Assembly (NCBI RefSeq): GCF_900155395.1
Contig: NZ_LT699728.1
Location: 310,001-374,000, forward strand
Source: Merdibacter massiliensis
Lineage (GTDB): Bacteria; Bacillota_I; Bacilli_A; Erysipelotrichales; Erysipelotrichaceae
Direction of reading: 5' to 3'
DNA length: 64,000 nucleotides
Each line of letters starts with the position of its first letter. Positions within the stretch are counted from its first letter, which is position 1. This document shows, piece after piece, positions 1 through 64,000 of this stretch. The notes under the pieces were generated by a model. That model worked only from the letters and a program-made list of their open reading frames with translations, was not told the origin of the DNA and made no database searches. The position numbers were made by a program, and so were the translations under genes.

Positions 1-1267
1 GGATCATCGTTTCCCAGGCGGACGTACGATCGAAGACAGCGTCAAACTGTTAAAGATCTTGGAAAAAGCCGGAGTAGATGCATTCGATGTAGATGCAGGA
101 TGCTACGAAACATTGGATTACATTTTCCCTCCTTCTTATTTAGGAGAATCCTGCATGTCTTATGTATGCAAAGCTGCACGTGAAGCAGTTAGTGTTCCTT
201 TATTCACTGCAGGTACATTAGCACCTGATTCAGCACTCGAGCTGATTGAATCCGGAGTCGTAGACTTCACAAATATGGGCCGTGCCCTCATTGCCGATCC
301 GCAATTGCCAAACAAATTGATGGAAGGCCGTCCCGAAGATGTGCGTCCTTGTCTGCGCTGCAATGAATACTGTATCGGACGTATCTGGAACCGTCATACA
401 AAACTCAGCTGTGCAGTCAATCCACAGGCAATGGAAGAAGTACGCTTTGAAATCAAGAAGACAGATGCACCAAAGAATGTCGTTGTCATCGGCGGCGGAC
501 CTGCAGGCATGGAAGCCGCACGCGTAGCTGCAATCGAAGGACATCATGTCGTATTATATGAAAAAAATGATCGCTTAGGCGGCGTCATGGGGGATATTTG
601 TACAGCCAGCTTTAAGCAGAACATCAAAAAATTAACAACATGGTATCAAACACAATTACAGAAATTAAATGTTGAAGTACATTTAAATACTGAAATCACA
701 GGGGAAGAAGATTTCTTAGATACATGCGACAAGATCATCATCGGCTGCGGTGCCAAACCAATCATGCCGAAGATTCCCGGCATCGATAACGACAATGTTG
801 TCACGATGCTGGATGCACATCGTGATCACACACGTTTGAAAGGTGAAAATATCGTTGTTTGCGGCGGCGGTGCTTCCGGATTAGACGGTGCATTGGAAAT
901 GGCAAGCGAATTGGGCAAAAAAGTTACAGTTGTAGAAATGCAGCCGCAGTGCGGTAAAGACGTATTCTTTATCAATCAGATCACATTATTCAATAAACTA
1001 GCAGAAGCCGATGTTACCTTGATGACCAATACAAAAGTGATTGCAATGGATGCAGAAGGTCTGACAGTAGAATGTGCAGATGGCACAACAAAGAAGATTC
1101 CTGCAGATACGATCGTCAATGCCTTTGGCATGCGTCCAGATCTCAGCGTTGTCGACAAGATCAAAGCAAAATATCATATCAAGACGCGCGTCGTTGGTGA
1201 CAGCAATGCTCTAGGCAAGATTGGCGAAGCAATCCGTGATGGATTCTATGCTGCTACATCTTTATAA
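1..1267 (+). CDS. NADH:flavin oxidoreductase, OYE/2,4-dienoyl-CoA reductase type (5' truncated)
   Basis: The frame is open from base 2, so the gene begins outside the window and only the C-terminal part is visible. It shows the end of the FMN TIM barrel, a Cys-x2-Cys-x3-Cys-x12-Cys cluster typical of the family [4Fe-4S] site, then two Rossmann motifs (VVVIGGGPAG for FAD and VVCGGGASG for NADH). Members pass electrons from NADH through FAD and Fe-S to FMN and reduce activated double bonds. They include enoate reductase, 2,4-dienoyl-CoA reductase and the BaiCD/BaiH bile-acid enzymes; the substrate cannot be read from this part. A strong terminator follows. The next gene is a bile-salt-hydrolase homologue, which makes a steroid role thinkable but unproven. 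Confidence 0.9.
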   Translation, partial: DHRFPGGRTIEDSVKLLKILEKAGVDAFDVDAGCYETLDYIFPPSYLGESCMSYVCKAAREAVSVPLFTAGTLAPDSALELIESGVVDFTNMGRALIADPQLPNKLMEGRPEDVRPCLRCNEYCIGRIWNRHTKLSCAVNPQAMEEVRFEIKKTDAPKNVVVIGGGPAGMEAARVAAIEGHHVVLYEKNDRLGGVMGDICTASFKQNIKKLTTWYQTQLQKLNVEVHLNTEITGEEDFLDTCDKIIIGCGAKPIMPKIPGIDNDNVVTMLDAHRDHTRLKGENIVVCGGGASGLDGALEMASELGKKVTVVEMQPQCGKDVFFINQITLFNKLAEADVTLMTNTKVIAMDAEGLTVECADGTTKKIPADTIVNAFGMRPDLSVVDKIKAKYHIKTRVVGDSNALGKIGEAIRDGFYAATSL

Positions 1268-1272
1268 AAGTT

Positions 1273-1304
1273 AAAAAAGAAAGCTCATGCAGCTTTCTTT
1301 TTTA
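1273..1304 (+). terminator. Rho-independent terminator of the flavoenzyme gene
   Basis: The stem AAGAAAGCT/AGCTTTCTT has a short CATGC loop and a T run. It lies just after the stop codon of the flavoenzyme gene and separates it from the choloylglycine hydrolase gene. Confidence 0.85.
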
Positions 1305-1320
1305 TTGCTTAAAATCTGTT

Positions 1321-1346
1321 TATAATAAGAGTAGATAGAAAGAAGG
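1321..1346 (+). promoter_or_regulatory. -10 box and ribosome binding site of the choloylglycine hydrolase gene
   Basis: TATAAT at 1321-1326 is a perfect -10 box; no convincing -35 is visible upstream. AGAAGG at 1341-1346 lies 7 nt before the ATG at 1354 but only 1 nt before the ATG at 1348. This decides the start in favour of 1354. Confidence 0.6.
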
Positions 1347-1353
1347 TATGCCT

Positions 1354-2334
1354 ATGTGTACAAGCATTTCCATGTATGAAGGAATCTATGGCCGCAATCT
1401 GGATCTGGATCATTCTTTTGGTCAAGAGGTCATTATTACCCCTCGCCGCTACCCTTTTACGTTTCAACAAGGCGAACCGTTGCAAGAGCATCCGGCAATG
1501 ATCGGTACAGCAACAAATTTTCAAGGATATCCGCTTTATGCAGAAGCAATGAATGAATATGGTCTGTATATGGCCGGATTGAATTTCCCGGGGAATGCCG
1601 ATTACAGTTCCCATATAAACCTGGCAGCGCCAGCCTATGCCCCATATGAGCTCATCCCATGGATCTTGGGTACTTGCAAAACGGTACAGCAGGCAAAACA
1701 ACAGCTTGCAGACTTTCAGATTCTCAATAAACCGATTGTCCCTCAAATTCCATTGGCGCCATTGCATTGGCAGATTGCAGATGAAAAAGCAACCATTGTT
1801 TTAGAAATCATGCAGGATGGGATCCATATTTACGATGATCCGGTCGGTGTACTGACAAACAATCCGCCATTTCCTTTTCACCAGTATAATCTTCGCCAAT
1901 ATCGCCATCTGTCTGCAAATGCAGATCATGTTGGCTTTCCTGCACAGCAAGACCTGGAAACATTTGGCGAGGGCATGGGGGCCATCGGTCTTCCCGGTGA
2001 TTTTTCACCAGCTTCCCGTTATGTCAAAGCTGCTTTCTTAAAATGGACAGCTGCGCCTGCAGCAGAAGAAGAGCAGCAGATCCAGCAATTTTTCCACATA
2101 TTGGATGGGGTGGCCATGATCAAAGGCAGCGTGATTACCAAAGATGGAAATTATGACATCACCATCTACTCTTGTGCCCTGTCAAAGAGAACAAAGACGT
2201 ATTACTACAAGACCTATGATTGCAGTCAGATCCATATGATCCGCATGGAAGATGTCGATTTAAATGCCTCCCGCCTGTTCACCCATCCGATGCAGGAAAA
2301 TGTGAATTTCCAATTAGAAAAAGCAATAGAGTAG
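1354..2334 (+). CDS. Choloylglycine hydrolase family protein (bile salt hydrolase-like)
   Basis: This is an N-terminal nucleophile hydrolase of 326 aa, the usual length for conjugated bile salt hydrolases and penicillin V acylases. With the start at 1354 the protein begins Met-Cys, so Met removal exposes the catalytic Cys2. The other expected active-site residues are present: Arg14, Asp17 (GRNLD), Asn77 (AGLNFPG), Asn170 (LTNNP) and Arg222 (SRYVKAAF). All five support an active amidase that would deconjugate glycine- or taurine-bound bile acids; substrate preference cannot be read. No signal peptide is seen, as expected for cytoplasmic BSH. The last codons and the stop (ATA GAG TAG) belong to the end of the adjacent intron. 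Without the intron the gene would read GCA ATA TAA. Confidence 0.9.
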   Translation: MCTSISMYEGIYGRNLDLDHSFGQEVIITPRRYPFTFQQGEPLQEHPAMIGTATNFQGYPLYAEAMNEYGLYMAGLNFPGNADYSSHINLAAPAYAPYELIPWILGTCKTVQQAKQQLADFQILNKPIVPQIPLAPLHWQIADEKATIVLEIMQDGIHIYDDPVGVLTNNPPFPFHQYNLRQYRHLSANADHVGFPAQQDLETFGEGMGAIGLPGDFSPASRYVKAAFLKWTAAPAAEEEQQIQQFFHILDGVAMIKGSVITKDGNYDITIYSCALSKRTKTYYYKTYDCSQIHMIRMEDVDLNASRLFTHPMQENVNFQLEKAIE

Positions 2335-2364
2335 AGGGAAGAAATTAATCTTCGCCCCTCTCAT

Positions 2365-2397
2365 TGCACCGTACGTACGGGTCTCGTATACGGCGCT
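2365..2397 (-). ncRNA. Group II intron domain V (catalytic helix)
   Basis: On the minus strand a 33-nt segment starts AGCGCCGTATACGAG and ends with CGTACGGTGCA. It has the shape of domain V: two paired arms, an internal bulge and the catalytic AGC at the base. Its presence next to a matching domain VI indicates that the ribozyme core is probably intact. Confidence 0.8.
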
Positions 2398-2418
2398 ACA
2401 TTTATATGTTAATACAAC

Positions 2419-3711
2419 CTATCTTAGATAGTATGCTAGAGGATTGACCAATCCAGGTCTTTCCTCTTTTCTTATGGCTAGAATATCCGCATTAAGTAAG
2501 AAATTAATTACATTCCCATTTGCTTGTTTATATAGGCCAAGCCTTGTATTCGCTACCGAGTAGAGTTGTTCATCACTGAAGTGATATGGCAATTTCTCAT
2601 TCAACTTTTGTAGATTTTTATATATCCTCGGTGGTACTTTCCACTGTTTTAAGATGATGACCCTTATTTTGTGCCTTAACCATTGTCCAAATTCATCGAT
2701 GAAGTTCTTCATCCTTCCGATTCGAAAGTAGTTTATCCATCCTTTGACGATTTGGTTTATCCTGGTGAATGTTTTAGCGTTGGTCTGTGCTACACATTTC
2801 TTTCGAATGAGTTCCTTTCGACATTTATCATACAGGCTTTTCTTACTCTTCTTTGTAGGAATACATTCCCATTTTGATGAGTTCTTCCAGTATGTAAAAC
2901 CTAGAAAATTACTATTCGTTGGTCGTACTACCTTTGTTTTGGTTGCACTGACTTTTAGGAATAATTTTCTCTCCAGCCATGATGTGACGGACTTCATCAC
3001 TCGATTTGCTGCCATCTCGCTTTTAACGAAGATATTACTATCATCTGCATATCTCACAAAGCATAGTCCCCTTTCTTCCAGTTCCTTATCAAATTTATCT
3101 AAGTAAATATTTGATAGAATTGGACTTAGAGGTCCTCCTTGTGGCATTCCTATGGCATTTGCTTTGACAAAACCATTTTCCATGATTCCTGCCTGCAGGA
3201 ATTTACGAATCAAATGCAATGTTGTCGAATCATTCACATGCTCTCTAAGTATTGAAATTAATTTATCGTGATTTACTGTATCGAAGTATGCTTCTATATC
3301 TAAATCGATGACCCATTCGTATCCTTCATTTAAGTAGTCCAGTGTTCGCAGGATGGCATCATGTGCACTCCTGTTTGGTCGGAATCCAAAACTATTCTCA
3401 CTGAATTTACTATCATAAATATCTGATAACACTTGAGCTATCGCCTGTTGGATGACCCTGTCTACTACTGTCGGAATTCCCAGGGGTCTTTTCTTTCCAT
3501 TTGATTTAGGAATATAGACTCTTCTTACAGGTTGAGGTTTGTATTTCTTCGCCAGTATCTGTTTCTTTATCTGTTCCCTATAGGCCTTGAAATACTCGTC
3601 AATTTCATCCACTGTCATCTTATCAATGCCAGGTACACCTTTATTACTTTTGACTCTTTTGATTGCCTCTTCGAGATTTTCATCTCTTAAGATCACTTCG
3701 ATCAATTTCAT
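2419..3711 (-). CDS. ltrA: Group II intron reverse transcriptase/maturase
   Basis: The 430-aa intron-encoded protein carries a reverse transcriptase domain (KRPLGIP, FGFRPNRSAHDA, GMPQGGPLSPILSN and the catalytic YADD at about 221-224), followed by the maturase domain X (RINQIVKGWINYF). No HNH endonuclease motif follows, so target-primed retrotransposition would need another primer. It helps splice the intron and reverse transcribes it into new sites. The ATG at 3711 was chosen because AAGGAGA precedes it; an in-frame ATG at 3774 would add 21 residues without a good ribosome binding site. The frame is uninterrupted, so the element may still be mobile. Confidence 0.93.
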   Translation of the reverse strand: MKLIEVILRDENLEEAIKRVKSNKGVPGIDKMTVDEIDEYFKAYREQIKKQILAKKYKPQPVRRVYIPKSNGKKRPLGIPTVVDRVIQQAIAQVLSDIYDSKFSENSFGFRPNRSAHDAILRTLDYLNEGYEWVIDLDIEAYFDTVNHDKLISILREHVNDSTTLHLIRKFLQAGIMENGFVKANAIGMPQGGPLSPILSNIYLDKFDKELEERGLCFVRYADDSNIFVKSEMAANRVMKSVTSWLERKLFLKVSATKTKVVRPTNSNFLGFTYWKNSSKWECIPTKKSKKSLYDKCRKELIRKKCVAQTNAKTFTRINQIVKGWINYFRIGRMKNFIDEFGQWLRHKIRVIILKQWKVPPRIYKNLQKLNEKLPYHFSDEQLYSVANTRLGLYKQANGNVINFLLNADILAIRKEERPGLVNPLAYYLR

Positions 3712-4254
3712 GTTGTTGCTTCTCCTTCCTTTTGTAAATATATTTGGAACCATTCCCTCTACCTTCATTCCCATGGGATTACGATTCCCACTTATGGAAC
3801 TATCCTCGATTTCGAACTATCCAAACATTGCGCATGGTGAGCTGCACCATATAAACATTAGGTCCTTGGGTATAGATGTCTCTACCTACTACGACCTCAG
3901 CTGACTTCTTGTGGTAAACCTTTTTCGACCGATGTTACCATCACTGATTTTAAAGATATTGGATTTCATCGTCCACAAGACCTCCCGGGGTAATTCACGA
4001 ATCCTGTTTCTTTCACAACGTCCTGATTTACTGTCTTGGTTTTACGTTTACCTTTTGGACTTCGGTTTGATATGCAACCTTATCCACCATTTAGCCTTAT
4101 ATCCGGTTTCTGTTCGTACGCTCGAAAGAATCGCTACACCACTTCCTCCATCCTCAACATCACTGTTAACGACTTGTGGTTCGCTACACTTGGCGGTAAC
4201 TACCTGTGGTTGGTTTATCTCCAACTGAATTCGTGCCATGCCCGGCACACATAT

Positions 4255-4289
4255 AAAAACCGTGCGGCACATGACCAGCACGGTTTTTT
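4255..4289. terminator. Bidirectional terminator between the hydrolase and purine permease genes
   Basis: AAAAACCGTGC pairs with GCACGGTTTTTT around a 12-nt loop. With A and T runs on both sides it can end transcription of the convergent choloylglycine hydrolase (plus) and permease (minus) genes. The group II intron entered a few bases beyond it in permease orientation and now cuts it off from the hydrolase gene. Confidence 0.85.
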
Positions 4290-4293
4290 CAGT

Positions 4294-5649
4294 TTAGATG
4301 ATTGCCAGCAACACAAAGTTCAAGATAAACAACAATGCGACCGTTGCAATGATCGGATGAATTTCTTTTGTTTCTTTCTTAAAGATCTTGATGATGCAGT
4401 AAAAGATAAATCCACTAGCGATACCATAAGAAATGCTGTAGCACAAAGCCATGAACAATCCTGCAAAGAAAGCAGGAACTGCTTCCTCCAAATTATCCCA
4501 ATGGATCTGTGTGAAAGAAGATACCATCATGCAGCCGACAATGATCAAGGCAGGTGCAGTCGCTGCACTAGGGATTGCAGATACAAAAGTTGCAAGGAAT
4601 GCGCTCAATGCAAAGCAGATTGCTGTAACAACAGATGCCAGACCTGTTCTTCCTCCTGCACCGATACCAGCAGCACTTTCAACAAACGTTGTCGTATTAG
4701 ATGTACCAAAGATGGCACCGATCGAAGTTGCAGTAGCATCAGCAAATAATGCTTTGTCCATTTTTGAACTGAAGCCGCTGCCTACTTCCAATGCTTTCTC
4801 ATCTTCTTCAGAGAAGATACCGCTGCGTCTGCCTGTACCGATAAACGTACCGATCGTATCAAATGTATCCGACATGCTGAAGGCAAAGATCGTAATCAAA
4901 ACTAAAGGAATACGTGCAGCATCAGCAAATAAAGATGGCAATCCTTGTGATGTAAAGATCACGCCAAATGTAGAAGGCAGTGCTGCCAAAGCATCATTAA
5001 AGCTGACCGTATCTGTTGTTGTGGTCACTCCAAAAGGAATACCGATCAATGTAGTGATGATGATAGCGATCAAGATACCGCCCTTGACATTTTTTAATGT
5101 TAAAATGACCGCTAACAGCAATCCGATCAAAAAGATCCAAAGCACTGGCTGATTCAGGGTTGCAATTGCAGGAACACCGCTGTCAAATGTAATGAATCCT
5201 ACATTTAAGAATCCTAAATAAGCAATGAAAACACCGATACCGCCGCCAATCGCATTCTGTAAAAACTGCGGAATCGCTTTGATGATGATCTTGCGAATTT
5301 TTGTTACGGTAATAAAAATATTGATCAGACCACAGATAAATACCATGGATAAAGCCTGTTGCCAAGTAAAGCCTAACTGGAAACAAACTGTATAAACAAA
5401 GAACGCATTTAATCCCATGCCAGGTGCTTGTGCATATGGCACGTTTGCAACCAGCCCCATGATCAATGTACCAATGACTGCAGAAATGATCGTAGCTAAG
5501 AAAACAGCTCCCCATTCCATTCCTGCCTGTGATAAAGTATTTGGGTTGACCGCAATGATATAGGCCATTGCAAAGAACGTCGTGATACCTGCCATTACCT
5601 CAACAGAAACAGATGTCTTATTTTCTTTTAATTTAAAAAACTTCTCCAT
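4294..5649 (-). CDS. NCS2-type purine permease (AzgA/PbuG-like)
   Basis: This 451-aa polytopic protein belongs to the AzgA branch of the nucleobase carriers, which import hypoxanthine, guanine or adenine with protons. Diagnostic stretches are GITTFFAMAYIIAVNP near the N-terminus, APGMGLNAFF, and SMSDTFDTIGTFIGTGRR in the middle. Length and about 12 to 14 hydrophobic segments fit the family. AAAGGAG precedes the ATG. It stands alone, with its own candidate promoter and terminator. I looked for a purine riboswitch in the short leader and saw none. Confidence 0.92.
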   Translation of the reverse strand: MEKFFKLKENKTSVSVEVMAGITTFFAMAYIIAVNPNTLSQAGMEWGAVFLATIISAVIGTLIMGLVANVPYAQAPGMGLNAFFVYTVCFQLGFTWQQALSMVFICGLINIFITVTKIRKIIIKAIPQFLQNAIGGGIGVFIAYLGFLNVGFITFDSGVPAIATLNQPVLWIFLIGLLLAVILTLKNVKGGILIAIIITTLIGIPFGVTTTTDTVSFNDALAALPSTFGVIFTSQGLPSLFADAARIPLVLITIFAFSMSDTFDTIGTFIGTGRRSGIFSEEDEKALEVGSGFSSKMDKALFADATATSIGAIFGTSNTTTFVESAAGIGAGGRTGLASVVTAICFALSAFLATFVSAIPSAATAPALIIVGCMMVSSFTQIHWDNLEEAVPAFFAGLFMALCYSISYGIASGFIFYCIIKIFKKETKEIHPIIATVALLFILNFVLLAII

Positions 5650-5689
5650 TTTTTCTCCTTTCTTCTTAATTCACATTAAGAATGAATAG

Positions 5690-5718
5690 ACTTTACCATA
5701 TTTTTACATAATTTGCAA
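5690..5718 (-). promoter_or_regulatory. Candidate sigma-A promoter of the purine permease gene
   Basis: On the minus strand TTGCAA and TAAAGT are 17 nt apart, about 40 nt upstream of the permease start. Each box matches the consensus at four positions, so this is a candidate only. Confidence 0.4.
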
Positions 5719-5886
5719 TGGAATCCACTAGAAACAAAGGGTTTTCCAGTGTTTTCCACAAAGATGTATTTTATCCAAACACAACTACAATTTAAATGTT
5801 CATCATACTTTTACACGATCTGTTTATCCTTGTTCCCTTATTGTATTTCCTTTCCATCCATGATAAACTATGGCGAGGTCGAGAGT

Positions 5887-7005
5887 ATGGTAAAAATTCA
5901 ACATTTCATAAAAAAAGAACCCGTCTGTTGCATCGCAATGCTATTGGCAATTCTTTCTGCATGGTTCGTTCATCCTGATCAGGCATATCTGGCTTATCCA
6001 GATTATCGAACGATTGCTTTGCTGTTTTGTCTGATGATCATCATTGAAGGTCTTTCTTCCCTTGGTCTATTTTCAGCACTTGCCAGCAGTTTGTTAAAAA
6101 AGACAAAAAGTATCCGCGGACTGGCTTGTACCATGGTCTTATTGTGCTTTTTCTCCAGCATGATCATTACCAATGATGTCACTTTGATTACTTTTGCTCC
6201 GTTTACGATCTTGTTATTCCGTATCGTTCATAAACCGGATGCTATGTTAAAAGTATTGGTATTGGAGACAATTGCAGCAAATCTAGGCAGCATGGCAACG
6301 CCGATCGGCAATCCGCAAAATTTATATCTGTACTCTGTTGCGGACTTTTCCATGCAGGAATTTCTAAAAGCGACATTGCCTTATACCATTCTCTCTTTAT
6401 TCTTATTAATTTTATCCTTGGCTACCATAAAAAACGGACACTTAGGAGATCTGGTCGTAGAAAAGAAGGCAATTACCAAAAGTGCCATGCCAAAGATGTC
6501 CATCTATCTGATTCTGCTGATCTTGGCTTTATTGGTCGTTTTCCATGTATTGCCTTATACAGTTGTTTTCTTTATTACTGTAGCAGTCATCTTATTGGTT
6601 GAACGCCGTTTATTTAAAAATGTCGATTATTTCTTATTATTGACATTCTTATTCTTTTTTCTCTTTATTGGCAATATGAAACGCATTCCTTTCATCAATG
6701 AATTATTATCTTCTTTATTAGAAGGTCACGCGTTGATAGGCGGTGTATTGATGAGCCAGATCATCAGCAATGTGCCAGCGGCCATTCTCCTCTCTGGATT
6801 TACGAATGATCTTTCTTCTTTGCTGACTGGGGTCAACTTGGGAGGTTTAGGTACTTTGATTGCCTCGCTTGCCAGTTTGATCACATTTAAATTCTACGCC
6901 AATACCGAAGGAACCAAAAAAGGTCAGTTCTTAAAAGTGTTTACTTTATATAATGTGATCTTCCTGCTCATTCTTTTGACTGCAGCGTTTTTCCTTATCC
7001 ATTAG
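5887..7005 (+). CDS. ArsB/NhaD-type (ion transporter superfamily) anion permease
   Basis: The 372-aa membrane protein is almost entirely hydrophobic. It carries ATPIGNPQN, the helix-turn signature of the SLC13/ArsB/NhaD/citrate carrier superfamily, plus SSMIITNDVTLI and SNVPAAILLSG, the matching second half-site. Substrate could be arsenite, sodium, or a small anion; the sequence does not decide. The start at 5887 was chosen because hydrophobic structure and homology begin there, although longer in-frame starts exist to 5713. It is convergent with the arsenic operon and shares its terminator, so an arsenite efflux role is suggestive. Confidence 0.8.
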   Translation: MVKIQHFIKKEPVCCIAMLLAILSAWFVHPDQAYLAYPDYRTIALLFCLMIIIEGLSSLGLFSALASSLLKKTKSIRGLACTMVLLCFFSSMIITNDVTLITFAPFTILLFRIVHKPDAMLKVLVLETIAANLGSMATPIGNPQNLYLYSVADFSMQEFLKATLPYTILSLFLLILSLATIKNGHLGDLVVEKKAITKSAMPKMSIYLILLILALLVVFHVLPYTVVFFITVAVILLVERRLFKNVDYFLLLTFLFFFLFIGNMKRIPFINELLSSLLEGHALIGGVLMSQIISNVPAAILLSGFTNDLSSLLTGVNLGGLGTLIASLASLITFKFYANTEGTKKGQFLKVFTLYNVIFLLILLTAAFFLIH

Positions 7006-7009
7006 CCAC

Positions 7010-7041
7010 GAAAAATATGGCAGTATTCCTGCCATTTTTTT
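7010..7041. terminator. Bidirectional terminator between the anion permease and arsC
   Basis: ATGGCAG pairs with CTGCCAT around a TATTC loop, with A-rich and T-rich flanks on the two sides. It serves the plus-strand permease and the minus-strand arsenic operon. Confidence 0.85.
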
Positions 7042-7453
7042 ATATCTGATTTTCCATGATGCGCTTTGCCAGATCTTTTATTTTCCATTCGATTTGTTGC
7101 ATGGTCTCAAGAAATGCCTCATCTCCTTTACCTGTCGGGTCTTCTAATCCCCAATCTTCGCGATAGCCGCAGGGAAACGTTGGACATTGTACATTGCATC
7201 CCATCGTCACCAATATATCAATCTCTGGCAACATCTTTAATGTTTTTGAAAATTGTGCAGCTTCCATATCGATCCCGTATGTTTGCTTCATCAAACGCAC
7301 AGCATCTGGATTGATATGTGACTGACACATGGTTCCTGCTGAATAACTTTCAAATACGTCTTCTGCTAAATATTTGCCTAGTACTTCTGCCATCTGACTT
7401 CTACACGAATTATGGACACAAACAAAAGCAACTTTTGGTTTTTTCTTATTCAT
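7040..7453 (-). CDS. arsC: Arsenate reductase, low-molecular-weight phosphatase type
   Basis: The 137-aa protein reduces arsenate to arsenite using a Cys relay. The P-loop CVHNSCRS (Cys12 to Arg18) is the phosphatase-type CX5R motif, Cys86 and Cys90 in MGCNVQC form the expected redox pair, and EDWGLEDP is the family's acid loop. Its length is typical for the thioredoxin-coupled class. It is last in the arsenic operon and overlaps the upstream thioredoxin-like gene by 8 nt, which suggests translational coupling of the reductase to its likely electron donor. Confidence 0.93.
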   Translation of the reverse strand: MNKKKPKVAFVCVHNSCRSQMAEVLGKYLAEDVFESYSAGTMCQSHINPDAVRLMKQTYGIDMEAAQFSKTLKMLPEIDILVTMGCNVQCPTFPCGYREDWGLEDPTGKGDEAFLETMQQIEWKIKDLAKRIMENQI

Positions 7454-7790
7454 CCGTATCCTGTCCTTTTCTATTTAGGATGTGCTGCACTTCTTCTTTT
7501 GTCAACACTTTTCCATAAGACACAACTTCCCCATCGATTACTAATGCAGGTGTGCTCATGACGCCATAGGAAGCAATACGCGAAAAATCTGTAATATGTT
7601 CCACTGTCGTTTCCATTCCATTTTCTGCTAATGCTTCACGTACCGCCTTTTCCAGAGCAACACATTTCTTACAACCGGATCCTAAAATTTTGATACCTTT
7701 CTCATCTGCATGTCGGTTTTCTTCTATCTGCAACCCGCAACTACCGCAACCGCAATTTTTTGTTTCTGTTTTTTTCCTAAATAAACGCAT
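7446..7790 (-). CDS. Small thioredoxin-like disulfide protein (redox-active disulfide protein 2 type)
   Basis: The 114-aa protein has a thioredoxin fold with GSGCKKCVAL (Cys40, Cys43) as active site and STPALVIDGEV as the cis-proline loop. A short N-terminal tail adds three more cysteines (CGCGSC, residues 13 to 18), which could bind metal or arsenite. Members are common in arsenic operons beside a DUF318-type permease. Its overlap with arsC makes it the obvious candidate reductant for that enzyme; this is inferred from context. Confidence 0.88.
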   Translation of the reverse strand: MRLFRKKTETKNCGCGSCGLQIEENRHADEKGIKILGSGCKKCVALEKAVREALAENGMETTVEHITDFSRIASYGVMSTPALVIDGEVVSYGKVLTKEEVQHILNRKGQDTDE

Positions 7791-7804
7791 ATACTTCTCC
7801 TTCC

Positions 7805-8815
7805 TCAGCCAATTAACCAGGCTTGTGCAAAATTAAATAAATAACCAATCAAAATGATACCAATCGTACATATGCTAATAAATATAAATAGCAGTTTCGG
7901 TTTGACTGCTTTCCGCAACATGATCATCGATGGCAAGCTCAATGTTGTAACAGCCATCATAAAGGACAAAATCGTTCCCAATTGTGCTCCTTTGGATAAT
8001 AAAGCTTCAGCTACCGGGATCGTTCCAAAAATATCTGCATACATAGGAACTCCTACCAGCGTTGCAAGCAAAACACCAAACGGATTATTGCCGCCTAAAA
8101 CAGCCTGGACCCATTCCTGCGGAATCCAATTGTGGATCAAAGCGCCGATTCCTACTCCCACCAAGATATAAGGAAATACCTTTTTGAATGTTTGCAGCAT
8201 TTGCTCCTTCGCATAATGGAGACGTTCTTTCTTAGACAAGGATGGTGCATCGATCACAAAAGAAGTTGATTTTTGAATATAATCTTCAATATATTTATCT
8301 AAATGCATTTTTTCGATCAGTGTTCCACCTGCTACCGCCAACAATAATCCAACGACCACATAAATGACGGCCACTTTCCAGCCAAATACTCCTATCAATA
8401 GAAATAAGCTTCCAAGATCTACCATAGGAGAAGAAATTAGAAAGGAGAAGGTGACCCCCAAAGGCAGTCCTGCACTTGTAAATCCAATAAATAAAGGAAT
8501 CGACGAACAAGAACAAAACGGTGTCACGGTTCCCAGCAAAGCAGAGAATATGCGAGCGGACAAGCCGTTAAATCTCCCTAATATCTTTCTGCTTCGTTCC
8601 GGTGGAAAATAACTTTGAATATAAGAGATCATAAAAATTAATACGCATAATAAAATGGTAATTTTAATGACATCATAGAGGAAAAATTGCAGACTGCCTC
8701 CGATATTGGTTTGCAAATCAACTCCTAGTATGGTCAATAACTTTCCTAAACATGCGTTTAGCCATTTCATGCCCAATATCTGATCTTGTAAAAACAATAA
8801 GATAGATTGTATCAT
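7805..8815 (-). CDS. DUF318/UPF0718 permease (ArsP-like)
   Basis: This 336-aa membrane protein carries CSCSSIPLF, the Cys-rich motif of the DUF318 permease family, in a hydrophobic context, and a second half with GVPMYADIFGTIPVAEAL. Family members such as ArsP export organoarsenicals, and others are simply arsenic-operon permeases. Start at 8815 is set by GGAAGG five bases upstream; an ATG at 8836 lacks such a site. It lies between arsR and the thioredoxin-like gene, in one operon. A copy of the arsR-type palindrome sits just before it. Confidence 0.88.
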   Translation of the reverse strand: MIQSILLFLQDQILGMKWLNACLGKLLTILGVDLQTNIGGSLQFFLYDVIKITILLCVLIFMISYIQSYFPPERSRKILGRFNGLSARIFSALLGTVTPFCSCSSIPLFIGFTSAGLPLGVTFSFLISSPMVDLGSLFLLIGVFGWKVAVIYVVVGLLLAVAGGTLIEKMHLDKYIEDYIQKSTSFVIDAPSLSKKERLHYAKEQMLQTFKKVFPYILVGVGIGALIHNWIPQEWVQAVLGGNNPFGVLLATLVGVPMYADIFGTIPVAEALLSKGAQLGTILSFMMAVTTLSLPSMIMLRKAVKPKLLFIFISICTIGIILIGYLFNFAQAWLIG

Positions 8816-8838
8816 AGGATCCTTCCTTTCCATCATAC

Positions 8839-8854
8839 ATCAAATTATTTTGAT
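8839..8854. promoter_or_regulatory. ArsR operator candidate upstream of the permease
   Basis: A perfect palindrome, ATCAAA-TTAT-TTTGAT, lies 24 nt before the permease start. The same arms occur upstream of arsR at 9216-9231, so both are likely sites for the ArsR protein. Confidence 0.7.
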
Positions 8855-8870
8855 ATGAATGATCTTTTTT

Positions 8871-8892
8871 TAAGTCATCCGAAGATGACTTA
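8871..8892 (-). other. UUCG-loop hairpin at the end of arsR
   Basis: TAAGTCATC and GATGACTTA form a 9-bp stem, read on the minus strand with a very stable UUCG tetraloop; it contains the arsR stop codon. No T run follows on the minus strand, so it is better explained as a processing or partial-attenuation element than as a full terminator. Confidence 0.55.
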
Positions 8893-9201
8893 TCTTTTAT
8901 TATTGCAATGACAGCTCATTTCTGATTTAGGTGCTGTAATCTGTAAGATGCGATCAGAAGCGGATCGGATACCCGCCTCATCTAACGAATAATGGACCCA
9001 TTTCCCATCCGGTCTTGCTTTTACGATACCCGCTTCACACAAGATCTTCATATGATAAGACAAGGCCGATTGCGCCATTCCCATTTCTTCCATCAAAACA
9101 CAGGCACAGCGCTCTCCTTGCGTCAATAAATCAATGATACGCAGTCGTTTGGTATCACAAAAAGCTTTAAATACTTTTGCGTCTTTTTCATACTTGTCCA
9201 T
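8890..9201 (-). CDS. arsR: ArsR/SmtB-family metalloregulator
   Basis: The 103-aa winged-helix repressor has the ArsR-type metal site CAC (Cys32, Cys34) in the alpha-3 region, followed by the recognition helix around AQSALSYHMKIL. A C-terminal Cys-His-Cys (97 to 99) may add a third ligand. Such proteins leave DNA when arsenite or antimonite binds. It heads the arsenic operon, with a good sigma-A promoter and a perfect palindrome between promoter and start, so it probably represses itself and the genes behind it. Confidence 0.92.
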   Translation of the reverse strand: MDKYEKDAKVFKAFCDTKRLRIIDLLTQGERCACVLMEEMGMAQSALSYHMKILCEAGIVKARPDGKWVHYSLDEAGIRSASDRILQITAPKSEMSCHCNNKR

Positions 9202-9215
9202 ATATGCATCCTCAC

Positions 9216-9231
9216 ATCAAAATTATTTGAT
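9216..9231. promoter_or_regulatory. ArsR operator candidate upstream of arsR
   Basis: ATCAAA-ATTA-TTTGAT is a perfect palindrome placed just downstream of the arsR -10 box, where a bound repressor would block initiation. It matches the palindrome at 8839-8854 in both arms. Confidence 0.8.
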
Positions 9232-9237
9232 GTATTT

Positions 9238-9266
9238 AGTATATACATGCCTCTGAAGTTTGTCAA
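9238..9266 (-). promoter_or_regulatory. arsR: Sigma-A promoter of the arsenic operon
   Basis: On the minus strand TTGACA (9261-9266) and TATACT (9238-9243) are exactly 17 nt apart. This near-consensus promoter lies about 35 nt upstream of the arsR start. Confidence 0.85.
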
Positions 9267-9484
9267 TCAATATCTTTTCAATTAAACACTTAAAAACTGT
9301 TTTGCTGCACTAGCTACAGAGAATAGCATATGATCAATTTACAAAAAAATAATACTTCTTTTTGCAGAAACATCTCCTTATTTCATAATAGCATATAGTT
9401 CCCTTCCAATCCTAGACTCACAAATAATAAATTTTCGTGCTATGCTTTAAATAGAAATAAAAGTCTTTTAAAGGGGGTATGATG

Positions 9485-9889
9485 ATGAAAAAGTCCTTTT
9501 CTGTATTATTTATTATCTTTCCTTATATCACACTGCTCTATCAATACATAATGAGTTTTGTTTTTGAACAATATACACAAGGAAATAGAGCAATCGAATG
9601 GACAATACCTCTCGTATATCTTATTTTAGGCCTTCTTTTTGGATGGTGTATCTTTATGAAAAATAGGTTAGGCAAAAGAGAACAACTATTTTTAGAAATA
9701 ATACATCTCATCATTTTTGCAGTTTTTACCATTGGATGGTTCTTCCCTTCTTTGCGAATTGGACAAAATCCAATCACTAGTTTTTATTTATATGATACCG
9801 CCAGGATCGTCGGATTTCTTTATATCGGTATTTTTGCTGTCGATATTATCATGCAGCTATCAAGAAACAAATTGAATTCGAAGAAATGA
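9485..9889 (+). CDS. Hypothetical four-helix membrane protein
   Basis: I do not recognise this 134-aa protein. It has four hydrophobic segments (about 5 to 25, 40 to 60, 70 to 90 and 105 to 125) joined by short charged loops and ends in a basic tail, with no enzyme motif. Three in-frame ATGs follow the AAGGGGG site (9479, 9482, 9485); spacing favours the third. It is a single gene ended by its own terminator. Confidence 0.65.
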   Translation: MKKSFSVLFIIFPYITLLYQYIMSFVFEQYTQGNRAIEWTIPLVYLILGLLFGWCIFMKNRLGKREQLFLEIIHLIIFAVFTIGWFFPSLRIGQNPITSFYLYDTARIVGFLYIGIFAVDIIMQLSRNKLNSKK

Positions 9890-9897
9890 TCCTATGC

Positions 9898-9943
9898 AAA
9901 AGGACGATTTTCGGCAGAATCAATGCTGAAACATCGTCTTTTT
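9898..9943 (+). terminator. Terminator after the four-helix membrane protein gene
   Basis: A long hairpin pairs AAAGGACGAT with ATCGTCTTTTT, with an inner TTCGGCA/TGCTGAA helix, and ends in a T run. Confidence 0.75.
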
Positions 9944-9945
9944 AG

Positions 9946-10119
9946 TTTTTCCTCGTTGATGTATTTGCTCTGATGCATCTGCCTCGGGAATCAAGTGTTC
10001 CTTGTTTCTTTGAATGGTATACAGCGGACGGGGAAGAAAATACGTATTCATCATTTGATTATGAAAGATCGAAATACTATAATACATTCAGCAGGATCTA
10101 TGTTAAAACCGGAAACTGA
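9946..10119 (+). other. Possible gene remnant
   Basis: One frame is open from 9946 to a TGA at 10117, with an ATG at 9973, and reads like protein rather than random sequence (aromatic and charged residues mixed). There is no ribosome binding site, and upstream of it the frame closes at the terminator. I could not identify it. It may be the 3' scar of a deleted gene, or chance. Confidence 0.25.
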
Positions 10120-10162
10120 CATTATTTATAAAAATGTACGCATATCGGATTGGAGGTAATGT

Positions 10163-10687
10163 ATGACATTGAAATTAATAAAAGGCAGTTATTTCTATAA
10201 AGATCAAATCATTGCCATGCTTAGAGAATGGAAAGCATATAATGCTACACATGACACCAATCATTCCCCATGGGCCATATTTAAAAATGATTATCAAGAT
10301 TTTGACTATTACTTAAAGCATCTTGAAATAACGAGTTCAAAAGATGGACTCGTTCCTGACTCTGTCTTCTTTTGTTTGGATGAAGAAAGAAATGTGATCG
10401 TAGGGGCCATTCAGATCAGACACTATTTAAATGATTATTTATCAACTTATGGCGGTCACATTGGTGATGGCATACGGCCTTCTGAGAGAAGAAAAGGATA
10501 TGCTACTAAAATGATCGGGCTGGCTTTAGAAGAATGCAAGAAACTTGGGATGGATCAGGTATTGATCGTTTGCGATAAAGATAATATCGGTTCAGCAAGA
10601 TCGATCATTCATAATGGCGGAATTTTAGAGAATGAAGTAACGGAAGATGGTGCGGTCATCCAAAGATATTGGATCCCATTGTACTGA
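10163..10687 (+). CDS. GNAT-family N-acetyltransferase
   Basis: The 174-aa protein has the acetyl-CoA binding signature of the GNAT fold in GIRPSERRKGYATKMI (the R-x-x-G-x-G/A motif), preceded by the beta-4 strand GAIQIRH and followed by the Asn-containing helix NIGSARSIIHNGG. Substrate is unknown; it could be an amino acid, a peptide N-terminus or a small amine. TTGGAGG precedes the ATG. No terminator separates it from the RpiR regulator gene 53 nt downstream. Confidence 0.88.
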   Translation: MTLKLIKGSYFYKDQIIAMLREWKAYNATHDTNHSPWAIFKNDYQDFDYYLKHLEITSSKDGLVPDSVFFCLDEERNVIVGAIQIRHYLNDYLSTYGGHIGDGIRPSERRKGYATKMIGLALEECKKLGMDQVLIVCDKDNIGSARSIIHNGGILENEVTEDGAVIQRYWIPLY

Positions 10688-10740
10688 CATACTATAATGC
10701 TTACAAAGAACATGTCACTGCATAAGGAAAGGATCTGCCA

Positions 10741-11595
10741 ATGACCATAGAAAAAGCTATTGCACAATGCAAAAATCTAACACCTGTAGAAGCCACCATT
10801 GCGAAATTTATCTGTTCCCGCCCTGATGAAGTCATCCACATGACCATACAAGATATTTCTGAACAGCTGCACATTTCAAAATCAGCTGTCTTACGATTTT
10901 GTAAAAAAATAGGTTTTAATGGATTCAATGAACTTAAAGTACAATTGGCACAAGAAATGAATGAAAAGATACGATCCAACCATATGATCAATGTCAATTT
11001 TCCCTTTTCAATCTATGATTCATCCAAAGAGATAGCAAACAAATTAATTGAACTATATACGATCACCATCCAGGACACCTGTTCCTGCATCGATTATAGT
11101 GTTTTGCAAACAATAGCAAAATTGTTGAATGATGCGGAAGTCATCGATATTTATGCGCATGCGCATAATTTTCACATTGCACAGAATTTTAAAGATAAAA
11201 TGTTAACGATTGGAAAACGGGTCAATTGTATCGAAAACTTTTATGACCAGCGCCTCAATGTTTTGACCAGCGACAGCAGGCATATTGCGATCATCTTGTC
11301 TTATTCAGGCAAAGCATCCTGGATCTTAACGATCTTGCAAAAATTAAAAGAAAAAAATATCCCCGTCATCCAAATTGGCAAGATCAACAGCAATCATTAT
11401 CCCGCGCTTATTTCTTACCATCTAGGCATCAGCAATCTAGAAAATTTACGAGATCGCATTTCACAATTTTCATCCCATATCGCCATGCAATATATGATGG
11501 ATGTCCTGTACAGCTGCATCTTTCGCATCGACTGGCAGAAAAATCGTGCGTTTGTGGAACAATTCATTGACTATATGGATGACCGCGAGCCTTAG
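10741..11595 (+). CDS. RpiR-family sugar-phosphate regulator (local)
   Basis: The 284-aa protein has an N-terminal HTH_6 domain (about residues 1 to 75, ISKSAVLRFCKKIGFNGF as recognition region) and a C-terminal SIS sugar-phosphate binding domain (about 110 to 260, SYSGKASWILTIL). Such proteins sense a phosphosugar and control adjacent catabolic genes. The next gene is a family 4 phospho-glycosidase, so a phospho-disaccharide or its hydrolysis product is the likely signal. A terminator lies between the two. Confidence 0.88.
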   Translation: MTIEKAIAQCKNLTPVEATIAKFICSRPDEVIHMTIQDISEQLHISKSAVLRFCKKIGFNGFNELKVQLAQEMNEKIRSNHMINVNFPFSIYDSSKEIANKLIELYTITIQDTCSCIDYSVLQTIAKLLNDAEVIDIYAHAHNFHIAQNFKDKMLTIGKRVNCIENFYDQRLNVLTSDSRHIAIILSYSGKASWILTILQKLKEKNIPVIQIGKINSNHYPALISYHLGISNLENLRDRISQFSSHIAMQYMMDVLYSCIFRIDWQKNRAFVEQFIDYMDDREP

Positions 11596-11602
11596 CGTTT
11601 CA

Positions 11603-11632
11603 AAAAGTGTCAAAAATTTGATGCTTTTTTTA
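11603..11632 (+). terminator. Terminator after the first RpiR gene
   Basis: AAAGTGTCAAA can pair with TTTGATGCTTT (two G-U pairs) and is followed by seven T residues. It separates the regulator from the glycosidase gene; read-through would give a level difference. Confidence 0.6.
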
Positions 11633-11732
11633 TTTTTTTTAAAACAAAGTATCTCTCTTCCCGTTATTTCTTGTCAGGAGGATCATGTAGATTTAAGGTA
11701 GTGATGTCAAACAAGAAAAGAGGAGAGCAGAA

Positions 11733-13127
11733 ATGAATAAAGGAATCAAAATCGTAACGATTGGCGGAGGCAGCAGTTATACACCGGAATTAATGGAAGG
11801 ATTTATCAAACGGTATGACGAACTTCCCATTCGTGAAATTTGGCTTGTAGATGTGGAAGGCGGAAAAGAAAAAGTGGAAATCGATCTTCAAATGGCTCGA
11901 CGCATGTGGAAAGCAGCTGGACATGATGTAGAGATTTATGCAACTTTCGACCGCAGAGAAGCATTAAAAGACGCAGACTTTGTCACCACTCAATTTCGCG
12001 TTGGTTTTCTAAACGCAAGAATCAAAGATGAGCGCATTCCCCTGTCCTATGGCATGATAGGACAAGAAACAAATGGAGCAGGCGGCATCTTTAAAGCTTT
12101 GCGTACGATCCCGGTGATGTTGGATATTGTGAAAGATATGAAAGAACTGTGTCCAAATGCCTGGCTGATCAATTTTACAAATCCAAGTGGTATGATCACG
12201 GAAGCAGTCATTCGTTATGGAAAATGGGACCGCTGCATTGGTTTATGCAATGTACCTGTCATTTCAATGATGAAAGAACCGGAAGTCTTAGGCCGAAAAA
12301 AAGAAGATCTTATCTATCAATTTGCTGGACTGAATCATTTCCACTGGCACAAAGTGTATGATAAAGATGGAACTGAACTGACACAGCAGATCATCGATGC
12401 AATGTTCGATGGAAAAGATGTAGGGTTGCCGGCGAATATCAATAATGTGCCTTTCTTTCAAGAACAAATAGAAGAAATGAAAATGATTCCTTGCGGATAT
12501 CATCGCTATTATTACCGCCAGGAAGAAATGCTGGCACATTGTATGGAAGAAATGCATACCATAGGCACCAGAGGCGAACAGGTAAAAGAAACAGAAGCAC
12601 AACTATTTGAATTATATAAAGACCCAAACCTTGATCACAAACCAGAAGCACTTGCAAAACGCGGAGGAACCTATTACAGTGATGCGGCCTGCGAGTGTAT
12701 CAATGCCATTTACAATAATAAAAAAATCACCATGGTCGTCAGCACGCAAAATCACGGAGCCATTCCTGAACTGCCTGAAGATGCCATCGTAGAAGTCAGC
12801 TGTATCCTATCAGGAAAAGGAGCTACGCCCCTGGCTTTTGGAAAACTGCCTAGTGCACAGCGTGGATGGCTGCAATGTATGAAAGCCATGGAAGAATGTA
12901 CCATTGCAGCTGCAGTTAGCGGAAACTACGGGCTGTTAATGGAAGCATTTGCATTAAATCCGTTGATTCCCATGGGAGAAAGTGCAAAACGTGTAATGGA
13001 CGAATTATTAGTAGCACATCAACGATATTTGCCGCAATTTGCAGAAAAAATTAAAGACTTGCAGCAAACCGTACAGATCAAAGATACGGTTGTCAATCAA
13101 CTGCGCAAAGAAGAACAAGCACACTAA
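11733..13127 (+). CDS. Family 4 glycosidase, 6-phospho-beta-glucosidase type
   Basis: The 464-aa protein is a glycoside hydrolase of family 4, which uses NAD and a divalent metal in an oxidation-elimination mechanism. The N-terminal Rossmann motif is TIGGGSSYTPEL; the metal site is formed by Cys172 (GLCNVP) and His202 (AGLNHFHW). LINFTNPSGM is the family signature. It would hydrolyse PTS-phosphorylated beta-glucosides such as cellobiose 6-phosphate, though no PTS genes adjoin it. AGGAGAG precedes the start. The RpiR gene upstream is the likely regulator. Confidence 0.9.
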   Translation: MNKGIKIVTIGGGSSYTPELMEGFIKRYDELPIREIWLVDVEGGKEKVEIDLQMARRMWKAAGHDVEIYATFDRREALKDADFVTTQFRVGFLNARIKDERIPLSYGMIGQETNGAGGIFKALRTIPVMLDIVKDMKELCPNAWLINFTNPSGMITEAVIRYGKWDRCIGLCNVPVISMMKEPEVLGRKKEDLIYQFAGLNHFHWHKVYDKDGTELTQQIIDAMFDGKDVGLPANINNVPFFQEQIEEMKMIPCGYHRYYYRQEEMLAHCMEEMHTIGTRGEQVKETEAQLFELYKDPNLDHKPEALAKRGGTYYSDAACECINAIYNNKKITMVVSTQNHGAIPELPEDAIVEVSCILSGKGATPLAFGKLPSAQRGWLQCMKAMEECTIAAAVSGNYGLLMEAFALNPLIPMGESAKRVMDELLVAHQRYLPQFAEKIKDLQQTVQIKDTVVNQLRKEEQAH

Positions 13128-13134
13128 ATCAAAT

Positions 13135-13167
13135 TAAAAAAAGACAAGATCATTCTTGCCTTTTTTG
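13135..13167. terminator. Bidirectional terminator between glycosidase and deacetylase genes
   Basis: An A run, a stem based on CAAGA/TCTTG with one internal mismatch, and a T run lie between two convergent genes. Confidence 0.65.
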
Positions 13168-13170
13168 TTG

Positions 13171-14013
13171 CTAATCTGCCGCTATTACAGCATCGCCAGC
13201 TTTTATACGATATATTTTTCCATCTACATCGATCCAGATGTCCTGATTGCTTTCATTATAGATTTTGCTTCCATCCATCGAATATTTTAACTGATCAAAA
13301 CATTTTTTATATCGTACGATCTCTCCATTCGTCGCATACCATATATCTTCTTGATCTGCCAGTCTTTGCAGTTTCTTCTCAAAAAATTCCCAGCGATCAT
13401 CAATATCCAGTTCAAAAGAATGTCCCCAGATATAAAAGATCTTGAATGGTTCCCGCTTCGTATTTTTTTCTAAAAATTTTGTAATCAGCTCGTCTATAGA
13501 GGTCTCTAAAAAATGACAGGTCGGATGCCATTGGCGGAAATCTTCAGGAAAAAGAAAGGTATGTGATGATACGGTGGTCCTTCCATACTCTAGATCCAAA
13601 AGATCCATGATTTTTAAAGTATCCGCATTATACGTACCATACGCATAGGCTGCGCCTAAGATCCGTTGATCCAGTATTTTCTCTAAATGATATTTATCAA
13701 ACGCTAATTCATATGTTTGCACAGTAGAAGGAACGCTGCTTAAACGAATATGCTGATAGCCATGCACTGCTATTTCAAAACCTGTATATCGTTCTTTGAT
13801 TTCTGCCTCTTCATAACGGTTGTGTGCAATCGGCTTTTCTTTTGTCGGTGCATGTTTCTCGCCAAAGCAACCGGAATTTAGATTAAATGTTGCTTTCATA
13901 TGATATCGTTTGAATAAATCCATCAGTCTGCCATCCTGCGTGACCCCATCATCAAAACTGAATGTTAAGGCCTTCTGTTTTCCCCCTGGAAATAATAAAT
14001 CAACTTTTCGCAT
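13171..14013 (-). CDS. Polysaccharide deacetylase (NodB-fold) family protein
   Basis: The 280-aa protein carries the NodB metal motif TFSFDDG near the start and HGYQH as the second metal motif, so it probably removes acetyl or related groups from a glycan or small amide. It has no signal peptide or membrane segment, so unlike peptidoglycan deacetylases it appears cytoplasmic. The last 60 residues (from about 220) form an extra beta-rich tail. The ATG at 14013 was preferred to the GTG at 14022 because GGAG lies at the right distance from it. Confidence 0.85.
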   Translation of the reverse strand: MRKVDLLFPGGKQKALTFSFDDGVTQDGRLMDLFKRYHMKATFNLNSGCFGEKHAPTKEKPIAHNRYEEAEIKERYTGFEIAVHGYQHIRLSSVPSTVQTYELAFDKYHLEKILDQRILGAAYAYGTYNADTLKIMDLLDLEYGRTTVSSHTFLFPEDFRQWHPTCHFLETSIDELITKFLEKNTKREPFKIFYIWGHSFELDIDDRWEFFEKKLQRLADQEDIWYATNGEIVRYKKCFDQLKYSMDGSKIYNESNQDIWIDVDGKIYRIKAGDAVIAAD

Positions 14014-14086
14014 TCTATTCACTCTCCTGTACTTCTAATATGTCTATTATAACGTATTGAAATGCTTTCATCACTCATGAAGCGTT

Positions 14087-14248
14087 CTAATGCAACAAGG
14101 ACTCTAATATCCGTGCAACGACTGCAATACAAAAACCAATGAAAAAACAGACAATTCCCAGATCCTGTGCACCTATCATCAAAATGAATATACTGGATAC
14201 AAAACATAATAGAGCAAACACATAACCAATCAAAACGATGTATTTCAT
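14087..14248 (-). CDS. Small two-helix membrane protein (53 aa)
   Basis: This short frame starts ATG AAA TAC ATC and ends in TAG. It encodes two hydrophobic helices (about residues 3 to 24 and 30 to 46) separated by a short polar turn with GAQD, followed by a charged tail ARILESLLH. GAAGAAG upstream is a weak ribosome binding site. The composition is typical of real small membrane proteins, not of random sequence. It lies between the deacetylase and the divergent CorA gene. Function unknown. Confidence 0.55.
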   Translation of the reverse strand: MKYIVLIGYVFALLCFVSSIFILMIGAQDLGIVCFFIGFCIAVVARILESLLH

Positions 14249-14394
14249 AATTCTTCTTCAGTTCTTTCTATTGTTCCTATATCTAGCATACGCTTTTTTT
14301 CTGCTACTGCAAACCAGATATCGCTTTTATTCGAAAATACACCATACAGCGTATCTTTTTATGTTATATTACAGGTAAAGGAAAGTGATCTGTT

Positions 14395-15237
14395 ATGAAC
14401 AGCATATACAAATACGAACCATGTAAGGATCCACAGATTGACCCTGCGATCTTATCCATCATCAATCAACATTTATCAAAACATTCAGCTACGGTATTTG
14501 AGGCTTATGATACCTATGTCATCATGAGCTTTACTTGGTATAACCTAAAAAGCAAAGCTAAAACATTAAAAAAGATTTCTATTTTTCTTAATGGACAGGA
14601 TCTCTTGCTCTTTATCGAAGATACGCATCAGCTCCAGCATTATCAGCAATTATTTTCAGAAAATCAAAAAAAAGATCATCTGGAACTGCTGCGCCTATTT
14701 TTTAATGAGCTTCTTGGCAATGACATGGAATATATCGATGCATACGAAACATCGATCACCAATGCAGAAGATCATGCTTTACAAGACAGCAGAAAAGACT
14801 ATCTAAACAAGATCATCAAATTCCGTAAACAACTGCTGCATCTAAAACATTACTACAATCAATTGCAAGTCATTTTTGACGGTTTATTAGAAAATGAAAA
14901 TAAATATTTTGATGATGAAACGTTACGCAAACTGACGATCCTGCATGATCGTATCGATCATTTACAGCTCAGTGTCTCTAATTTACGTGATTATGTTACA
15001 CAGATGCGGGAGGCTTATCAATCGCAGATTGATATTGAGCAAAACCATATCATGAAGATCTTTACTTTGATCACGGCTATCTTCCTGCCTCTTACTTTGA
15101 TGGTTGGCTGGTATGGCATGAACTTCAGATATATGCATGAGCTGAACAGTCCTTACGGATACCCTGTCTTTATCATCGTCAGCGTCCTTGTCTGTGTTTT
15201 ATTGGTCTTTTACTTTAAAAAGAAACGATGGTTTTAA
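14395..15237 (+). CDS. CorA-family divalent cation transporter
   Basis: The 280-aa protein has a cytoplasmic alpha/beta domain, a long helical region (about 110 to 215), and two C-terminal membrane helices. The first helix ends in GWYGMNF, the GMN selectivity loop of CorA channels, and the protein closes with a basic tail (KKKRWF). It would carry magnesium or a related cation as a pentamer. The loop after GMN lacks the usual EMPE-like sequence and reads RYMHELNSPYGYP. AAGGAAAG precedes the ATG. No M-box was seen upstream. Confidence 0.88.
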   Translation: MNSIYKYEPCKDPQIDPAILSIINQHLSKHSATVFEAYDTYVIMSFTWYNLKSKAKTLKKISIFLNGQDLLLFIEDTHQLQHYQQLFSENQKKDHLELLRLFFNELLGNDMEYIDAYETSITNAEDHALQDSRKDYLNKIIKFRKQLLHLKHYYNQLQVIFDGLLENENKYFDDETLRKLTILHDRIDHLQLSVSNLRDYVTQMREAYQSQIDIEQNHIMKIFTLITAIFLPLTLMVGWYGMNFRYMHELNSPYGYPVFIIVSVLVCVLLVFYFKKKRWF

Positions 15238-15323
15238 AAACAAAAAATAAAATTTCTTCTTACATGATCCTTATTTTTTTGATATCATAAAGCGCGGATA
15301 TTTTTATCTGACAATTGAATCAA

Positions 15324-15356
15324 ATGAAAATGGTAGTGATGATTATGAGAACATAA
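15324..15356 (+). CDS. Putative leader peptide (10 aa) ahead of the MFS exporter
   Basis: ATG at 15324 opens a 10-codon frame (MKMVVMIMRT, stop TAA at 15354) that overlaps the 5' arm of the terminator-like hairpin. Leader peptides placed this way are known to couple ribosome stalling to expression of antibiotic resistance genes. There is no clear ribosome binding site, so it remains a candidate. Confidence 0.3.
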   Translation: MKMVVMIMRT

Positions 15357-15396
15357 TTGTAGCGAAAGTTATGTTTGCATATACATCACTTTTTTA
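15335..15396 (+). promoter_or_regulatory. Attenuator-like hairpin in the leader of the MFS exporter gene
   Basis: AGTGATG (15335-15341) pairs with CATCACT (15384-15390), and inside it AACATAA (15350) pairs with TTATGTT (15369-15375). A run of six T residues follows directly. The hairpin ends about 30 nt upstream of the exporter start, so it would stop transcription before the gene unless prevented. Confidence 0.6.
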
Positions 15397-15423
15397 TTTG
15401 ATACGAATGAAAGGAAGGGTTTT

Positions 15424-16833
15424 ATGAATACGACTACTTTTGACAGAGCCAGAACAACTGTGGCACACCCATTTTTAGTCATGATGGGACTTTATTTAGG
15501 AACTTTTATCGGTATGTTTAGCGAAACATCTTTGAACATTGCCTTGCCGATCCTGAGCCAGTCATTTGCTGTAGATACTTCACTGATGCAGTGGATGGTC
15601 ATCGGCTATATGCTGGTCATCGGGCTTGTATTACCTTTTGTCAGTTTCTTGATGAAATGGTTTCCTGTACGTTCTTTAACTTTATTTGCTTTAGGTGCTT
15701 TTTTCATAGGCTGCATCGTAAGCGGTGTGGCAAACAATTTTGCTATCTTGTTATTCGGCAGAATGCTGCAGGGAATCGGAACCGGATTATTATTGCCAAT
15801 GATGTTTGCCATGGTTTTGGAAATCTTCCCTCCGCATAAAATCGGGGCAATGATGGGGCTGACTGCATTGATCATCATGTTTGCTCCTGCCATCGGTCCT
15901 ACATTATCCGGTATCATCTTAGGTGCTTTTTCTTGGAGATGGTTATTCTTCATCTTTGCGATCATTTTGCTGATCGGTTTCCTGTTTGCATGGAAATGTA
16001 TGATCTCTCCTTATGAATTGACCAAAACACCTTTCGATTTCTTATCTTTTCTGACTTCCTGTGTTGGTTTTGGCGGTTTGGTCGTTGGTGTAGGACTGTC
16101 CAGCGTATACGGATGGCTGTCTCTGCCTGTCATCTCCTTGTTGATCATCGGCATTATCTGCATTCTGTTTTATATCTATCGTCAATGCAAGATTGATACG
16201 CCGGTCTTGAACTTGCGCGCTTTTCAAATTTCACAATTTCGTATCGGTTCGATCTTGGTCATGATCGACTTTGGCATCACTTTATCTACAATGTATTTAT
16301 TGCCGCAATATATCCAAAACGGCATGCTGCTGCCTGTTGCCATGACCGGTATGATCATGCTGCCTGGCGGAATCGTCAACGCGCTTGTTTCCCTGCTTGC
16401 CGGAAATCTTTATGACAAGATCGGTGCAAAACTGCCGGCTCGCCTAGGTTTTTTATTATCGATCATCGGCAGTCTCTTATTGATGCTGACGACAAAAGAA
16501 AGTCCAATTTTCTATATCATCCTTTGTCATATCCTATTGATGATCGGCGTTCCTCTTGCCATGTCCCCTTCACAATCAGCTGCGCTGAATTCACTTCCAC
16601 CTGCTCTTTCATCGGATGGCAGCACGATCCTAAATACGATGCAGCAAGTGTTAGGGGCTGTATGTACCGCAATCGCTACAAGTCTATTAGGAATCGGTCA
16701 GCAAGCTTATTTAGCTGACGGATCAGATCTAGCAAGTGCATTTACGCAAGGCGCGCATTATGGCTTTGCATTTGCATTTATTTTAGCAATCATCGGTTTC
16801 ATTCTTTCCTTTCAAATCAAAAAGAAAGCTTAA
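15424..16833 (+). CDS. MFS exporter, DHA2 (EmrB/QacA) family
   Basis: The 469-aa protein has about 14 membrane helices. The first carries ETSLNIALPILSQSF, the form of motif D found in drug:proton antiporters with 14 helices, and GRMLQGIGTGLLLP and FAPAIGPTLSG are the family motifs in helices 4 and 5. It probably exports a drug or lipophilic compound. AAGGAAGGG precedes the start. The leader contains an attenuator-like hairpin and a possible 10-codon peptide. Its stop overlaps the convergent phosphoesterase stop by 4 nt. Confidence 0.9.
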   Translation: MNTTTFDRARTTVAHPFLVMMGLYLGTFIGMFSETSLNIALPILSQSFAVDTSLMQWMVIGYMLVIGLVLPFVSFLMKWFPVRSLTLFALGAFFIGCIVSGVANNFAILLFGRMLQGIGTGLLLPMMFAMVLEIFPPHKIGAMMGLTALIIMFAPAIGPTLSGIILGAFSWRWLFFIFAIILLIGFLFAWKCMISPYELTKTPFDFLSFLTSCVGFGGLVVGVGLSSVYGWLSLPVISLLIIGIICILFYIYRQCKIDTPVLNLRAFQISQFRIGSILVMIDFGITLSTMYLLPQYIQNGMLLPVAMTGMIMLPGGIVNALVSLLAGNLYDKIGAKLPARLGFLLSIIGSLLLMLTTKESPIFYIILCHILLMIGVPLAMSPSQSAALNSLPPALSSDGSTILNTMQQVLGAVCTAIATSLLGIGQQAYLADGSDLASAFTQGAHYGFAFAFILAIIGFILSFQIKKKA

Positions 16834-17882
16834 GATCTTTCAACAAGATCGATCACGACATATTCACTGCTTCCTTGTGTGCGTAGCGGAAATCCCCAAC
16901 CGGCAGCACCGGATGAATTGATAGCCGTCATCATCCCGATCTGCTCCTGGCCAGCATTCAATTCATTGATAGAAAACCATTCATATAGATAATACAACGG
17001 AAAGATCTGTCCCGCATGTGTATGGCCGGAAAGATGTAAATCAGCTGATTGCTGAGAACAGACTTTCAGATCTTTTGGCTGATGATCCAATACGATCGTA
17101 TAGAAATCGTCATGAGTCAAAGGAATCGTTTGCCTTCTTGTTGGATCACTGAGTTCTTTTCTCCCAAAAATCAATATTTCCTGGTTGAACAAAACTGCAT
17201 CATCTTCTAACACTTGAATGCCGGAAGATCGAATGCAGTTTTTAAATTGTGTCTTTGACATCTGCTGCTGCCAGCCGTATTTTCCTTGGTCATGATTTCC
17301 AAACACATAATAAACCGGAATAGTTTCGCTTAACTTTCCCAAAATGGAAAAGACTTCCTCTATTTCACTCACCGTAGTATATTCATCAATGATATCGCCG
17401 CCCAAAAACAGCATATCTGCCGGCTCCTTTTCTAGTCTAGAGGTCAATTGCTTTAGATCGCTCGCCTGCATTGTCGTAGGGTAATGCAGATCGGATAAAA
17501 ATAAAAATCGATAATTTTTCGTCAGCTCTTTCTTTGTCTCTACAAGATACGAAGTTCGCTGGATATGCAGCATATTATAAGATCCATATCCAATCCAAGC
17601 AAAGGTCAAGAGCAGGGAAATAGAAATCAGCACAACATTTCTTTTCTGAAAAGAATGGTTTCGCTTACGAAATAATGAAATACCTTTTATACATAATGAA
17701 AAAAAGATAAAATGCAGTTCAAATATGAAACACAGACTGTGCACGTCCAATGCGGGAAAAGCAAATACCATTGCCAGCAAAGCCCTTATCCATCGATACT
17801 TATGATCGATCATATAAAAATACTGATAAAAAAAGAACGTAAAGAAACAGTAACAGATGATAGAAAGAATGAAGGTCAACAT
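16830..17882 (-). CDS. Membrane-anchored metallophosphoesterase
   Basis: The 350-aa protein has three hydrophobic N-terminal segments (about 1 to 20, 30 to 65 and 82 to 104), then a calcineurin-type phosphoesterase domain with all metal motifs: SDLHY, GGDIID, GNHD and GHTHAGQ. It resembles the YkuE/YaeI group, some of which act on lipid pyrophosphates at the membrane. Substrate is unknown. It shares the TTAA at 16830-16833 with the convergent exporter gene and has no terminator between them. Confidence 0.9.
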   Translation of the reverse strand: MLTFILSIICYCFFTFFFYQYFYMIDHKYRWIRALLAMVFAFPALDVHSLCFIFELHFIFFSLCIKGISLFRKRNHSFQKRNVVLISISLLLTFAWIGYGSYNMLHIQRTSYLVETKKELTKNYRFLFLSDLHYPTTMQASDLKQLTSRLEKEPADMLFLGGDIIDEYTTVSEIEEVFSILGKLSETIPVYYVFGNHDQGKYGWQQQMSKTQFKNCIRSSGIQVLEDDAVLFNQEILIFGRKELSDPTRRQTIPLTHDDFYTIVLDHQPKDLKVCSQQSADLHLSGHTHAGQIFPLYYLYEWFSINELNAGQEQIGMMTAINSSGAAGWGFPLRTQGSSEYVVIDLVERS

Positions 17883-17967
17883 CCTATCCCTCCTTCACTC
17901 TTTATCATAAAGATGAAAAATGAATAAAATCAGGTATCGTTTTAAAACAAAATCAAAACAAATTCTT

Positions 17968-17994
17968 AAAAAAGGCACTTAGACAGCGCCTTTT
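17968..17994 (-). terminator. Terminator of the two-component operon
   Basis: On the minus strand AAAAGGC pairs with GCCTTTT around a 12-nt loop, with a T run after it, just beyond the sensor kinase stop. Confidence 0.75.
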
Positions 17995-17998
17995 CATT

Positions 17999-20065
17999 CT
18001 ATTCATCAACATCTGTTTCCTGCATCGGAAAAGCAATGACCACTTTAAATAAATCACAGTCAATCGACAAATCAAAGGTTCCGTTCTGTGCTTCCGTAAA
18101 GCTGCGGGCAATGGCAAGCCCCAGACCGCTGCCTTGTTTCGAACGCGACTTGTCCCCGCGAACAAAACGTTCCATAATTTCTTCGCTTGTGAAGTTCATT
18201 GGTTCTTCTGAGATGTTGCTGATATCGATCATCACGGTTTCTCCCACTTGTTCTATGTTGATATATGCCCGGCTGTTCGGCATGGCATATTTACTGATAT
18301 TCGATAATAAATTTTCGAAGATGCGATACGTTTTGTTGCTGTCGAGGAATAACTCCATTTTTTTCTTTGCGTAACGACGGATGATCGTGAGTTGTTTCTC
18401 TTTCCACAATTCTTCACTTTGCAGATAGACTTGTTCCACCAGATCCACAATATTGAGACGAGTTCGTTCCAACTGGATATTGCCGCTGTCCACTTTGCTG
18501 ATTTCCAGCAGATCATCAATCAGATTCTTTAAACGATCAGCATATTTCTGTACTTTATCTAAATACTCATGACGCTTCTCTTCGCTTAATGTATCGTCTG
18601 CCAATACCACGATATAATTTTTGATGCAGGTAAGCGGTGTTTTCAAATCATGCGAGACGTTGGAAATCAATTCGGTCTTCATTTTCTCTGATTTTACTTT
18701 CTCTTGTACAGCTACCGCAAAATCCGCATTTAACTTTTCCAATTCCTCTATACCGGAAGTAAAGATCCCATAATCTGTTTCTCTGACGAAGTCTTCTGAA
18801 ACGATACCGCGCATGGCTGTTAATAATTTTTGATAATCCTTTTGGATATGTTTCATGTGCCGATCCAGATACAGCAATAACCAGACTGCATAGCATAGGG
18901 CTGCAATCCACATCAGATAAAAATTAAATAAACCAATCAATACCATGACAAAGAAATTGATCATGATCAATTTCAACAAATGACGCGTCATATCTGAATG
19001 AAGATCTATCTGGAAAATACTATTCCATTGTTTCTTGATAAAACGACAAATGCTTCCAAACAGCGAATGCTCTTTTATAAAACGAAATGGTCCATATAAT
19101 AAAATGTATTTGATTTCAAATATAGCCAATGATAAAAATATATAAGTAGACAGCCAGATGATAAAATTGAAAATATATAAGATCACATCTTCATTTTGGA
19201 TTCCATATTCATTCAGGATCGCATGAAACTGTCCATTGATCGTATACCCGCTGCAAAGAAGCGACATGACAAATCCCAATGATACCAGACTGCTTAAGAT
19301 CACTAAATTGATCTCAAAGCTCCAATTCTTGATCGTTTGAAAAGGGGCAACCTCACTCACGATCCGAATCGGATAGAAAAGAAAGAATATACACAGCAAT
19401 AAAACCGCTATACAAAAACTGACACCGCTGAATGCATTGTAATTCTGCCAGGAATTGACATATCCGGAAACGCCTTCATAAGAGGTCACTGCCGGCGATA
19501 ACATGAATTGAACATCCATGTTTTTAGGCAGTTGTATTTGTATATCCGAATACAGATAGGAAGGAAGCGATGGAAGGATCCTGTTGAATTCAATAGATGA
19601 AAAAAAATCATCTTGGAAATCGCCGTCGATCGTACAGTTTCCCTTTTCATCAAAACGGATATGTACATAAAAAGCAGAAGCATCTTTATCGATCTCTGCA
19701 TTTGCAGGAATATTGGTTATGCTGGAGGCATCTTCCAGATTTTCAGCAACATAAAAAAAATCACTGTCATTGTTGAAAAAAGATTCCACCTGTGTACTTG
19801 TAGATGCAAAGTCTTGCTGCACATCCTCTCTTGTATTTGCATCCAAAGTATCTGAAAAAGTGATTGTTTCATACGATGGATCTATTTTTTTTGCTAAATC
19901 AAAAGTAAATACTTGAAATTCTTCCTGATAGATATGCTGTATGGCATCTACCTGCTTTGTCATGCTCGCTTTTGCATTATCATATAGAGTGATCGTGACT
20001 GCCCCCATTGTCAATAATACCGCAGCATAAATCATGATAAATAAGACTTTTCCTTTATTCTTCAT
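17999..20065 (-). CDS. Sensor histidine kinase with multi-helix membrane part
   Basis: The 688-aa protein has one N-terminal helix (about 7 to 28), an outside domain of roughly 180 residues, several membrane helices (about 215 to 405), and a cytoplasmic kinase. The phospho-acceptor is His472 in NVSHDLKTPLT; the ATPase has the N box (FENLLSNISKYA) and the G box (GSGLGLAIARSF). The start at 20065 is set by AGGAGA; it lies 10 nt behind the response regulator stop, so the two are cotranscribed. The outside domain has no recognised ligand motif. Membrane-heavy kinases of this kind often answer cell-envelope stress or peptides. Confidence 0.92.
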   Translation of the reverse strand: MKNKGKVLFIMIYAAVLLTMGAVTITLYDNAKASMTKQVDAIQHIYQEEFQVFTFDLAKKIDPSYETITFSDTLDANTREDVQQDFASTSTQVESFFNNDSDFFYVAENLEDASSITNIPANAEIDKDASAFYVHIRFDEKGNCTIDGDFQDDFFSSIEFNRILPSLPSYLYSDIQIQLPKNMDVQFMLSPAVTSYEGVSGYVNSWQNYNAFSGVSFCIAVLLLCIFFLFYPIRIVSEVAPFQTIKNWSFEINLVILSSLVSLGFVMSLLCSGYTINGQFHAILNEYGIQNEDVILYIFNFIIWLSTYIFLSLAIFEIKYILLYGPFRFIKEHSLFGSICRFIKKQWNSIFQIDLHSDMTRHLLKLIMINFFVMVLIGLFNFYLMWIAALCYAVWLLLYLDRHMKHIQKDYQKLLTAMRGIVSEDFVRETDYGIFTSGIEELEKLNADFAVAVQEKVKSEKMKTELISNVSHDLKTPLTCIKNYIVVLADDTLSEEKRHEYLDKVQKYADRLKNLIDDLLEISKVDSGNIQLERTRLNIVDLVEQVYLQSEELWKEKQLTIIRRYAKKKMELFLDSNKTYRIFENLLSNISKYAMPNSRAYINIEQVGETVMIDISNISEEPMNFTSEEIMERFVRGDKSRSKQGSGLGLAIARSFTEAQNGTFDLSIDCDLFKVVIAFPMQETDVDE

Positions 20066-20075
20066 GCGCTTTCTC

Positions 20076-20780
20076 CTACATCTTTTCCATCTTATAACCA
20101 ATGCCCCATACAACCTTGATATATTTTGGATTGCGAGGATCTGCTTCTATTTTCTTGCGCAGCTTTCGTATGTGGACCATGATCGTTTCTGTATTGACTG
20201 CATCTTCTCCCCAAACATGTTCATATATCTGATCCGATGAGAAGATCCTTCCCGGCTGTTTCATCAGGAGTTCCAAGATCTGATATTCTTTTGCTGTCAA
20301 ATGGATCCGTTCTCCGCGTATGACTGCCTCTTTTGCATTTTGATCCAACGCCAGATCCCCCACACGCAAGAATGGTTCATCTTGCTCTTCTTGTCCTCTC
20401 TTCAGATTTAAAATCTGCGTATACCGGCGAATGTTCGAATTCACTCTTGCAATCAGTTCCAACGGTTCAAAGGGCTTTGTGACATAATCATCCGCACCGA
20501 TATTCAATCCCGTGATCTTATCGATATCCTCTGATTTCGCACTTAAAAAAATGACTGGTATGTCATAATGCTGCCGCAATTTCATGACCATGGTAATGCC
20601 GTCCATCACCGGCATCATGACATCGACAATAGCTAATTGGATAGATTCCTTCTTTAATATCTCTAATCCTTCCAAGCCGTCGGATGCCAAAGAAACTACA
20701 TATCCTTGATTTTCTAAAAAGATCTTTACAGTTTCTTGAATTCCCTCTTCATCTTCTACTACTAAAATATGATACTTCAT
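20076..20780 (-). CDS. OmpR-family response regulator
   Basis: The 234-aa regulator has a receiver domain (1 to about 120) with acidic pocket VVEDEE, phospho-acceptor Asp53 in VDVMMP, and the conserved Lys102 in TKPFEP, followed by a winged-helix DNA-binding domain (about 135 to 232, TIMVHIRKLRKKIE). It is first in the operon with the sensor kinase downstream. Target genes are not evident; the TVP38-type gene lies immediately upstream on the same strand and could be part of the same unit. Confidence 0.94.
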   Translation of the reverse strand: MKYHILVVEDEEGIQETVKIFLENQGYVVSLASDGLEGLEILKKESIQLAIVDVMMPVMDGITMVMKLRQHYDIPVIFLSAKSEDIDKITGLNIGADDYVTKPFEPLELIARVNSNIRRYTQILNLKRGQEEQDEPFLRVGDLALDQNAKEAVIRGERIHLTAKEYQILELLMKQPGRIFSSDQIYEHVWGEDAVNTETIMVHIRKLRKKIEADPRNPKYIKVVWGIGYKMEKM

Positions 20781-20826
20781 CCTTCTATCCTCACTTTTAT
20801 TCTATTATTATACTTTTACAATGCGA

Positions 20827-21423
20827 TCAGAGCAAACGGCTCATAAACAATAAGACTTCCTTCATGGCAAACGAGTATAAAAGCAAGCCAAAAGGTTTGC
20901 ATACAATGTTGATCAGCAGAAAACGCCGGGTGCGCATATTGGTCAAACCGCAGATCATGCATAAGATATCATCGGGCATGCCCGGCAACAAAATGGCAAA
21001 TGCAAAGAAAAGATCAAATTTCTTTCCTTTCTCTAACCATCCTATATACTTGTCATATGTTTTTTGCTCCATTACTTTCAACATAAACGTTTTACCATAA
21101 CGTTTGACCAGTGTAAATGCAATATATGAACCGATCAATAGACCAATGTAATTATAGATAAATCCATAAAACGGACCAAATACGATGACGCCGATCGCAC
21201 TGGATACACCGCCTGGAATAATGGGAATGATCGTCTGTATGATCTGAACCGCAAGAAAAGCAACTGGTGCAATGGCACCCATTTGCCTTAATCTTTCTTC
21301 TAAACGATCCGGACCAACAAAAAAATCCTGCCATCCCAGATAAAAGATAAATAAACAGATAGCTATCGTCCCAAGAATGCTCAGATATTTTATTGTCTTG
21401 ACCCAGTCAATTTTCTCGATCAT
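20827..21423 (-). CDS. TVP38/TMEM64 (DedA-like) membrane protein
   Basis: The 198-aa polytopic protein shows the VTT-domain core: VQIIQTIIPIIPGGVSSAIG, then FGPFYGFIYNYIG and the GMPDDILCMICGLT loop. This family is related to lipid scramblases and DedA proteins that move lipid carriers across membranes; the exact role here is unknown. GAGGTGAGG precedes the ATG. It ends 47 nt before the response regulator gene, on the same strand, with no terminator seen between them. Confidence 0.85.
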   Translation of the reverse strand: MIEKIDWVKTIKYLSILGTIAICLFIFYLGWQDFFVGPDRLEERLRQMGAIAPVAFLAVQIIQTIIPIIPGGVSSAIGVIVFGPFYGFIYNYIGLLIGSYIAFTLVKRYGKTFMLKVMEQKTYDKYIGWLEKGKKFDLFFAFAILLPGMPDDILCMICGLTNMRTRRFLLINIVCKPFGLLLYSFAMKEVLLFMSRLL

Positions 21424-21567
21424 ATCCTCACCTCGTTTTTATTGTAGGATACAATTAAAAATGAAATACGTTGAAAATTCTAAACAATTTCTTAACTGTC
21501 TCTATCTGTTTGCAGATCGACACATATTGAAATAATGCTGTACAGCGAACTAACAACAGCAATCTTA

Positions 21568-21605
21568 CATTATTGGTACATTATTCTCATTGTATCCCAA
21601 TAATG
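21568..21605 (+). other. Hairpin in the 5' region of the M6 protease gene
   Basis: CATTATTGG and CCAATAATG face each other across 20 nt, with TAC/GTA extending the stem, about 70 nt upstream of the protease start. No T run follows, so it may be a transcript-stabilising or operator element. Confidence 0.4.
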
Positions 21606-21674
21606 GGCATGATATGATTTTACTAACTAGCATGCAACCTGCTATTTTTTTAGAATATCAAAGGAGAACGACGA

Positions 21675-24600
21675 ATGAAAAAGACCAAAACGATATTTCT
21701 GACTATTCTGACATTCTTGTTTTGCATGTCGCCGATCGGCTATATACACGCTGCTGACAATGCAAGCAACCTTGCCGGCAAAAATGACAATATTGCCAAT
21801 ATCGTGTTGTTTGCTATTTTCAAGATGAAGAAGAGAAAGGATTTTTTAACGACACCAGTAAAAAAGATCCTGCTATGACAAATGCGCAAAAGATCATCGA
21901 CTATTATGATGGTACATCCAAAAGATCTTTGACAAATTATGTTTCTGCCGTTTCTTATGGTCAATTATCTGTGCATAACATTTTCCCGCAGTATAATGCT
22001 GCTGAAAAGAAAGTCAATGCAATGGAACTGCCTTTTCACAAAGAAACCGCCCAAAAAAAAGATATCGATTATGAGATCTTAAAATACATCGGCACGCAAA
22101 ATGTCACTGCCTCCGGTCAAATGATCGATTATGATCAAGATGGAATGGTGGACAATGTGACCGTGATCTTATTGGGAAATGGCGCAAACAATGTAAGCAC
22201 GCTTCCAACTCTTTATCCGCACATGTCTACCTTTAATGGAAAAGAACAGATCGATAACAAAAAAATTCATTCCTATAACATGTTGAGCACAGAACGTATC
22301 GGATCCGATGAAACTGGTGTGATCTGCCATGAGTTCTTACATACCCTTGGTTATCCTGATCTTTATACAACAGACAGCTCTTTGCCAGTCAATAACTGGG
22401 ATATCATGGCATATTCCTCAAAATATGTATCTGCCCCGCTTTCCTATTTAAAGATGGCCATTAGCGGCTGGATAAACATGCCGACTTTGACTGCCAGCCA
22501 ACAACAAGTATCCTTGCAGCGTTCTTTTGAAAATGGCGGTACACAAGCCGTGGTATTGAAATCTCCAAACAATCCGGATGAAGTATTTGTAGTTGAGCGC
22601 AGAGAAAAAGGAAATCCGGCAGATCCAGATTCTTTAGATGCAGCAATTGGCGGCAGCGGCATCATCGTATATCGTATCAATACCACTGTACCAAATTTCA
22701 GCAATTACTTTGGAAAACAAGGTGTGTATGTCTTCCGCCCGCAATTTGGACAAAATGGACATAATCCAAGCAGTGCAAGAGGTACATTAAACAATGCATT
22801 CTTGTCTCAAGAAGCAGGAAGAACACAAATGGGTTCTCCAGATATGGATCAAGGAATCAATGACGGTGCCATCACATTTGCCGACGGCAGCAATTCCGGC
22901 ATCATCATCTCTAATGTTTCCAGTGCGAAAGGCGATACGATGACGTTTGATGTCAGCATTCCAGAAGCATCTCAAAATGATGTCTGGAAAGACACAGAGA
23001 TCACAAACAGCACTAACAGCTCTTTGATCGAAATGAACGGGGAACTGATGGCGCTGGGATATAAAAAGAATACCGTGACCCTGTTTCAGTATGATTCTGA
23101 GCAGTGGAAAGAAAAGAAAAATTTCCAGTTTGCTGATCAAATCGTTGATCTGAAACCATTTGTGATCGACCAGAAACTTGGATTTGCATATAAAGATGAA
23201 AACAGTTTTCTGCATATCATCCTCTGGGATGGAAATAGTCTAAAGGAATTGAATGGACCTCGTGATATCCAAGAAGTATCCAGTTTTGATGTACAAACAG
23301 ATGCAAATGGAAATCTGGCGCATCTTGTTTACATTCAGGGAAATACAGATGCTTTCTATCGCACTTTTACTGCATCCGATTTAGGGAAAGAAATAAACTA
23401 TCATTCCAGCTTCTGCGGCGATGCAAAGATCGTTTTCAATGGGGGAACGACTTTTATCGGTGTACGAGATGCAAATGAAAAAGATCAAATTGTATTATAT
23501 GTAGTCAGCGCTGACCATCGATCAGTGAAAGAGATCCCTTCTCCCGGCAAAGCTCGTTCCTTTGACCTGATTTCTTATCAAGGAAATTTATACAGTGCAA
23601 TGGACACCTCTTCTGCTCTTGTTGTCAAACGATTTGACAAAACGAAATGGAATGAGCAGGCAACTTTAAATACTGCCAGTCTGCAGCCAAAACTGACGAT
23701 TGCCAAAGACACACTGTGTGTGTTGACAAACTTGAGTTCCAATAATGGAAAAGAAGGTCTGTATGTATATGCACTCACCAAAAACGGTTTGGAACAGGAA
23801 GGTGCACAAGTACATCGTTCAGGCAGCAATCATGCCGTCACCAGTTTTCATGATCAGCTGTTTGTAACGTATACAAACGAACAAAAAGCTTATATTCAAA
23901 CCAAATCTGTACAAAATGACCTTTTATCCTTAGAAATCACTCCGCCGGCAAAAAACACATGTTTCGTAAATGAAAAGCCAGATTTTACAGGTCTGCAGGT
24001 TTTTGCAAACTATGAAAAAAACAAACGAGAACTGCTGCCGCAGGAATACCAGATCTCAACATTGGATACTTCTACTGCCGGCATCAAAACAGTAACGATT
24101 TCATTTAATGGACTGTCTTCGTCTTTCCAATACACAGTAAAAGAGAAACCAGTGCTTGCTCCCACAACCATCGATAAGATTTCCATTATGAATATCCAGA
24201 TACCTGCCGGCGGACAAAAGCCAGTCAAAGAACTGCAGGTTAATGAAGAAGGTATCCAAAAAGCAGAGATTCGCTGGAATCCAGAGTTGAAAGAAGGTAC
24301 TTTTGATTTTGGAAAACGATACCAGGCCGTCATCACATTCACAGCAAAAGATGGTTATGCCTTCTCTCCTGCTGTAAATGCCTTTGTGAAAGATGCGAAA
24401 CACACAGACGTACAATGGATCAACGATCACTCGATCCGTATTACTGCACATTATGAAGCAACAATAATTCCTTCACTCACTGCGGACAAGACAATTGCAT
24501 TACAGGTAGGCGAACATAAAAAAGTACAGATCCATGACGAAACAAACAGCGGATTGACATGGACAAACGATGCACCAAGCATCATCTCCATTGATCAAGA

Positions 24601-24895
24601 AGGCCATGTACATGGCTTACAAGCTGGAAATGCAACAATTAAAGTAAAGAATGCCTATGGAAAAGAAGCAACCATTTTGGTTCAAGTGACCCATCCAAAA
24701 CAAGAAGATGGAAATACGACAAATCAAGGTTCAACCGATACAGCCAAAAAAGAAGAAACAGCAAACACAAACAGCCCCAACACTGTTGATACAGGAACAA
24801 CCACTAACTGGATACTTCTGTTGACAGGAACAATAGCTTCCGCTGCTTTCTTGAGCATTGCTCTTGCTGTTAAAGCAAAGAATAAACAAGTATAA
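21675..24895 (+). pseudogene. M6-family secreted metalloprotease, 1-nt frameshift near the N-terminus
   Basis: The signal peptide (MKKTKTIFLTILTFLFCMSP...) and start of the mature protein lie in one frame (21675 to about 21812). From about 21815 homology continues in another (YFQDEEEKGFF onward) to 24895. Inserting one base near 21813 restores a single reading frame. The zinc motif HEFLHTLGYPDLY is the M6 form HExxHxxGxxD. After the catalytic part come a long beta-rich region, a bacterial Ig-like (Big_2) domain and a C-terminal membrane helix with NTVDTG before it and a basic tail after it, like a degenerate sortase signal. The mature protein would act outside the cell. As written the gene is broken; a sequencing error is possible because the remaining 1000 codons are intact. 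Confidence 0.8.
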
Positions 24896-24907
24896 ATCTC
24901 ATGATAG

Positions 24908-24943
24908 ACGGGATCCTTCATTTATAGAAGGATCCCGTTTTTT
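24908..24943 (+). terminator. Strong terminator after the M6 protease
   Basis: ACGGGATCCTTC pairs with GAAGGATCCCGT (perfect 12-bp stem, TTTATA-type loop) followed by six T residues. Confidence 0.93.
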
Positions 24944-25032
24944 ATGATACAACCCTGCATTTTATCATTCATCTGCATACTTCTGTCTATAAGACAGGAT
25001 TCAAAGATGTTTTAGATCTTGCTAATGCAAGT

Positions 25033-25064
25033 AAAAAGGATATTCCTATAAAAGAAAGTATCCT
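25033..25064 (-). terminator. Terminator of the branched-chain amino acid carrier gene
   Basis: On the minus strand AGGATA pairs with TATCCT around a 20-nt loop and is followed by TTTTTA, about 20 nt after the stop codon. Confidence 0.6.
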
Positions 25065-25085
25065 ATGATTTAATAAAATATTTTT

Positions 25086-26393
25086 TCATGCCTTCTTTAA
25101 AAGTTTGTTACATCCATAGGCTACAAAAAAGGCAATTGGGACAATGATCAGCCATCCTAAACCAAGGTCATAGAAAGGCAGCAGATGAAATAGTTCTGTA
25201 AAGAATCCAAACTTTAATCCAACTGTTTCTAAAGATGATAACACACTCTCTAATAAAACAGCATAGATCACAATCGGATAAAAATATGGGTTCTTAGCGA
25301 ACCAGCGGTCACATAATCCCATTAGCATCAATACGATCGATATCGGATAGATCGCATTCAAGATTGGCAAAGAAATGCTTAAGATCGTTGTCAAACCTAA
25401 ATTGCAGATCAGAAAAGAAACAAAAGTAATGATCAATACATACTGTTTGTATTTTAATCGCGGATATCTGCGGGAAAAGAACTCCGAAATAGAAGTTATC
25501 AGACCAACACAGGTAGTTAAACAGGCAATCGTAAAGATGGCAGCTAACAAAACTGCTCCCACATCTCCAAAAACATCATGCACGATATAACGGAGGGTCC
25601 ACGCTCCATTTTCTTGAATCGGATATAAACCAGATGTGGACATTCCTAAATAAGCAAGCATGATATAAATCAAAGATAAGATGATACCGGCCACCAATGC
25701 AGCTCGCGTCGTTGTCCTTAATACTGCTTTCTTTTCTTTCATACCAAAACTTTGAATCGTTAACGAAATAACCAAGCCAAAGTTTAATGCAGCGATCGCA
25801 TCCATTGTATTATACCCTTCCAAGAAACCAACAACCATTGGATTATCTACATATTTCCCAACTGGTTCGCCTATATCAATACGGCCATTCAATAGGAAAG
25901 AGATAAACAATAAGCAGATCAAAAACAACAATGTCGGTGTTAAAAATTTTCCCATTCGATTCACTAATTTATTTGGGGTCAAAGCCAACCACATAGCAAT
26001 CAAAAAGAACACAAAAGAATACACCAACATCCAAAGGGTAAAGGACGCGTCTTTCGGCAGATAGGGGGCAATTGCCATTTCAAATGGAACCGACGCAGCA
26101 CGCGGAATTCCTAATCCCGGACCAATCGACAAGTAAATCAAAACAGTATAAATAGAAGCAAATCCAAATCCCACCTTTGATGAAAGGTTATCCAATCCTT
26201 TAAACTTTGCGACCACAATAATGCCTAATACCGGCAACAAGACTGCTGTGATCAAAAATGCAATGATGGCATAAATTGCATTCGAACCAGCATTCTGTCC
26301 TAAAAATGGCGGAAAGATCAAATTACCCGCTCCAAAAAACATAGAAAACAACATGAAACTGACCATGATCAGCTGTTTTTTTGATAATTGCAT
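25086..26393 (-). CDS. brnQ: Branched-chain amino acid:cation symporter
   Basis: The 435-aa protein has about 12 membrane helices and the LIVCS signature near the N-terminus (FSMFFGAGNLIFPPFLG). It imports leucine, isoleucine and valine with sodium or protons. The ATG at 26393 follows GAGGAG; reading further upstream would translate the T-box leader, so longer starts are wrong. The leader is a T-box with an isoleucine codon as specifier, so the gene should be made when charged tRNA-Ile runs low. Confidence 0.94.
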   Translation of the reverse strand: MQLSKKQLIMVSFMLFSMFFGAGNLIFPPFLGQNAGSNAIYAIIAFLITAVLLPVLGIIVVAKFKGLDNLSSKVGFGFASIYTVLIYLSIGPGLGIPRAASVPFEMAIAPYLPKDASFTLWMLVYSFVFFLIAMWLALTPNKLVNRMGKFLTPTLLFLICLLFISFLLNGRIDIGEPVGKYVDNPMVVGFLEGYNTMDAIAALNFGLVISLTIQSFGMKEKKAVLRTTTRAALVAGIILSLIYIMLAYLGMSTSGLYPIQENGAWTLRYIVHDVFGDVGAVLLAAIFTIACLTTCVGLITSISEFFSRRYPRLKYKQYVLIITFVSFLICNLGLTTILSISLPILNAIYPISIVLMLMGLCDRWFAKNPYFYPIVIYAVLLESVLSSLETVGLKFGFFTELFHLLPFYDLGLGWLIIVPIAFFVAYGCNKLLKKA

Positions 26394-26401
26394 ACATTTC
26401 T

Positions 26402-26640
26402 CCTCACAAAAAAAAAGATCGTCCCTGCAAGGACGATCATAAACCGCGGTACCACCTTTTTTCCAATTCTCATTGGCGCTTTTCGTATCTAACAATACGT
26501 CTCACCGATAACGTGGCTTCACTCCGTCTTCCCTACTATGTATTCAGGTCGCTTCTATGAGATGATTTCTTTAACTACCTGTATGATCACTTCCACCAGC
26601 CGTAACCTCTCTAAGATACAACAATAGTTCAATACTTGTT
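26402..26640 (-). promoter_or_regulatory. T-box leader, isoleucine specifier
   Basis: On the minus strand the leader has the T-box sequence AGGTGGTACCGCGG (26444-26457), followed by a terminator hairpin GATCGTCC/GGGACGATC with nine T residues (to 26408). Upstream are Stem I elements, AGAGAG and GGTGGAAG, and the specifier loop GAAATCA, in which ATC (26564-26566) is the tRNA-reading codon for isoleucine. Uncharged tRNA-Ile would stabilise the antiterminator and switch on brnQ. The 5' edge is approximate. Confidence 0.93.
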
Positions 26641-26716
26641 CTCAATTATAGAATTATATCTTCTTTTCCATTATATGGAATTACTACAAATTATACAACT
26701 AACATTATTGTAACTT

Positions 26717-27397
26717 TTAAACTAATTCAGTATTTATTTCATCTAAAATAGCTAATGATGCGCTTACTCCGATCCTGCTGGCACCTGCATCAAGCATTGC
26801 CTTGCAAGTAGCCCAATCACGGATACCTCCAGATGCCTTAACCTTGACCTGGCCATCCGCTTCTTCTACCATGCGTTTTACATTTTCTACTGTGGCTCCT
26901 TCTGTACCAAATCCAGTACTCGTTTTGATAAAATCCGGTTTTACTTCTTTTGCAATCTTTGTCAGCTGTGTTATCTCATCAGTGTTTAAATAACAAGTTT
27001 CAAAGATGACCTTGATGCCGGCTCCTTTTGAATGGCAAAGATCGGTCAAGCGTTCCATTTCCAATCGTATGTAGTCCCAATCATGCATTTTTACACGACC
27101 GATATGCAATACATAATCAATTTCATCAGCACCATGTGCGATTGCTTGTTCACATTCATATTGTTTTGAATCCAGATCACTGCATCCTAAGGGAAAGTCG
27201 ATCACGCTGCATACTTTTACATCGCTGTCTGCAAGCAAACGATGACACAATGCCACATAAGATGGATTTACGCATACAGAATACGTATGCACTTCTTTTG
27301 CTTCTCTGCATAAGTTTTCAATATCTTCTTCTGTCGCAAATGCCTTTAACAACGTGTGATCAAAATAACCGGCAATTACTCTTCTCTTATCTTCCAT
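26717..27397 (-). CDS. deoC: Deoxyribose-phosphate aldolase
   Basis: The 226-aa class I aldolase splits 2-deoxyribose 5-phosphate into glyceraldehyde 3-phosphate and acetaldehyde. Its Schiff-base lysine is in KASGGIRDW and the second active-site lysine in IKTSTGFG. Length is typical. It is the last gene of the ascorbate-type PTS operon and its start overlaps the transketolase C subunit by 11 nt. In this setting it may act on a pentose-related phosphate rather than only in nucleoside salvage. Confidence 0.93.
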   Translation of the reverse strand: MEDKRRVIAGYFDHTLLKAFATEEDIENLCREAKEVHTYSVCVNPSYVALCHRLLADSDVKVCSVIDFPLGCSDLDSKQYECEQAIAHGADEIDYVLHIGRVKMHDWDYIRLEMERLTDLCHSKGAGIKVIFETCYLNTDEITQLTKIAKEVKPDFIKTSTGFGTEGATVENVKRMVEEADGQVKVKASGGIRDWATCKAMLDAGASRIGVSASLAILDEINTELV

Positions 27398-28364
27398 CTT
27401 GCTTTTCTCCTAACAATATATGAATCGTTTTTTCCAGATCTTTTGCGGTCAAACGGAATTCTTCCTGTAAAAATTCTGGTGTTCCCACCTGACCAAAACG
27501 TTCTTCTACTCCATGTCGTAAAAATGGGATTCCTACTTGTTTCTCAGCCAACAATGCAGCAACCATGCTGCCAAGCCCGCCATGGATGTTGTGATTCTCA
27601 AAAGTGATGATTGCCTTTTTTCCTTTTGCCCGTGCCAAGATCAATTCTTTGTCTAATGGTTTGACACAAAACATATCGATCACTTCACATTCGATCCCTT
27701 CTTTTTGCAAGTTCTCTGCACAATCCAATGCATCCGACAATAACTGTCCGCTGGTAATGATCAATACGTCTTTTCCTTCTTTGACCACATTTCCTTTGCC
27801 CATCGTAAAAGTCGAACCAGGAGCATACACGTTTCGAACATTTTTCCGATTTGCGCGCAAGTAATGAATACCTTCCATTTTGCTAAACGAGCGGACGATC
27901 CATTCACACTGGACGGCATCTGCTGGATCACAGATGATGGCACCTGGAATGCTGCTCATCAAAGCAATATCCTCCCATGTCGTATGTGTGCCGCCGTTAG
28001 GTCCTACTGTAAACCCGGGATCCGAACCATAGATATTCAATGTGTTTTTTGCATAGGCACCCGATAAAAAGATCTGATCAAAAACCCTGCGTGTAGCAAA
28101 GGGGCCAAATGAATGCAAGAATGGTTTAAAGCCCGTCACAGATAAACCGGCTGCTACACCTACCATATTCGCTTCAGCAATCCCGCATTGGATAAATCGA
28201 TCTGGGTGGCTTTTTTGAATATCTGTAAATTTGCTTGCACCGCCTAAGTCCGCTTCCAAAGCGACGATCTGTACATCCTCTTTCATCAGTTCTTGCAACG
28301 TATCCACAACGACGCTGCGCAGTTCTTTTCCTTTTTCAGACCGGTTTTCACATAACGATAGCAT
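27387..28364 (-). CDS. Transketolase, C-terminal subunit (split)
   Basis: The 325-aa protein holds the pyrimidine-binding and C-terminal domains of transketolase (ADLGGASKFTDIQKSHPDRF, GIAEANMVGVAAGLS and the phosphate-gripping TFENHNIHGGLGS region). With the preceding gene it forms a full thiamine diphosphate enzyme that moves two-carbon units between sugar phosphates. GGAGG precedes the ATG; its start overlaps the N subunit by 17 nt, as usual for such pairs. Confidence 0.92.
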   Translation of the reverse strand: MLSLCENRSEKGKELRSVVVDTLQELMKEDVQIVALEADLGGASKFTDIQKSHPDRFIQCGIAEANMVGVAAGLSVTGFKPFLHSFGPFATRRVFDQIFLSGAYAKNTLNIYGSDPGFTVGPNGGTHTTWEDIALMSSIPGAIICDPADAVQCEWIVRSFSKMEGIHYLRANRKNVRNVYAPGSTFTMGKGNVVKEGKDVLIITSGQLLSDALDCAENLQKEGIECEVIDMFCVKPLDKELILARAKGKKAIITFENHNIHGGLGSMVAALLAEKQVGIPFLRHGVEERFGQVGTPEFLQEEFRLTAKDLEKTIHILLGEKQDGR

Positions 28365-29217
28365 CTTGCAATTCCTCCTTTCTAATTTGCTCTTTCAATT
28401 CTGCAATTGCTTTCTCGCTCTCTTCTATGATTTTCTCTCCAGAAAATTTCACGGAATGATTTGATTCCATTTCTTCAAAAAACGGGATTCCTTGTCCTTT
28501 GATCGTATCCAACACGATGCATACTGCCTGATCATGGCACTGTTTGGCATTTTCTATCGCCTGATCGATGGCGGCAACATCGTTTCCTTTTACCCTTTGT
28601 GTATAAAAGCCGAAGGCTTTCATCTTTTCTTCCACGTTGTAAAGTTTCATGATCTGATCCGTATACCCGTCTAACTGCCGCTTGTTTTCATCAATGATGA
28701 CGATGCAATGATTCAACCGATAATTTGCTATATACTGAAACGCTTCCCAGCATTGTCCCTCGTCTAACTCGCCGTCACCGACGATCAAGTACACATAGCG
28801 ATCTGATTTTTTCAGTTTTAAACCTGTCGCTATTCCTGCAGCACTGCTGCAACCCTGCCCTAAAGAACCAGTGGTCATGTCTACTCCCGGTGTCTTTGTA
28901 CGGTCTGGATGGCTTGGCAATTGCGTATGTCCCTCATTCAAGGTAAATAACAACTGCTTGTCAAAATATCCGCTCTCCGCTAATGCTGCATACCAGCCGG
29001 GTCCTGCATGTCCTTTTGACAGCACTACATAGTCCCGATCTTCCATTGCCGGGTTTGCGGGATCAATATGCAACTGTTTCCCATACAGGACACTCATCAG
29101 TTCTACGATCGACATCGATCCGCCTAAGTGTCCATAGCCTCTGTGATAAAGCATTTCCAAGATATCGAGGCGAATTTTTTTTGCTAATAATTTGAGATTT
29201 TCATATTGTTGTTCCAT
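28348..29217 (-). CDS. Transketolase, N-terminal subunit (split)
   Basis: The 289-aa protein is the thiamine diphosphate-binding domain: HLGGSMSIVELM, SKGHAGPGWY and the metal/TPP motif VGDGELDEGQCWEA (GDG...N-like). The start at 29217 follows GGAGG; reading from 29268 would add residues without support. It is encoded with the C subunit inside a PTS operon, suggesting it serves the sugar phosphate made by that PTS. Confidence 0.92.
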   Translation of the reverse strand: MEQQYENLKLLAKKIRLDILEMLYHRGYGHLGGSMSIVELMSVLYGKQLHIDPANPAMEDRDYVVLSKGHAGPGWYAALAESGYFDKQLLFTLNEGHTQLPSHPDRTKTPGVDMTTGSLGQGCSSAAGIATGLKLKKSDRYVYLIVGDGELDEGQCWEAFQYIANYRLNHCIVIIDENKRQLDGYTDQIMKLYNVEEKMKAFGFYTQRVKGNDVAAIDQAIENAKQCHDQAVCIVLDTIKGQGIPFFEEMESNHSVKFSGEKIIEESEKAIAELKEQIRKEELQDAIVM

Positions 29218-29289
29218 TTTACATGCCTCCTGATTGTAAAAAAGGTCAAAGAAAAAGCAGGCATTCAAAAACCTACTTTTTCTTAAATG

Positions 29290-29571
29290 CTAAAGACCAA
29301 ATACTTCTTTTAATTTTGTCTCCAATTCATTCATATCCAATAATTGATCCAAAAAGATCTTTTTGCAGTTCCAGCCAGCGATTTGCGGTGCCAGATCTTT
29401 TCCGACTACAAATAAATCCGCACTATTCTCGCTTGCTTCAGATAATGAAGTATGTGAAACCGAAACACCGCTGACACCTAATTTTTTCAATGCACGTTCT
29501 ACGTTCATGCTGACGATCATGCTGCTTCCCAGACCTTGTCCACAGCAGCACAAGATATTACGAATTTCCAT
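29290..29571 (-). CDS. PTS component IIB, ascorbate/galactitol type
   Basis: The 93-aa cytoplasmic phosphocarrier has CCCGQGLGSS at residues 8 to 17; Cys10 in C-G-x-G-x-G-S-S is the expected phosphorylation site. It passes phosphate from IIA to the substrate bound by IIC. Size and fold match UlaB/SgaB. It lies between IIC and the transketolase genes. Confidence 0.93.
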   Translation of the reverse strand: MEIRNILCCCGQGLGSSMIVSMNVERALKKLGVSGVSVSHTSLSEASENSADLFVVGKDLAPQIAGWNCKKIFLDQLLDMNELETKLKEVFGL

Positions 29572-29589
29572 TTATTAAAACCCCTTTTC

Positions 29590-30999
29590 TTATTTATTTT
29601 CTGCTTTTGCTTTCTTTGGTGCTACATAATTATAAATGATCGGCAACAAGAATACGATGACACAAATGATCAATAGAACCGATCCTTGTACAAATTGCGC
29701 AATATTTCCTGTTAAGATACCCAGCCATGAGAAGTCGGCATCAGAGAATGTACAGTTGGCGAAGTTCAATGAACCCATGACCGGCATACAAATCGCAGGC
29801 AAGAACGTGATCAATAGACCATGCATGAAGCTTCCAAAGACACATCCTTTTAAACCGCCTTCTGCATTAGCGAATACCCCGGCAGATGCTCCGCAGAAGA
29901 AATGCGGAATGACGCCCGGCAGGATCAGTGCAACCGGCATGAGATTGGAGTTGATCATTCCTAATACAAACAAACCAACGATACCGCCGACGAAAGATAC
30001 TAAGAAACCGATCAATACGGCATTTGGCGCATAAGGGAAGACAACCGGACAGTCAATCGCCGGAACAGCACCAGGCACTAATTTTTCTGCGATACCACGG
30101 AAAGCAGGAACGATCTCGCCAACGATCAAACGTACACCGCTCAAGATGATATAGACACCGCCGGAGAAACTCAGACCTCTTGTGATTGCCCATACTGCCC
30201 AATGCACGGTTGTTTCGCCAGGAACCAATAAACTAGCACAGTTTGGATATAATGTCGGATCCACGCTCATGAATCCTCTAGCTACTGCAACACCAGTCAC
30301 GATCAGGAAAAAGATGACCATCGTCAGACCGATCGCAACAGTTGTATCACGCAAGAAAGTCAGTCTTTGCGGGAAATTGACTTCCTCTGTGGATTTGCTG
30401 CCTTTGAATAATTTTGCACATTGTGCCGCAAACCAGTATCCAGCTCCGCCAAAATGTCCAAACGCCAATTCATCCGTATGCACGATCTTGCGCATCGTCG
30501 GCTGACAATAAGCAGGAGAGAGCACCATGATGAATCCTAACAATAATCCGCCTGCGATCCATAAAGAGACACCTTCCAGACCGCCTACATTCAGGATAAC
30601 GGCCAACATACATGCCATATACAATGTATGATGACCTGTTAAGAAAATATAATGCCAGCGGGAGAAACGAGCTAAAACGATATTAGCGATCATTCCCAAA
30701 CACATGATGTACGCTGTATCTGTCGCAAAGTCATTTAATGCTAAAGATACGATTGCTTCATTATTCGGTACCACACCTTGCATGTTAAATGCATAATTGA
30801 AGATCTCGCCAAAGGCATTTAATGATCCTGTTTGTAAAAATCCTGCACCAGCTGACAGCACCAAGAATCCTACAATCGTTTTTACTGTTCCTTTTACTAC
30901 TTCTTCAATCGGTTTACCTTGCAGAACCAATCCAAGAAGGGACATTATTCCGACCAAGATAGCCGGTGTTGATAATATGTTGATAATAAAATCTAGCAT
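29590..30999 (-). CDS. PTS component IIC, ascorbate (UlaA/SgaT) type
   Basis: The 469-aa membrane protein belongs to the ascorbate-type PTS carriers: an early GSLNAFGEIFNYAF region, FLTGHHTLYMACM, and a symmetric second half with PHFFCGASAGVFANAEGG. It moves the sugar into the cell while IIB phosphorylates it. The family includes carriers for L-ascorbate and for other, mostly unidentified, pentose-like compounds. No ascorbate catabolic genes (lactonase, UlaD, UlaE) are nearby, so ascorbate is not a safe guess. Confidence 0.92.
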   Translation of the reverse strand: MLDFIINILSTPAILVGIMSLLGLVLQGKPIEEVVKGTVKTIVGFLVLSAGAGFLQTGSLNAFGEIFNYAFNMQGVVPNNEAIVSLALNDFATDTAYIMCLGMIANIVLARFSRWHYIFLTGHHTLYMACMLAVILNVGGLEGVSLWIAGGLLLGFIMVLSPAYCQPTMRKIVHTDELAFGHFGGAGYWFAAQCAKLFKGSKSTEEVNFPQRLTFLRDTTVAIGLTMVIFFLIVTGVAVARGFMSVDPTLYPNCASLLVPGETTVHWAVWAITRGLSFSGGVYIILSGVRLIVGEIVPAFRGIAEKLVPGAVPAIDCPVVFPYAPNAVLIGFLVSFVGGIVGLFVLGMINSNLMPVALILPGVIPHFFCGASAGVFANAEGGLKGCVFGSFMHGLLITFLPAICMPVMGSLNFANCTFSDADFSWLGILTGNIAQFVQGSVLLIICVIVFLLPIIYNYVAPKKAKAENK

Positions 31000-31020
31000 G
31001 ATATCCTTTCCCTCTCTTTC

Positions 31021-31494
31021 TTATAAAGTCTCATGCATGCAGTTGCTCGCAGCAGAAAGAAATAAACTGTATATTTCTTTTCCACTGGTTGCATCCAAGA
31101 TTGACTGTACCTGCTTTGGATCCGAAAAAATAGCGGATACAGCCTGGATTCCCTCCATGTGGGAATTACTGTCTTTGGCAACCAAAGTAACCAAGACCCG
31201 TACATCATATCCATCTGATTGAAACTTGATCGGATCTTTTAATACGGTTACTGCCATCTGTGTACCAAAGACACCTTTTTTATTACTGGCATGAATCAAT
31301 GCCAGATTTTCACAGAGGACATAATACGGACCATATTGCTGCGTGTTCTCAAAAACTGCATCAATATATTCCTCGTTACAAAATCCTTGTTCGATCAACG
31401 GCTGACAAGCCACGTGGATTGCTTCCTGCCAGTCACTCACCCTTTGGCGAATGGAACAATTTTTCTCTTGTAATATTTCTTTTAATTTTGACAT
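31021..31494 (-). CDS. PTS component IIA, mannitol/fructose-type fold (UlaC-like)
   Basis: The 157-aa protein carries the phosphohistidine loop ALIHAS (His68) after GPYYVLCEN, as in IIA domains of the mannitol, fructose and ascorbate systems. It accepts phosphate from HPr and gives it to IIB. GGAGGAG precedes the ATG. It heads the transport genes just behind the PRD regulator, and an operator-like GTGCAATT copy lies in the gap. Confidence 0.92.
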   Translation of the reverse strand: MSKLKEILQEKNCSIRQRVSDWQEAIHVACQPLIEQGFCNEEYIDAVFENTQQYGPYYVLCENLALIHASNKKGVFGTQMAVTVLKDPIKFQSDGYDVRVLVTLVAKDSNSHMEGIQAVSAIFSDPKQVQSILDATSGKEIYSLFLSAASNCMHETL

Positions 31495-31568
31495 GTACTA
31501 TCTCCTCCTCTATCTTTACGATACCCTATCTAATTGGTAAAAACGAGACCAATCTTTTTCCATTTTTT

Positions 31569-31578
31569 GTGCAATTCT
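31569..31578. promoter_or_regulatory. Copy of the GTGCAATTCT motif ahead of the PTS genes
   Basis: GTGCAATTCT at this place is the exact reverse complement of AGAATTGCAC at 34357-34366, upstream of the whole cluster. It lies at the stop codon of the regulator gene and 75 nt before the IIA gene, where a regulator could act on an internal promoter. Confidence 0.35.
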
Positions 31579-33611
31579 TAGTTTTCCTGCGAAAATGTAT
31601 ACGATTTCAGATATGCATACACTTCCTTCGGATCCTTCAAAGAAAGCAGATGTTCTTTTGTTTTCTTCTTTGAAAATATATTTAAAACATCTTTTAAAAG
31701 ACGAATATGTTTCGTCTGATCCTCCGCGCACAGCGATAAAATAATTCTTGCCTGCTGCCCATTGACAAACGTCACCGGATGTTGAAACAAAGTCAAAGCG
31801 ACATCCAAATGATGGACTCCATTTTCAATAGCAGAATGTGCTAAAACAATATCGTCTGCTAAAAACATCGACAGCCCTCTATGTGCCTGATCATGAATGA
31901 TCGAATCTATATATGTCTGATCAATAGAACCGTCTGCTAAAAGAGGCTGACAAGACAAAGAAATGGCTGTTTTCCAATCACATTCTTGTTCGCAGATGAC
32001 GATATGTCCGTTTTTTAAATAATGTGTAAATTCCCTTCCAAAATTACGATGTGGCACTTTATGGATCTGCATGCCTGTATAATACTCATTTAAATCTTTT
32101 TGAAATTCTTCTAAATACTCCATCGGCATATACTGTGCAGCTAAACGCACGATTTCTTGCACATCTACATGCTGTACGGTTTCTGAATACATGCAATGCC
32201 GTAAAATAGTTACACGGTCTTGATCCGTTAAGATCGGATGCACAACGATCAGCCGTTTTTCTTTGGCCAAAACGACTGTAGAAATCACCACATCGTAACA
32301 ATGTTCTGCATGATACTGGCTTAATGGTATATTGCGAATCTCTGTGGCTTGCGGCACTAAAGCAGCGACTTCCGAACGCAGCATATTTCCGGTTCCTATT
32401 CCATTTGGACATATGATGGCAATCCGCAAAGCCTTCTGTTTCCCATGCGTCTGTCCTACGTTTAAAAACGCTCCAAAATGCAATGTCAGATAAGCCACTT
32501 CTGCATCCGATATCAAACAGCCTAAACCTTCTCCTAATATTTCGCATGATTTTTTAGTCAATTCAAATAATTCTGCATATTCATTCTGAATGCTTTTCAA
32601 CAAAGGATTCCCTAACTGAATACCGTAACGGTAACGATACAATGAAGTCTTTAAATGCGCATTAATTGCCTGGATCAATTCGTCACGCCGTGCAAAATAT
32701 ATACAGGACACTTTTTCAAACTCTTTTACCAGATCTGAAGCATAGGTATATGTCTTTCCTTGCTCATTCATGACATTGATCGGAATCGTTTGCAATCTGG
32801 ATCCTAACAGGTGCAAAGTCACATATATTTTTTCATCCATCCCTAAATGGGAAAAATACGTGTCTGCAAGTATGTATTCTTTTGTAGACTGGATCTCTTC
32901 TTGATCCATATCTTGAAAATCTAAATATTCATGATGTTTGTCTACCGTTGTCAAAAACATAGCTAAAGCCGGCAATGTTCCTTCTGCATACTCCACATTC
33001 AGTTCTTTTTCAATACAGCGCAGCTTCTCCATGATACTAGAAAATTTTTCACTGTTGCCGAGATGATTTTTATTTTGTTTTTCATACTCCCAAAGGGAAG
33101 AAAACAGCATAAAAAAAACGGCACGCTTCTTGATGGAATCACCAGCAATCCAATAACCTTCTTTTATGTCATAAGACAGCGTCAATGCATATGGTTCTAA
33201 AAAGCTCACCACATTCTTTAGATCATTGATGATCGTATTGCGTGAAACTTGGCACAATTCCATAAATTGTTCAATATACATCGGACAATCACGTATGATG
33301 ATCGAACAAATGATCCAATGACAGCGTTCTTTTGGCGTAAAAACATAGGAACTGGTATTTTTCAGTTCACTAAATACTTCTTGTATCAAACGCACTTGTT
33401 CCGGATTTGCAAAGATTCCCTTGCTTCTTTCTGCAATAAAAGGTTCTATTCCCTGTTGTAATAACCATTCATTGATCTTGTTCAAATCATAATATACACT
33501 GCGTCTGGAAACTTCCATTTCATCAGCCAGATCTTGAATTTTTAAATAACCCCCTGCAAAAATGATACGCTGCAGTATATCTTGACATCGTTTTTCTAAA
33601 CTCAAATACAT
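31578..33611 (-). CDS. PRD-containing transcriptional activator with EIIB- and EIIA-like domains
   Basis: The 677-aa protein begins with a helix-turn-helix (residues 1 to about 70, KIQDLADEMEVSRRSVYYDLNKI). A second HTH follows (about 95 to 140), then two PRD domains with conserved His (TLHLLGSRLQ and YLTLHFGAF), an EIIB-like domain (IAIICPNGIGTGN, about 405) and a C-terminal EIIA-like domain (ADDIVLAHSAI). PTS-mediated phosphorylation of these His and Cys residues sets its activity, as in MtlR/LicR. It lies directly upstream of the PTS genes and is their presumed activator. GGAGG precedes the ATG; the gap to the upstream gene is 11 nt. Confidence 0.92.
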   Translation of the reverse strand: MYLSLEKRCQDILQRIIFAGGYLKIQDLADEMEVSRRSVYYDLNKINEWLLQQGIEPFIAERSKGIFANPEQVRLIQEVFSELKNTSSYVFTPKERCHWIICSIIIRDCPMYIEQFMELCQVSRNTIINDLKNVVSFLEPYALTLSYDIKEGYWIAGDSIKKRAVFFMLFSSLWEYEKQNKNHLGNSEKFSSIMEKLRCIEKELNVEYAEGTLPALAMFLTTVDKHHEYLDFQDMDQEEIQSTKEYILADTYFSHLGMDEKIYVTLHLLGSRLQTIPINVMNEQGKTYTYASDLVKEFEKVSCIYFARRDELIQAINAHLKTSLYRYRYGIQLGNPLLKSIQNEYAELFELTKKSCEILGEGLGCLISDAEVAYLTLHFGAFLNVGQTHGKQKALRIAIICPNGIGTGNMLRSEVAALVPQATEIRNIPLSQYHAEHCYDVVISTVVLAKEKRLIVVHPILTDQDRVTILRHCMYSETVQHVDVQEIVRLAAQYMPMEYLEEFQKDLNEYYTGMQIHKVPHRNFGREFTHYLKNGHIVICEQECDWKTAISLSCQPLLADGSIDQTYIDSIIHDQAHRGLSMFLADDIVLAHSAIENGVHHLDVALTLFQHPVTFVNGQQARIILSLCAEDQTKHIRLLKDVLNIFSKKKTKEHLLSLKDPKEVYAYLKSYTFSQEN

Positions 33612-33622
33612 AGGGATCCTCC

Positions 33623-34273
33623 TTAGTTCATTAACAATGCTTTTACTCTTTTACTATAGGGAGTGTTACGCAAATTCTGTTTTGCCTTCTTTAAGACATC
33701 TTTTGCCATTTCTTTTTGGCCGATGGACAAATACTGGATGCCCAAGATATACTGCAAGATTCCATATTGGATCGGATCTTTCACTTTTTTGGCTTTTTCT
33801 TCTTCAATCAGCTGCAATACATATTCGATATCCTCATGCTTTTTTTCAATCAGCACACGATATAACATTTCATTTTGTCTTACTTCTTTTTGATCATTGC
33901 TTTCTTGGATGACTGACAGCAGCTCTTTGCACATTTCTTCATTCGACTGGTCCAAATAGTAAAAATAAGCAGCTTTCGCAATGATGATCTTTTGTTTTTT
34001 TGAAAAATCACCATCTACGATGCGGCGAGTACGTTTTCCGATTTCTTTCTTGTTTCCTTCTCCGATTGCGATACGAAACAAGTTCCATTCACTGGAAAAC
34101 TTTCCAAATAAAAGCAGAAAAGCTCTGCTTTCAAAAATACTCTTTGCTTTTTTTACATTTCCTTTTTGCATTGCACGCATTGCACGATTCCATAAAACAC
34201 TGCGCAAGATCCAAGGCAGCGCAATAGCAAAACTGATCAATAAAATGACTACGACTATAAATTCCACGCTCAT
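33623..34273 (-). CDS. Membrane-anchored helical-repeat (TPR-like) protein
   Basis: I do not recognise a specific family. The 216-aa protein has one N-terminal membrane helix (about 5 to 25), then only amphipathic helices in pairs resembling tetratricopeptide repeats (for example QYGILQYILGIQYLSIGQKEMAKDVL-like, about 165 to 195). This suggests a cytoplasmic scaffold held at the membrane. The ATG at 34273 fits AGGTG. It is 11 nt upstream of the PRD regulator, so it may be cotranscribed with the PTS operon. Confidence 0.6.
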   Translation of the reverse strand: MSVEFIVVVILLISFAIALPWILRSVLWNRAMRAMQKGNVKKAKSIFESRAFLLLFGKFSSEWNLFRIAIGEGNKKEIGKRTRRIVDGDFSKKQKIIIAKAAYFYYLDQSNEEMCKELLSVIQESNDQKEVRQNEMLYRVLIEKKHEDIEYVLQLIEEEKAKKVKDPIQYGILQYILGIQYLSIGQKEMAKDVLKKAKQNLRNTPYSKRVKALLMN

Positions 34274-34341
34274 CTGTATCACCTAAATCTAAAATATATG
34301 GTTTCTTTCTAAATAGCAAAGCCAAATGTTTTCACATTTCA

Positions 34342-34368
34342 GTGCAATTTTTGCACAGAATTGCACAC
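34342..34368. promoter_or_regulatory. Operator-like repeat upstream of the TPR/PTS operon
   Basis: GTGCAA-TTT-TTGCAC is a perfect 15-nt palindrome (34342-34356), followed at once by a third half-site, AGAATTGCAC (34357-34366). The reverse complement of the third site is found again before the IIA gene. This arrangement suggests binding of a dimeric regulator, possibly the PRD protein. Confidence 0.45.
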
Positions 34369-34403
34369 AAAAAAATCATACATGAATCATGTATGATAAA
34401 AAA
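34368..34403. terminator. Terminator after the DUF1294 gene
   Basis: ATCATACATG and CATGTATGAT form a perfect 10-bp stem with a 3-nt loop, flanked by A and T runs on both sides. On the minus strand it ends the DUF1294 gene transcript before the PTS cluster promoter region. Confidence 0.85.
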
Positions 34404-34431
34404 CAATAAACAATGGGATAATTTGTGAAGA

Positions 34432-34998
34432 TCATCCCATTGCAAAAAGGACAAATATCATTATTTGTGTGCACAAGATGACCGGCAAGCCAATTACAAA
34501 ATAGCTTTTTTGCGTTTTATGTCTGAATACATACATAGCCGACAAGCCGCCGAGAGATCCGCCAAGAAATGCAAAAAGGAGCAGTACGGCATTAGGAATT
34601 CGCATTCGCTGTTTTCTTGCCTTCCATTTATCAACACCATAAAGCAGAAAAGTAAATACATTGATAAACAATAGATAAATGAGCAAACGATCCTTTCCCC
34701 ACAATAATTCAATGATCGATGAAAGATGCACGCTTTTCTGCACAAAAAACGATCGAAACAATACAACCAGTTGTAGAAGTCCTATGCATGCAACCCATAC
34801 ATATGCCATCAAATTGTATTTTTTTAATTTTCGCTCCAAACATGCGATGCCCAATACAACACCAAAAGTTCCTCCCAGCAATGCCAATATCGGCTGCAAA
34901 TATGAAATGGATTCTTTTTTCAACCATTTCTGCAAACCAACCATCAAAAAGCCGATACTGTTTATGAGCAGTAAGTAAATGATCCATTGATCCAACAT
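34432..34998 (-). CDS. Membrane protein with two DUF1294 repeats
   Basis: The C-terminal half (about 100 to 188) is a complete DUF1294 unit with the hallmark positions: LLYGVDKWKARKQRMRIP, FLGGSLGGLSAMYVFRHKT and the Phe-x-x-Gly-x-Pro ending. The N-terminal half repeats the pattern in worn form (FLMVGLQKWLKK, LLGGTFGVVLGIACLERK), so the gene looks like an internal tandem duplication. Usual DUF1294 proteins are about 90 to 120 aa. Function of the family is unknown. Each unit has two to three membrane helices. Confidence 0.85.
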   Translation of the reverse strand: MLDQWIIYLLLINSIGFLMVGLQKWLKKESISYLQPILALLGGTFGVVLGIACLERKLKKYNLMAYVWVACIGLLQLVVLFRSFFVQKSVHLSSIIELLWGKDRLLIYLLFINVFTFLLYGVDKWKARKQRMRIPNAVLLLFAFLGGSLGGLSAMYVFRHKTQKSYFVIGLPVILCTQIMIFVLFAMG

Positions 34999-35033
34999 CT
35001 ATTTTCCTCTCTTATAATGCAGCGATCACCTGC

Positions 35034-36155
35034 TCACGCATAATGAAAGATCGATTGCAGTTCCCTGCAGATCCATTCTAACTGGCTGATCATCTGGCGT
35101 TTTAGATGCAAACTATTTTTATTTATTTTCTGTTCTTTTTCCATGCAACCGCAAATTTCATCTTTCTGCAGCTTTTTTCCGCATTTACAAATATAAGCAT
35201 AATCCGAACAGCCATCTGTATCTTCGCACCAGTATGCTTTTTTAAGCAAATCGATCACTTGTTTGATATTTGCAATATCCTCTTTATCAAAAGATGCTTT
35301 TTTTCCTTCCAATATAGGGTACAATACTAAAATTTCAAAATAAATATTGTCTTTCTTGATATATTCTAAAATCACCGGATATTTTGCATATTCTCCTAAC
35401 AGATGCAGAAAATCAATAAAAAGCTTATTCTCTTTCATTCGCAGCAATCTTTTTGGCTGATTGACATAAAAAGCGTACAGTTCCTCCAATACGCTGGAAA
35501 AAGAATCATCGATCGGAAGATGAAAAAGATAATGATGCAATTTTTCGCTTAAACGAAAATCATTCGTAAGAGCATACCGCAGGATCAACATATCTACATC
35601 ATTGCTATATTGGCGTAATTCATCGCTGATATCGCCTGTCGATAATTGTTCCAGCATATCTTCTACAAATATATCGGATTTTAACAAAGTATCCGTATGT
35701 GTATCTGTATTTTTCAGTATTCGTTCCAACTGTACTGCTTTCTTCTTTGTTTCGATCAGTCGATAGACATCGCTTCCATCTACTTGTTGACCGGCTCTTT
35801 GTTCTATATTCTCTTTTTGTTTGATTCCATAGACAGCAGTCCCTGCACAGGTAACCATGAACATCATCCGCTGATTCGATGAGATCTCATTCACCTCCAT
35901 ATGGACACCTAATATGATATTGCTGCCAACAGATCTTGCTTTCTCTTTTAATTTATCTACTGCCTGCTTTCTGACCGTAGCAATTTTTCGTTCTAATTTT
36001 TCTGAATTTGTTCCAAATGTGTCCGAAACAGATGAAAAAAATTCAGTGACAAACCCGGTACCAATTACGACCGATTCACTGATATAACCGTAATACTTGC
36101 GAATCTCATAACCTTGCAAACAATTCGTTGTAACAAGCAGAATCTCTTTTTCCAT
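35034..36155 (-). CDS. YbjQ-domain (UPF0145) protein with C-terminal zinc-ribbon-like tail
   Basis: Residues 1 to about 110 match the YbjQ/UPF0145 fold (ILLVTTNCLQGYEI, then AVDKLKEKARSVGSNIILGV). That family forms ring-like pentamers of unknown role. The remaining 260 residues are helical and unrecognised, with a Cys cluster near the end (CKCGKKLQKDEICGC, about 325 to 340) that could bind zinc. Usual YbjQ proteins are about 110 aa, so this is an extended architecture. It stands alone on the minus strand. Confidence 0.65.
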   Translation of the reverse strand: MEKEILLVTTNCLQGYEIRKYYGYISESVVIGTGFVTEFFSSVSDTFGTNSEKLERKIATVRKQAVDKLKEKARSVGSNIILGVHMEVNEISSNQRMMFMVTCAGTAVYGIKQKENIEQRAGQQVDGSDVYRLIETKKKAVQLERILKNTDTHTDTLLKSDIFVEDMLEQLSTGDISDELRQYSNDVDMLILRYALTNDFRLSEKLHHYLFHLPIDDSFSSVLEELYAFYVNQPKRLLRMKENKLFIDFLHLLGEYAKYPVILEYIKKDNIYFEILVLYPILEGKKASFDKEDIANIKQVIDLLKKAYWCEDTDGCSDYAYICKCGKKLQKDEICGCMEKEQKINKNSLHLKRQMISQLEWICRELQSIFHYA

Positions 36156-36347
36156 TATTGTTCTCCTTTTAGATCATCCAATGGGACAATACTATTCATA
36201 CCCTTCTTTTCTTTATCATAAAAAAGCAGGATAAAAAAAGCAATCCTTCATTTCTATAATTTTTAATTATATTATATGATAATCAATAAGTATTAGCTAT
36301 TTATTTAATACGATGTTACAGTAAGATCGTAAAGAGAGGTAATTACG

Positions 36348-37118
36348 ATGGAAAAACAAATGTTAAAAGATAAAGTTGCCATTATTACTGGTGCCAGTTA
36401 TGGTATGGGACAAACGATGGCTGAACTTTTTGCTGAAGAAGGAGCTTCAGTAGTCATTACTGCACGCGGAAAAGAAAAATTAAATCAGGTCGTAGAGAAG
36501 ATTCGTCAAAAAGGGGGAAAAGCAGTCGGTGTCGTTGCAGATGTCTGTTCAAGCGAAGATACAAAACGTGTATTTGAAACCGCATTAAAAGAATTTGGTG
36601 ACGTGGATATCCTGATCAATAATGCAGGCATTGGAGAACAAAAAATGATCGATGAGACAGATGATGAATGGATGCAGTATGTCATGAACACAAATTTAGG
36701 CGGACCTATGCGTTACATTCGTGAAGCCTTAAAAATATTTCTACCGAAGAATGAGGGGGTCATCATCAATGTCTCTTCTGTGAACGGAACTCGTCCATTT
36801 TGTGGAGCAACATATACATCTACAAAGGGTGCATTAAATACCTTAACGAAAAATGTTGCCATGCGCTTGATCAATACAAACATTCGTTGTAATGCGGTGG
36901 CCCCTGGCGCAACAGTGACACCGGCACATTTGGCAAACAAAGCTGGTGAACAGCCTGGCGGAGCTGAGATGTTGAAATACAGCGGACATTATGTATACTT
37001 TCCAGGACCTGAATGTGATCCGATCGACCAGGCCTATGCTTGTTTGTATCTGGCAAGCAAGATGGGAAGACATGTCAAAGGGCAAGTTTTACAAGTATGT
37101 AACGGCGCTTTCCTATAG
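36348..37118 (+). CDS. Short-chain dehydrogenase/reductase
   Basis: The 256-aa protein is a classical SDR: cofactor motif TGASYGMG, NNAG, and the catalytic Ser in NVSSVNG with Tyr-x-x-x-Lys (YTSTK). The residue after the second strand (TARGKEKL, with Arg) suggests NADP preference. Substrate is unknown. It begins a plus-strand run with a lipoprotein, a broken flavodoxin-like gene and an iron alcohol dehydrogenase, all with short gaps. AGAGAGG precedes the ATG. Confidence 0.9.
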   Translation: MEKQMLKDKVAIITGASYGMGQTMAELFAEEGASVVITARGKEKLNQVVEKIRQKGGKAVGVVADVCSSEDTKRVFETALKEFGDVDILINNAGIGEQKMIDETDDEWMQYVMNTNLGGPMRYIREALKIFLPKNEGVIINVSSVNGTRPFCGATYTSTKGALNTLTKNVAMRLINTNIRCNAVAPGATVTPAHLANKAGEQPGGAEMLKYSGHYVYFPGPECDPIDQAYACLYLASKMGRHVKGQVLQVCNGAFL

Positions 37119-37139
37119 GATACCAAGGAGGTAGGCCGA

Positions 37140-37646
37140 ATGCATCTATTTCATAAACAAATCATAGCTATTCTGGCTATTGGTTTATTGCTGGTCGGCG
37201 GATGCAGCCACCAGAGCGAGAAGGAACAAAGTCAACAAATAGAAACAGCAGAACCTGACAACGCTCGAGAAGAAAGCGATAAGGAGGTAGATGTCATGCG
37301 CTTATATGTACAGGTGAATGGACACACATTTTCTGCAACATTAGAAAACAATTCGGCAGTTTCGGCATTGATCGATCAACTGCAAGAAGGACCGATCACT
37401 CTTTCTATGAGTGATTATGCAGGATTTGAAAAAGTGGGACCACTTGGAATGGAATTACCTGCTGATGATACACAAACGACTACACAAGCAGGTGATATCG
37501 TATTGTATCAAGGCAATCAGATCGTCATCTTCTATGGTTCCAATACATGGAGCTATACTCGTATTGGAAGGATCGATGATTTAAATGGCTGGAGCGAAGC
37601 ACTCGGCAATGGAAATGTAGATGTGACATTTTCACTAGAAAAGTGA
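37140..37646 (+). CDS. Cyclophilin-like domain lipoprotein
   Basis: The 168-aa protein has a lipoprotein signal peptide ending in LLVGGC (Cys22 lipidated), an acidic linker, then a cyclophilin-like beta domain (about 52 to 166: LYVQVNGHTFSATLENNSAV, the GPLGMELP loop, and DIVLYQGNQIVIFYG). This domain is commonly encoded next to flavodoxins and aldo-keto reductases in Firmicutes, as here; its activity is unknown. AAGGAGG precedes the ATG. It would sit on the outer face of the cell membrane. Confidence 0.85.
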   Translation: MHLFHKQIIAILAIGLLLVGGCSHQSEKEQSQQIETAEPDNAREESDKEVDVMRLYVQVNGHTFSATLENNSAVSALIDQLQEGPITLSMSDYAGFEKVGPLGMELPADDTQTTTQAGDIVLYQGNQIVIFYGSNTWSYTRIGRIDDLNGWSEALGNGNVDVTFSLEK

Positions 37647-37650
37647 ACTT

Positions 37651-38180
37651 ATGCGAATCATCATCTTTAACGAAAGTCCTCATATGAATGGCAATGCTTC
37701 ATTAATGATAGATGCATTTGTCCAAGAGGCACAAAAAATGGATATCAGATCGATGTCATTTCAGTTTGTCAAATGCAAATCCATGACTGCTTAGCATATG
37801 AATGCTGTCATCAAGAAGCAACCGATCATGAAAGAAAATGTATGCAGTAGGATGACATGCAACAAGTATATCCTTTATTGGACAATGCGGATATGATCAT
37901 ACTAGCATCCCCGATCTATCACCATCATTTCAGCGGTCAATTGCAATGTGCCGTCAATCGCATTTATGCTTTAGATAAACCAAAGCATCTAAAAAAAGCC
38001 GCATTGTTATTGAGTTCCGGAAGTGATCACGTATATAGTGGAGCAATCTACGAGTATCAAAATTCATTTCTTCAATATTTGAAATTAAAAGACATGGGCA
38101 TTTACTCAGCCTTTGGAAAACACAATCAAACATCAGAAAAACTAGATGAATTCTATTTATTTGGCAAAAATTTAAATTAA
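37651..38180 (+). pseudogene. Broken NADPH-dependent FMN reductase / flavodoxin-like gene
   Basis: The start (MRIIIFNESPHMNGNASLM) is the phosphate loop of a flavodoxin-like FMN reductase. The frame changes at about 37738, in a run of six A. The next part (QIDVISVCQMQIHDC...) continues in the second frame to an in-frame TAG at about 37852, where relatives have a lysine before DDM. Then ILASPIYHHHFSGQLQC and the rest follow to 38180. Two independent lesions mean a decayed gene, not one read error. It lies between the lipoprotein and alcohol dehydrogenase genes. Confidence 0.85.
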
Positions 38181-38193
38181 GAGGAGATCAATT

Positions 38194-39375
38194 ATGTTAG
38201 GAAATTTTTCATACTGTAATCCAACAAAATTATATTTTGGAGATACTTCTTTAAATGCATTACATACAGAACTTCCAAAATACGGCAAAAATGTTGTTCT
38301 TATCTATGGTGGAGGTTCCATCAAAAAGAATGGCATCTATGATGATGTCATCCGTATTTTAAACGAAAATGGAAAAAATGTGGTAGAGATTGCAGGCGTC
38401 ATGCCCAATCCGACCTTACCAAAACTGTACGAAGGAATTGAAATTGCACGCCAGCATCAAGCTGATCTTTTGTTAGCTGTCGGCGGTGGATCCGTTTGTG
38501 ATTATGCAAAAGCTGTTTCAGTTTCTGTACATTGCACACAAGATCCATGGGAAAAATATTATGTTCGTTTCGAAGAACCTGATTGTGAGATCGTTCCTAT
38601 TGCTTGTGTATTGACCATGGTCGGTACAGGATCAGAGATGAATGCTGGTGCTGTTATCACCAATCCAAGCACAAAACAAAAAATCGGACATGTATTTGCA
38701 GACGAAAAAATCATGCCAAGATTTTCTATTTTGAATCCAAAGTATACTCTCACATTGCCGCATTATCAAATGACAGCTGGAATTTATGACATTTTTAACC
38801 ATATCTGTGAACAGTATTTCTCCGGCAATGACGATAATACGAGTGATTATATCAGTGAAGGGTTAATGCGTTCCTTGCTGCATGCAAGCCGTATCGCCAA
38901 CAAAGATCCACAGAACTATGAAGCTCGAAGCAATATCATGTGGACAGCGACCTGGGCCCTGAATACATTGATTGCAAAAGGAAAGACCACTGACTGGATG
39001 GTCCATATGTTAGGACAAGCAGTTGGTGCCTACACAAATGCGACACACGGCATGACATTATCTGCTGTTTCCTTACCTTATTATCGATTCATCATGAAAG
39101 ATGGATTAGAGAAGATGAAACGTTTTGCGATCCATGTATGGGACATCGATCCGTCTGGTCTCAATGATGAAGAAATTGCAGAGAAAGGACTTGCTGCCAT
39201 GGAGACATGGATGAAAGAATTAGGCCTTGCAATGAACATCACTGAATTAGGCGTAACAGATGAAATGATCGAAGGCATTGCTGATGCAACGATTCATTTA
39301 AATGGCGGTTATAAGGACTTATCAAGGGAGGATATCATAACGATCTTAAAAGAGAGCATGCAATCCAGTCTTTAA
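38194..39375 (+). CDS. Iron-containing alcohol dehydrogenase (BdhA/YqhD-like)
   Basis: The 393-aa enzyme reduces aldehydes to alcohols with NAD(P)H. It has the nucleotide-binding loop GGGS (about 97 to 100), TMVGTGSEMN, and the full metal ligand set Asp199, His203, His271 and His285, spaced as in YqhD-type enzymes. Substrate could be butyraldehyde or another aldehyde. AGAGGAG precedes the ATG. It closes the plus-strand redox group and is followed by an unusual duplicated terminator. Confidence 0.92.
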   Translation: MLGNFSYCNPTKLYFGDTSLNALHTELPKYGKNVVLIYGGGSIKKNGIYDDVIRILNENGKNVVEIAGVMPNPTLPKLYEGIEIARQHQADLLLAVGGGSVCDYAKAVSVSVHCTQDPWEKYYVRFEEPDCEIVPIACVLTMVGTGSEMNAGAVITNPSTKQKIGHVFADEKIMPRFSILNPKYTLTLPHYQMTAGIYDIFNHICEQYFSGNDDNTSDYISEGLMRSLLHASRIANKDPQNYEARSNIMWTATWALNTLIAKGKTTDWMVHMLGQAVGAYTNATHGMTLSAVSLPYYRFIMKDGLEKMKRFAIHVWDIDPSGLNDEEIAEKGLAAMETWMKELGLAMNITELGVTDEMIEGIADATIHLNGGYKDLSREDIITILKESMQSSL

Positions 39376-39380
39376 AGAAA

Positions 39381-39435
39381 AAGAGAGCTTCAAAAAGAGA
39401 GCTTCAAGCTCTCTTCTTCAAGCTCTCTTTTTTTC
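39381..39435 (+). terminator. Terminator with duplicated arms
   Basis: AAGAGAGCTTCAA occurs twice (39381 and 39395) and AAGCTCTCTT twice (39406 and 39420), followed by T7. The inner and outer pairs can form one hairpin or a long nested stem, so the terminator appears to have been duplicated within itself. Confidence 0.8.
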
Positions 39436-39508
39436 TAGGAATGAAATAAACCCATTTCGCAATTATTTAGATTCATGTATAATAATACGGGATTTAGGAG
39501 GTATTTGT

Positions 39509-40780
39509 ATGATATATGAACAAATTGATAAAGATCTGCTTGCTATGGCAAAAGAATCCGATACGTTATTGAAAGATATTTATCAAAATATCGATGATAT
39601 CTGTTTATATAATTCAAATCGAATCTTATCTGCTTTCATTGACAATCAGGTTTCTTATTCCGATTTTGCAGATATGAACGGATATGGAAATTATGATGAA
39701 GGACGAGACAAGTTGGAAAAGATCTTTGCTGCCGTATTGGGATGTGAAGATGCTTTGGTACGCCCACAGATCATGAGCGGGACCAATGCTTTGTATCTTA
39801 CCCTTTCTGCATTGTTAAAACATGGGGATACGATGATTTCTTTATCTGGTAATCCTTATGATTCTTTGCAGGAGATGATTGGACTATATGGCAATTCCAC
39901 CCAATCTTTAAAGGCAAACGGGGTCGCTTATGAACAAATCGATCTGCTCAATGATGATTTTGATGATGAAAAGATCGTTACGCGTTTGCGACAACAAAAT
40001 GTGCGACTAGTGGAAATACAGCGATCACGGGGATATTCCCATCGTTTATCGCTTACGATAGCAAAAATAAAGAGAATCATCCAAAAGATACGGGAAGCCA
40101 ATCAGGATGTGATCATCATGGTGGACAATTGCTATGGTGAATTAGTTGAAAAATTAGAACCCGGTCATGTCGGAGCAGATATCGTTGTCGGTTCATTGAT
40201 GAAAAATTTAGGAGGCGGTATCGCCAGCACCGGCGGTTATGTCGCTGGTAAGACAGATTTGATCAAAATGGTCGCAGAGCGATTGACAGCTCCTGGAATC
40301 GGCAAATCATTAGGCGCCAACTTTAATTTAAATATTTCGTTTTTCAAAGGGATCTTCATGGCTCCGAATGCAGTCAAAAGTGCATTGAAAACTGCTGTAT
40401 TCACAGCTTATATGTTAGAAAAACTAGGATATAAAAATGTTTCTCCTGCTTATGATGAAGAAAGAACAGATATCATCCAGACATTAGAACTGGGAACGAA
40501 AGAAAATTTAGTAAACTTCACGCAGGGAATCCAGTCAACCAGTCCTATTGATTCTTTCGTACGCGTCTTGCCTGCTCCGATGCCCGGCTATCCATTTGAT
40601 GAAGTCATGGCTGCTGGAAGCTTTACACAAGGAAGCACCATTGAATTAAGTGCAGATGCACCTGTCGTAGAACCTTATACGCTCTATATGCAAGGCGGGC
40701 TGACATTTGAATATGGAAAACTTTCGATTTTATTGGCACTCACCAATATGAAACAGCAAACGAATGCAACTCATAAATAA
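39509..40780 (+). CDS. PLP-dependent methionine gamma-lyase family / aluminium resistance-type protein
   Basis: The 423-aa protein belongs to the fold-type I PLP family once called aluminium resistance protein (YnbB). It has the opening NSNRILSAF, FADMNGYGNYDEGRDKLE, and the PLP lysine in GSLMKNLGGG. The reaction in this family is not settled; a C-S lyase role is inferred from the fold. TAGGAGG precedes the ATG. It ends at a bidirectional terminator facing the transaldolase gene. Confidence 0.9.
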   Translation: MIYEQIDKDLLAMAKESDTLLKDIYQNIDDICLYNSNRILSAFIDNQVSYSDFADMNGYGNYDEGRDKLEKIFAAVLGCEDALVRPQIMSGTNALYLTLSALLKHGDTMISLSGNPYDSLQEMIGLYGNSTQSLKANGVAYEQIDLLNDDFDDEKIVTRLRQQNVRLVEIQRSRGYSHRLSLTIAKIKRIIQKIREANQDVIIMVDNCYGELVEKLEPGHVGADIVVGSLMKNLGGGIASTGGYVAGKTDLIKMVAERLTAPGIGKSLGANFNLNISFFKGIFMAPNAVKSALKTAVFTAYMLEKLGYKNVSPAYDEERTDIIQTLELGTKENLVNFTQGIQSTSPIDSFVRVLPAPMPGYPFDEVMAAGSFTQGSTIELSADAPVVEPYTLYMQGGLTFEYGKLSILLALTNMKQQTNATHK

Positions 40781-40805
40781 TTATCATTTCTAATGACGAT
40801 CTATC

Positions 40806-40839
40806 AAAAAAAGAATGCTGCCAACTAGCATTCTTTTTT
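40806..40839. terminator. Bidirectional terminator between PLP enzyme and transaldolase
   Basis: AAAAAAGAATGCT pairs with AGCATTCTTTTTT around a 7-nt loop and serves both convergent genes. Confidence 0.88.
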
Positions 40840-40847
40840 CCTATACA

Positions 40848-41513
40848 TTAAAATAGCCCCTGTCGATGATAAGTCTTTTCCCAGGTATCGCTAAACTCCT
40901 TGACCGCAATCTCTGTCGCAGGATGGCCGATCATTTTATAGGCAATGTCACAAGGAACGGTCACCGCCTGTATACCGGCACAGAGCAATTCATGTACCTG
41001 GCGAACATTTTTAAAACTTGCTGCCACCACTTTTGCTTCCATTTCATGAATCTTTAACATTTCGATAAGATCTTTGACTTGACCGACACCATCACCGTAA
41101 CTATCCATCCGATTAACATATGGAGCCAAATAAGAAGCACCGTTCATTGCGGCCATAAATCCCTGCTCAGCCGTATAGATCGTAGTTGCTAATGTAGGAA
41201 TACCCAGTTTTTTACATTCTTTAATTGCACATAATCCTTCATGTGTCACTGGAATCTTGACAAATATATTTTTTGGACGCAAAGAAGATATCCATTTTGC
41301 TTCTTCCATGATTCCTTCAAAATCCGTTTTTACCACCTGCACAAAGATCAACTGTTCTTCACTGAGTATTGTATCTAATTCCAAAATCAGTTCTTTTACT
41401 TCTTTCCCGGAATTTGAAATGATCGTTGGGTTCGTCGTTACACCAGTGACACTTAAAATATGATTCAATTCTTTAATTTGCTTTATATCTGCTGAGTCTA
41501 AAATGAATTCCAT
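40848..41513 (-). CDS. Small transaldolase / fructose-6-phosphate aldolase type
   Basis: The 221-aa protein is the short class of transaldolase. The Schiff-base lysine is Lys86 in FVKIPVT, with SVTGVTTNPTI near the N-terminus and GDGVGQVKDL in the middle. It could act as transaldolase or as fructose 6-phosphate aldolase; the two are hard to separate by eye. It may be the downstream end of an efp-SDR run. Two transketolase halves are encoded elsewhere in the window, so pentose phosphate interconversion is covered. Confidence 0.9.
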   Translation of the reverse strand: MEFILDSADIKQIKELNHILSVTGVTTNPTIISNSGKEVKELILELDTILSEEQLIFVQVVKTDFEGIMEEAKWISSLRPKNIFVKIPVTHEGLCAIKECKKLGIPTLATTIYTAEQGFMAAMNGASYLAPYVNRMDSYGDGVGQVKDLIEMLKIHEMEAKVVAASFKNVRQVHELLCAGIQAVTVPCDIAYKMIGHPATEIAVKEFSDTWEKTYHRQGLF

Positions 41514-41594
41514 CTTCCAGTTCCTTTCTTTTTACAACAAACATGATTTATTCTTTCTACTGTTGTAACTATTCTTATTATATATCTATATTTC

Positions 41595-42359
41595 TTAACA
41601 ACTCCCAATTTGACCGCCATCAATGCGAATCACCGTATTATTAATGTAATTTGCTTCTTCACTGATCAAAAATTTTACCAGATATGCCACTTCCTTGGGA
41701 TCCCCATAGCGTTTGACCATGATCTTTTCAACCTCTTCCTTCAGGAATTCTTCATCATAACCATCTAATTCATTTTCTGTTCCAATAAAGCCCGGGGCGA
41801 CGCAGTTGACATGAATATAAGGGGCAAACTCAAAGGCCAAGTTATGCGTCATAGAGATCAATGCCGCTTTAGAGGCATCATAATCAATACACATTGGATA
41901 ATAGGTATTGATGCCGTTCGTTGATCCAATATTGATGATACGTCCATATTCTTGTTCCAACATATGGTGATACACTCGTTTGCTGCAATTGAATGCACCA
42001 ATCACATTCACATCCAACGTTTTACGGAATTCTTCTGCATTTTTTAAGTGAAACAGATTGGAGAGATCAACGGCTGCATTATTGATCAAAACATCCACGC
42101 CGCCAAGTTTTTCTTCTATTTCATTTACCATCAAGTTGACTTGATCTTCATCTGATACATCCGCCTGAATGGTTAAACAACGTACACCATACGACTGTAT
42201 GATCTGTTCTTTCAAAGCAATCGCTGCCTGCTGGGAAGTTAGATAATTAATCACGATATCATACTTATTTTTTGCCAGCTCCAACGCAATTGCTTTGCCG
42301 ATTCCACAAGCTCCACCTGTAATTAATACGATCTTGTTCATTTGAAAAGAAGAGCTCAT
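41595..42359 (-). CDS. FabG-like short-chain dehydrogenase, coupled to efp
   Basis: The 254-aa SDR has ITGGACGIGKA as cofactor motif, NNAA, a catalytic Ser in NIGSTNG, and the Tyr-x-x-x-Lys site as YDASK. It resembles 3-oxoacyl carrier protein reductases, but family resemblance does not fix the substrate. Its ATG shares one base with the efp stop codon (TAATG), so the ribosome that finishes EF-P probably starts here. Confidence 0.88.
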   Translation of the reverse strand: MSSSFQMNKIVLITGGACGIGKAIALELAKNKYDIVINYLTSQQAAIALKEQIIQSYGVRCLTIQADVSDEDQVNLMVNEIEEKLGGVDVLINNAAVDLSNLFHLKNAEEFRKTLDVNVIGAFNCSKRVYHHMLEQEYGRIINIGSTNGINTYYPMCIDYDASKAALISMTHNLAFEFAPYIHVNCVAPGFIGTENELDGYDEEFLKEEVEKIMVKRYGDPKEVAYLVKFLISEEANYINNTVIRIDGGQIGSC

Positions 42360-42916
42360 TAAGCTCTTCCTGCATATTTACCATCTGTTGAGAAAACAAC
42401 GATCTTTTCTCCAGGTTCAATAAATTGTGGAACACGTAAAGATAAACCTGTCTCAGTTACAGCATCTTTTGTCTGATTGGATGGAGCTCCTTTGATTGCT
42501 GCATCTGTTTCTGCAATTGTCAATTCTACTTTTTCCGGTACAGATACTGATAACAATAAACTTTCAAAGAAAATCAAAGATACTTCTGCACCTTCTACGA
42601 TGAAGTATTTATTGAAGCCTACCTGATCTTCTGTCAGCTCATATGTTTCATATGTTTCCATATCCATAAAATAATAAGTAGAATCTGCTTTATATGAATA
42701 CTGTGCAGTCTTCTTGGAAATATTTGCCTGTTCAAATTTTGTAGAAGCATTGAAGTTTCTTTCCTGTGTATTTCCTGTCTTCAAATTCTTCATTTTTGTT
42801 TTCAGGATGGCTGCACCTTTTCCAGGTTTTACATGTTGGAAATCCAAAACCTGCCAAGGATCGCCGTCAACGATCAAAGTTAATCCTGTTCTAAAATCTC
42901 CTGCTGAAATTGCCAT
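42359..42916 (-). CDS. efp: Translation elongation factor P
   Basis: The 185-aa protein has the three beta domains of EF-P. The modified-residue loop is VKPGKGAAILK, with the target lysine in KPGKG, and the C-terminal domain carries the signature SLRVPQFIEPGEKIVV. It rescues ribosomes stalled at polyproline. Lysine at the loop tip fits Firmicutes. No EF-P modification gene was recognised nearby. The downstream SDR is translationally coupled. Confidence 0.96.
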   Translation of the reverse strand: MAISAGDFRTGLTLIVDGDPWQVLDFQHVKPGKGAAILKTKMKNLKTGNTQERNFNASTKFEQANISKKTAQYSYKADSTYYFMDMETYETYELTEDQVGFNKYFIVEGAEVSLIFFESLLLSVSVPEKVELTIAETDAAIKGAPSNQTKDAVTETGLSLRVPQFIEPGEKIVVFSTDGKYAGRA

Positions 42917-42998
42917 ACTTTTTCACTCCTATTTTCTATATTTATACTATTTATCCTGTATTATTTTATCAGTTTTTACCAATATCCTCAAGATGTTA

Positions 42999-44228
42999 TT
43001 AAAAGATCGACAATTGTTTCTCTTCTTTATGCGTCTTGATGTAGTTGCTCCACTTGATATATCCATAAGTCGTATTCGTAAAATAACCAAGTTTCAAGAT
43101 CAACAATACATATTGTCCAGAAATGATATTGATCGCAGCTTCTAATGCTGCACAAATATACCAGGCGATCCACTGTTCTCTAAACCGGAAGAAAATAAAC
43201 AATCCATTTGCGATACCGACTGCAGAAGCACAGGCATCAATATAGATCACTGCTGTTTCTAACGTTTGATTATGATAAAAATCTGTAGCGATATCTAAAC
43301 CGCTGATCAAATAACCAATTACGATCGTCCAGACAAAGATACCAACGATCACTAATACTTCCTGCCATCCTTTTAAACGGCGTACGACCGTCAATTCATC
43401 TTCGACATCATCTTTATGTCTTGACCAGTTGATGTAGCTGATGATATCGATCGGCAGCCAGAAGAACAAGGTAGTTGCCAAAGTTGCAAAGCGATACATC
43501 AACACGATGGAAATTACGATTTCTACGATTTCTACGAACACAGATACCAGGAAATTGTATCGGGATTGTTTTGAAATGAGCAATTCGCAAAGAATATTCA
43601 AGAATGTATCCAATAGATACAGCCACATGATGATGATTCCATTGACGCCATTGGCACTCTCTTCAGGAAATAGCACAGAGAAGATCGTAGCCAATACCAT
43701 GATCGATAAGAACCAGGATTTCTCATAGGTCGTAAATTGCTTTGCAAACAATGTCATGATCAATAAGGATAATACCAGGATCAAAGATGCATTCGCAAAG
43801 TTAAAGATCGGCATTGATTGATTGGCCATGGTCTGAGCATAAGCATATTGTGCCTGCTCCTGCGTGACATCTTGATGATCAAAATATAGATAAGTACCAT
43901 TTGCTCCTTCAAATTCATAAGCCGTGATCGAGTCGCTGTCCAATTGCTCATATTCCTCATACGTATATGTAACGATCAATTCCTTATCGCCGCTGCGATA
44001 GATCACATCGCAAACCGTATCTTCTTCACCATCATAATCTTCTACGCTCGTATCCCGCTGCATTTCGATGCTTTGTACAAATTGCAGCTGTCCGACATTT
44101 GAATGGACCTTAGAGAAACCAATTGCATAGGAAGCAATGGATCCGATGATCAATAAGGCAAGCAATACCAGTTCGATCACTCTTACCTTTTTATTAGGTT
44201 CAATATTCTTTTGAAAAAAACGAATCAT
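42999..44228 (-). CDS. PnuC-type nicotinamide riboside transporter with long N-terminal extension
   Basis: The last 260 residues resemble PnuC carriers: helices with WLPIDIISYINWSRHKDD, and the C-terminal signature IANGLFIFFRFREQWIAWYI ... TTYGYIKWSNY. PnuC imports nicotinamide riboside for NAD synthesis. Usual length is about 200 to 260 aa, whereas this protein has 409. The first helix (about 18 to 38) is followed by about 110 polar residues, probably outside, with many acidic residues, then a further membrane helix before the PnuC core. The role of the extension is unknown. No NAD kinase or NadR gene is nearby. Confidence 0.75.
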   Translation of the reverse strand: MIRFFQKNIEPNKKVRVIELVLLALLIIGSIASYAIGFSKVHSNVGQLQFVQSIEMQRDTSVEDYDGEEDTVCDVIYRSGDKELIVTYTYEEYEQLDSDSITAYEFEGANGTYLYFDHQDVTQEQAQYAYAQTMANQSMPIFNFANASLILVLSLLIMTLFAKQFTTYEKSWFLSIMVLATIFSVLFPEESANGVNGIIIMWLYLLDTFLNILCELLISKQSRYNFLVSVFVEIVEIVISIVLMYRFATLATTLFFWLPIDIISYINWSRHKDDVEDELTVVRRLKGWQEVLVIVGIFVWTIVIGYLISGLDIATDFYHNQTLETAVIYIDACASAVGIANGLFIFFRFREQWIAWYICAALEAAINIISGQYVLLILKLGYFTNTTYGYIKWSNYIKTHKEEKQLSIF

Positions 44229-44847
44229 AATTCAAATTCCCCCTTCTCTTTTAAGAAACAAATGATTCTTTTCTTACAAACGCGGGGTTATTATAATAAA
44301 TTTCAGCACTTTTGTAAATAAATGAATATGCAAATCATTTCTTTGCTTTATCTGAACAGATACGGCATTGTACGATTGCAATTATAAAAATAGATTTACA
44401 CATATTCCTACATTTTTCTGCATCGAATAAAAATGGCCGCAAACAAACTTCTCTCTTGCGACCGATCATATTCAATTCTTGGTATTACCAAAACCTGCGA
44501 TTCCCTTCTCTCTATCAATCACAATGCCTATTGCAAGATATTGATATGATCAATTGGTCAACAGGACCCACTGTTCGAGAAGATCGATACCTGCTATCTA
44601 TTCCTTTTTAAAAAAACATGTATCATACATATAAAATATAAGGTGAATTGTGAATCTAGCATGAACAGAACAAATGAAACACATGTTTTAATGTCATTTT
44701 AGTAATACCAAGGGAGAAATTTGGCAGGTATCGCTATTGGCTCTCACCTCCAGAAAAGATTGTTCGCAACAGAACATACAAGGAGAAACTTTAACAAACG
44801 GATATCATAAAAGGACTTATTTTGTTGCCAGGCATGATGAAAGCTTT
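44229..44847. other. 619-nt intergenic region with inverted repeats
   Basis: I see no gene here on either strand. It has a perfect palindrome TTGGTA-T-TACCAA (44479-44491) and, 214 nt away, GTAATACCAAG (44702-44712), the reverse complement of its left edge. CGATACCTGC (44585-44594) and GCAGGTATCG (44724-44733) form a second perfect inverted pair. The PnuC promoter should lie near 44240-44330. The rest may be a decayed gene or regulatory RNA. Confidence 0.45.
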
Positions 44848-46266
44848 CTATATTGTCAAATTTCCAAATCCGGGAAACAATGACATGCATAAATAAGTGT
44901 AACCAATTCCTATAAGCAAACGAATCAAGACCATTTTTGTTCCCTTTTTCATCATGAAACCTGGATCTAAACCATAGGATACAGGAATTGCTCTCACACT
45001 GATCGGAAGCAGGAATTCAGCATTCATGGCGATACATAATCCAAACCAAAAAGGGATCGGCGAAAAGCCCATGCTGCTTGTCGTATGTAAAACGATACTG
45101 GTCAATATTGCGGCACATACGGTAGAATTTGTCACTTCGGATAATAATGTAGCTATTACAAAAATAATAACCACGAGCAGGAACATATTATGAATTGGTA
45201 TATTTAAAAACAGATCAACGATAAAGCCAGCCGCTTGTGATTCATTCACTAACGTACCTAAAGCCATGCCCCCTCCAAACAACATCATCATGCCCCACAG
45301 GCTTTCTTTCTCTACTTGTTTCATGGTAAGAAAAGGCTGTCCGTTTTCTCGTCTCAAAAAGAATAATAATGCTCCGATGATCAAAAAAACATAAGCTGGT
45401 TCTAAACCAATAAAGAAATCTGCATAAAGCGGTCTGACAAATGCAAGAACAACAGCGAGAACAAATAAAACTAAACTTATTTTCTCATCTCTATGCATGG
45501 GTGGCAGATGCTGCAGCAATTCATTGAAATAGGCTTTTGAACCTTTGATCGGGTCGCAGTCTTTCCCTATCCGTATCATGACGATGCTCAACACAGCCAT
45601 TACGATCACCAGATAGGGAATCATACGGATCACCCAATCAATATACATAAACTCCTGTTGTGTAAAATCATTCAAATAAGAAATGGCAGTGATGTTCATC
45701 GCACCTCCCAATGGCGAGCCGACACCGCCGATACCGGCACCCCATCCAATGCACAACAATACGATATTTATACTGTCATTGCGCATATGCATGTCATATC
45801 CAATGCTCTTAAACATCGAAATTGCGATCGGGCATAATAAAGCACATACGGCAACATTCGGCATAAAAGAAGACAAAATGGCACTGGCTGAAAACCAAAC
45901 CAATATCTGTGAGTGAATCGATGGTCCGATACAAGAAAGGACTTTTAAAGCGATCCTTCTGTCTAGACCTGTATTCTCCCAACTCATCGATAAGAGTCCT
46001 GTCCCAAATATTAATACGATACTGCTGGAAACATACGATAATAAAAGTACACTCATATCGACGATTGGAAAGATGGCATTGATAACTATCGGTAAAAGTG
46101 CTGTTACCGACATATTGACCGGTCGAAAGATCCACCAATCGATCATCCATAACATCGTGGCAATTGCGATTGCACTTTGTCTGTCAAAAAGCTGATGGAG
46201 GAACAAGAAAGCAAGCAGAGCGAGAACAGGGCCCATACAAATATGAAAAACATTGTGCTTTTGCAT
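44848..46266 (-). CDS. DASS-family (SLC13) anion symporter
   Basis: The 472-aa membrane protein resembles sodium:dicarboxylate/sulfate symporters. It has ALLPIVINAIFPIVD near the N-terminus, the first half-site SSFMPNVAVCALL with GVGSPLGGAMN, and the second with LLSEVTNSTVCAAI. These asparagine-containing loops bind the anion and sodium. Likely substrates are succinate, malate, citrate or a related acid. A LysR gene is transcribed away from it across 75 nt and is the presumed regulator. Confidence 0.88.
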   Translation of the reverse strand: MQKHNVFHICMGPVLALLAFLFLHQLFDRQSAIAIATMLWMIDWWIFRPVNMSVTALLPIVINAIFPIVDMSVLLLSYVSSSIVLIFGTGLLSMSWENTGLDRRIALKVLSCIGPSIHSQILVWFSASAILSSFMPNVAVCALLCPIAISMFKSIGYDMHMRNDSINIVLLCIGWGAGIGGVGSPLGGAMNITAISYLNDFTQQEFMYIDWVIRMIPYLVIVMAVLSIVMIRIGKDCDPIKGSKAYFNELLQHLPPMHRDEKISLVLFVLAVVLAFVRPLYADFFIGLEPAYVFLIIGALLFFLRRENGQPFLTMKQVEKESLWGMMMLFGGGMALGTLVNESQAAGFIVDLFLNIPIHNMFLLVVIIFVIATLLSEVTNSTVCAAILTSIVLHTTSSMGFSPIPFWFGLCIAMNAEFLLPISVRAIPVSYGLDPGFMMKKGTKMVLIRLLIGIGYTYLCMSLFPGFGNLTI

Positions 46267-46341
46267 AGAAAATCCCCCTTTTTTTCAATTTCATTTTGAA
46301 TTATAATTAAAGTGAATATTTGACGAGAGAAGGAGTTTTTT
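46267..46341. promoter_or_regulatory. Divergent promoter/operator between DASS carrier and LysR gene
   Basis: ATTATAAT at 46300-46307 offers a TATAAT on both strands. Around it TTCATTTT and AAAGTGAA make an imperfect inverted repeat of the kind bound by LysR proteins. The two genes therefore probably share one control site. Confidence 0.5.
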
Positions 46342-47247
46342 ATGGCATTTTCTTTCCAGACAATTGATGTCATGATTGCAATTCAAAAATATAAAAGCAT
46401 CTCTCAAGCAGCCTCTCATCTCTATATGAGCGAGCCTGCTTTATCAAAATATATCAAAAGGATGGAGGAAAACTTAGGTCAACCTCTGCTCGAACGTCAT
46501 CCTTCTGGATGTACATTGACCAAAGCTGGAGAACTTGTTGCTAACAAGGGGTTATCGATCATTAAGATGCGAGATAAGCTTTTGAATGAAATCCGCGATC
46601 TTCCAAAACAAAAAGAAAAGATCTTACGTTTTGGTCTGGCAAACTGTTATTCAGAGACACTGTTATCACAGTTCCTGCCATATTTTGTTCAAGAGCATCC
46701 AGAAGTCAAAGTAAGTTTGATCATTAACAAAACGGATGTGCTTGAATCCATGTGTATCAATGGAGATATCGATATCATATTAACGCAGGAAGAATATTGT
46801 GATCCGCGTCTGGATACAACTGCCATCTGTAAAGAAGACATTGTCATTTTTTTACCAGAGACATATCATGCGCATCCTGATTTGTCTTCCTATATCCAAA
46901 AAGGCTCAATTCCTTTAAAATCATTAAAAAATTATCCATGTGCTGAAGGAAACGGACATGAAAGATTCAATCGATTGGTCAAACAATACTACAAAGAAGG
47001 AGGATTTCAACCAAATCCGATTTTCAAAAGTGAAAGCTGGTCAACGATCCTTTCACTGATTCCCAGCAATCAATATTATTGCATCATGCCCGATATCTTT
47101 AAAACCCCAAGCGAAGGCACTATCAAATTGAATATTGAAAGTCAGTATCGAACACATCGAACCTTGTCATTTGGTTATCAACCACGAAAAACATTGCCAG
47201 GCATCTGGCAAGATTTCATTGACACTGCCAGAAAAAACATCAAATAG
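46342..47247 (+). CDS. LysR-family transcriptional regulator
   Basis: The 301-aa protein has the N-terminal HTH of LysR proteins (SISQAASHLYMSEPALSKYI, residues 17 to 36) and a C-terminal ligand-binding domain (about 90 to 295) with IDIILTQEEYCDP in the hinge region. It probably senses the substrate of the divergent DASS carrier or a product of the downstream dehydrogenase operon. AGAAGGAG precedes the ATG. It is convergent with the UPF0303 gene and shares a terminator. Confidence 0.92.
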   Translation: MAFSFQTIDVMIAIQKYKSISQAASHLYMSEPALSKYIKRMEENLGQPLLERHPSGCTLTKAGELVANKGLSIIKMRDKLLNEIRDLPKQKEKILRFGLANCYSETLLSQFLPYFVQEHPEVKVSLIINKTDVLESMCINGDIDIILTQEEYCDPRLDTTAICKEDIVIFLPETYHAHPDLSSYIQKGSIPLKSLKNYPCAEGNGHERFNRLVKQYYKEGGFQPNPIFKSESWSTILSLIPSNQYYCIMPDIFKTPSEGTIKLNIESQYRTHRTLSFGYQPRKTLPGIWQDFIDTARKNIK

Positions 47248-47276
47248 AATTCCAGCCGTTAAGCTGGAATTCTTTT
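47247..47276. terminator. Bidirectional terminator after the LysR gene
   Basis: GAATTCCAGC and GCTGGAATTC make a perfect 10-bp stem with a 6-nt loop, with TTTT on one side; it overlaps the stop of the convergent UPF0303 gene. Confidence 0.88.
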
Positions 47277-47787
47277 ATCTTTCTGTCTTCGTGATCTTGG
47301 GTATATCTACATGTAATTGTTCTGCCATTGCTTCTGCAATTATTTCATGATCTTCATAATGTTTCATCCCCGAGATGACCACATAGCCAAATGGACGACC
47401 GCCATTTTTATTAAAGATAGGAATACAACCACCACATAGATATTGATTCCATGGGGTCCATTGCGGATCAAATTCTCCATTCTTTGCTAAAACAAGAGCA
47501 CGAAGAGAACTCATTCTTATAAAACGGGCATTGATGTATTTATTTTGCATCCACCAATCTGCATCTTTGACTGATCCAGGCATCCGATATAGAAAAATAT
47601 CATTATCTTCTTCAATGATGCGGATCGCAACAGAGCCATGAAATTTTGTTCTTGCAATTTTTTCGATCAATAAGCCTAATTCTAAAGCATCTTCTCGAGA
47701 AAAAGACTCATACTGCAACAATTTTTCCTGTTGTTCTAATAATGCGGCCCAATCAGATTCCGTATAGATACAATCCATTTCTACCAT
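47275..47787 (-). CDS. UPF0303/heme-degrading-like (HbpS/GlcG-fold) protein
   Basis: The 170-aa protein resembles the UPF0303 family: ALELGLLIEKIARTKFHGSV, then the FLYRMPGSVKDADWWMQNK region and CGGCIPIFNK near the end. Related folds (HbpS, GlcG, PduO C-terminal domain) occur beside propanediol and glycolate genes; their function is not settled. The ATG at 47787 follows AGGTG; a GTG at 47796 is less likely. It is 12 nt behind the alcohol dehydrogenase gene in the same operon, which suggests a role linked to that aldehyde or alcohol. Confidence 0.75.
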   Translation of the reverse strand: MVEMDCIYTESDWAALLEQQEKLLQYESFSREDALELGLLIEKIARTKFHGSVAIRIIEEDNDIFLYRMPGSVKDADWWMQNKYINARFIRMSSLRALVLAKNGEFDPQWTPWNQYLCGGCIPIFNKNGGRPFGYVVISGMKHYEDHEIIAEAMAEQLHVDIPKITKTER

Positions 47788-47799
47788 AGCAAACACCTG

Positions 47800-48951
47800 T
47801 TACATTGCTTTATGGTACAATGCAATAATATCTTTTACGCTGGTAGCACGCGGATTTGCCATGACATTTGCACTCTTCATTGCATCTTCTGCCATCGCTT
47901 CGATCTTATCTTCTTTTACGCCTACCTCAGATAATGAAGAAGGGATACCTAGATCTTTATTTAATTTTCTGATTTCATCTACCAGCATCTGCGTATTAAA
48001 ATTCTCAGCAGGCTTCTTGTCACTGCGGATAAAGTTATAGATTTTTTCATATCTTCCATCACGGTCTGCCAAAGCATTGTATTCTACTACTGTTGGCAAT
48101 AACACTGCATTCGCCACACCATGTGCAACATGGAAATAAGCAGAAACTGGATGACTCATTGCATGCACATTTCCTAACTTGGCCCAAGCGAATGACATTC
48201 CTGCAAAGGTGGAACCTAACATCATTGCACATGCAGCAGTTTCATCTTTACGATTTGCAACAAAACGACGGATATTGCTTCCAATCAATTCCATTGCTTT
48301 TTCTGCCATTGCATCTGTAAATGGTGTTGCAAAATTTGAAATATATGCTTCTAATGCATGAATGAATGCATCAACACCACAAGAAGCCGCAACACTGGCA
48401 GGAGCTGTCATAATTAATTCCGGATCCAAGATAGCATATTTTGGCAAGATCTCATAACTGATGATAGAAAACTTGTAATTTCTAGCCTCATCCGTAATAA
48501 CAGAAGAAGCCGTAACTTCACTGCCTGTTCCTGCTGTCGTCGGAATAGCGATCATTGGTACGATTGGTCCTGGAACCTTGTAAAGACCTTCATAATCCGT
48601 TACTTTACCGCCAAATTTCACCAGCACACCAGTTGATTTTGCCACATCCATCGGAGAACCGCCACCAAGTGCGACAATACTTGTAGCTCCGCATTCTTTA
48701 TAAGTCTTAACTGCATTTTCAACACATTCTATCGTTGGATTTGGTACGACATCCAAGAAACTTGTGCATGCAATACCTGCATCTTTCACGATCTTTTCAA
48801 CTTTGGCAACTACGCCCAAACTCTCCAGACCATGGTCTGAAATCAACAGCACATGATCGGATTGATTCTCTTTCAAGATCTCTGGTAATTTTTTTAAACT
48901 GCCTACTCCAAAATGAATGTCCTGTGGAACTTTAAAATTAAAATCTTTCAT
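47800..48951 (-). CDS. Iron-containing alcohol dehydrogenase (group III)
   Basis: The 383-aa enzyme interconverts an alcohol and aldehyde with NAD(H). It has GGGSPMD (about 97 to 103), IPTTAGTGSEVT and the metal ligands Asp194, His198, His263 and His277 in the normal spacing. It resembles the lactaldehyde/1,3-propanediol group. The product or substrate may cross the membrane by the adjacent TauE-type exporter or by the DASS carrier. This is a different branch from the enzyme at 38.2 kb. Confidence 0.92.
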   Translation of the reverse strand: MKDFNFKVPQDIHFGVGSLKKLPEILKENQSDHVLLISDHGLESLGVVAKVEKIVKDAGIACTSFLDVVPNPTIECVENAVKTYKECGATSIVALGGGSPMDVAKSTGVLVKFGGKVTDYEGLYKVPGPIVPMIAIPTTAGTGSEVTASSVITDEARNYKFSIISYEILPKYAILDPELIMTAPASVAASCGVDAFIHALEAYISNFATPFTDAMAEKAMELIGSNIRRFVANRKDETAACAMMLGSTFAGMSFAWAKLGNVHAMSHPVSAYFHVAHGVANAVLLPTVVEYNALADRDGRYEKIYNFIRSDKKPAENFNTQMLVDEIRKLNKDLGIPSSLSEVGVKEDKIEAMAEDAMKSANVMANPRATSVKDIIALYHKAM

Positions 48952-48966
48952 GATATATCTCCCCCT

Positions 48967-49752
48967 TTAAAGCACAGACATCAAGTTTGTCAATAACATA
49001 TTGCCACCTACAAATAACAGTACTAAGTAAACAATACGCAAGAATGTTTCCTTGTTGATCTTTTTCAAGAACAATGCCCCTAAGATAAATCCTACGGCAG
49101 CAAATGGAAGACCTACGACCAAAGCACTGCTTAATTCAGGTGTCCAAGCTCCATTTCTTACCTGGTTAAATGCATTGATACAATTCAGTACCAGCCATAC
49201 CCAAGTCATCGTATTACGGAAATGTTCTTTTTCTTTTACCGCATAGATCGTATAGACCGTGATCAAAGGACCTCCAATATTAAATGCACCATGTACAATT
49301 CCGCCAACAGCTAAGCACAGATAACGCAATGCTTTTTTTGCTGTCGTATCTTCAACATCTTCTTTTACTTCTTTTTTCAAAATAAGAGGTACGATAATAG
49401 ATTTATAAATGTTCATCAATGCTATAAAAGTAACGATGCCCCCAATGATGATGCTTGCTGTAACTTGATCCATCATATAGAACAAGAAATTTCCAATGAA
49501 TAAACCAGGCACACAGAAAACGACGATTTTCCCCAAATCTTTCCAAGCTACATTTTTTCTTTCTTTTAAACATAAAACAATAAATAACGGAATCGTGATC
49601 ATTGTTCCAAAAGGCACACCTACTGCTGTTCCTAAGATACCATTCGTTACGGCTGCCGCAATGACCGTACTACCAAAACCTGTACATCCCTGGATAAAAA
49701 AGCTGATGAAATTCATCAAACCTACCCAAATGTACGAAATGTCAAAAACCAT
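48967..49752 (-). CDS. TauE/SafE-family (sulfite exporter type) membrane protein
   Basis: The 261-aa protein has about eight membrane helices in two repeats. The first repeat has FIQGCTGFGSTVIA, the second GGIVHGAFNIGGPL, which are the family's paired motifs. TauE/SafE proteins export sulfite, sulfonates or other small anions and acids. It is first in an operon with the iron dehydrogenase and UPF0303 gene, so it may move the acid form or a sulfonated relative of the dehydrogenase's substrate. This is an inference only. GGGAGGAAG precedes the ATG. Confidence 0.88.
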   Translation of the reverse strand: MVFDISYIWVGLMNFISFFIQGCTGFGSTVIAAAVTNGILGTAVGVPFGTMITIPLFIVLCLKERKNVAWKDLGKIVVFCVPGLFIGNFLFYMMDQVTASIIIGGIVTFIALMNIYKSIIVPLILKKEVKEDVEDTTAKKALRYLCLAVGGIVHGAFNIGGPLITVYTIYAVKEKEHFRNTMTWVWLVLNCINAFNQVRNGAWTPELSSALVVGLPFAAVGFILGALFLKKINKETFLRIVYLVLLFVGGNMLLTNLMSVL

Positions 49753-50458
49753 TTCTCTTCCTCCCTACTTGCTCGTTAATTAATTAACAAAGTTATGACA
49801 TTATCAGTTTAATGAATTGGCAATACATTGTGAAGTTCTTATCAAGAAACCTCCCTATAACAAAATGTTATGGGTTTCTTCATTCTTGTTCTTTCTGTTT
49901 CATTCCCTTATTACATGGTTTTTGCAGTATCCGCTTCCCCAATCACATCTCTATATAATCATCACCTTTTCTATATACGAACTTATATTCTATAAATCAA
50001 AAGGAATAAATCCTTTAATTTGGTCATCTTATTTTTCATAAAAAACAGCCAAAATAACATATAAAATGTTCATTTGACTGATATACATCCATGTTTGATC
50101 CATATTTTCTATTAATGTATACTTGAAAATGATAACTTATGAATAATAATATTTGTTATTATGAGCTTCATCTGCACAAAAACATGCCATATATTTAAAA
50201 TGGCTATCAGTATCATGTTATATTACATGATTAGCATTTATTGAATAATTTCACATAGATATTGCATTTTTTATTTGATGGTTTCAATGCACTCGCCACA
50301 TAATTTCCAAACCTAAGATTAACAAGAGTCGAGCATAATCATGATGAAAAGACTAACAGAAATTGCAATTCCATCATTCAAAAAGTAATATAACTAATAA
50401 ATAGTTGAAATGAAAGATGGTACATCACATCTAAATTAAAAAGAGCATGATGCTATAT
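49753..50458. other. 706-nt AT-rich intergenic region
   Basis: No gene was found on either strand. Near the TauE start lies a perfect 14-nt palindrome, GTTAATTAATTAAC (49775-49788). Further on a hairpin pairs GAAACC...TATAACA with TGTTATGGGTTTC (about 49844-49876), followed by a T-rich stretch on the plus strand. The promoter of the TauE operon must lie here. The part after 49900 is featureless AT-rich sequence to the terminator of the next operon. Confidence 0.5.
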
Positions 50459-50467
50459 TCACACTCT
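50442..50467 (-). terminator. Terminator of the mannose-family PTS operon
   Basis: On the minus strand AGAGTGTG pairs with CATGCTCT (two G-U pairs) and is followed by a T run. The stem includes the stop codon of the HAD hydrolase gene. Confidence 0.65.
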
Positions 50468-51175
50468 TAATTTTGTCTCTATATATTTTTTGACCTCTAA
50501 TAAACTTTCATATTCTAGGGCACCTTTTATAGTTTGATTTTTAGTCGTTTCTATTTTTTTTAGCAGCTTATACTTTCCAGCATAGTTTGGCATATCAGAT
50601 AAATCATCTTTGATCCAAAACGGATGCATTTCACCCCTTAATGCAGCATTTACTCCCGCTATTGAATCTTCTAATACAATTGTATGCAAAGGAGAAATAT
50701 TCAAAAACGTGCATGCCTTTAAAAAAATTTCAGGATCAGGTTTGCTTTTAATAACACTACTACCATCTATGATAATATCAAAAATCATCGGAATCTGTTC
50801 CACATCTAACCAATATAGAATTGTATCCATTGTGCTACCTGAGCATAGTGCTATTTTCATACCTATTCCTTTTAAATAGTTCAATAATTCTAATAATCCT
50901 TTTTTCTTTCCAACCTTTACCCGCCTCTTTAACCTTTGATTACGTATTTCGATGATTGTATCCCTAAACGACCGTGTAGGAGCCTCTTCTCCATATAAAG
51001 TGATTAGCTCTTTCCTTATATCCTCATCATTTCTTCCTGTCAGATATTCATAGACCTCATAACTCATTTCAAAATTCCATATTTGTGCGGATTCCAAATA
51101 TATTTGATATAAGAAACGTCCTGTTTCTATCATTAGACCATCCATATCAAATATGACTAATTGTATATCATCCAT
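50459..51175 (-). CDS. HAD-superfamily phosphatase, beta-phosphoglucomutase-like
   Basis: The 238-aa protein has the HAD motifs in order: DMDGLMIE (nucleophile Asp), CSGS, and KSKPDPEIFL with ...EDSIAG. It is of the class with a helical cap, so it acts as phosphatase or phosphomutase on a small phosphorylated sugar or acid. The ATG at 51175 overlaps the aldolase stop (ATGGATGA); a start at 51196 would overlap more. It is last in the operon. In a PTS pathway it may remove phosphate from a dead-end or toxic sugar phosphate. Confidence 0.85.
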   Translation of the reverse strand: MDDIQLVIFDMDGLMIETGRFLYQIYLESAQIWNFEMSYEVYEYLTGRNDEDIRKELITLYGEEAPTRSFRDTIIEIRNQRLKRRVKVGKKKGLLELLNYLKGIGMKIALCSGSTMDTILYWLDVEQIPMIFDIIIDGSSVIKSKPDPEIFLKACTFLNISPLHTIVLEDSIAGVNAALRGEMHPFWIKDDLSDMPNYAGKYKLLKKIETTKNQTIKGALEYESLLEVKKYIETKLRV

Positions 51176-51782
51176 TAACTTTTTGCACAAGTTCATTCAG
51201 TTTTCTTTGCGCTTCCTGAGGATCTTTTTGGACATCTTTTTCAGATATGATGAAAGAGCCCCCTACTGCTACTACACGATCATTTGCCAAGTAGTCCAAA
51301 CAGTTTTCACTGTTTACACCGCCGGTTGGCAAAAAGCGTACATCATAAAATGGGCCACTTAATGATCGAATAGCTGTCACACCACCGTAAATATCAGCTG
51401 GAAAAAATTTAACAGTATGGATACCATAATTCAATGCTGATTGTATGTCCCTTGGTGTTGCCACTCCCGGTATTACAGGAATATCTTTTTCAATACAGTA
51501 TTGAACAACTTCGTCAACCAAAGCAGGTGACACTATAAAACGTGCTCCATTTGCAATAGCATCCTCCGCTTCTTTCTTTGTTCTAACAGTTCCTGCACCA
51601 ACAATCAATTTACCAGAACGGGATAAAATCTTGATTGCTTCTAATGCCAGATGACTTCGAAAAGTAACTTCAATAAACGGCACTCCCGCATTTACTAAAA
51701 TACTTTCTAATTGTGGTAAGCAATGCAGATCTGTCACAGTATAAAGAGGTAATAACTTTACTTTTTCTAATTGCTCGATCAT
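51168..51782 (-). CDS. eda: 2-keto-3-deoxy-6-phosphogluconate aldolase (KDPG/KHG)
   Basis: The 204-aa class I aldolase splits KDPG into pyruvate and glyceraldehyde 3-phosphate. PLYTVTD, FIEVTFRS, IVGAGTVRTK and the Schiff-base lysine in VKFFPA are all present, with LPTGGV near the end. Length is typical. Its ATG overlaps the UxuA-like stop by 4 nt (ATGA), and its stop overlaps the phosphatase start by 8 nt, so the three genes are translated together. No KDG kinase gene is in the cluster to make its usual substrate. Confidence 0.94.
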   Translation of the reverse strand: MIEQLEKVKLLPLYTVTDLHCLPQLESILVNAGVPFIEVTFRSHLALEAIKILSRSGKLIVGAGTVRTKKEAEDAIANGARFIVSPALVDEVVQYCIEKDIPVIPGVATPRDIQSALNYGIHTVKFFPADIYGGVTAIRSLSGPFYDVRFLPTGGVNSENCLDYLANDRVVAVGGSFIISEKDVQKDPQEAQRKLNELVQKVNG

Positions 51783-52858
51783 TTTTTCCCTTCTTCCAAT
51801 CTTGATTTACAAATAGCTTCATATAGCCCTTTCAGATACATAAAACCTAATGCCCTATCGTATAAACCATACCCTGGCATAGCTACTTCGTCCCATATTT
51901 TTCGGCCATGATCAGGACGAATGACACCATCAAAATGGATTTCTATTAAAGCCTTCATCAATTGATACATATCAAAAGACCCGTCTTCCGAACAATGTGC
52001 ACTTTCACGGAATTTTTGTTCTCCTAAAAACTCAATATTACGCAAATGGACAAAATGAATCCTACCTGCTAATTCATGTATTACTTGTACCAAATTAGTT
52101 TCTGGATTCGCCCCAAGAGATCCTGTACATAAAGTAACACCATTGTATGGAGAATCGACAGCTTTTAAAATGCGTCTATAATCTCGTAAATTCTTTGTGA
52201 TTCTTGGTAAACCAAATATTTCCCAAGGAGGATCATCCGGATGGATTGCCATTTTTACATCTACCTGTTCGCATACCGGAATGACTTTTTCTAAGAAATA
52301 TTTTAAATTATTAAACAGATCTTCCTCTGTCATACCTTTATACAAATCCGCTAATACATTAAATTTTTTCAATCTCTCTTCTTCCCATCCCGGTAATTGA
52401 AAACCATTGGCTTGCGAATTCACCAATTGAAACATTTGTGAAGCATCCATATCTTTTAATGTATTTTGATCAAAAACCAATGAATAGCTTCCATCTGGAT
52501 TTTTATAATTTAAATCTGTTTTAGCCCAACCGAAAATTGGTTTAAAGCTATAACAAACAAGATGAATTCCACAAGCAGATAAATTTTTTATCGTTTCTAT
52601 ATAATTATCAATGTACTTATCTCTTTCACCTGTTCCTGCCTTGATTGCATCATGTACGGCTACACTTTCAATTCCAAGAAGTTCTAATCCTTCTTTTTCA
52701 ATAGAAGATTTAAACTTTTTAATTTCTTCCTTTTCCCAAACTTCACCAGGTAATTTGCCTAGTAAAGTTCCTACAACACCATCCGTACCCGGAATTTGAC
52801 GAAAATGATGTAATGGTATCGAATCTTTTTCACCATACCAGCGAAATCCCCACTTCAT
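51779..52858 (-). CDS. uxuA: Mannonate dehydratase (UxuA-like)
   Basis: The 359-aa protein follows UxuA enzymes, which dehydrate D-mannonate to 2-keto-3-deoxygluconate. Visible hallmarks are FRWYGEKDSIPL near the start, MAIHPDDPPW, TLCTGSLGA, HFVHLRNI and RPDHGRKIW, which hold the manganese ligands and the active-site His and Asp. It lies between a PTS IIA gene and the KDPG aldolase. Because the PTS delivers phosphorylated acids, a 6-phospho-substrate is possible here; this is inference. Confidence 0.93.
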   Translation of the reverse strand: MKWGFRWYGEKDSIPLHHFRQIPGTDGVVGTLLGKLPGEVWEKEEIKKFKSSIEKEGLELLGIESVAVHDAIKAGTGERDKYIDNYIETIKNLSACGIHLVCYSFKPIFGWAKTDLNYKNPDGSYSLVFDQNTLKDMDASQMFQLVNSQANGFQLPGWEEERLKKFNVLADLYKGMTEEDLFNNLKYFLEKVIPVCEQVDVKMAIHPDDPPWEIFGLPRITKNLRDYRRILKAVDSPYNGVTLCTGSLGANPETNLVQVIHELAGRIHFVHLRNIEFLGEQKFRESAHCSEDGSFDMYQLMKALIEIHFDGVIRPDHGRKIWDEVAMPGYGLYDRALGFMYLKGLYEAICKSRLEEGKK

Positions 52859-52873
52859 CCAATCATCTCCATT

Positions 52874-53311
52874 CTAAAAATCATCTTCCTCTTCTGTATC
52901 GTCAGCTGCATGCCATAAATCGATATTTTGTTTACCTTGTTCAACAGCTGCACTAGCTAATTCATGTATAGGGGTATTCAAAATCTGTGCATTGATTGCC
53001 TCTAACAAAACCGGCAAATTAACACCACCGATGACATATACATCATTTTTTAACGTATTCTCCAATGATGAAGTAGCAATCAATGATTGATTATATGGAC
53101 TAGCACTAATTAAATCTGTTAGCACAATTACTCCATCTCCTTGGTTTACTTTCGATATAGCTTCTGTGATTTTTCCAGACAATTTCTGAACATCTTCTCC
53201 TGCCAAAAGATTTACAGTCGCAATATTATTTGTTTCTCCCATGATTACTTCTGCTGCATCTTTTAAACCATTGCTAAAAGTTCCATGTGTTGCAATTACA
53301 ATTCCTAACAT
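52874..53311 (-). CDS. PTS component IIA, mannose family
   Basis: The 145-aa protein has IATHGTFS with phosphohistidine His9 near the N-terminus, as in the IIA domain of mannose-type systems. It receives phosphate from HPr and gives it to IIB. It ends in a long acidic tail. Its start overlaps the M28-like membrane protein gene by 7 nt. This is separate from the IIB, IIC and IID genes further upstream in the same operon. Confidence 0.92.
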   Translation of the reverse strand: MLGIVIATHGTFSNGLKDAAEVIMGETNNIATVNLLAGEDVQKLSGKITEAISKVNQGDGVIVLTDLISASPYNQSLIATSSLENTLKNDVYVIGGVNLPVLLEAINAQILNTPIHELASAAVEQGKQNIDLWHAADDTEEEDDF

Positions 53312-54186
53312 AGCATCTCCCTCATTACCTTCATAAAGGTCTCTATATTCTTTTCTTCAATTACCTTCTGATTCAATTGTTTTTTTGTTAACATCAATCC
53401 TTTTGAGTTTTTATCTGCACTGATCCAAACATTTACATCATTTTCTTTTGTATACCAATCAATTGAATATTTATCTAATATTTCTTGTGAAAAATCTCGA
53501 CCAAGGACATGTAATGGAGCATGTGCGCCAATTGAATCAAGATAATAAATCTTACAGTCCTTTGGAAGTGAATCCTTCATTGCTTCCAATCCCAAATCAC
53601 CTTGACAACCTTTGTCTAGAAACGCAAATACGACATCTTTCCGTTTATTATCACGTATCATCTGTAACAAGCAAAGAATGGATGATGTATTGCGTATCAG
53701 ATTTTTTCTATTTAATTGACCTTTGGAGACTTTCGCTAAAAAAACAAAATAAATACCAAAAAGCATAGATACTACAAGGGTCTTCCAAGAAAAGAAAGAA
53801 AATCCCTGTGAAATACTCTTCATATAAAACAGCGTTAATCCTACACCAATTGCTAACGTAATGAGTGCATAAAAAATATTTTTAATCATAGTTTGTTTTT
53901 TTTGACTCTCTATTTGAAAAAAATAGTATGGGCCCCAATAGGAAAGCGGTGTATCGAAATAGGTACAAATCATTACATTAGCATGCTTCAGATCTCCAAC
54001 ATACACATTCTGTGATGATTCCTTTCCATTAGATTGAAATTCTATGACCTGAATGTTCTTCGTAATTTGCAAGATATCATGAACTAGTGCTTGTACCATC
54101 TTTTTCTTATTTTTTAGAGTTGATCTATTCTTTAATATATATTGATAATGTAAGATCCAGTCTTTATATTGTTCTTTCGCATTCAT
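53305..54186 (-). CDS. Membrane protein with a degenerate M28-peptidase-like fold
   Basis: I know no named family. The 293-aa protein lies between PTS genes, with two membrane helices (about 102 to 122 and 134 to 152). The soluble parts read like an M28 aminopeptidase split by these helices: MICTYFDT at the place of the usual HxD strand, NTSSILCLLQM for the DNxSG helix, VVFAFLDKGCQGDLG for the EExG loop, and IYYLDSIG for the next Asp. Most metal ligands are missing (no His, no Glu-Glu), so it is probably not a peptidase. The ATG at 54186 is placed best behind GGAG. It overlaps the IIA gene by 7 nt. Role unknown; perhaps a structural or sensing partner of the PTS. Confidence 0.5.
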   Translation of the reverse strand: MNAKEQYKDWILHYQYILKNRSTLKNKKKMVQALVHDILQITKNIQVIEFQSNGKESSQNVYVGDLKHANVMICTYFDTPLSYWGPYYFFQIESQKKQTMIKNIFYALITLAIGVGLTLFYMKSISQGFSFFSWKTLVVSMLFGIYFVFLAKVSKGQLNRKNLIRNTSSILCLLQMIRDNKRKDVVFAFLDKGCQGDLGLEAMKDSLPKDCKIYYLDSIGAHAPLHVLGRDFSQEILDKYSIDWYTKENDVNVWISADKNSKGLMLTKKQLNQKVIEEKNIETFMKVMREMLC

Positions 54187-54252
54187 ATTCATGTCTCCAA
54201 TAAGAAGGTAAGGGAAGTAAAATTCCCCTTTTCCTTATTAATTCATTCAATT

Positions 54253-54756
54253 CTAAAATTGACTAACAACATCTTTTAAATCAGTCTTTGATGCAGCAGG
54301 TGTGGATTGAAAATATATATCCTCTACGCCATATTGTTCTTTCATTTCGACTAATTTATCAACATCTGTTTTATTAATGTATACAGATTTAGTTACAAAT
54401 TTGTCTGTATCTGGATTCTTTTGTGCAATTCCGCCTATGTTCAATTCTTTCATAGGCACACCATGCTTTGCCAATTGATACATAGTATCTACTGTTTTTG
54501 CAATTAAAATGCAGTTATAATCTTTATATTTATATTCATCCCAATACATCTTTGCTTTTTCTAGCGTAATGACAATTGTCTTCTTTCCTGTACGGGCACC
54601 AGCATTTTTAAATAATTCACGCATGAATTTATCTTTTGCAACGACATCATCGACAACAAAGATAGAATTTACACCTGCTTTTTGAGATAACGTCATCATA
54701 ACCTGTCCATGAATCAAACGTTCATCGACACGTGCTAAATTTATTGTTCCCATCAT
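54253..54756 (-). CDS. PTS component IIB, mannose/sorbose family
   Basis: The 167-aa protein has RVDERLIHGQV with phosphohistidine His16. It carries phosphate from IIA to the sugar handled by IIC/IID. Length is typical for a free-standing mannose-type IIB. It is followed by the M28-like gene. Confidence 0.94.
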   Translation of the reverse strand: MMGTINLARVDERLIHGQVMMTLSQKAGVNSIFVVDDVVAKDKFMRELFKNAGARTGKKTIVITLEKAKMYWDEYKYKDYNCILIAKTVDTMYQLAKHGVPMKELNIGGIAQKNPDTDKFVTKSVYINKTDVDKLVEMKEQYGVEDIYFQSTPAASKTDLKDVVSQF

Positions 54757-54766
54757 TGTCCTCCTT

Positions 54767-55621
54767 CTATAGAATTCCTATAGCTGCTAAAACAATTAAG
54801 ATCAAAGTCAACCAAAGTAACGCTTGTGTAACTTTTAGACCTTTTTTATTAAAATAGAAGAATACACCCATTACGACTGCTAATGGTAAAATACCTGGCA
54901 ACACGGTATCTAAAATATCTTGTACGATAAACTCTTTCCCTGAAATAGTAAATTGCAATGATGAAGAAACTTTTACGTATTGACCAGCTAAGATTCCCAT
55001 CATATAAAGACCTAATACAGATAATGTATCAATAGCTGTTTGTACACCCGTACTTCCCATGAGGCTTGTTGCATTACGCCCCATATCAAATGCTTTATGT
55101 GCAAAAAACAGTCCAAGGATTACCTGATATAAGGCAAAGAATACAAATGGGAATAATGCACCCAGTGGGCTTCCTTGTTCAGCCCAAGGAACTGCAATAG
55201 CAATAAAGATATATTGAATCGTACCGGAATCAATTGCATCACCAATTCCAGCTAACGCCCCCATCAAACCAGCTTTCGTATTATACATCAAGTCGTCTTT
55301 CATTGTGATTTCTGCATTTTCATATTCTTCTTTAGCGCGCTGTTGTTCCATTGATGCCATCAAACCTGTGATAACACCACCTCCCCAGCTCAACTGCGTA
55401 TTAAAGAATAATAATTGACGTTGATATGCTTCGCGTCTCTTTTCTGGATCTTTATACAATTTTTTTAATACAGGCTGCATTGCATAAAGCAAAGATGGAG
55501 CCAAATAACGTTCAAATGAATGTGGAATCTCATTTGCAAAATGCCATCTTAAATACGCTTTGGTAATATCTTTTTTTGTCAGCTCTTCAGGAGCTTGTAC
55601 TTCTTTCATTTTATCTGTCAT
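54767..55621 (-). CDS. PTS component IID, mannose family
   Basis: The 284-aa protein starts with the cytoplasmic stretch LTKKDITKAYLRW typical of IID, then the helix of SFERYLAPSLLYAM and the conserved GLMASMEQQ region, and has several membrane helices towards the C-terminus. It forms the sugar channel with IIC. It is 20 nt behind the IIC gene. Confidence 0.93.
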   Translation of the reverse strand: MTDKMKEVQAPEELTKKDITKAYLRWHFANEIPHSFERYLAPSLLYAMQPVLKKLYKDPEKRREAYQRQLLFFNTQLSWGGGVITGLMASMEQQRAKEEYENAEITMKDDLMYNTKAGLMGALAGIGDAIDSGTIQYIFIAIAVPWAEQGSPLGALFPFVFFALYQVILGLFFAHKAFDMGRNATSLMGSTGVQTAIDTLSVLGLYMMGILAGQYVKVSSSLQFTISGKEFIVQDILDTVLPGILPLAVVMGVFFYFNKKGLKVTQALLWLTLILIVLAAIGIL

Positions 55622-55641
55622 GCCTATTCTCCCCCTTTATC

Positions 55642-56475
55642 CTAGAATCCATCATCATAATCATCATCTGACAATTCAACAACATTATTAGCTGTTTCAG
55701 TTGAAGGTCCCGTTTTCGTATTCTTTTGTGATAGTACAAATATGATGGCAATGATTACACCAAAGATTGCATAAGTTACCATTGTAATGCCTAAGCTAGC
55801 AAAACTAACACTCATGAAATAAGCTAAGAAGAAGAATGGCAAAAATTCTTTACGTCCAATAACATATACAGTAGTTGCAATACCGATAGCTGCCAAGCCA
55901 CCACCAACAACATCTAATATATGAATCACAACAGTTCCTTCCAATGCATTGATTACATCTGCGATAACTGGTGCACCAAAATACAATGCAATAAATACCA
56001 AAGGTACGAACAAAATAAATGAAGCTATAGTCGGGTATGCAATGACTGAGCGAGCAATCGCACGATCATTCAAAGATTCAACAGCTTTATCTGTATATTT
56101 ACCTAAGAAAGTATTGATGAAGAAACGTAACTGGTATAGATAACTACCTAACAGACCTACTGGAACAGCAACAGCAATAGCAGATTCGGCACTTAAATGT
56201 CCTAATAATGCAACCGGGACAGCAATTGCTGCAGCAATTGAAGGCTCACTAGGCATAGAACCGCCTGGTGAAAAGACACCCATGTAAATCAACTGTAATG
56301 CAGCTGTAACAACCATTGCTTGTGCAACTTCGCCCATTACAACACCACAGATCAGTCCTGTCATCAATGGTGAAAAACGCAATGTTAATGTAGCACCACC
56401 TAATAGCCAACGTGACATAACGCATGCTACCCAGATGGCAATCAACAAACTTTGCATAACACTTAAGGTTTCCAT
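55642..56475 (-). CDS. PTS component IIC, mannose/sorbose family
   Basis: The 277-aa membrane protein has about six to seven helices and the family loop MQSLLIAIWVACVMSRWLLG at the N-terminus, followed by LMTGLICGVVMGEVAQAMVV and the GVFSPGGSMPSEPSIAAAIA region that faces the substrate. The tail is acidic. It is first of the transport genes, 18 nt behind the glycerol-dehydrogenase-like gene. Confidence 0.93.
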   Translation of the reverse strand: METLSVMQSLLIAIWVACVMSRWLLGGATLTLRFSPLMTGLICGVVMGEVAQAMVVTAALQLIYMGVFSPGGSMPSEPSIAAAIAVPVALLGHLSAESAIAVAVPVGLLGSYLYQLRFFINTFLGKYTDKAVESLNDRAIARSVIAYPTIASFILFVPLVFIALYFGAPVIADVINALEGTVVIHILDVVGGGLAAIGIATTVYVIGRKEFLPFFFLAYFMSVSFASLGITMVTYAIFGVIIAIIFVLSQKNTKTGPSTETANNVVELSDDDYDDGF

Positions 56476-56493
56476 ATTATTCTACATCTCCTT

Positions 56494-57603
56494 TTAATCT
56501 TCATATTTTTTCATGTATTCTTCAAGTTCGTATAAAGCTTGTTTTAGTGTAGTGACATTCACCTCAGTCGGTATCAAATGTACTTTTTGTTTGGAATCGA
56601 TAAATGCAACTAACTCGTCAATCACTTTTTCATCTTTTGGATAAAGCCCCATCTGATGCAGAGATAGCGGTAAGTTTAGATCCTTATAAAAAGGCATCAA
56701 TGAATCAATCGTTGACCAATGTTTTTCTAAAGCCATTTGATATAAGATCCCGTATGCAACTTTTTCTCCATGCAAGAATCGATGACTATCTTCTATTAAC
56801 TTTGCCATTCCATCATGCATAGCATGTGCCGCTGCGTTACGTGCATATTTGTCTCCTAATCCGCCACATAAACCAGCAACAGCAATGACTATTTCTGATA
56901 ATCGTACAAATTCATCACTGACATTCCCCTGTTTCATATCCTCAATCGCTTTTTTCGAATCACGTACGATTGCATCATTGCATACTTTTGCAACATAACC
57001 AGCCAACTGCGGAAATGTTTCGCTTTGTAGTTTCTCTTGTGCCAAAATACTTTCTGATTCATACCATTTTGCAATTGTGTCTGCTAATCCGGCAACGAAA
57101 TAGCGAACAGGCGAATCAATTGTCAAATATGGATCAGTAATCAAAAAGGCTGCCTGACGTTTAAAATGCTCTGTTCCACCTGTTGATGCACCATTCTCCT
57201 CATACATAACTGACAGAGGTGTCCATGGAGCACAATTGGATACTAAGGTAGGTATCAATCCAAAAGGAACATTTGTACAATGACCTGCAAAACCAACGAG
57301 ATCCGATAATTTTCCACCGCCAACGCCAATGATAAAATCGATATCTTTTTCTTCTACAATCTTCTGTATCAATTCCATTCCATAATAACTACATTCCCCT
57401 GTATATTCATGGAAGTAAAATGTACGATCAGGAAGATCTAAGAATTTTAAAAACGGTTTTGCTTTTTTCCAAGAAATTGTCCCATGCACAATCAAAATAT
57501 TTTGTGCTTTGTACTCGTCCAATAGTTGTGGAACCAAATCAATTGCACCCTTATGATAGCGGTAATACTGCGGTCCCACTTTCACTTGTAAATCTAATAA
57601 CAT
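56494..57603 (-). CDS. GldA/HcxA-like dehydrogenase
   Basis: The 369-aa protein belongs to the glycerol dehydrogenase branch of the iron/zinc dehydrogenases. NAD is bound around GVGGGKLSDL (about 93 to 102), and metal ligands are expected at Asp175, His260 or His263, and His278. It should oxidise or reduce a polyol or hydroxy acid. In this operon it may convert the PTS product, for example between a keto acid and its hydroxy form, much as HcxA does with hydroxycarboxylates. This is inference from context. Confidence 0.85.
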   Translation of the reverse strand: MLLDLQVKVGPQYYRYHKGAIDLVPQLLDEYKAQNILIVHGTISWKKAKPFLKFLDLPDRTFYFHEYTGECSYYGMELIQKIVEEKDIDFIIGVGGGKLSDLVGFAGHCTNVPFGLIPTLVSNCAPWTPLSVMYEENGASTGGTEHFKRQAAFLITDPYLTIDSPVRYFVAGLADTIAKWYESESILAQEKLQSETFPQLAGYVAKVCNDAIVRDSKKAIEDMKQGNVSDEFVRLSEIVIAVAGLCGGLGDKYARNAAAHAMHDGMAKLIEDSHRFLHGEKVAYGILYQMALEKHWSTIDSLMPFYKDLNLPLSLHQMGLYPKDEKVIDELVAFIDSKQKVHLIPTEVNVTTLKQALYELEEYMKKYED

Positions 57604-57614
57604 TTTTAGCCCCC

Positions 57615-58613
57615 CTATTCTTTGATATAAACACTAATAGCTTGAACGGCACGTTCAGGCAATTTCCCATCAATAATCATCTCTACATCCCGTACACATT
57701 TCTCACCCATCTCTTCTAAACATTCCATTGTATAAGCAGATGTGTGAGGTGTCATGATAACATTATCAAACTCTAAATATGGATGATCTGATCGCCCAGG
57801 TTCTTCTTCTAGCACATCTGTGGCAAATCCAGCAATCTTTCCAGAGCGAAGAGCAGAAATAATAGCTTTTTCATCAACTAATGCACCACGAGCACAATTT
57901 GAAATATATACATTATCTTTCATCTTCATAACTTCATCATGTGAAATCATATGATAATTTTCTTTTGTTAAATTTGCACATAAGCAGATAACATCACTTT
58001 TTTGTAACAATTCTTCAAATCCAACCTTCTTAGCACCATATCTTTCAATATACATTTTTGATTTATATGGGTCATATGCTAAGACATTGCAGCGGAATCC
58101 ATTTCGTACGATTTCACAGACACAGCTGCCAGTATTTCCAATCCCAATGATCCCTACTGTTTTATTGAACAATGTATGTCCTACAAATTGTGCACGATCT
58201 TCCCAACGGTTCGCTTTTACTCGATCATTTGATTGTTTGGTCTTTCGCATGACTGCCAAAAGATTTGTTATATTATTTTCTGCAACTGCATCTCTTTCCA
58301 CTAAAGCAGGAACGATTGTTACTACTGTATCATGCTTTTTTGCAGCTTCTAGATCAATATTGTTATAACCAATTCCATGTCGAGCTATTAAAATCAATTC
58401 ATCTTTATATTCAAAAAATTTTTTTGTAAAGAATGGAGTCACACTAGAAATAATGATATTATATCCATGCAGTAATTCAGCCAACTCTTTCCCATCAATT
58501 TGTTGATCTACCGTAAAGTGTTTTACAAGGCCAATCTTTTTCAATCGTTCTATATGATTCGGAAAAATTTTTCCATAACTGCTTGAATTGATGATTGCTA
58601 TACGATATTCCAT
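57615..58613 (-). CDS. D-isomer-specific 2-hydroxyacid dehydrogenase
   Basis: The 332-aa protein has the NAD motif VGIIGIGNTGSC, followed by the catalytic Arg (SNCARGALVDE), Glu (VLEEEPGRSD) and His (MTPHTSAYT). It reduces a 2-keto acid or oxidises a D-2-hydroxy acid. The substrate may be a sugar acid rather than lactate or glycerate, given the neighbours. It overlaps nothing but is only 11 nt from each neighbour, so it lies in the operon. Confidence 0.9.
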   Translation of the reverse strand: MEYRIAIINSSSYGKIFPNHIERLKKIGLVKHFTVDQQIDGKELAELLHGYNIIISSVTPFFTKKFFEYKDELILIARHGIGYNNIDLEAAKKHDTVVTIVPALVERDAVAENNITNLLAVMRKTKQSNDRVKANRWEDRAQFVGHTLFNKTVGIIGIGNTGSCVCEIVRNGFRCNVLAYDPYKSKMYIERYGAKKVGFEELLQKSDVICLCANLTKENYHMISHDEVMKMKDNVYISNCARGALVDEKAIISALRSGKIAGFATDVLEEEPGRSDHPYLEFDNVIMTPHTSAYTMECLEEMGEKCVRDVEMIIDGKLPERAVQAISVYIKE

Positions 58614-58624
58614 GATTTACCCTC

Positions 58625-59527
58625 TTACTTCTCTGTTTTTACCACTGCATGTCCACCAAAGCCATTGCGTAATGCGGAAACCACTTTACATGCATAATTA
58701 TCTTCTTCTTGTGAACGATTACGGACCATTAAAGATAAAGCAATAACTGGTACAGGAACTTCAAGTTCCAAGGCAGTTTCCACTGTCCATTTTGCTTCGC
58801 CACTTGCAGCAACAACACCTTTAATATCTGCAAGATCCGGATGTGCTTCAAATTGATTTTGTGCAATTTCCATCAACCATCCACGGATTACTGATCCATG
58901 ATTCCAATTTTTTGCCACCTCTGCCAGGTTATAATCAAATTGGCATTGACGCATAATCTGAAAACCTTCTCCAATAGCCTGCATCATGCCATATTCGATC
59001 CCATTATGTACCATTTTCATAAAATGACCGCTTCCAGCATTACCAGTATAAAGACATCCATCCTCAATAGAGACATCCATAAACACATTTTCTAAATATT
59101 CATATGCCTCATGATCTCCGCCAATCATCAAACAAGCTCCATGTCTAGCTCCTGAAGTACCACCAGATGTACCGACATCTAAAAATTTTAACCCCTTTTC
59201 AGAAAGTATTTGCGCATGACGAATAGAGTCTTTATAATTAGAGTTACCTGCATCAATAACAATATCATTTGACCCTAACAGATTCATTACTTCTTGAATG
59301 CAATCATCTGTTGCTTTTCCAGAAGGAACCATCATCCATATGACCTTTCTTTCTGGGAGTGAATTTACCAAATCCTGGACTGTAGAAACAACTGAAATGC
59401 CTTTTTTAGATAATTCTTCTCTGGCTATTTCATTCAAATCAAAACCGATAACATCATGTCCATGATCCACTAGATTTAATGCAAGATTTGATCCCATCTT
59501 GCCCAAGCCAATGAGTCCAATATTCAT
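58625..59527 (-). CDS. 6-phosphogluconate dehydrogenase, short (decarboxylating) type
   Basis: The 300-aa protein has GLIGLGKMGSNLA for NAD(P) and the catalytic Lys in KMVHNGIEYG. Members of this short form (GntZ/YqeC-like) oxidise 6-phosphogluconate to ribulose 5-phosphate and CO2. The ATG at 59527 follows GGAGG; a start at 59554 is less likely. It is first in the operon. It would suit gluconate taken up and phosphorylated by the mannose-type PTS. Confidence 0.9.
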   Translation of the reverse strand: MNIGLIGLGKMGSNLALNLVDHGHDVIGFDLNEIAREELSKKGISVVSTVQDLVNSLPERKVIWMMVPSGKATDDCIQEVMNLLGSNDIVIDAGNSNYKDSIRHAQILSEKGLKFLDVGTSGGTSGARHGACLMIGGDHEAYEYLENVFMDVSIEDGCLYTGNAGSGHFMKMVHNGIEYGMMQAIGEGFQIMRQCQFDYNLAEVAKNWNHGSVIRGWLMEIAQNQFEAHPDLADIKGVVAASGEAKWTVETALELEVPVPVIALSLMVRNRSQEEDNYACKVVSALRNGFGGHAVVKTEK

Positions 59528-59628
59528 TGGAACACCTCCATTCTTTATCTCCATTATATCGAAAAAAATTTTTTTGTAAAGGCTTTCTTATGAAAAAAAT
59601 ATTTTATTAAGTGTATATCATATAATTA

Positions 59629-59642
59629 TGAAAGCGATTAAT
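59629..59642 (+). promoter_or_regulatory. Candidate catabolite-responsive element
   Basis: TGAAAGCGATTAAT matches the CcpA site pattern TGWAANCGNTNNCA except in the last two positions. It lies between the divergent RpiR gene and the PTS operon, where CcpA could damp the operon when glucose is present. Confidence 0.4.
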
Positions 59643-59751
59643 TATTTTGATGTATTGAAAAAATATGGTTAATCATATGAATCTTTAAATCAAATTTTAT
59701 ATTTTTCATAAACTTCATAAAATAAAAAAATTTCTATTTTCCACCTAGTTT

Positions 59752-59781
59752 TTGTCTACCCTAAATTAGTGGTGTTATAAT
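59752..59781 (+). promoter_or_regulatory. Promoter of the divergent RpiR gene
   Basis: TTGTCT and TATAAT are 18 nt apart, 30 nt upstream of the start codon, with AAGGAGA behind. Confidence 0.75.
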
Positions 59782-59811
59782 ATATATATAGAACAAGAAA
59801 GGAGATGCAGC

Positions 59812-60660
59812 ATGAAAATTCCTATTCCCTTGCAGATCAAATCCATATATTCTGAGTTAAGTCCTACAGAAAAAAGGATTGCCAACTATATTCTTGAAAA
59901 TCCAAAAAAGATTGCTACTTATTCCATTAGCGACCTTTCGTCAGATCTTGGAATTGCCGATTCTACCTTTTTTCAATTCACAAAAAAACTTGGATTTAAA
60001 GGTTTTAAAGATTTTAAGATGACAGCATTGATTGAGCGCAATGATATTGATTTATCTGTTCCTGAAAATATCATGGACAGTGATGATGAGCTAGCTATGG
60101 CTCAAAAAGTATTTGATTCAAATATCAAGACACTCAAGCAAACATCATCTGTCCTTCAAAGAGATGATCTAGCAAAAGCTGCACGATATATTAGTGATGC
60201 AAATAATATTTACTTTTTTGGTGTAGGGGGTTCCGAAATCATTGCGCAAGACGCTTATCACAAGTTTCTACGTTCCCCAACTCGTCCTCATCATGATTCG
60301 GATTATCATATTCAGGTCATGGAATCTTCTTTATTGACGCCAAAAGATGTAGCTATTTGTATTTCACATACTGGAAAATCAAAAGAAACGATTCATCTAG
60401 CCGAAATATCTAAAAATAATGGTGCCAAAGTGATTGTAATTACCAGTCATAAAACCTCTCCATTAGCTAAATTAGGTGATATAGTACTCATTTCCATTTC
60501 TGAAGAAATAGAGTTTCGATCTGAGGCTCTTTCTTCTCGTATTTCTCAGCTTGCCATTTTAGACTCTTTATATGTCATTTTATGCTTCATGCATAAAAAG
60601 CAAGCACAGCAACGTCTTAAGAAAATACGTGCTTCAATATCCACAATTAAAACAAAATAA
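59812..60660 (+). CDS. RpiR-family regulator of the mannose-type PTS operon
   Basis: The 282-aa protein has the HTH_6 domain (1 to about 75, IADSTFFQFTKKLGFKGF) and a SIS domain (about 120 to 260, FFGVGGSEIIAQ and ISHTGKSKETIHLAE). It is transcribed away from the operon across 284 nt and probably senses a phosphorylated sugar acid made by it. It is only distantly similar to the RpiR gene at 10.7 kb. AAGGAGA precedes the ATG; a strong terminator follows. Confidence 0.92.
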   Translation: MKIPIPLQIKSIYSELSPTEKRIANYILENPKKIATYSISDLSSDLGIADSTFFQFTKKLGFKGFKDFKMTALIERNDIDLSVPENIMDSDDELAMAQKVFDSNIKTLKQTSSVLQRDDLAKAARYISDANNIYFFGVGGSEIIAQDAYHKFLRSPTRPHHDSDYHIQVMESSLLTPKDVAICISHTGKSKETIHLAEISKNNGAKVIVITSHKTSPLAKLGDIVLISISEEIEFRSEALSSRISQLAILDSLYVILCFMHKKQAQQRLKKIRASISTIKTK

Positions 60661-60707
60661 AAATGAGCATCTATTTGTATAAGAATGCATAAAGATGCTC
60701 ATTTTCT
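60659..60707 (+). terminator. Terminator after the RpiR gene
   Basis: AAATGAGCATCT pairs with AGATGCTCATTT around a 20-nt loop and is followed by a T run. Confidence 0.9.
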
Positions 60708-60776
60708 TCTGACTATTCTAATTAAATAATATTTTATTTAAATGAAATACGGCACTTTAATATGGAGTTTATTTCA

Positions 60777-62828
60777 TTAATAATTTGTTGCTTGTCTTTC
60801 AAAATAAGCCTTTGGATATCCGCAAGTCGGGCAAACTTCCGGTGCATGGATATCAAAATGCAAATGCCCGCATTGCCGGCACATCCAGAATACTGCGCCT
60901 GCTTCCTTAAAGACTTCCCCATTTTGCAAACGTTCCAGCAGTTTGCGATAGCGGGCTTCATGAGCTTTCTCTACTGCTGCTACTCTTTCAAATTTCTCGG
61001 CCAGATCCATGAACCCTTCTTCCCTTGCTTCCTTGGCCATCCGCTGGTACATATCTGTCCATTCGTCATTTTCACCTTGTGCTGCTGTTTCCAAGTTTTC
61101 CATCGTATCGCCGATGCCATGAAATTCCTGGTACCACATCTTGGCATGTTGCGATTCCTGCTCGGAAGTTTCCATGAAAATGGACGCAATCTGTTCATAA
61201 CCTTCTAGTGTTGCTTTTTGTGCAAAATATTTATATTTATTTCTAGCCTGCGATTCTCCTGCAAATGCCTCCATCAGGTTCTTCTCGGTCTTTGTACCAG
61301 CATATTTGCTGTTTTTCTTGCTTTCTTCCATTATTTCTTCAAACTGTTCTGCCCCCATCTTGCATAATGGACAGACAAAGTCTGGTGCCAAGCTCTCTGC
61401 TTCATGGATATATCCGCAAATTTTACATCTAAATTTTTTCATTGTTTTGTTCTTTCCTTTCACTAGATCTTCACTGCGATCCTTGTAGTTTGTGTGCAGC
61501 ATCTGTTTAGAAAATGCACTTAATGGTTGTTGATAAAAATCCGTATATAATTGTATGATTTCCGGATTGGCATAGGAGGATCTTATCTCTGCTTGCTGAT
61601 CACGCTGATAGAGTCCTTGCATCCTTTTTTTCAATGTATCCGGATCTGCCTGCAGCCATTCTTTAGGCTGTCCTCCACCGCCGATGCAGCCGCCTGGACA
61701 AGTCATCACTTCTATAAAATGATAAGTTTCCTTTGTCTGCTCTATCTGGTGTAGAAATCTTTCTGCACTAGCTGTTGTAGAAATAACTGCAAATTTTACT
61801 TCTATGCCATTGATATCCAATGAACCGGCTTTGACATCATCAAAACCGCGGACCGGCTGTAAATTCAACAATTCTGCTTTTGGTTCTTTGTTGGTCATTA
61901 TGTGATAAGCGCTGCGCAAAGCAGCTTCCATGACACCGCCGCTGTTGCCAAACAAAATTCCGCCCCCGGAAGCCTGCGACATCAAAGGGTCATATGTATC
62001 GTCTGGCAGCGATGAAAAATCGATATTTTCTTCTTTTGCCCATTTTGCTAGTTCCCGTGCGGTGATCACATGATCCATATCTTTTATCTCAGGTAATTCC
62101 AGATATGTTTTGGCATCATTGAGTTCTTCACGGCGTATCTCAAATTTTTTAGCAGTACACGGCGTCAAGGCGACATTGATGATTCGTTCAGGATCAATGC
62201 CCATCTTTTTAGCAAAATAGCTTTTTACTGTTGGTCCCTGCATGCCGATTGGGCTCTTTGCAGTGGATAAATTTGGAATATATTGCGGTTTAAATGTCTC
62301 CACATATTTGATCCATGCCGGGCAGCAGCTTGTAAATTGCGGGAGTGTCCCGTTATTTTGGATTCTTTCCACCAATTCATTCGCTTCTTCCATAATAGTC
62401 AAGTCAGCCGCAAAATTTGTATCCAAGACATAATCAAACCCCAGTTTGCGCAACAGCGCTACCATCTTCCCCTCAACAAAAGAACCTGGTTCCATCTGAA
62501 AGGCCTCTCCCAAAGATACGCGAACAGATGGAGATGTGGATACGACCACAATTTTATCTTTATCATGGATCCACTTTTTTACTTTTTGATATTCATCTCT
62601 TTCATGAATACTGTCTGTTGGACAAACGTTTGCACATTGTCCGCAATGAATGCAGATCGCCATGTCGTTTGTATCTTCCAGCGAATAAAAGCCATGTACA
62701 TGGATCTTTTCCTGGCAGACCAGCTTGCATTGTCCGCACTTGATACATAAGCTTTCATCTCTGACAATTGATGGATTATCTTCTTCAATGGCTACACGAA
62801 CATCCAAAGGCAAATGCTTACTCATCAT
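60777..62828 (-). CDS. [FeFe]-hydrogenase fused to rubredoxin-rubrerythrin-rubredoxin
   Basis: One 683-aa frame joins two enzymes. Residues 1 to about 455 are a group A hydrogenase: two ferredoxin clusters (Cys28, 31, 34, 38; Cys59, 62, 65, 69), then the H-cluster motifs TSCCPAW (Cys168; proton-relay Cys169), PCTAKKFE (Cys224), and [12 protein letters not shown] (Cys377, Cys381). Residues 463 to 683 are a rubredoxin (Cys468, 471, 486, 489), the rubrerythrin diiron helices (Glu520, Glu558-x2-His561, Glu620-x2-His623), and a second rubredoxin (Cys650, 653, 666, 669). It predicts hydrogen-driven reduction of peroxide in the cytoplasm. The ATG at 61442, at the fusion point, is a possible second start. 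No cluster is missing. The start overlaps the Fur-family stop by 11 nt. Confidence 0.94.
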
Positions 62829-63222
62829 TGAGCTCCTCTCTTTCTTTTTTCATGCAATCACTACATAATCCAAAGAATTCGATCGAATGCCCCTCAACCA
62901 GAAAATCACCCATTTGTCTTTGTAACTCATCAAATTGTGCTTGATAAAGCAGGTCTGCATCTTGAATCTTCCCGCAACGCCGGCAACGCATATGATAATG
63001 TGCTGGATGCTTTATTTCATAATGTACTTCTCGATCTTGTGTCATCACTTTCATCACTTCATGATCTTCACATGCTGCACTTAAGATACGAAAGACAGTG
63101 GCTTTTGAAATACTTGGATAATCTTTATGAACACGCTCATAAACCTGAGAAGCACTGGGATGATCATACATTTCCTTTAAAGTATGCAATACGATCTGCC
63201 TCTGCAAAGTATTCCTTTTCAT
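62818..63222 (-). CDS. Fur-family regulator (PerR-like)
   Basis: The 134-aa winged-helix regulator has [11 protein letters not shown] as recognition helix, [11 protein letters not shown] with the first structural zinc pair (Cys80, Cys83), and CSDC (Cys120, Cys123) with the second. The position matching the PerR metal Asp is Glu69 (VHYEIKH), so peroxide sensing by metal-catalysed oxidation is uncertain. It is first in the operon with the hydrogenase-rubrerythrin fusion. AGGAGA precedes the start, with a Fur/Per-like box about 25 nt upstream. Confidence 0.9.
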
Positions 63223-63247
63223 TTCTCCTCTTCCTCTACTCTCTTAT

Positions 63248-63262
63248 TGATAATGATTACTA
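63248..63262. promoter_or_regulatory. Fur/PerR-type box
   Basis: TGATAAT-G-ATTACTA matches the 7-1-7 Fur box TGATAATNATTATCA at all but two positions. It lies between the -10 box and the start codon, where binding would stop transcription of the operon by its own first product. Confidence 0.65.
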
Positions 63263-63266
63263 TTTA

Positions 63267-63295
63267 ACAATAAATTTTTATAGAGCGGAAGTCAA
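63267..63295 (-). promoter_or_regulatory. Promoter of the Fur-hydrogenase operon
   Basis: On the minus strand TTGACT (63290-63295) and TATTGT (63267-63272) are 17 nt apart, just upstream of the Fur-type box. Confidence 0.65.
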
Positions 63296-63618
63296 TTCAT
63301 CTTCAGAAACATTACAGAAATGTTATGTATCTATTTTTAATGTCTTCATTGCAATCATCAGTCATATTGCTTTCCTATTCTGCTTTTATCTCTTCGGCCA
63401 CTTTCAAATACCTTTTCAGCAATAATTTGTTGTTTGGCTTTCGACCAAGCGTTTTTTTACCACATCTGCACAAATTCAATGTTTGAATTATTTTTAACAT
63501 TTTACAACAAAACGAACAGTTGACTATCATTCAGCGGTTTTATTTATATTTACATTTTAGGATTTATCATGCATTCTTCTTTCATGTATCTATCGTTTGA
63601 TCATCTGCTTATAGCAAT
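63296..63618. other. Intergenic region without recognised gene
   Basis: About 320 nt of AT-rich sequence with scattered stops in all frames. A plus-strand frame that reaches into it is the antisense of the Fur-family gene and was not accepted. I see no repeat or RNA structure of note. Confidence 0.5.
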
Positions 63619-63652
63619 AAAAAAGAAGGAGAATATTTTTTCTTCCTTCTCT
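63619..63652 (-). terminator. Terminator of the 3'-end flavoenzyme gene
   Basis: On the minus strand AGAAGGA and TCCTTCT form a stem around an AT-rich loop, followed by TTTTTTATT, 37 nt after the stop. Confidence 0.7.
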
Positions 63653-63688
63653 TAAAATTCAAAGCAAAACATTAGATATATGATCGAT

Positions 63689-64000
63689 CTAGATATCTAA
63701 GGCTGCATAATGTCCCCAATAGACAGCATTTGTAATCGTAGATACTTTCTCTGCATCTCCAATCACACGTACAAAAGGAGCACTGTTCCATAATGCTTCG
63801 ACAGTTGTCTTATTTGAACGCTGTCCTAAGGCACATATGATGCTCGTACCTGGAACAAGAACTTCCTGATGATCCGATTTTTCGCAAATGACGCCTTGAT
63901 CAGTAATTTCCATCCCTCTATATCCTGTATGAACCGTTGCATACTTTTCAACTTCATTTAACAGCAAAGGTCGATGACGAACATTAGCATCAACTGCTAG
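63689..64000 (-). CDS. FAD-dependent oxidoreductase, C-terminal part (runs off window)
   Basis: The frame is open to the window edge; only the last 103 residues are seen. They match the end of OYE-type NADH:flavin oxidoreductases: VPGTSIICALGQRSN and the FAD-closing motif VIGDAEKVSTITNAVYWGHYAALDI-like. Related proteins reduce enoates or dienoyl-CoA esters. It is therefore probably a second member of the family seen at the left end of the window, though the Fe-S motif lies outside the window. Confidence 0.75.
   Translation of the reverse strand, partial: LAVDANVRHRPLLLNEVEKYATVHTGYRGMEITDQGVICEKSDHQEVLVPGTSIICALGQRSNKTTVEALWNSAPFVRVIGDAEKVSTITNAVYWGHYAALDI

Follow-up and report, generated by a model that had tools for sequence, protein, structure and literature searches.

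A PTS-linked UxuA subfamily and a proposed kinase-free hexonate operon in Merdibacter massiliensis

The Entner-Doudoroff route was demonstrated decades ago in Enterococcus faecalis, in which the edd gene is missing (PMC7701990). The E. faecalis operon EF3142-EF3134 (OG1RF_12405-12397) is predicted to encode a gluconate PTS and a mannonate route (PMC2766626, PMC4707282, PMC7701990); a 2009 paper gave it a role in gluconate catabolism "via the mannonate route" (PMC2766626), and in 2020 dehydration following PTS phosphorylation was put forward for it (PMC7701990). The idea of kinase-free gluconate catabolism is thus an existing prediction for this operon and is not new here, and our literature search found no enzyme assay of the reactions proposed for it. 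6-Phosphomannonate is a real metabolite, since an extract of Lactobacillus suebicus interconverts it with 6-phosphogluconate (PMC6978723). What is new in the present analysis is the PTS-linked UxuA clade, its motif swap, the distribution of KDG kinase, and the variation of the dehydrogenases among related loci.

The window, a 64,000-nucleotide stretch of the M. massiliensis genome, contains an intact operon on the minus strand with all genes in a single orientation (Table 1). The mannose-family PTS, 6-phosphogluconate dehydrogenase (6PGDH), UxuA, Eda, two dehydrogenases, and phosphatase listed in an earlier note on this DNA were all found where that note had placed them, while its inventory had missed a 295-aa gene between the EIIB and EIIA genes. 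EIIC and EIID were named from gene order, from 73-85% identity in 27 loci, and from the annotation of homologues on an E. faecium plasmid. The AlphaFold model of the 295-aa protein (mean pLDDT 84) has an M28-aminopeptidase-like fold broken by a two-helix hydrophobic hairpin, matching the Streptomyces griseus aminopeptidase in Foldseek with E 2.6e-7 and TM about 0.5; the gene is present in 25 of the 27 other PTS-UxuA loci.

Table 1. Features of the hexonate operon and its flank (window positions)
Feature	Position	Strand	Basis
RpiR/MurR-family regulator with SIS domain, divergent	59812..60660	+	PF01380 and PF01418 above cut-off
Operon promoter	59553..59580	-	-35 TTTACA (59580-59575), -10 TATAAT (59558-59553)
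Gnd, NAD-type 6PGDH (short gnd_rel type), 300 aa	58625..59527	-	TIGR00872 (NAD-type 6PGDH), 399 bits (cut-off 297)
D-2-hydroxyacid dehydrogenase (2-HADH), SerA/GhrB-like	57615..58613	-	PF02826 and PF00389 above cut-off; 65-77% identity to counterparts in 23 other loci
Fe-ADH-family dehydrogenase, GldA/YbdH-like	56494..57603	-	PF00465, 75.6 bits, above cut-off; top NCBIfam match NF007880, below cut-off; 55-70% identity to counterparts in 19 other loci
Mannose-family PTS EIIC	55642..56475	-	75-85% identity across loci; annotated homologue, E. faecium plasmid
Mannose-family PTS EIID	54767..55621	-	73-82% identity across loci; annotated homologue, E. faecium plasmid
Mannose-family PTS EIIB	54253..54756	-	PF03830, 128 bits, above cut-off
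295-aa membrane protein	53305..54192	-	No match in Pfam and NCBIfam profile searches
Mannose-family PTS EIIA	52874..53311	-	PF03610, 93 bits, above cut-off
UxuA, PTS-linked (K106/G110) subfamily	51779..52858	-	PF03786, 469 bits, above cut-off; NF003027 (mannonate dehydratase), 461 bits (cut-off 191)
Eda, KDPG aldolase	51168..51782	-	TIGR01182, 203 bits (cut-off 156)
HAD-family sugar-phosphate phosphatase or mutase, beta-PGM/HxpB-like	50459..51196	-	PF13419, 82 bits, above cut-off; equivalog-level matches below cut-off

The upper end of the operon, previously put at 59554, was moved because the listed Gnd ATG falls within the -10 box; a GGAGGT upstream of the internal ATG and the onset of 6PGDH profiles at residue 10 of the listed frame agree that Gnd probably starts at 59527. 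The promoter scores an 11/12 match, and the spacer between its boxes holds the palindrome AAAAAAATTTTTTT (59562-59575), which we propose to be an RpiR operator. This box-palindrome-box layout recurs in the loci that we label L007, L010, L013, L018, L028, L029, L034, and L073. An RpiR-family gene adjoins most related operons, and the divergent one in the window is presumed to encode the local repressor. A strict-pattern search of the operon for an inducer-specific cre site gave no match.

Our preferred reading, to which we give a probability of roughly 0.7, is that the operon constitutes a self-contained, kinase-free hexonate route in which the PTS-linked UxuA turns a 6-phosphohexonate directly into KDPG; we infer all substrates, and gluconate and related acids are the most likely ones. 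The mannose-family PTS would import the hexonate as its 6-phosphate, UxuA would dehydrate this to KDPG in one step, and Eda would then act on KDPG, an aldolase whose family cleaves it to pyruvate and glyceraldehyde 3-phosphate. Gnd would draw 6-phosphogluconate off to ribulose 5-phosphate. The 2-HADH, a proposed 2-keto-6-phosphogluconate reductase, and the Fe-ADH, a proposed keto-6-phosphohexonate reductase, would be accessory oxidoreductases for keto-6-phosphohexonates, and in the window operon the pair might, in addition, convert 6-phosphogluconate, 2-keto-6-phosphogluconate, and 6-phosphomannonate into one another. A literature check on the substrates of YbdH/HcxA found nothing.

No KDG kinase lies in the operon, as already remarked in the earlier note, and a family search of the whole genome (99.85% complete) recognised none elsewhere. 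It encodes five PfkB proteins: two pass equivalog cut-offs, as 1-phosphofructokinase and as pyridoxamine kinase, a third scores highest as a fructokinase and adjoins a GH32 gene, one is ribokinase-like, and the last has no family assignment. Against the KDG kinases of classical Eda-linked loci, full-length identity reaches 26% at most for any of the five. This similarity was taken as the measure because the KdgK profile NF052444, run across 24 genomes, passed its cut-off in only 1 of 14 controls. Family searches of the genome also found no DgoK, no UxaC, no G6PDH (Zwf), and no Edd (only IlvD, beside IlvC), and recognised no FGGY gluconokinase, the only FGGY kinase above cut-off being GlpK-like; there is one UxuA copy, and Gnd is the sole 6PGDH. 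Since KDG kinase, Edd, G6PDH, UxaC, and FGGY gluconokinase all lack a recognisable gene, we regard the operon as self-contained. Fructokinase-like kinases can be promiscuous, so that absence at the family level is not proof of absent KDG kinase activity.

The window operon was compared with 27 other PTS-UxuA loci from Clostridium, Erysipelotrichaceae, Enterococcus, Vagococcus, Trichococcus, Dolosicoccus, and one Streptococcaceae MAG, and the preservation of the block in these 27 loci excludes a chance grouping. Apparently the whole pathway has moved between distantly related Firmicutes and has also reached a plasmid of E. faecium. PTS and UxuA form the constant core of the 28 loci, while Gnd, 2-HADH, and Fe-ADH vary; L009 and L018 have no Eda beside UxuA. 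Near classical loci with UxuA and Eda, a KDG kinase was found in 12 of 13 cases, the 13th being a 2.7-kb fragment; near PTS-linked loci there was none, and PfkB genes occurred only near L032 and L035, both ribokinase-like. A 502-aa gene following uxuA-eda in Trichococcus was considered as a hexonate kinase and rejected, as it is TrpE. A literature search for API 50 phenotypes of Enterococcus species to set against the gene variants found nothing usable.

The PTS-linked UxuAs group in a single clade with 100/100 support and a stem 1.37 changes per site long, and both the window UxuA and the E. faecalis protein 1tz9 belong to it, with 67% identity and an identical motif (YSFKPIFGWAK in the window); ten classical comparators are 42-47% identical to the window UxuA, and the Streptococcus suis and Escherichia coli enzymes were compared as well. 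All 79 classical rows of the alignment carry YNFMP..DWTR, which is replaced by YSFKP..GW.K in all 38 PTS-linked rows (34 distinct loci). S104, K106, G110, K113, T221, and K222 are invariant in the 38 PTS-linked rows, whereas positions 104, 106, 110, and 113 are N, M, D, and R in 79/79 classical rows and in none of the PTS-linked ones. K35 was dropped as a clade marker because 13 classical UxuAs also carry it. H206, C244, D316, H317, and Y330 are invariant in both groups and H271 in all but one row; the window UxuA retains all six, which we take, from positions mapped against the S. suis enzyme, to be the metal ligands and the catalytic His and Tyr. One member of the K106/G110 subfamily, 1tz9, has a crystal structure.

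A motif change fixed throughout the clade is consistent with an altered, phosphorylated substrate, as the earlier note had suggested for UxuA, and the changed residues, placed where barrel strand 4 ends, may touch the C6 end of the substrate. Drift or another specificity can also produce such differences on a long stem. On balance we lean towards a new enzyme function for this clade, that of a 6-phosphohexonate dehydratase which makes KDPG from 6-phosphomannonate or 6-phosphogluconate and replaces Edd.

Given a phosphorylated substrate, 6-phosphomannonate is the somewhat better candidate because UxuA keeps the catalytic residues of mannonate dehydratase, and direct use of 6-phosphogluconate is the less probable one. 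With gluconate as the main PTS substrate, an epimerising step would be needed to reach 6-phosphomannonate, against which stand L018, L028, and L029 (two of them from isolates), where Gnd, PTS, and UxuA are present with neither 2-HADH nor Fe-ADH. These loci, like the eight operon-bearing genomes in which a genome-wide search found no close Fe-ADH homologue (best 26-38% identity or no match), suit the variant in which UxuA is an outright 6-phosphogluconate dehydratase and a non-homologous replacement of Edd: gluconate would enter as 6-phosphogluconate, UxuA would convert it to KDPG, Gnd would take the remainder, and the dehydrogenases would handle ketogluconates. The biochemically shown E. faecalis route without edd (PMC7701990) and the description of its EII as gluconate-specific (PMC4707282) also speak for it. 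We nevertheless hold this variant somewhat doubtful, as the proton is lost from C2, where the configurations of mannonate and gluconate differ, and the conserved metal ligands and catalytic residues favour the mannonate configuration.

The other variant, a form of the epimerising role that the earlier note had raised for the dehydrogenases, has 2-HADH oxidise 6-phosphogluconate to 2-keto-6-phosphogluconate and Fe-ADH reduce this to 6-phosphomannonate for UxuA. Both dehydrogenases occur together in 19 of the 28 loci, the window included, and 6-phosphomannonate 2-epimerase activity, its genes unknown, is found in a lactic acid bacterium (PMC6978723); however, L010, L013, L033, L034, and L073 have 2-HADH without Fe-ADH, L009 has the reverse, the three loci above have neither, and eight of these loci lie in the genomes without a close Fe-ADH homologue. 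With the dehydrogenases varying while PTS and UxuA stay constant, such an epimerase is not general, and we judge it unlikely; this part of the earlier proposal is weakened, while the kinase-free route itself is supported by the absence of a KDG kinase in the genome-wide family search and by the UxuA motif change. It is quite possible, though tentative, that the dehydrogenases serve ketogluconates, the PTS importing also 2-ketogluconate (perhaps 5-ketogluconate) and 2-HADH reducing 2-keto-6-phosphogluconate to 6-phosphogluconate, which is compatible with either UxuA substrate. Independent gain and loss of the two genes fits such an extension of range, and a 1964 account of S. faecalis fermenting 2-ketogluconate is cited in PMC7701990; against this, the enzyme substrates are predicted only. 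Very improbable is the classical route, in which free mannonate is the substrate of UxuA and KDG is phosphorylated ahead of Eda by a kinase that escaped recognition: UxuA is a genuine PF03786 member and the ScrK-like kinase L001 is distant kin of KDG kinases (130 bits against NF040938, cut-off 400), but the genome and the PTS-linked loci lack a recognisable KDG kinase, UxaC is absent, and the PTS phosphorylates upon entry.

Our preferred reading of UxuA as a 6-phosphohexonate dehydratase would, if true, explain the enterococcal Entner-Doudoroff route without edd, and the label "mannonate dehydratase" on PTS-linked UxuAs may be wrong. The subfamily combines an invariant motif change with linkage to a PTS rather than to a KDG kinase, and offers a specific and easily tested candidate.

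The E. faecalis operon EF3142-EF3134 shares with the window operon the order Gnd, 2-HADH, oxidoreductase, EIIC, EIID, EIIB, EIIA, UxuA, and Eda (gene products from PMC6506618, PMC7701990, PMC8262876), as well as the UxuA motif and the absence of edd. The window operon differs by its HAD and 295-aa genes, which are not among the nine listed E. faecalis genes, and elsewhere in the E. faecalis genome EF0424 and EF2265 are annotated as KDG-kinase-like, whereas none is recognised in the genome of the window. The classical UxuA-KdgK-Eda uronate route has the same UxuA fold and catalytic residues and Eda in common with our system, which differs in having neither KDG kinase nor UxaC, a replaced motif in the putative substrate pocket, and PTS import. 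With the canonical Entner-Doudoroff pathway (Zwf, Edd, Eda) it would share the KDPG intermediate, Eda, and entry from a 6-phosphohexonate, but Zwf and Edd are absent and the dehydratase would be a UxuA. The L. suebicus route through mannonate kinase and 6-phosphomannonate 2-epimerase links 6-phosphomannonate with 6-phosphogluconate, as our system may do; in L. suebicus the phosphate is put on mannonate by a kinase and carbon exits via phosphoketolase, with the genes unknown (PMC6978723), in contrast to the PTS and UxuA/Eda of the window.

Among 84,980 species genomes scanned, 80 loci were retrieved, of which 32 (L007-L037 and L073) encode a UxuA 62-80% identical to that of the window, the remaining 48 showing 54-58% identity. 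The same PTS was found in 27/27 loci of the 62-80% set having enough flanking sequence, and gene content was counted over these loci and the window (n = 28). PTS and UxuA were present in 28/28, Eda in all except L009 and L018, and Gnd in 12. The 2-hydroxyacid dehydrogenase (2-HADH) and Fe-ADH occurred together in 19 loci, while five had 2-HADH without Fe-ADH (L010, L013, L033, L034, and L073), only L009 had Fe-ADH without 2-HADH, and three had neither (L018, L028, and L029). In the loci inspected, the genes on either side of a missing one lie directly next to each other, and no close homolog of Fe-ADH was found anywhere in eight of the operon-bearing genomes (best identity 26-38%, or none). 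Because PTS and UxuA are invariant while 2-HADH and Fe-ADH vary, import and UxuA are the constant core and the dehydrogenases are accessories; the loci with one or neither dehydrogenase rule out, as a universal mechanism, the two-dehydrogenase epimerization suggested in the earlier note. Four short Trichococcus-type contigs (L014, L016, L024, and L025) carry a PTS-type UxuA with Eda and break off at most ~650 bases upstream of UxuA, a stretch that contains no EIIA; in L014, the only annotated one, trpE and trpG follow. L025 is labeled Sedimentibacter, but is probably mislabeled or a contaminant contig, since it groups with Trichococcus.

The UxuA alignment comprised 117 rows, 79 classical (E. 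coli and S. suis among them) and 38 PTS-linked, the latter representing 34 distinct loci because four are second copies of the same contig. Positions 104/106/110/113 are N, M, D, and R in 79/79 classical rows (YNFMP..DWTR) versus S, K, G, and K in 38/38 PTS-linked rows (YSFKP..GW.K), in which T221 and K222 are likewise fixed. Ten classical UxuAs from the window's own family (42-47% identity) keep the classical motif. Both types share the same metal ligands and catalytic His and Tyr residues, as known from the S. suis enzyme and placed here by alignment, with one classical exception at H271. The PTS-linked enzymes form one clade (support 100/100; stem 1.37 changes per site), having gained two lysines, exchanged one Arg for Lys and lost one acidic residue at the end of a barrel strand. 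This pattern, with the chemistry conserved and a strand end remodeled, would be expected of an enzyme that had switched to a phosphorylated substrate, and we infer that the changed residues face the C6 end of the substrate.

Counting related loci rather than independent events, a KDG kinase gene accompanies UxuA and Eda in 12/13 classical loci (the exception being a 2.7-kb fragment) and in none of the PTS-linked loci, the PfkB genes close to L032 and L035 being ribokinase-like. The earlier note had remarked on the missing kinase, and none was recognized elsewhere in the genome (2.47 Mb, 99.85% complete). Its five PfkB proteins share at most 26% identity over their full length with the KDG kinases adjoining uxuA/eda in classical loci, whereas those kinases mostly share 65-91% identity from locus to locus (37% in one case). 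A 1-phosphofructokinase and a pyridoxamine kinase scored over the cut-off; the other three are fructokinase-like (adjoining a GH32 gene), ribokinase-like, and without assignment. The one FGGY kinase over the cut-off is a glycerol kinase by sequence. Whole-genome searches found one UxuA and one 6PGDH but no G6PDH, UxaC, or DgoK, and the only IlvD/Edd-family protein is taken as IlvD because it adjoins ilvC. Judging from these searches, the operon is the only source of 6-phosphogluconate found, and no kinase converting KDG to KDPG was found. The genome also encodes another Eda-family aldolase, which scores lower (115 bits) and belongs to a separate mannose-family PTS locus. Alongside it are genes for a 2-hydroxyacid dehydrogenase, a SIS-domain sugar isomerase, and a DHDPS-like aldolase, and this locus perhaps encodes another phosphorylated sugar-acid pathway.

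As to which phosphohexonate would be dehydrated, the retained catalytic residues favor the manno configuration, and the loci with Gnd but neither dehydrogenase favor direct use of the PTS product. Given a phosphorylated substrate, we would tentatively place 6-phosphomannonate ahead of 6-phosphogluconate at about 60:40. The PTS substrate is gluconate according to the literature (PMC4707282; PMC2766626), and 6-phosphomannonate and its interconversion with 6-phosphogluconate were shown in L. suebicus extracts (PMC6978723).

Coordinates of the operon and other features
Feature	Position	Strand	Remark
Operon	59527-50459	-	Gnd, 2-HADH, Fe-ADH, EIIC, EIID, EIIB, 295-aa protein, EIIA, UxuA, Eda, HAD
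295-aa protein gene	53305-54192	-	between EIIB and EIIA
RpiR gene	59812-60660		divergent from operon
Second Fe-ADH-family dehydrogenase, adjoining TauE/SafE-type exporter	47800-49752	-	immediately downstream of operon
683-aa protein	60777-62828	-	ferredoxin/[FeFe]-hydrogenase-like, rubredoxin-like, and rubrerythrin-like parts (by eye)
Second mannose-family PTS locus, same genome	L113:906-8546 (G000:C23, ~8.9-16.5 kb)		with divergent Eda-like aldolase

Neighboring operon genes are in contact or almost so. All genes named in the earlier note stand, with the omitted 295-aa gene added and the Gnd start moved from 59554 to 59527, because the listed ATG overlaps the -10 box and profile matches start at residue 10. 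A palindrome, AAAAAAATTTTTTT, lies between the -35 (TTTACA) and -10 (TATAAT) upstream of gnd, and eight related loci show this arrangement ahead of their first operon gene (seven Gnd-first; L034 2-HADH-first). L017, L023, L036, and L037 (Gnd-first; nearest RpiR ~36% identical) have other promoters. In several 2-HADH-first loci (e.g., L012, RpiR 63% identical), whose actual gene start is uncertain, inspection of 110 bases did not reveal the motif. The 295-aa protein, present in 25/27 related loci (26/28 with the window), is predicted to fold like an M28 aminopeptidase into which a hydrophobic hairpin of two helices is inserted. Since the usual first metal-binding His is apparently replaced (CTYFDTP in the window), it may be a membrane-anchored pseudo-peptidase serving the PTS.

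PTS-type UxuA occurs in 3/146 genomes of the window's family (100, 79, and 75% identity; the rest 57% or less). No UxuA was found in either of the two genomes searched from the same genus, each 85-86% complete. Together with a Clostridium intestinale copy that is 80% identical, this distribution suggests horizontal transfer. The 36-kb E. faecium blood-isolate plasmid pVB3378_p4 (NZ_CP072711.1; L129) carries the PTS-UxuA-HAD block, followed by several insertion sequences; its UxuA has the PTS-type motif, no Eda adjoins it, and the annotation splits the 295-aa gene into two fragments.

In the Enterococcus faecalis operon of the same gene order, EF3142-EF3134, EF3142 is 6-phosphogluconate dehydrogenase, EF3141 2-hydroxyacid dehydrogenase, and EF3140 an oxidoreductase (PMC6506618). 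This operon was assigned in 2009 to the breakdown of gluconate by the mannonate route (PMC2766626), and gluconate utilization by OG1RF_12405-00 and 12399-97 was restated in 2016 (PMC4707282). Two alternatives were proposed in 2020, namely that the product is phosphorylated by the kinases EF0424/EF2265, or that the substrate, coming in through the neighboring PTS, already carries its phosphate when EF3135 dehydrates it (PMC7701990); the central idea of the earlier note is thus already in print as a hypothesis. Our analysis extends this with a motif and a clade that are diagnostic for the UxuA type, with the difference in KDG kinase occurrence between classical and PTS-linked loci, and with a genome where searches turned up neither the alternative kinases nor Edd or G6PDH. 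It also adds the variation in gene content, which rules out the two-dehydrogenase epimerase as a universal mechanism.

Follow-up and report, generated by a model that had tools for sequence, protein, structure and literature searches.

Textbooks describe the mannose-family PTS as an importer of four parts. In the locus studied here the genes for two of those parts, IIB and IIA, flank a further gene, which we call X. What kind of protein does X encode, and what might that protein do beside an importer? The locus lies in a stretch of 64,000 nucleotides of Merdibacter massiliensis DNA, the whole of which we refer to as the window. A preliminary description of the sequence had suggested that X keeps the order of the core elements of an M28 peptidase, has replaced the zinc ligands, and is interrupted by two membrane helices. 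Here we follow up these suggestions by structure prediction, profile comparison, neighbourhood analysis and phylogeny.

A gene within a mannose-type PTS operon

X is located between the IIB and IIA genes of a same-strand, mannose-type PTS run, which contains the following features.

51168..51782, minus strand: KDPG/KHG aldolase (PF01081, E 1.9e-55)
51779..52858, minus strand: mannonate dehydratase UxuA (PF03786, E 1.1e-140)
52874..53311, minus strand: PTS IIA, mannose type (PF03610, E 2e-26), its start overlapping the end of X by 7 nt
53305..54186, minus strand: gene X, putative membrane-anchored M28-fold pseudoenzyme, 293 aa from the ATG at 54186
54253..54756, minus strand: PTS IIB, sorbose/mannose type (PF03830, E 4.9e-37)
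54767..55621, minus strand: PTS IID (PF03613, E 2.8e-76)
55642..56475, minus strand: PTS IIC (PF03609, E 7.9e-55)
56494..57603, minus strand: iron-containing alcohol/glycerol dehydrogenase family enzyme (PF00465, E 4.5e-21)

A HAD-type phosphatase gene is also part of this run. The open reading frame of X spans 53305-54192 on the minus strand and encodes 295 aa when counted from its first ATG at 54192. Read by eye, a GGAG 8 nt upstream of the second ATG is better placed, which makes 293 aa the likelier length, and the preliminary description, which had begun the gene at 54186, was probably right to do so. The overlap with IIA that it reported is also there: X ends at 53305, and the IIA start codon occupies 53309-53311.

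Database searches with X itself returned little. Pfam gave no family at E<=10 and NCBIfam gave no match, so that X, although encoded among the IIA-IID genes of a mannose/fructose/sorbose-family PTS and overlapping one of them, has no homology to IIA, IIB, IIC or IID in either collection. A sequence search of the PDB found nothing credible (best row E 0.13). The first contig scan found no homologues of X; these emerged only with genome-wide searches and profiles. At E<=0.01, and counting homologues of all kinds, including those with intact M28 ligands, matches were present in 68 of the 272 Erysipelotrichaceae genomes and in 31 of the 59 genera. The existence of homologues, together with the low dN/dS reported below, rules out that X is a chance reading frame.

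We took flanks of about 6 kb, shorter where a contig ended, around 114 homologue matches, of which 113 held X, and the window brought the collection back to 114 loci. These are mostly from Erysipelotrichaceae, although some search matches lie outside that sample and some stretches end with the contig; near-identical loci (e.g. L037/L038 and L058/L062) were counted as separate. Judged by the M28 ligands that could be read, 20 loci are intact, 87 are ligand-less, and seven have unreadable ligand columns and fall outside this split (L054, L094, L184, L185, L205, L207 and L209). In two of the 20 intact rows (L092 and L208) the alignment is gapped where the last His should be, and L183, although grouped as ligand-less, retains three of the six residues and matches the Pfam M28 family (E 9e-6).

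The predicted fold is M28-like and contains a membrane hairpin

The AlphaFold2 model of X, built on 78 aligned rows, had a pLDDT of 92.1 and a pTM of 0.88. M28 proteins topped the Foldseek list for this model: the Streptomyces griseus aminopeptidase 1qq9 ranked first (E 1.5e-7, TMq 0.54), LapA and glutaminyl cyclases were also among the M28 proteins, and the first non-M28 peptidase, TET aminopeptidase, appeared at rank 35. VIA gave Z scores of 19.7 for AaaA, 19.1 for BSAP and 18.8 for 3tc8 (211-226 residues at 2.9-3.6 A), and its list also included the transferrin receptor (Z 16.9). Structure prediction with fold search was the check that the preliminary description had proposed for an M28-like fold with core elements in M28 order, and the predicted model agrees with it.

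The two membrane helices said to interrupt the fold are likewise present, as hydrophobic segments between the strand at residues 73-78 and the helix at residues 165-181. The insertion thus falls between the HxD strand and the helix that follows the bridging-Asp loop.

53821..53877, minus strand: transmembrane helix 1 of the inserted hairpin, residues 106-124 (hydropathy; model helix 94-128)
53725..53781, minus strand: transmembrane helix 2 of the inserted hairpin, residues 138-156 (hydropathy; model helix 136-156)

The same two-segment hairpin is found in 87/87 ligand-less and 20/20 intact relatives, and its presence in the latter rules out that the helices are a mark of the inactive form. The 15 residues on either side of the hairpin carry 0.146 Lys or Arg per residue, against 0.093 in its loop, and 75 of 78 rows have more Lys and Arg in these flanks than in the loop. 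This is a moderate trend, measured with a loop that is shorter than both flanks combined. Under the positive-inside rule, the Lys/Arg-rich side of membrane segments is the cytosolic one. This composition therefore suggests that the M28-like domain of X is probably cytosolic, on the same side as IIA and IIB.

X has lost most of the M28 metal site

We aligned X with L100, an intact relative. The M28 residues at the corresponding positions of X are what we take to be a His ligand at 78, the bridging Asp at 167, the catalytic base Glu at 195, Glu at 196, Asp at 219 and His at 271. Five of these six metal or catalytic residues are changed, in line with the earlier suggestion that the zinc ligands had been replaced, and D219 is kept. 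All five features below are read from the alignment to L100.

53953..53961, minus strand: Y78-F79-D80 replacing the M28 HxD motif; the His ligand is lost and D80 is kept
53692..53694, minus strand: R167 replacing the metal-bridging Asp
53605..53610, minus strand: G195-C196 replacing the catalytic Glu and the Glu ligand
53536..53538, minus strand: D219, the sole metal-ligand position retained
53380..53382, minus strand: K271 replacing the second His ligand

The alignment between X and the intact proteins is sound, because hhalign matched the profile of the window's subgroup to the intact M28 relatives at 99.7% (E 1.2e-25); another PTS-associated group of X proteins matched them at 99.9% (E 7.5e-36). 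The Pfam family Peptidase_M28 (PF04389) was matched by four intact relatives with E values of 1.4e-15 to 5.4e-19, six ligand-less proteins in the same scan went unmatched, and all five of the intact relatives scanned for it matched. A profile made from eight intact relatives retrieves leucyl aminopeptidases in the PDB. By these sequence comparisons, X appears to be a descendant of M28 peptidases through intact membrane relatives. These intact proteins, which come from the same family and class and are the nearest intact relatives (e.g. L100, L098 and L181), share with X the hairpin and N-terminal Arg and Lys positions, and they differ from it in keeping the motif set HDDEEDH and, in 19 of 20 cases, in lying away from PTS genes.

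How were the lost ligands replaced in the rest of the family? Arg or Lys occupies the bridging-Asp position in 69 of the 87 ligand-less relatives. Among the 56 ligand-less loci that are linked to PTS genes the figure is 44, and 37 of these 44 keep Asp or Glu at the D219 position. We infer from this pairing that Arg or Lys may stand in for zinc in the former metal site by forming a salt bridge with the retained Asp. An active M28 peptidase is ruled out by the ligand loss as the identity of the window's X, as far as an alignment can tell, and X presumably lacks peptidase activity. It could instead be a retooled enzyme that catalyses a step of the pathway and needs no M28 metals to do so, since it is co-encoded with catabolic enzymes and is under purifying selection. 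We consider this very improbable, however: no more than two of the six M28 residues remain in any of the 56 PTS-linked loci, what stands in the place of the ligands varies from subclade to subclade rather than being conserved across groups, and the neighbouring enzymes change from operon to operon.

Ligand-less homologues recur in PTS operons

We examined the genomic contexts of the 114 loci. Of the 87 ligand-less loci, 44 are in a same-strand PTS run (gaps of up to 250 nt) and 12 more have PTS genes elsewhere within about 6 kb; 21 are in a run with a cardiolipin synthase gene (Cls), and ten have neither PTS nor Cls in the stretch, some of these being at contig ends. Among the intact relatives, one of 20 is in a PTS run and 19 are away from PTS genes. 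The immediate same-strand neighbour is a PTS gene in 34/87 ligand-less loci vs 0/20 intact ones. An IID gene occurs within about 6 kb of 50/87 ligand-less loci, above a background expectation of at most 6.5, and of 1/20 intact loci, where 1.55 would be expected; the expectations use IID counts per genome from a first look, and 12 per 2 Mb was assumed for the remaining genomes. The Fisher and binomial values for these comparisons ignore relatedness, for which the trees described below serve as a check.

The preliminary description had asked whether homologues always adjoin mannose-type PTS genes, and had held that homologues in unrelated contexts would count against it. The linkage is indeed recurrent and occurs in several gene orders, but it is not universal, given the Cls-linked loci, the ten loci with neither partner, and the intact relatives. 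Unrelated contexts are thus found in a sister clade, whereas in the window's own clade all seven rows are PTS-linked. That X is found only beside PTS genes is ruled out by the Cls-linked clade and the intact relatives.

Fifteen PTS/X order strings were recorded in all, some of them ended by the contig, and we counted only the seven that contain all four PTS components. The most frequent are IIA-IIB-IIC-IID-X (11 loci) and IIC-IID-IIB-X-IIA, the window's order (10 loci). The existence of seven full orders shows that we are not looking at a single operon inherited unchanged. The phosphorylation motifs of IIA and IIB are largely conserved beside X: [TSC]HG is present in 36 of 40 IIA proteins, with AHG in three of the other four, and R[LI][IVL]HGQ is present in 41 of 53 IIB proteins, with HGQ in all eight that were inspected of the 12 exceptions.

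The enzymes encoded beside X differ by operon, and include a uxuA type, an amidohydrolase with YdjC, and a SIS type; the amidohydrolase is NagA-like, below the curated cut-off. This diversity favours a role that is general to the PTS machine over a role tied to a single substrate. It also bears on the idea that the degenerate pocket of X binds a small ligand, such as an imported sugar phosphate, an amino sugar or a peptide, and signals to the PTS. In favour of this, the pocket region is conserved within groups: when nine members of one group were aligned, of which eight are PTS-linked, the motifs YDT, NRNTSG and LDC were invariant. Across the PTS-linked groups, however, the former ligand positions vary widely, beyond what would be expected for one type of ligand, and with the neighbouring enzymes differing between operons as well, we regard such a sensor as improbable.

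Several other features of these neighbourhoods were recorded. A single intact protein (HDDEEDH) belongs to a PTS run; this one, L098:5947-6933, is encoded two genes after IID, and is perhaps an active M28 relative already close to the PTS. The Cls-linked ligand-less proteins comprise G000:C12:198775-199707 (L108, L152) and 20 further loci, among them L058, L096, L110 and L186; one such protein is encoded in the window's own genome. The neighbouring cardiolipin synthase scored above the cut-off of TIGR04265 in the representative scanned, and the next gene in these runs is often a patatin-like or a chaperonin-like one, as judged from one scanned example of each. A small unannotated membrane protein, "sm167" (L043:6669-7172, L050:2060-2566, L060:3501-4034 and others), is encoded directly 5' of X in 14 of the 17 runs that hold it. 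Its model (pLDDT 82.4) combines a PH-like barrel with two helices, and its Foldseek matches are weak (best E 0.016). A second small protein, "sm161", is encoded next to sm167 and is often divergent. Finally, three equal-scoring copies of an X locus with IID lie 71,006 bases apart in G142:C1 (at 2336326, 2407332 and 2478338), which points to a tandem repeat of great length or to an error of assembly.

X follows particular permease lineages and evolves quickly

We constructed a tree of 110 X rows from which the ligand columns were excluded, and a tree of IID proteins. Both were quick searches without bootstrap, with weak deep forks, and the root of the X tree was not inferred. In the X tree, 19 intact rows and L183-L185 make up one starred clade, and 20 of the 21 Cls-linked rows make up another. 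The window's X is placed within starred clades of five and seven rows, every row of which is PTS-linked. Two changes between intact and not intact are required by the tree. L183 (5989-6879), L184 and L185 come from another family of the class and have wholly or partly lost the ligands within the intact M28 clade; no PTS genes are present within their fetched stretches, and theirs is perhaps a second, independent loss.

In the IID tree, five clades hold 46 of the 51 X-linked IIDs and none of the 30 X-less IIDs, the latter being those of 50 in five genomes whose loci came back. X therefore goes with particular permease lineages. Over these five genomes, 13 of 63 IIDs are within 7.5 kb of an X, and in the window's genome one of seven is, so that most mannose-type PTSs in these genomes have no X.

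Close pairs of ligand-less X proteins have dN/dS values of 0.03-0.18, with six pairs from PTS runs at 0.075-0.153, and ligand-less X is under purifying selection. The distant pair formed by the window and L032 gave 0.264, four pairs had saturated dS, and two intact pairs gave 0.10 and 0.14. At the same time, X is less conserved than its neighbours: its identity was lower than that of IIB in 19/19 pairs, IIC in 19/19, IID in 20/20 and IIA in 13/14. Such a pace, much faster than that of the PTS subunits, is odd for a core subunit.

This pace can be read in other ways. X might be an assembly or quality-control factor that inserts, folds or stabilises multi-pass partners (IIC/IID in one case, Cls in the other) and has no place in the working permease. 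That one family has two unrelated membrane partners, that its sequence changes fast beside slow partners, and that 50 of the 63 IIDs have no X within 7.5 kb are all consistent with this. The X-linked PTSs, however, form their own clades, which suggests a lasting partnership with particular permeases, and no chaperone signature was found in X by Pfam, NCBIfam or Foldseek. On balance we think this unlikely, though it is the alternative to which we give most weight. Fast change would also suit a guard, comparable to bacteriocin immunity proteins, that keeps class II bacteriocins or phages off the permease. The mannose-PTS is a known receptor for both (PMC8021565, PMC11008740). A guard role nevertheless seems to us remoter even than a retooled enzyme, because the low dN/dS of close ligand-less pairs argues against it and the Cls-linked clade would be left unexplained.

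A proposed accessory subunit of certain PTS permeases

An M28 shape without most of the zinc residues, recurring in PTS operons, makes X probably an undescribed, non-enzymatic part of the importer. The reading we prefer, with slightly more confidence than doubt, is that X is a dead, membrane-anchored M28 descendant, and that certain mannose-family PTS permeases have it as a dedicated accessory subunit with a scaffolding or regulatory part to play. The hairpin would be anchored in the membrane alongside IIC and IID, whose ManYZ counterpart has threefold symmetry and an elevator movement (PMC8021565). The pseudo-aminopeptidase domain would be in the cytosol and meet IIA, IIB or the cytosolic face of the permease. 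X would then work by binding and not by catalysis, as a scaffold or regulator either of phosphotransfer or of IIC/IID. Every step that leads from a shared operon to binding of the PTS by X is one that we infer. The Cls-linked sister clade can be taken to argue that partnering membrane proteins is the general trade of the family.

How does X compare with characterised proteins? With peptidase family M28 (PF04389), which includes the S. griseus, BSAP and V. proteolyticus aminopeptidases, it shares the predicted fold over residues 4-295, the order of core elements, the motif positions and a sequence ancestry by way of the intact membrane relatives. It differs from that family in the loss of five of six catalytic or metal residues, in the hairpin within the fold and in having no Pfam match. 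The animal transferrin receptor and nicastrin each have one terminal membrane helix outside the fold and an M28 domain that is extracellular or lumenal. These proteins resemble X in having an inactive M28 fold, a tie to the membrane and a non-catalytic function, which in X is putative. X is instead bacterial, has its hairpin inside the fold, is encoded with a PTS and probably has a cytosolic domain. Transferrin receptors are non-enzymatic relatives of M28B (PMC10794815).

A bolder version of the accessory-subunit proposal, which we hold tentatively and with rather more doubt than belief, is that X is a fifth subunit of the mannose-family PTS, a counterpart of nicastrin and the transferrin receptor that arose from a zinc-less, cytosolic-facing membrane M28 protein. 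One branch would serve permeases for many substrates and have moved with the operon between Erysipelotrichaceae and Enterococcus, and another would serve Cls. If this is true, pseudopeptidases of the membrane would form a class of general importance in bacteria, with control over the enzymes and transporters that reside there. A conserved dead-peptidase membrane protein in many PTS operons would add a layer of control or assembly to an importer that is also a receptor for many bacteriocins and some phages (PMC8021565, PMC11008740). X would also be a clear bacterial case of a peptidase turned non-enzymatic partner whose intact relatives persist in sister genomes. In a body of literature that takes in a minority of subscription papers, we found no description of such a protein under that heading or under accessory PTS parts, ManYZ or ptsD, so that X may be new.

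X is also found outside Erysipelotrichaceae

An order-wide search matched X in 72 of 264 genomes, all of them in Erysipelotrichaceae. A class-wide search matched 33 of 394 genomes, 11 of which are outside that family, and a phylum-wide search matched 21 of 382. Nine loci from outside the family were examined (L177-L185): six have an intact ligand set, L183 lacks three of the six residues, and in L184 and L185 one column could not be read. Three Enterococcus faecium plasmid records also match X, with 34.5% identity over 98% of its length. The plasmid that we read has the order IIC-IID-IIB-X-IIA-uxuA-HAD, in which PTS and X genes are arranged as in the window, and by eye the residues Y, D, R, G, C and D of the window's X recur in the plasmid's X. 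The class-wide search and this Enterococcus operon rule out a restriction to Erysipelotrichaceae. One published primer for the clinical E. faecium ptsD locus had no match (<=2 mismatches) in two plasmid stretches, and we claim no link to that locus.

On plasmid pVB3378_p4 (L257:2990-3856), a stop codon interrupts X, for which the annotation gives two hypothetical proteins, beside annotated PTS genes. Two further E. faecium plasmid records of the same length match X at the same position and with the same score. The stop suggests that X may be dispensable there. Is X, then, a decaying peptidase gene that is merely riding in the operon? This stop and a few other homologue matches with stops would fit such a reading, but the low dN/dS and the confident fold contradict it, the frames are open in nearly all listed rows, and X is kept in seven full operon orders; we find it scarcely credible.

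Two short contigs deposited as Listeria phages, L260 (OR848621.1) and OR847423.1, match X as well. The first of these, an unverified contig from wastewater, contains a PTS/uxuA segment that is by eye very like that of E. faecium, with X open over 288 aa. Since the contig that we read holds a segment of a bacterial PTS/uxuA operon, its label as a Listeria phage is probably wrong.

Follow-up and report, generated by a model that had tools for sequence, protein, structure and literature searches.

The window, a 64,000-nucleotide stretch of the Merdibacter massiliensis genome, carries on its minus strand an open reading frame of 683 codons with zero internal stops, which we call hydR. On its product, Pfam placed two 4Fe-4S motifs at residues ~21-74, Fe_hyd_lg_C at 92-385 (E 3e-88) followed by Fe_hyd_SSU at 397-451, RUBY_RBDX in two stretches (the best at 466-497) and Rubrerythrin at 516-631 (2e-26). 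The chain also scored above the curated cut-off of the group A [FeFe]-hydrogenase model TIGR02512 (462.5 vs 405.95 bits) and above that of the rubrerythrin model NF045767 (239 vs 200 bits). Alignment placed all metal ligands: C28/31/34/38 and C59/62/65/69 for the F-clusters (eight cysteines kept in all aligned hydrogenase rows), C169/224/377/381 for the H-cluster, C468/471/486/489 for rubredoxin 1, E525, E558, H561, E586, E589, E620 and H623 for the diiron site, and C650/653/666/669 for rubredoxin 2. The H-cluster motifs read TSCCPAW (L1) and TPCTAKKFE (L2), the latter matching the L2 motif TPCTAKKxE of C. pasteurianum hydrogenase II (CpII). The initial annotation had described a full group A hydrogenase, with all H-cluster cysteines and two ferredoxin clusters, running on in one polypeptide into rubredoxin, rubrerythrin and a second rubredoxin, and each of these elements was borne out.

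Features of the hydR locus in the window, with the basis of each assignment
Feature	Position	Strand	Basis
hydR, 683-aa hydrogenase-rubredoxin-rubrerythrin-rubredoxin chimera	60777..62828	-	ORF list, Pfam, NCBIfam, alignment, AlphaFold2
F-domain, two [4Fe-4S] motifs, residues 18-85	62574..62777	-	Pfam Fer4; alignment of eight Cys
H-cluster domain, residues 92-451	61476..62555	-	Pfam, motif table, invariant catalytic residues
Hydrogenase/rubredoxin 1 junction, residues 452-462	61443..61475	-	Junction inspection across fusions
Shine-Dalgarno-like AAAGGAAAG before internal ATG, weak	61452..61460	-	AGGA core ~12 nt away
Internal in-frame ATG (Met463), candidate second start for a 221-aa Rd-Rbr-Rd	61440..61442	-	Fusion comparison
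Rubredoxin-like domain 1, residues 463-500	61329..61442	-	Pfam PF21349
Rubrerythrin diiron domain, residues 508-640	60909..61307	-	Pfam, NCBIfam, alignment to solved rubrerythrins
Rubredoxin-like domain 2, residues 641-683	60780..60908	-	Second Pfam stretch and ligand alignment
Fur/PerR-like regulator gene, overlapping the hydR start by 11 nt	62818..63222	-	Pfam FUR; 2fe3 match
Fur/PerR-type palindrome TAGTAATCATTATCA (- strand), 2 mismatches to TGATAATNATTATCA	63248..63262	.	Motif search
Sigma-70-like promoter TTGACT-17-TATTGT, directly before the palindrome	63267..63295	-	Consensus match only

An AlphaFold2 model of HydR built on 26 related sequences had a mean pLDDT of 87.4 and a pTM of 0.70, with each module confident and the lowest confidence in the link from rubredoxin 1 to the rubrerythrin (residues 501-505). 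In structure comparison, its fold resembled the CpI, D. desulfuricans and HydABC hydrogenases. Alignment of the rubrerythrin part to 1ryt and 1b71 left a 13-residue gap opposite a loop of D. vulgaris rubrerythrin. An assembly or frameshift artefact was ruled out because the same open frame occurs in four other genomes: the unbroken domain order was found in G084 (82% identical) and in the more distant G001, G071 and L001, a contig labelled Anaerostipes.

The initial annotation had also coupled hydR physically to a Fur-type regulator, and the overlap of the two genes confirms this. The best solved match of the regulator is B. subtilis PerR (2fe3), in a gap-free alignment that keeps PerR H37, H91, H93 and D104 as H21, H75, H77 and D88, replaces PerR D85 with glutamate (E69), and retains the four zinc cysteines C80, C83, C120 and C123. 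Since its best score against the NCBIfam PerR models (85.9 vs 180 bits) fell below the equivalog cut-offs, we call the protein PerR-like rather than PerR. The palindrome upstream is weak as a two-mismatch match on its own and not significant by count in the window; a similar palindrome lies in the same place at L089 (4 mismatches) and at the distant Fur-HydA-Rbr locus L047 (1 mismatch). Rfam found no RNA elements at 59000-64000. Two further genes lie nearby. The stretch at 63689-64000 (minus strand), which continues in L154:5690-7636, is the C-terminal end of a 648-aa flavoenzyme and there weakly matches the models for BaiCD and for the long form of bilirubin reductase, and a gene for an RpiR-type SIS-domain regulator (59812-60660, plus strand) converges on hydR from the opposite side.

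Partner modules and the internal start in related fusions

Relatives of HydR within one CpII-like hydrogenase clade carry their partner modules in many arrangements: Fur-HydA (L092, L093), Fur-Rbr-HydA (L003), Fur-HydA-Rbr with overlapping frames (L047), HydA-Rbr-Rd (L095), HydA followed by between one and three rubredoxins (L098-L104), rubredoxin-HydA (L096, L065, L079), and the full HydR (L081, L089, L090, L091, L001). Besides its ties to rubrerythrin or rubredoxin, the hydrogenase of these relatives is repeatedly linked to a Fur-family gene. Because fused forms are mixed with unfused ones in the hydrogenase tree, the fusions appear to have been made or lost repeatedly. A CpII-like hydrogenase followed by two or three tandem rubredoxins and no rubrerythrin is encoded at L098, L099, L101, L102 and L104; the rubredoxin stands at the N-terminus, not the C-terminus, of the hydrogenase at L065, L079 and L096; and at L213 (G001:C42:12500-15000), another reductase-rubrerythrin fusion, a glutamate-synthase-like flavin domain was read in frame with an Rd-Rbr-Rd module.

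A methionine stands at the exact start of the first rubredoxin in all five full fusions, preceded by a Shine-Dalgarno-like sequence that is strong in L090, L091 and L001 and weak in the hydR of the window, where it also lies far from the ATG (rank 6 among 26 in-frame ATGs). None of the inspected hydrogenase-rubredoxin-only fusions has this methionine, and most of the free-standing Rd-Rbr-Rd genes that we read start at the equivalent methionine after a similar site. Those in the family genomes (L207-L212) share with hydR the module, its M-x-K-W/F-x-C start and the Shine-Dalgarno region, but no hydrogenase is joined to them. The simplest reading of these sequences is that hydA was extended in frame into a rubrerythrin gene that was still intact and kept its start site. 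Because the start of the free gene is kept in the fusion, a second, free Rd-Rbr-Rd product is possible.

Hydrogenases in genomes lacking HydE, HydF and HydG

All three maturases, HydE, HydF and HydG, have been reported to be essential (PMC6212873). Three [FeFe]-hydrogenase genes lie in the host genome, which is 99.85% complete at 2.47 Mb in 23 contigs: hydR, a second group A gene (C17) and a group B-like gene (C22). Profile searches of this genome returned no HydG at E<=0.001 and no HydE at E<=1e-20, and the best HydF match (87 bits, TIGR03918) covered a generic GTPase domain only. Among its fourteen radical-SAM profile matches there was no HydE or HydG candidate; by reading, they were assigned to MiaB, HemW, RimO, PflA, MtaB, RlmN, YhcC, YgiQ and NrdG types, the remainder being a few weak or chance matches. 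Since the host lacks HydE, HydF and HydG, the H2-splitting half of HydR cannot mature by the known pathway.

The other two hydrogenase genes have surroundings and motifs of their own. The second group A gene (G000:C17:86207-87505; L150:7599-9539) lies beside a gene for a 610-aa flavoprotein whose parts resemble NuoF and GltD, and its product has the motifs TSCCPGW, MPCVAKKQE and CPGGCSGGGG. The group B-like gene (G000:C22:34318-34974; L085; L151:7743-9263) encodes 506 aa with GPCAAKKLE and CPGGCVAGAG.

The gap extends to the host's family, where hydrogenase matches occur in 109 of 196 genomes, HydE in 16, HydF in 17 and HydG in 11-12. When only hydrogenase-bearing family genomes that are at least 95% complete were counted, 45 of 53 had none of the three maturases and 6 of 53 had all three; the single-contig genomes G006, G031 and G125 lack all of them as well. 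Of the 395 genomes of the host's class, 210 have a group A hydrogenase that scores above cut-off, and 25 have HydF. The same HydG search succeeded in 6/6 carriers of related hydrogenases from clostridia or Veillonella, and it found HydG in 0/12 other MAGs (11 labelled Bacilli/Mollicutes, one Clostridia); these MAGs are small and may be incomplete. Within the family, HydG types differ in score. A literature search that covered few subscription journals found no published report of bacteria without HydE/F/G in this lineage. A separate, class-wide clade of NADH-type HydA (L110-L114, L169-L198, L226-L304) carries TSCSPGW, that is, a serine at the position of the CpI cubane ligand C300 (assigned by residue spacing to C300 and not to the proton donor C299); among the NADH-type hydrogenases of the class, this serine is commoner in HydF-negative genomes (55 of 81) than in HydF-positive ones (13 of 34).

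The H-cluster domain of HydR itself appears to be maintained. Between the hydR of the window and its 82%-identical relative, both from maturase-less genomes (the relative's ~78% complete), Ka/Ks for this domain was ~0.045 with Ks near saturation. Twelve catalytic positions were invariant in 19/19 maturase-negative in-family relatives, against 88 of 441 columns invariant overall; they include E148, E151, R155, C168 (the equivalent of the CpI proton donor C299), S188, K227 (CpI K358) and all four cubane cysteines. Because the proton-path and pocket residues are invariant and purifying selection is strong, the members of the HydR clade look like functional hydrogenases, although their hosts should be unable to produce them. 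Membership in an electron-bifurcating family that has lost the H-cluster was ruled out for the HydR clade, which keeps all the ligands.

The intact invariant sites, the strong purifying selection and the many maturase-less genomes together raise the possibility, which we put forward tentatively, that HydR and other [FeFe]-hydrogenases of the class are active and obtain the H-cluster without HydE/F/G, either through some unknown pathway that replaces these or by precursor uptake. It is rather unlikely that the hydrogenase half instead contains the [4Fe-4S] cubane only and serves as a wire from ferredoxin or another donor, which would make HydR a ferredoxin-dependent peroxide reductase. This would fit the absence of the maturases from the host and from most high-quality hydrogenase-bearing genomes of its family, and [FeFe]-hydrogenases produced in E. 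coli without maturases are cubane-only apo-enzymes (PMC6984386). However, five of the residues that are invariant in all 19 relatives (C168, E148, E151, S188 and K227) serve H2 chemistry only, and the purified C. perfringens homologue, CperHydR, did not reduce H2O2 when blocked with CO, in an assay in which no ferredoxin was offered (PMC11926857).

The internal start could also mean that the hydrogenase half acts as a leader that can be dispensed with, having the 221-aa Rd-Rbr-Rd as the main product and the full-length chain a minor one. While the retention of this start in 5/5 fusions, with a strong upstream site in three, and its equivalence to the starts of free-standing genes would agree with such an arrangement, the weak and distant site in the window and the strong purifying selection on the H-domain make it quite improbable. 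Even harder to credit is that the maturases are present but were missed through an assembly gap or extreme divergence, leaving a wholly ordinary HydR: the host genome is a 23-contig draft and the family's HydG types vary in score, but such a failure would have to hit each of the three genes, the three single-contig genomes lack them too, the same search recovers HydG in every clostridial or Veillonella carrier, and the radical-SAM inventory leaves no candidate for HydE or HydG.

The larger point is the maturase gap: HydE/F/G are regarded as indispensable, yet they are all absent from 45 of the 53 good hydrogenase-bearing genomes of the family. Either there is a second bacterial route to the H-cluster, or many gut-type "hydrogenases" do something else; such hydrogenases have been used to predict H2 production, for RF39/RFN20 (PMC7301438). 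How, or whether, the H-cluster is assembled in maturase-less hosts is the most interesting question that HydR raises.

Proposed function and published HydR proteins

The chimeric architecture has already been described. Taylor et al. (JACS 2025, PMC11926857) expressed and purified a Clostridium perfringens chimera that they named HydR, crediting the prediction of such chimeras to Calusinska et al. The hedge in the initial annotation that the architecture might not be unique was therefore well placed: uniqueness is ruled out, and, judged by its domain order, the present protein joins a known class. Purification, spectroscopy and assay of CperHydR revealed all expected cofactors and an enzyme extremely biased toward oxidising H2, which reduced H2O2 in an H2-dependent manner at about 442 per min; under CO instead of H2, no significant reduction occurred (PMC11926857).

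By analogy with CperHydR, the function that we consider most likely, and moderately probable, for HydR is that of an H2-dependent H2O2 reductase under Fur/PerR-type control. Its H-cluster domain, which belongs to group A and to the CpII type with a bias toward H2 oxidation, would take electrons from H2 and pass them through the two [4Fe-4S] clusters and rubredoxin to the diiron site of the rubrerythrin, which would reduce H2O2 to water. HydR probably forms homodimers via the rubrerythrin module, and the internal start may additionally yield some free rubredoxin-rubrerythrin-rubredoxin. The H-cluster would have to be obtained without the known HydE/F/G. Because hydR stands second in an operon, overlapping the gene for a Fur/PerR-like sensor of peroxide or iron, we propose that HydR serves this anaerobic, gut-type bacterium as an enzyme against oxidative stress.

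This is the electron path from H2 through the F-clusters and rubredoxin to peroxide that the initial annotation had suggested. Its reaction chemistry has been demonstrated for the homologue, since CperHydR was purified and assayed (PMC11926857), and the ligands for it are present here; the step in which electrons are taken from hydrogen is unproven in this host, because known maturation is impossible in the absence of HydE/F/G. For HydR of M. massiliensis, the case is built on its sequence and ligands, the operon overlap, the conserved palindrome and the relatives, whereas the cofactors, the H2-oxidation bias and H2-driven peroxide reduction were established for CperHydR; we infer that the same activity and a regulation by peroxide apply here.

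HydR, characterised from one pathogen, is thereby extended to another Bacillota lineage, and the operon, the candidate operator and the fusion history add evidence for a stress role. CperHydR has the same chain order of two [4Fe-4S] motifs, H-domain, rubredoxin, diiron rubrerythrin and rubredoxin, and its L2 motif as printed (PMC11926857) is identical to that found here. By its published description, it likewise lacks the 13-residue loop, by which monomeric and dimeric rubrerythrins are told apart in the discussion of PMC11926857, so that both would be of the dimer type. In contrast with CperHydR, the present protein occurs in a host without HydE/F/G, and its gene overlaps a Fur/PerR-like gene, while PMC11926857 mentions neither PerR nor an operon.

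The same Rd-Rbr-Rd tail order stands behind a 2x[4Fe-4S] hydrogenase of the M2 type (sub-class naming of Calusinska 2010 and Meyer 2007, redrawn in PMC6984386), and Land et al. 2019 (PMC6984386) drew this tail among the [FeFe]-hydrogenase sub-classes that they screened. Its representative was screened for H2 production only, in a survey where all enzymes except Sm-HydA and Tam-HydA had none or trace activity (PMC6984386). CpII shares TPCTAKK at L2, which has been tied to H2-oxidation bias, but it differs from HydR in having no rubrerythrin and in being linked to nitrogen fixation (PMC11926857).
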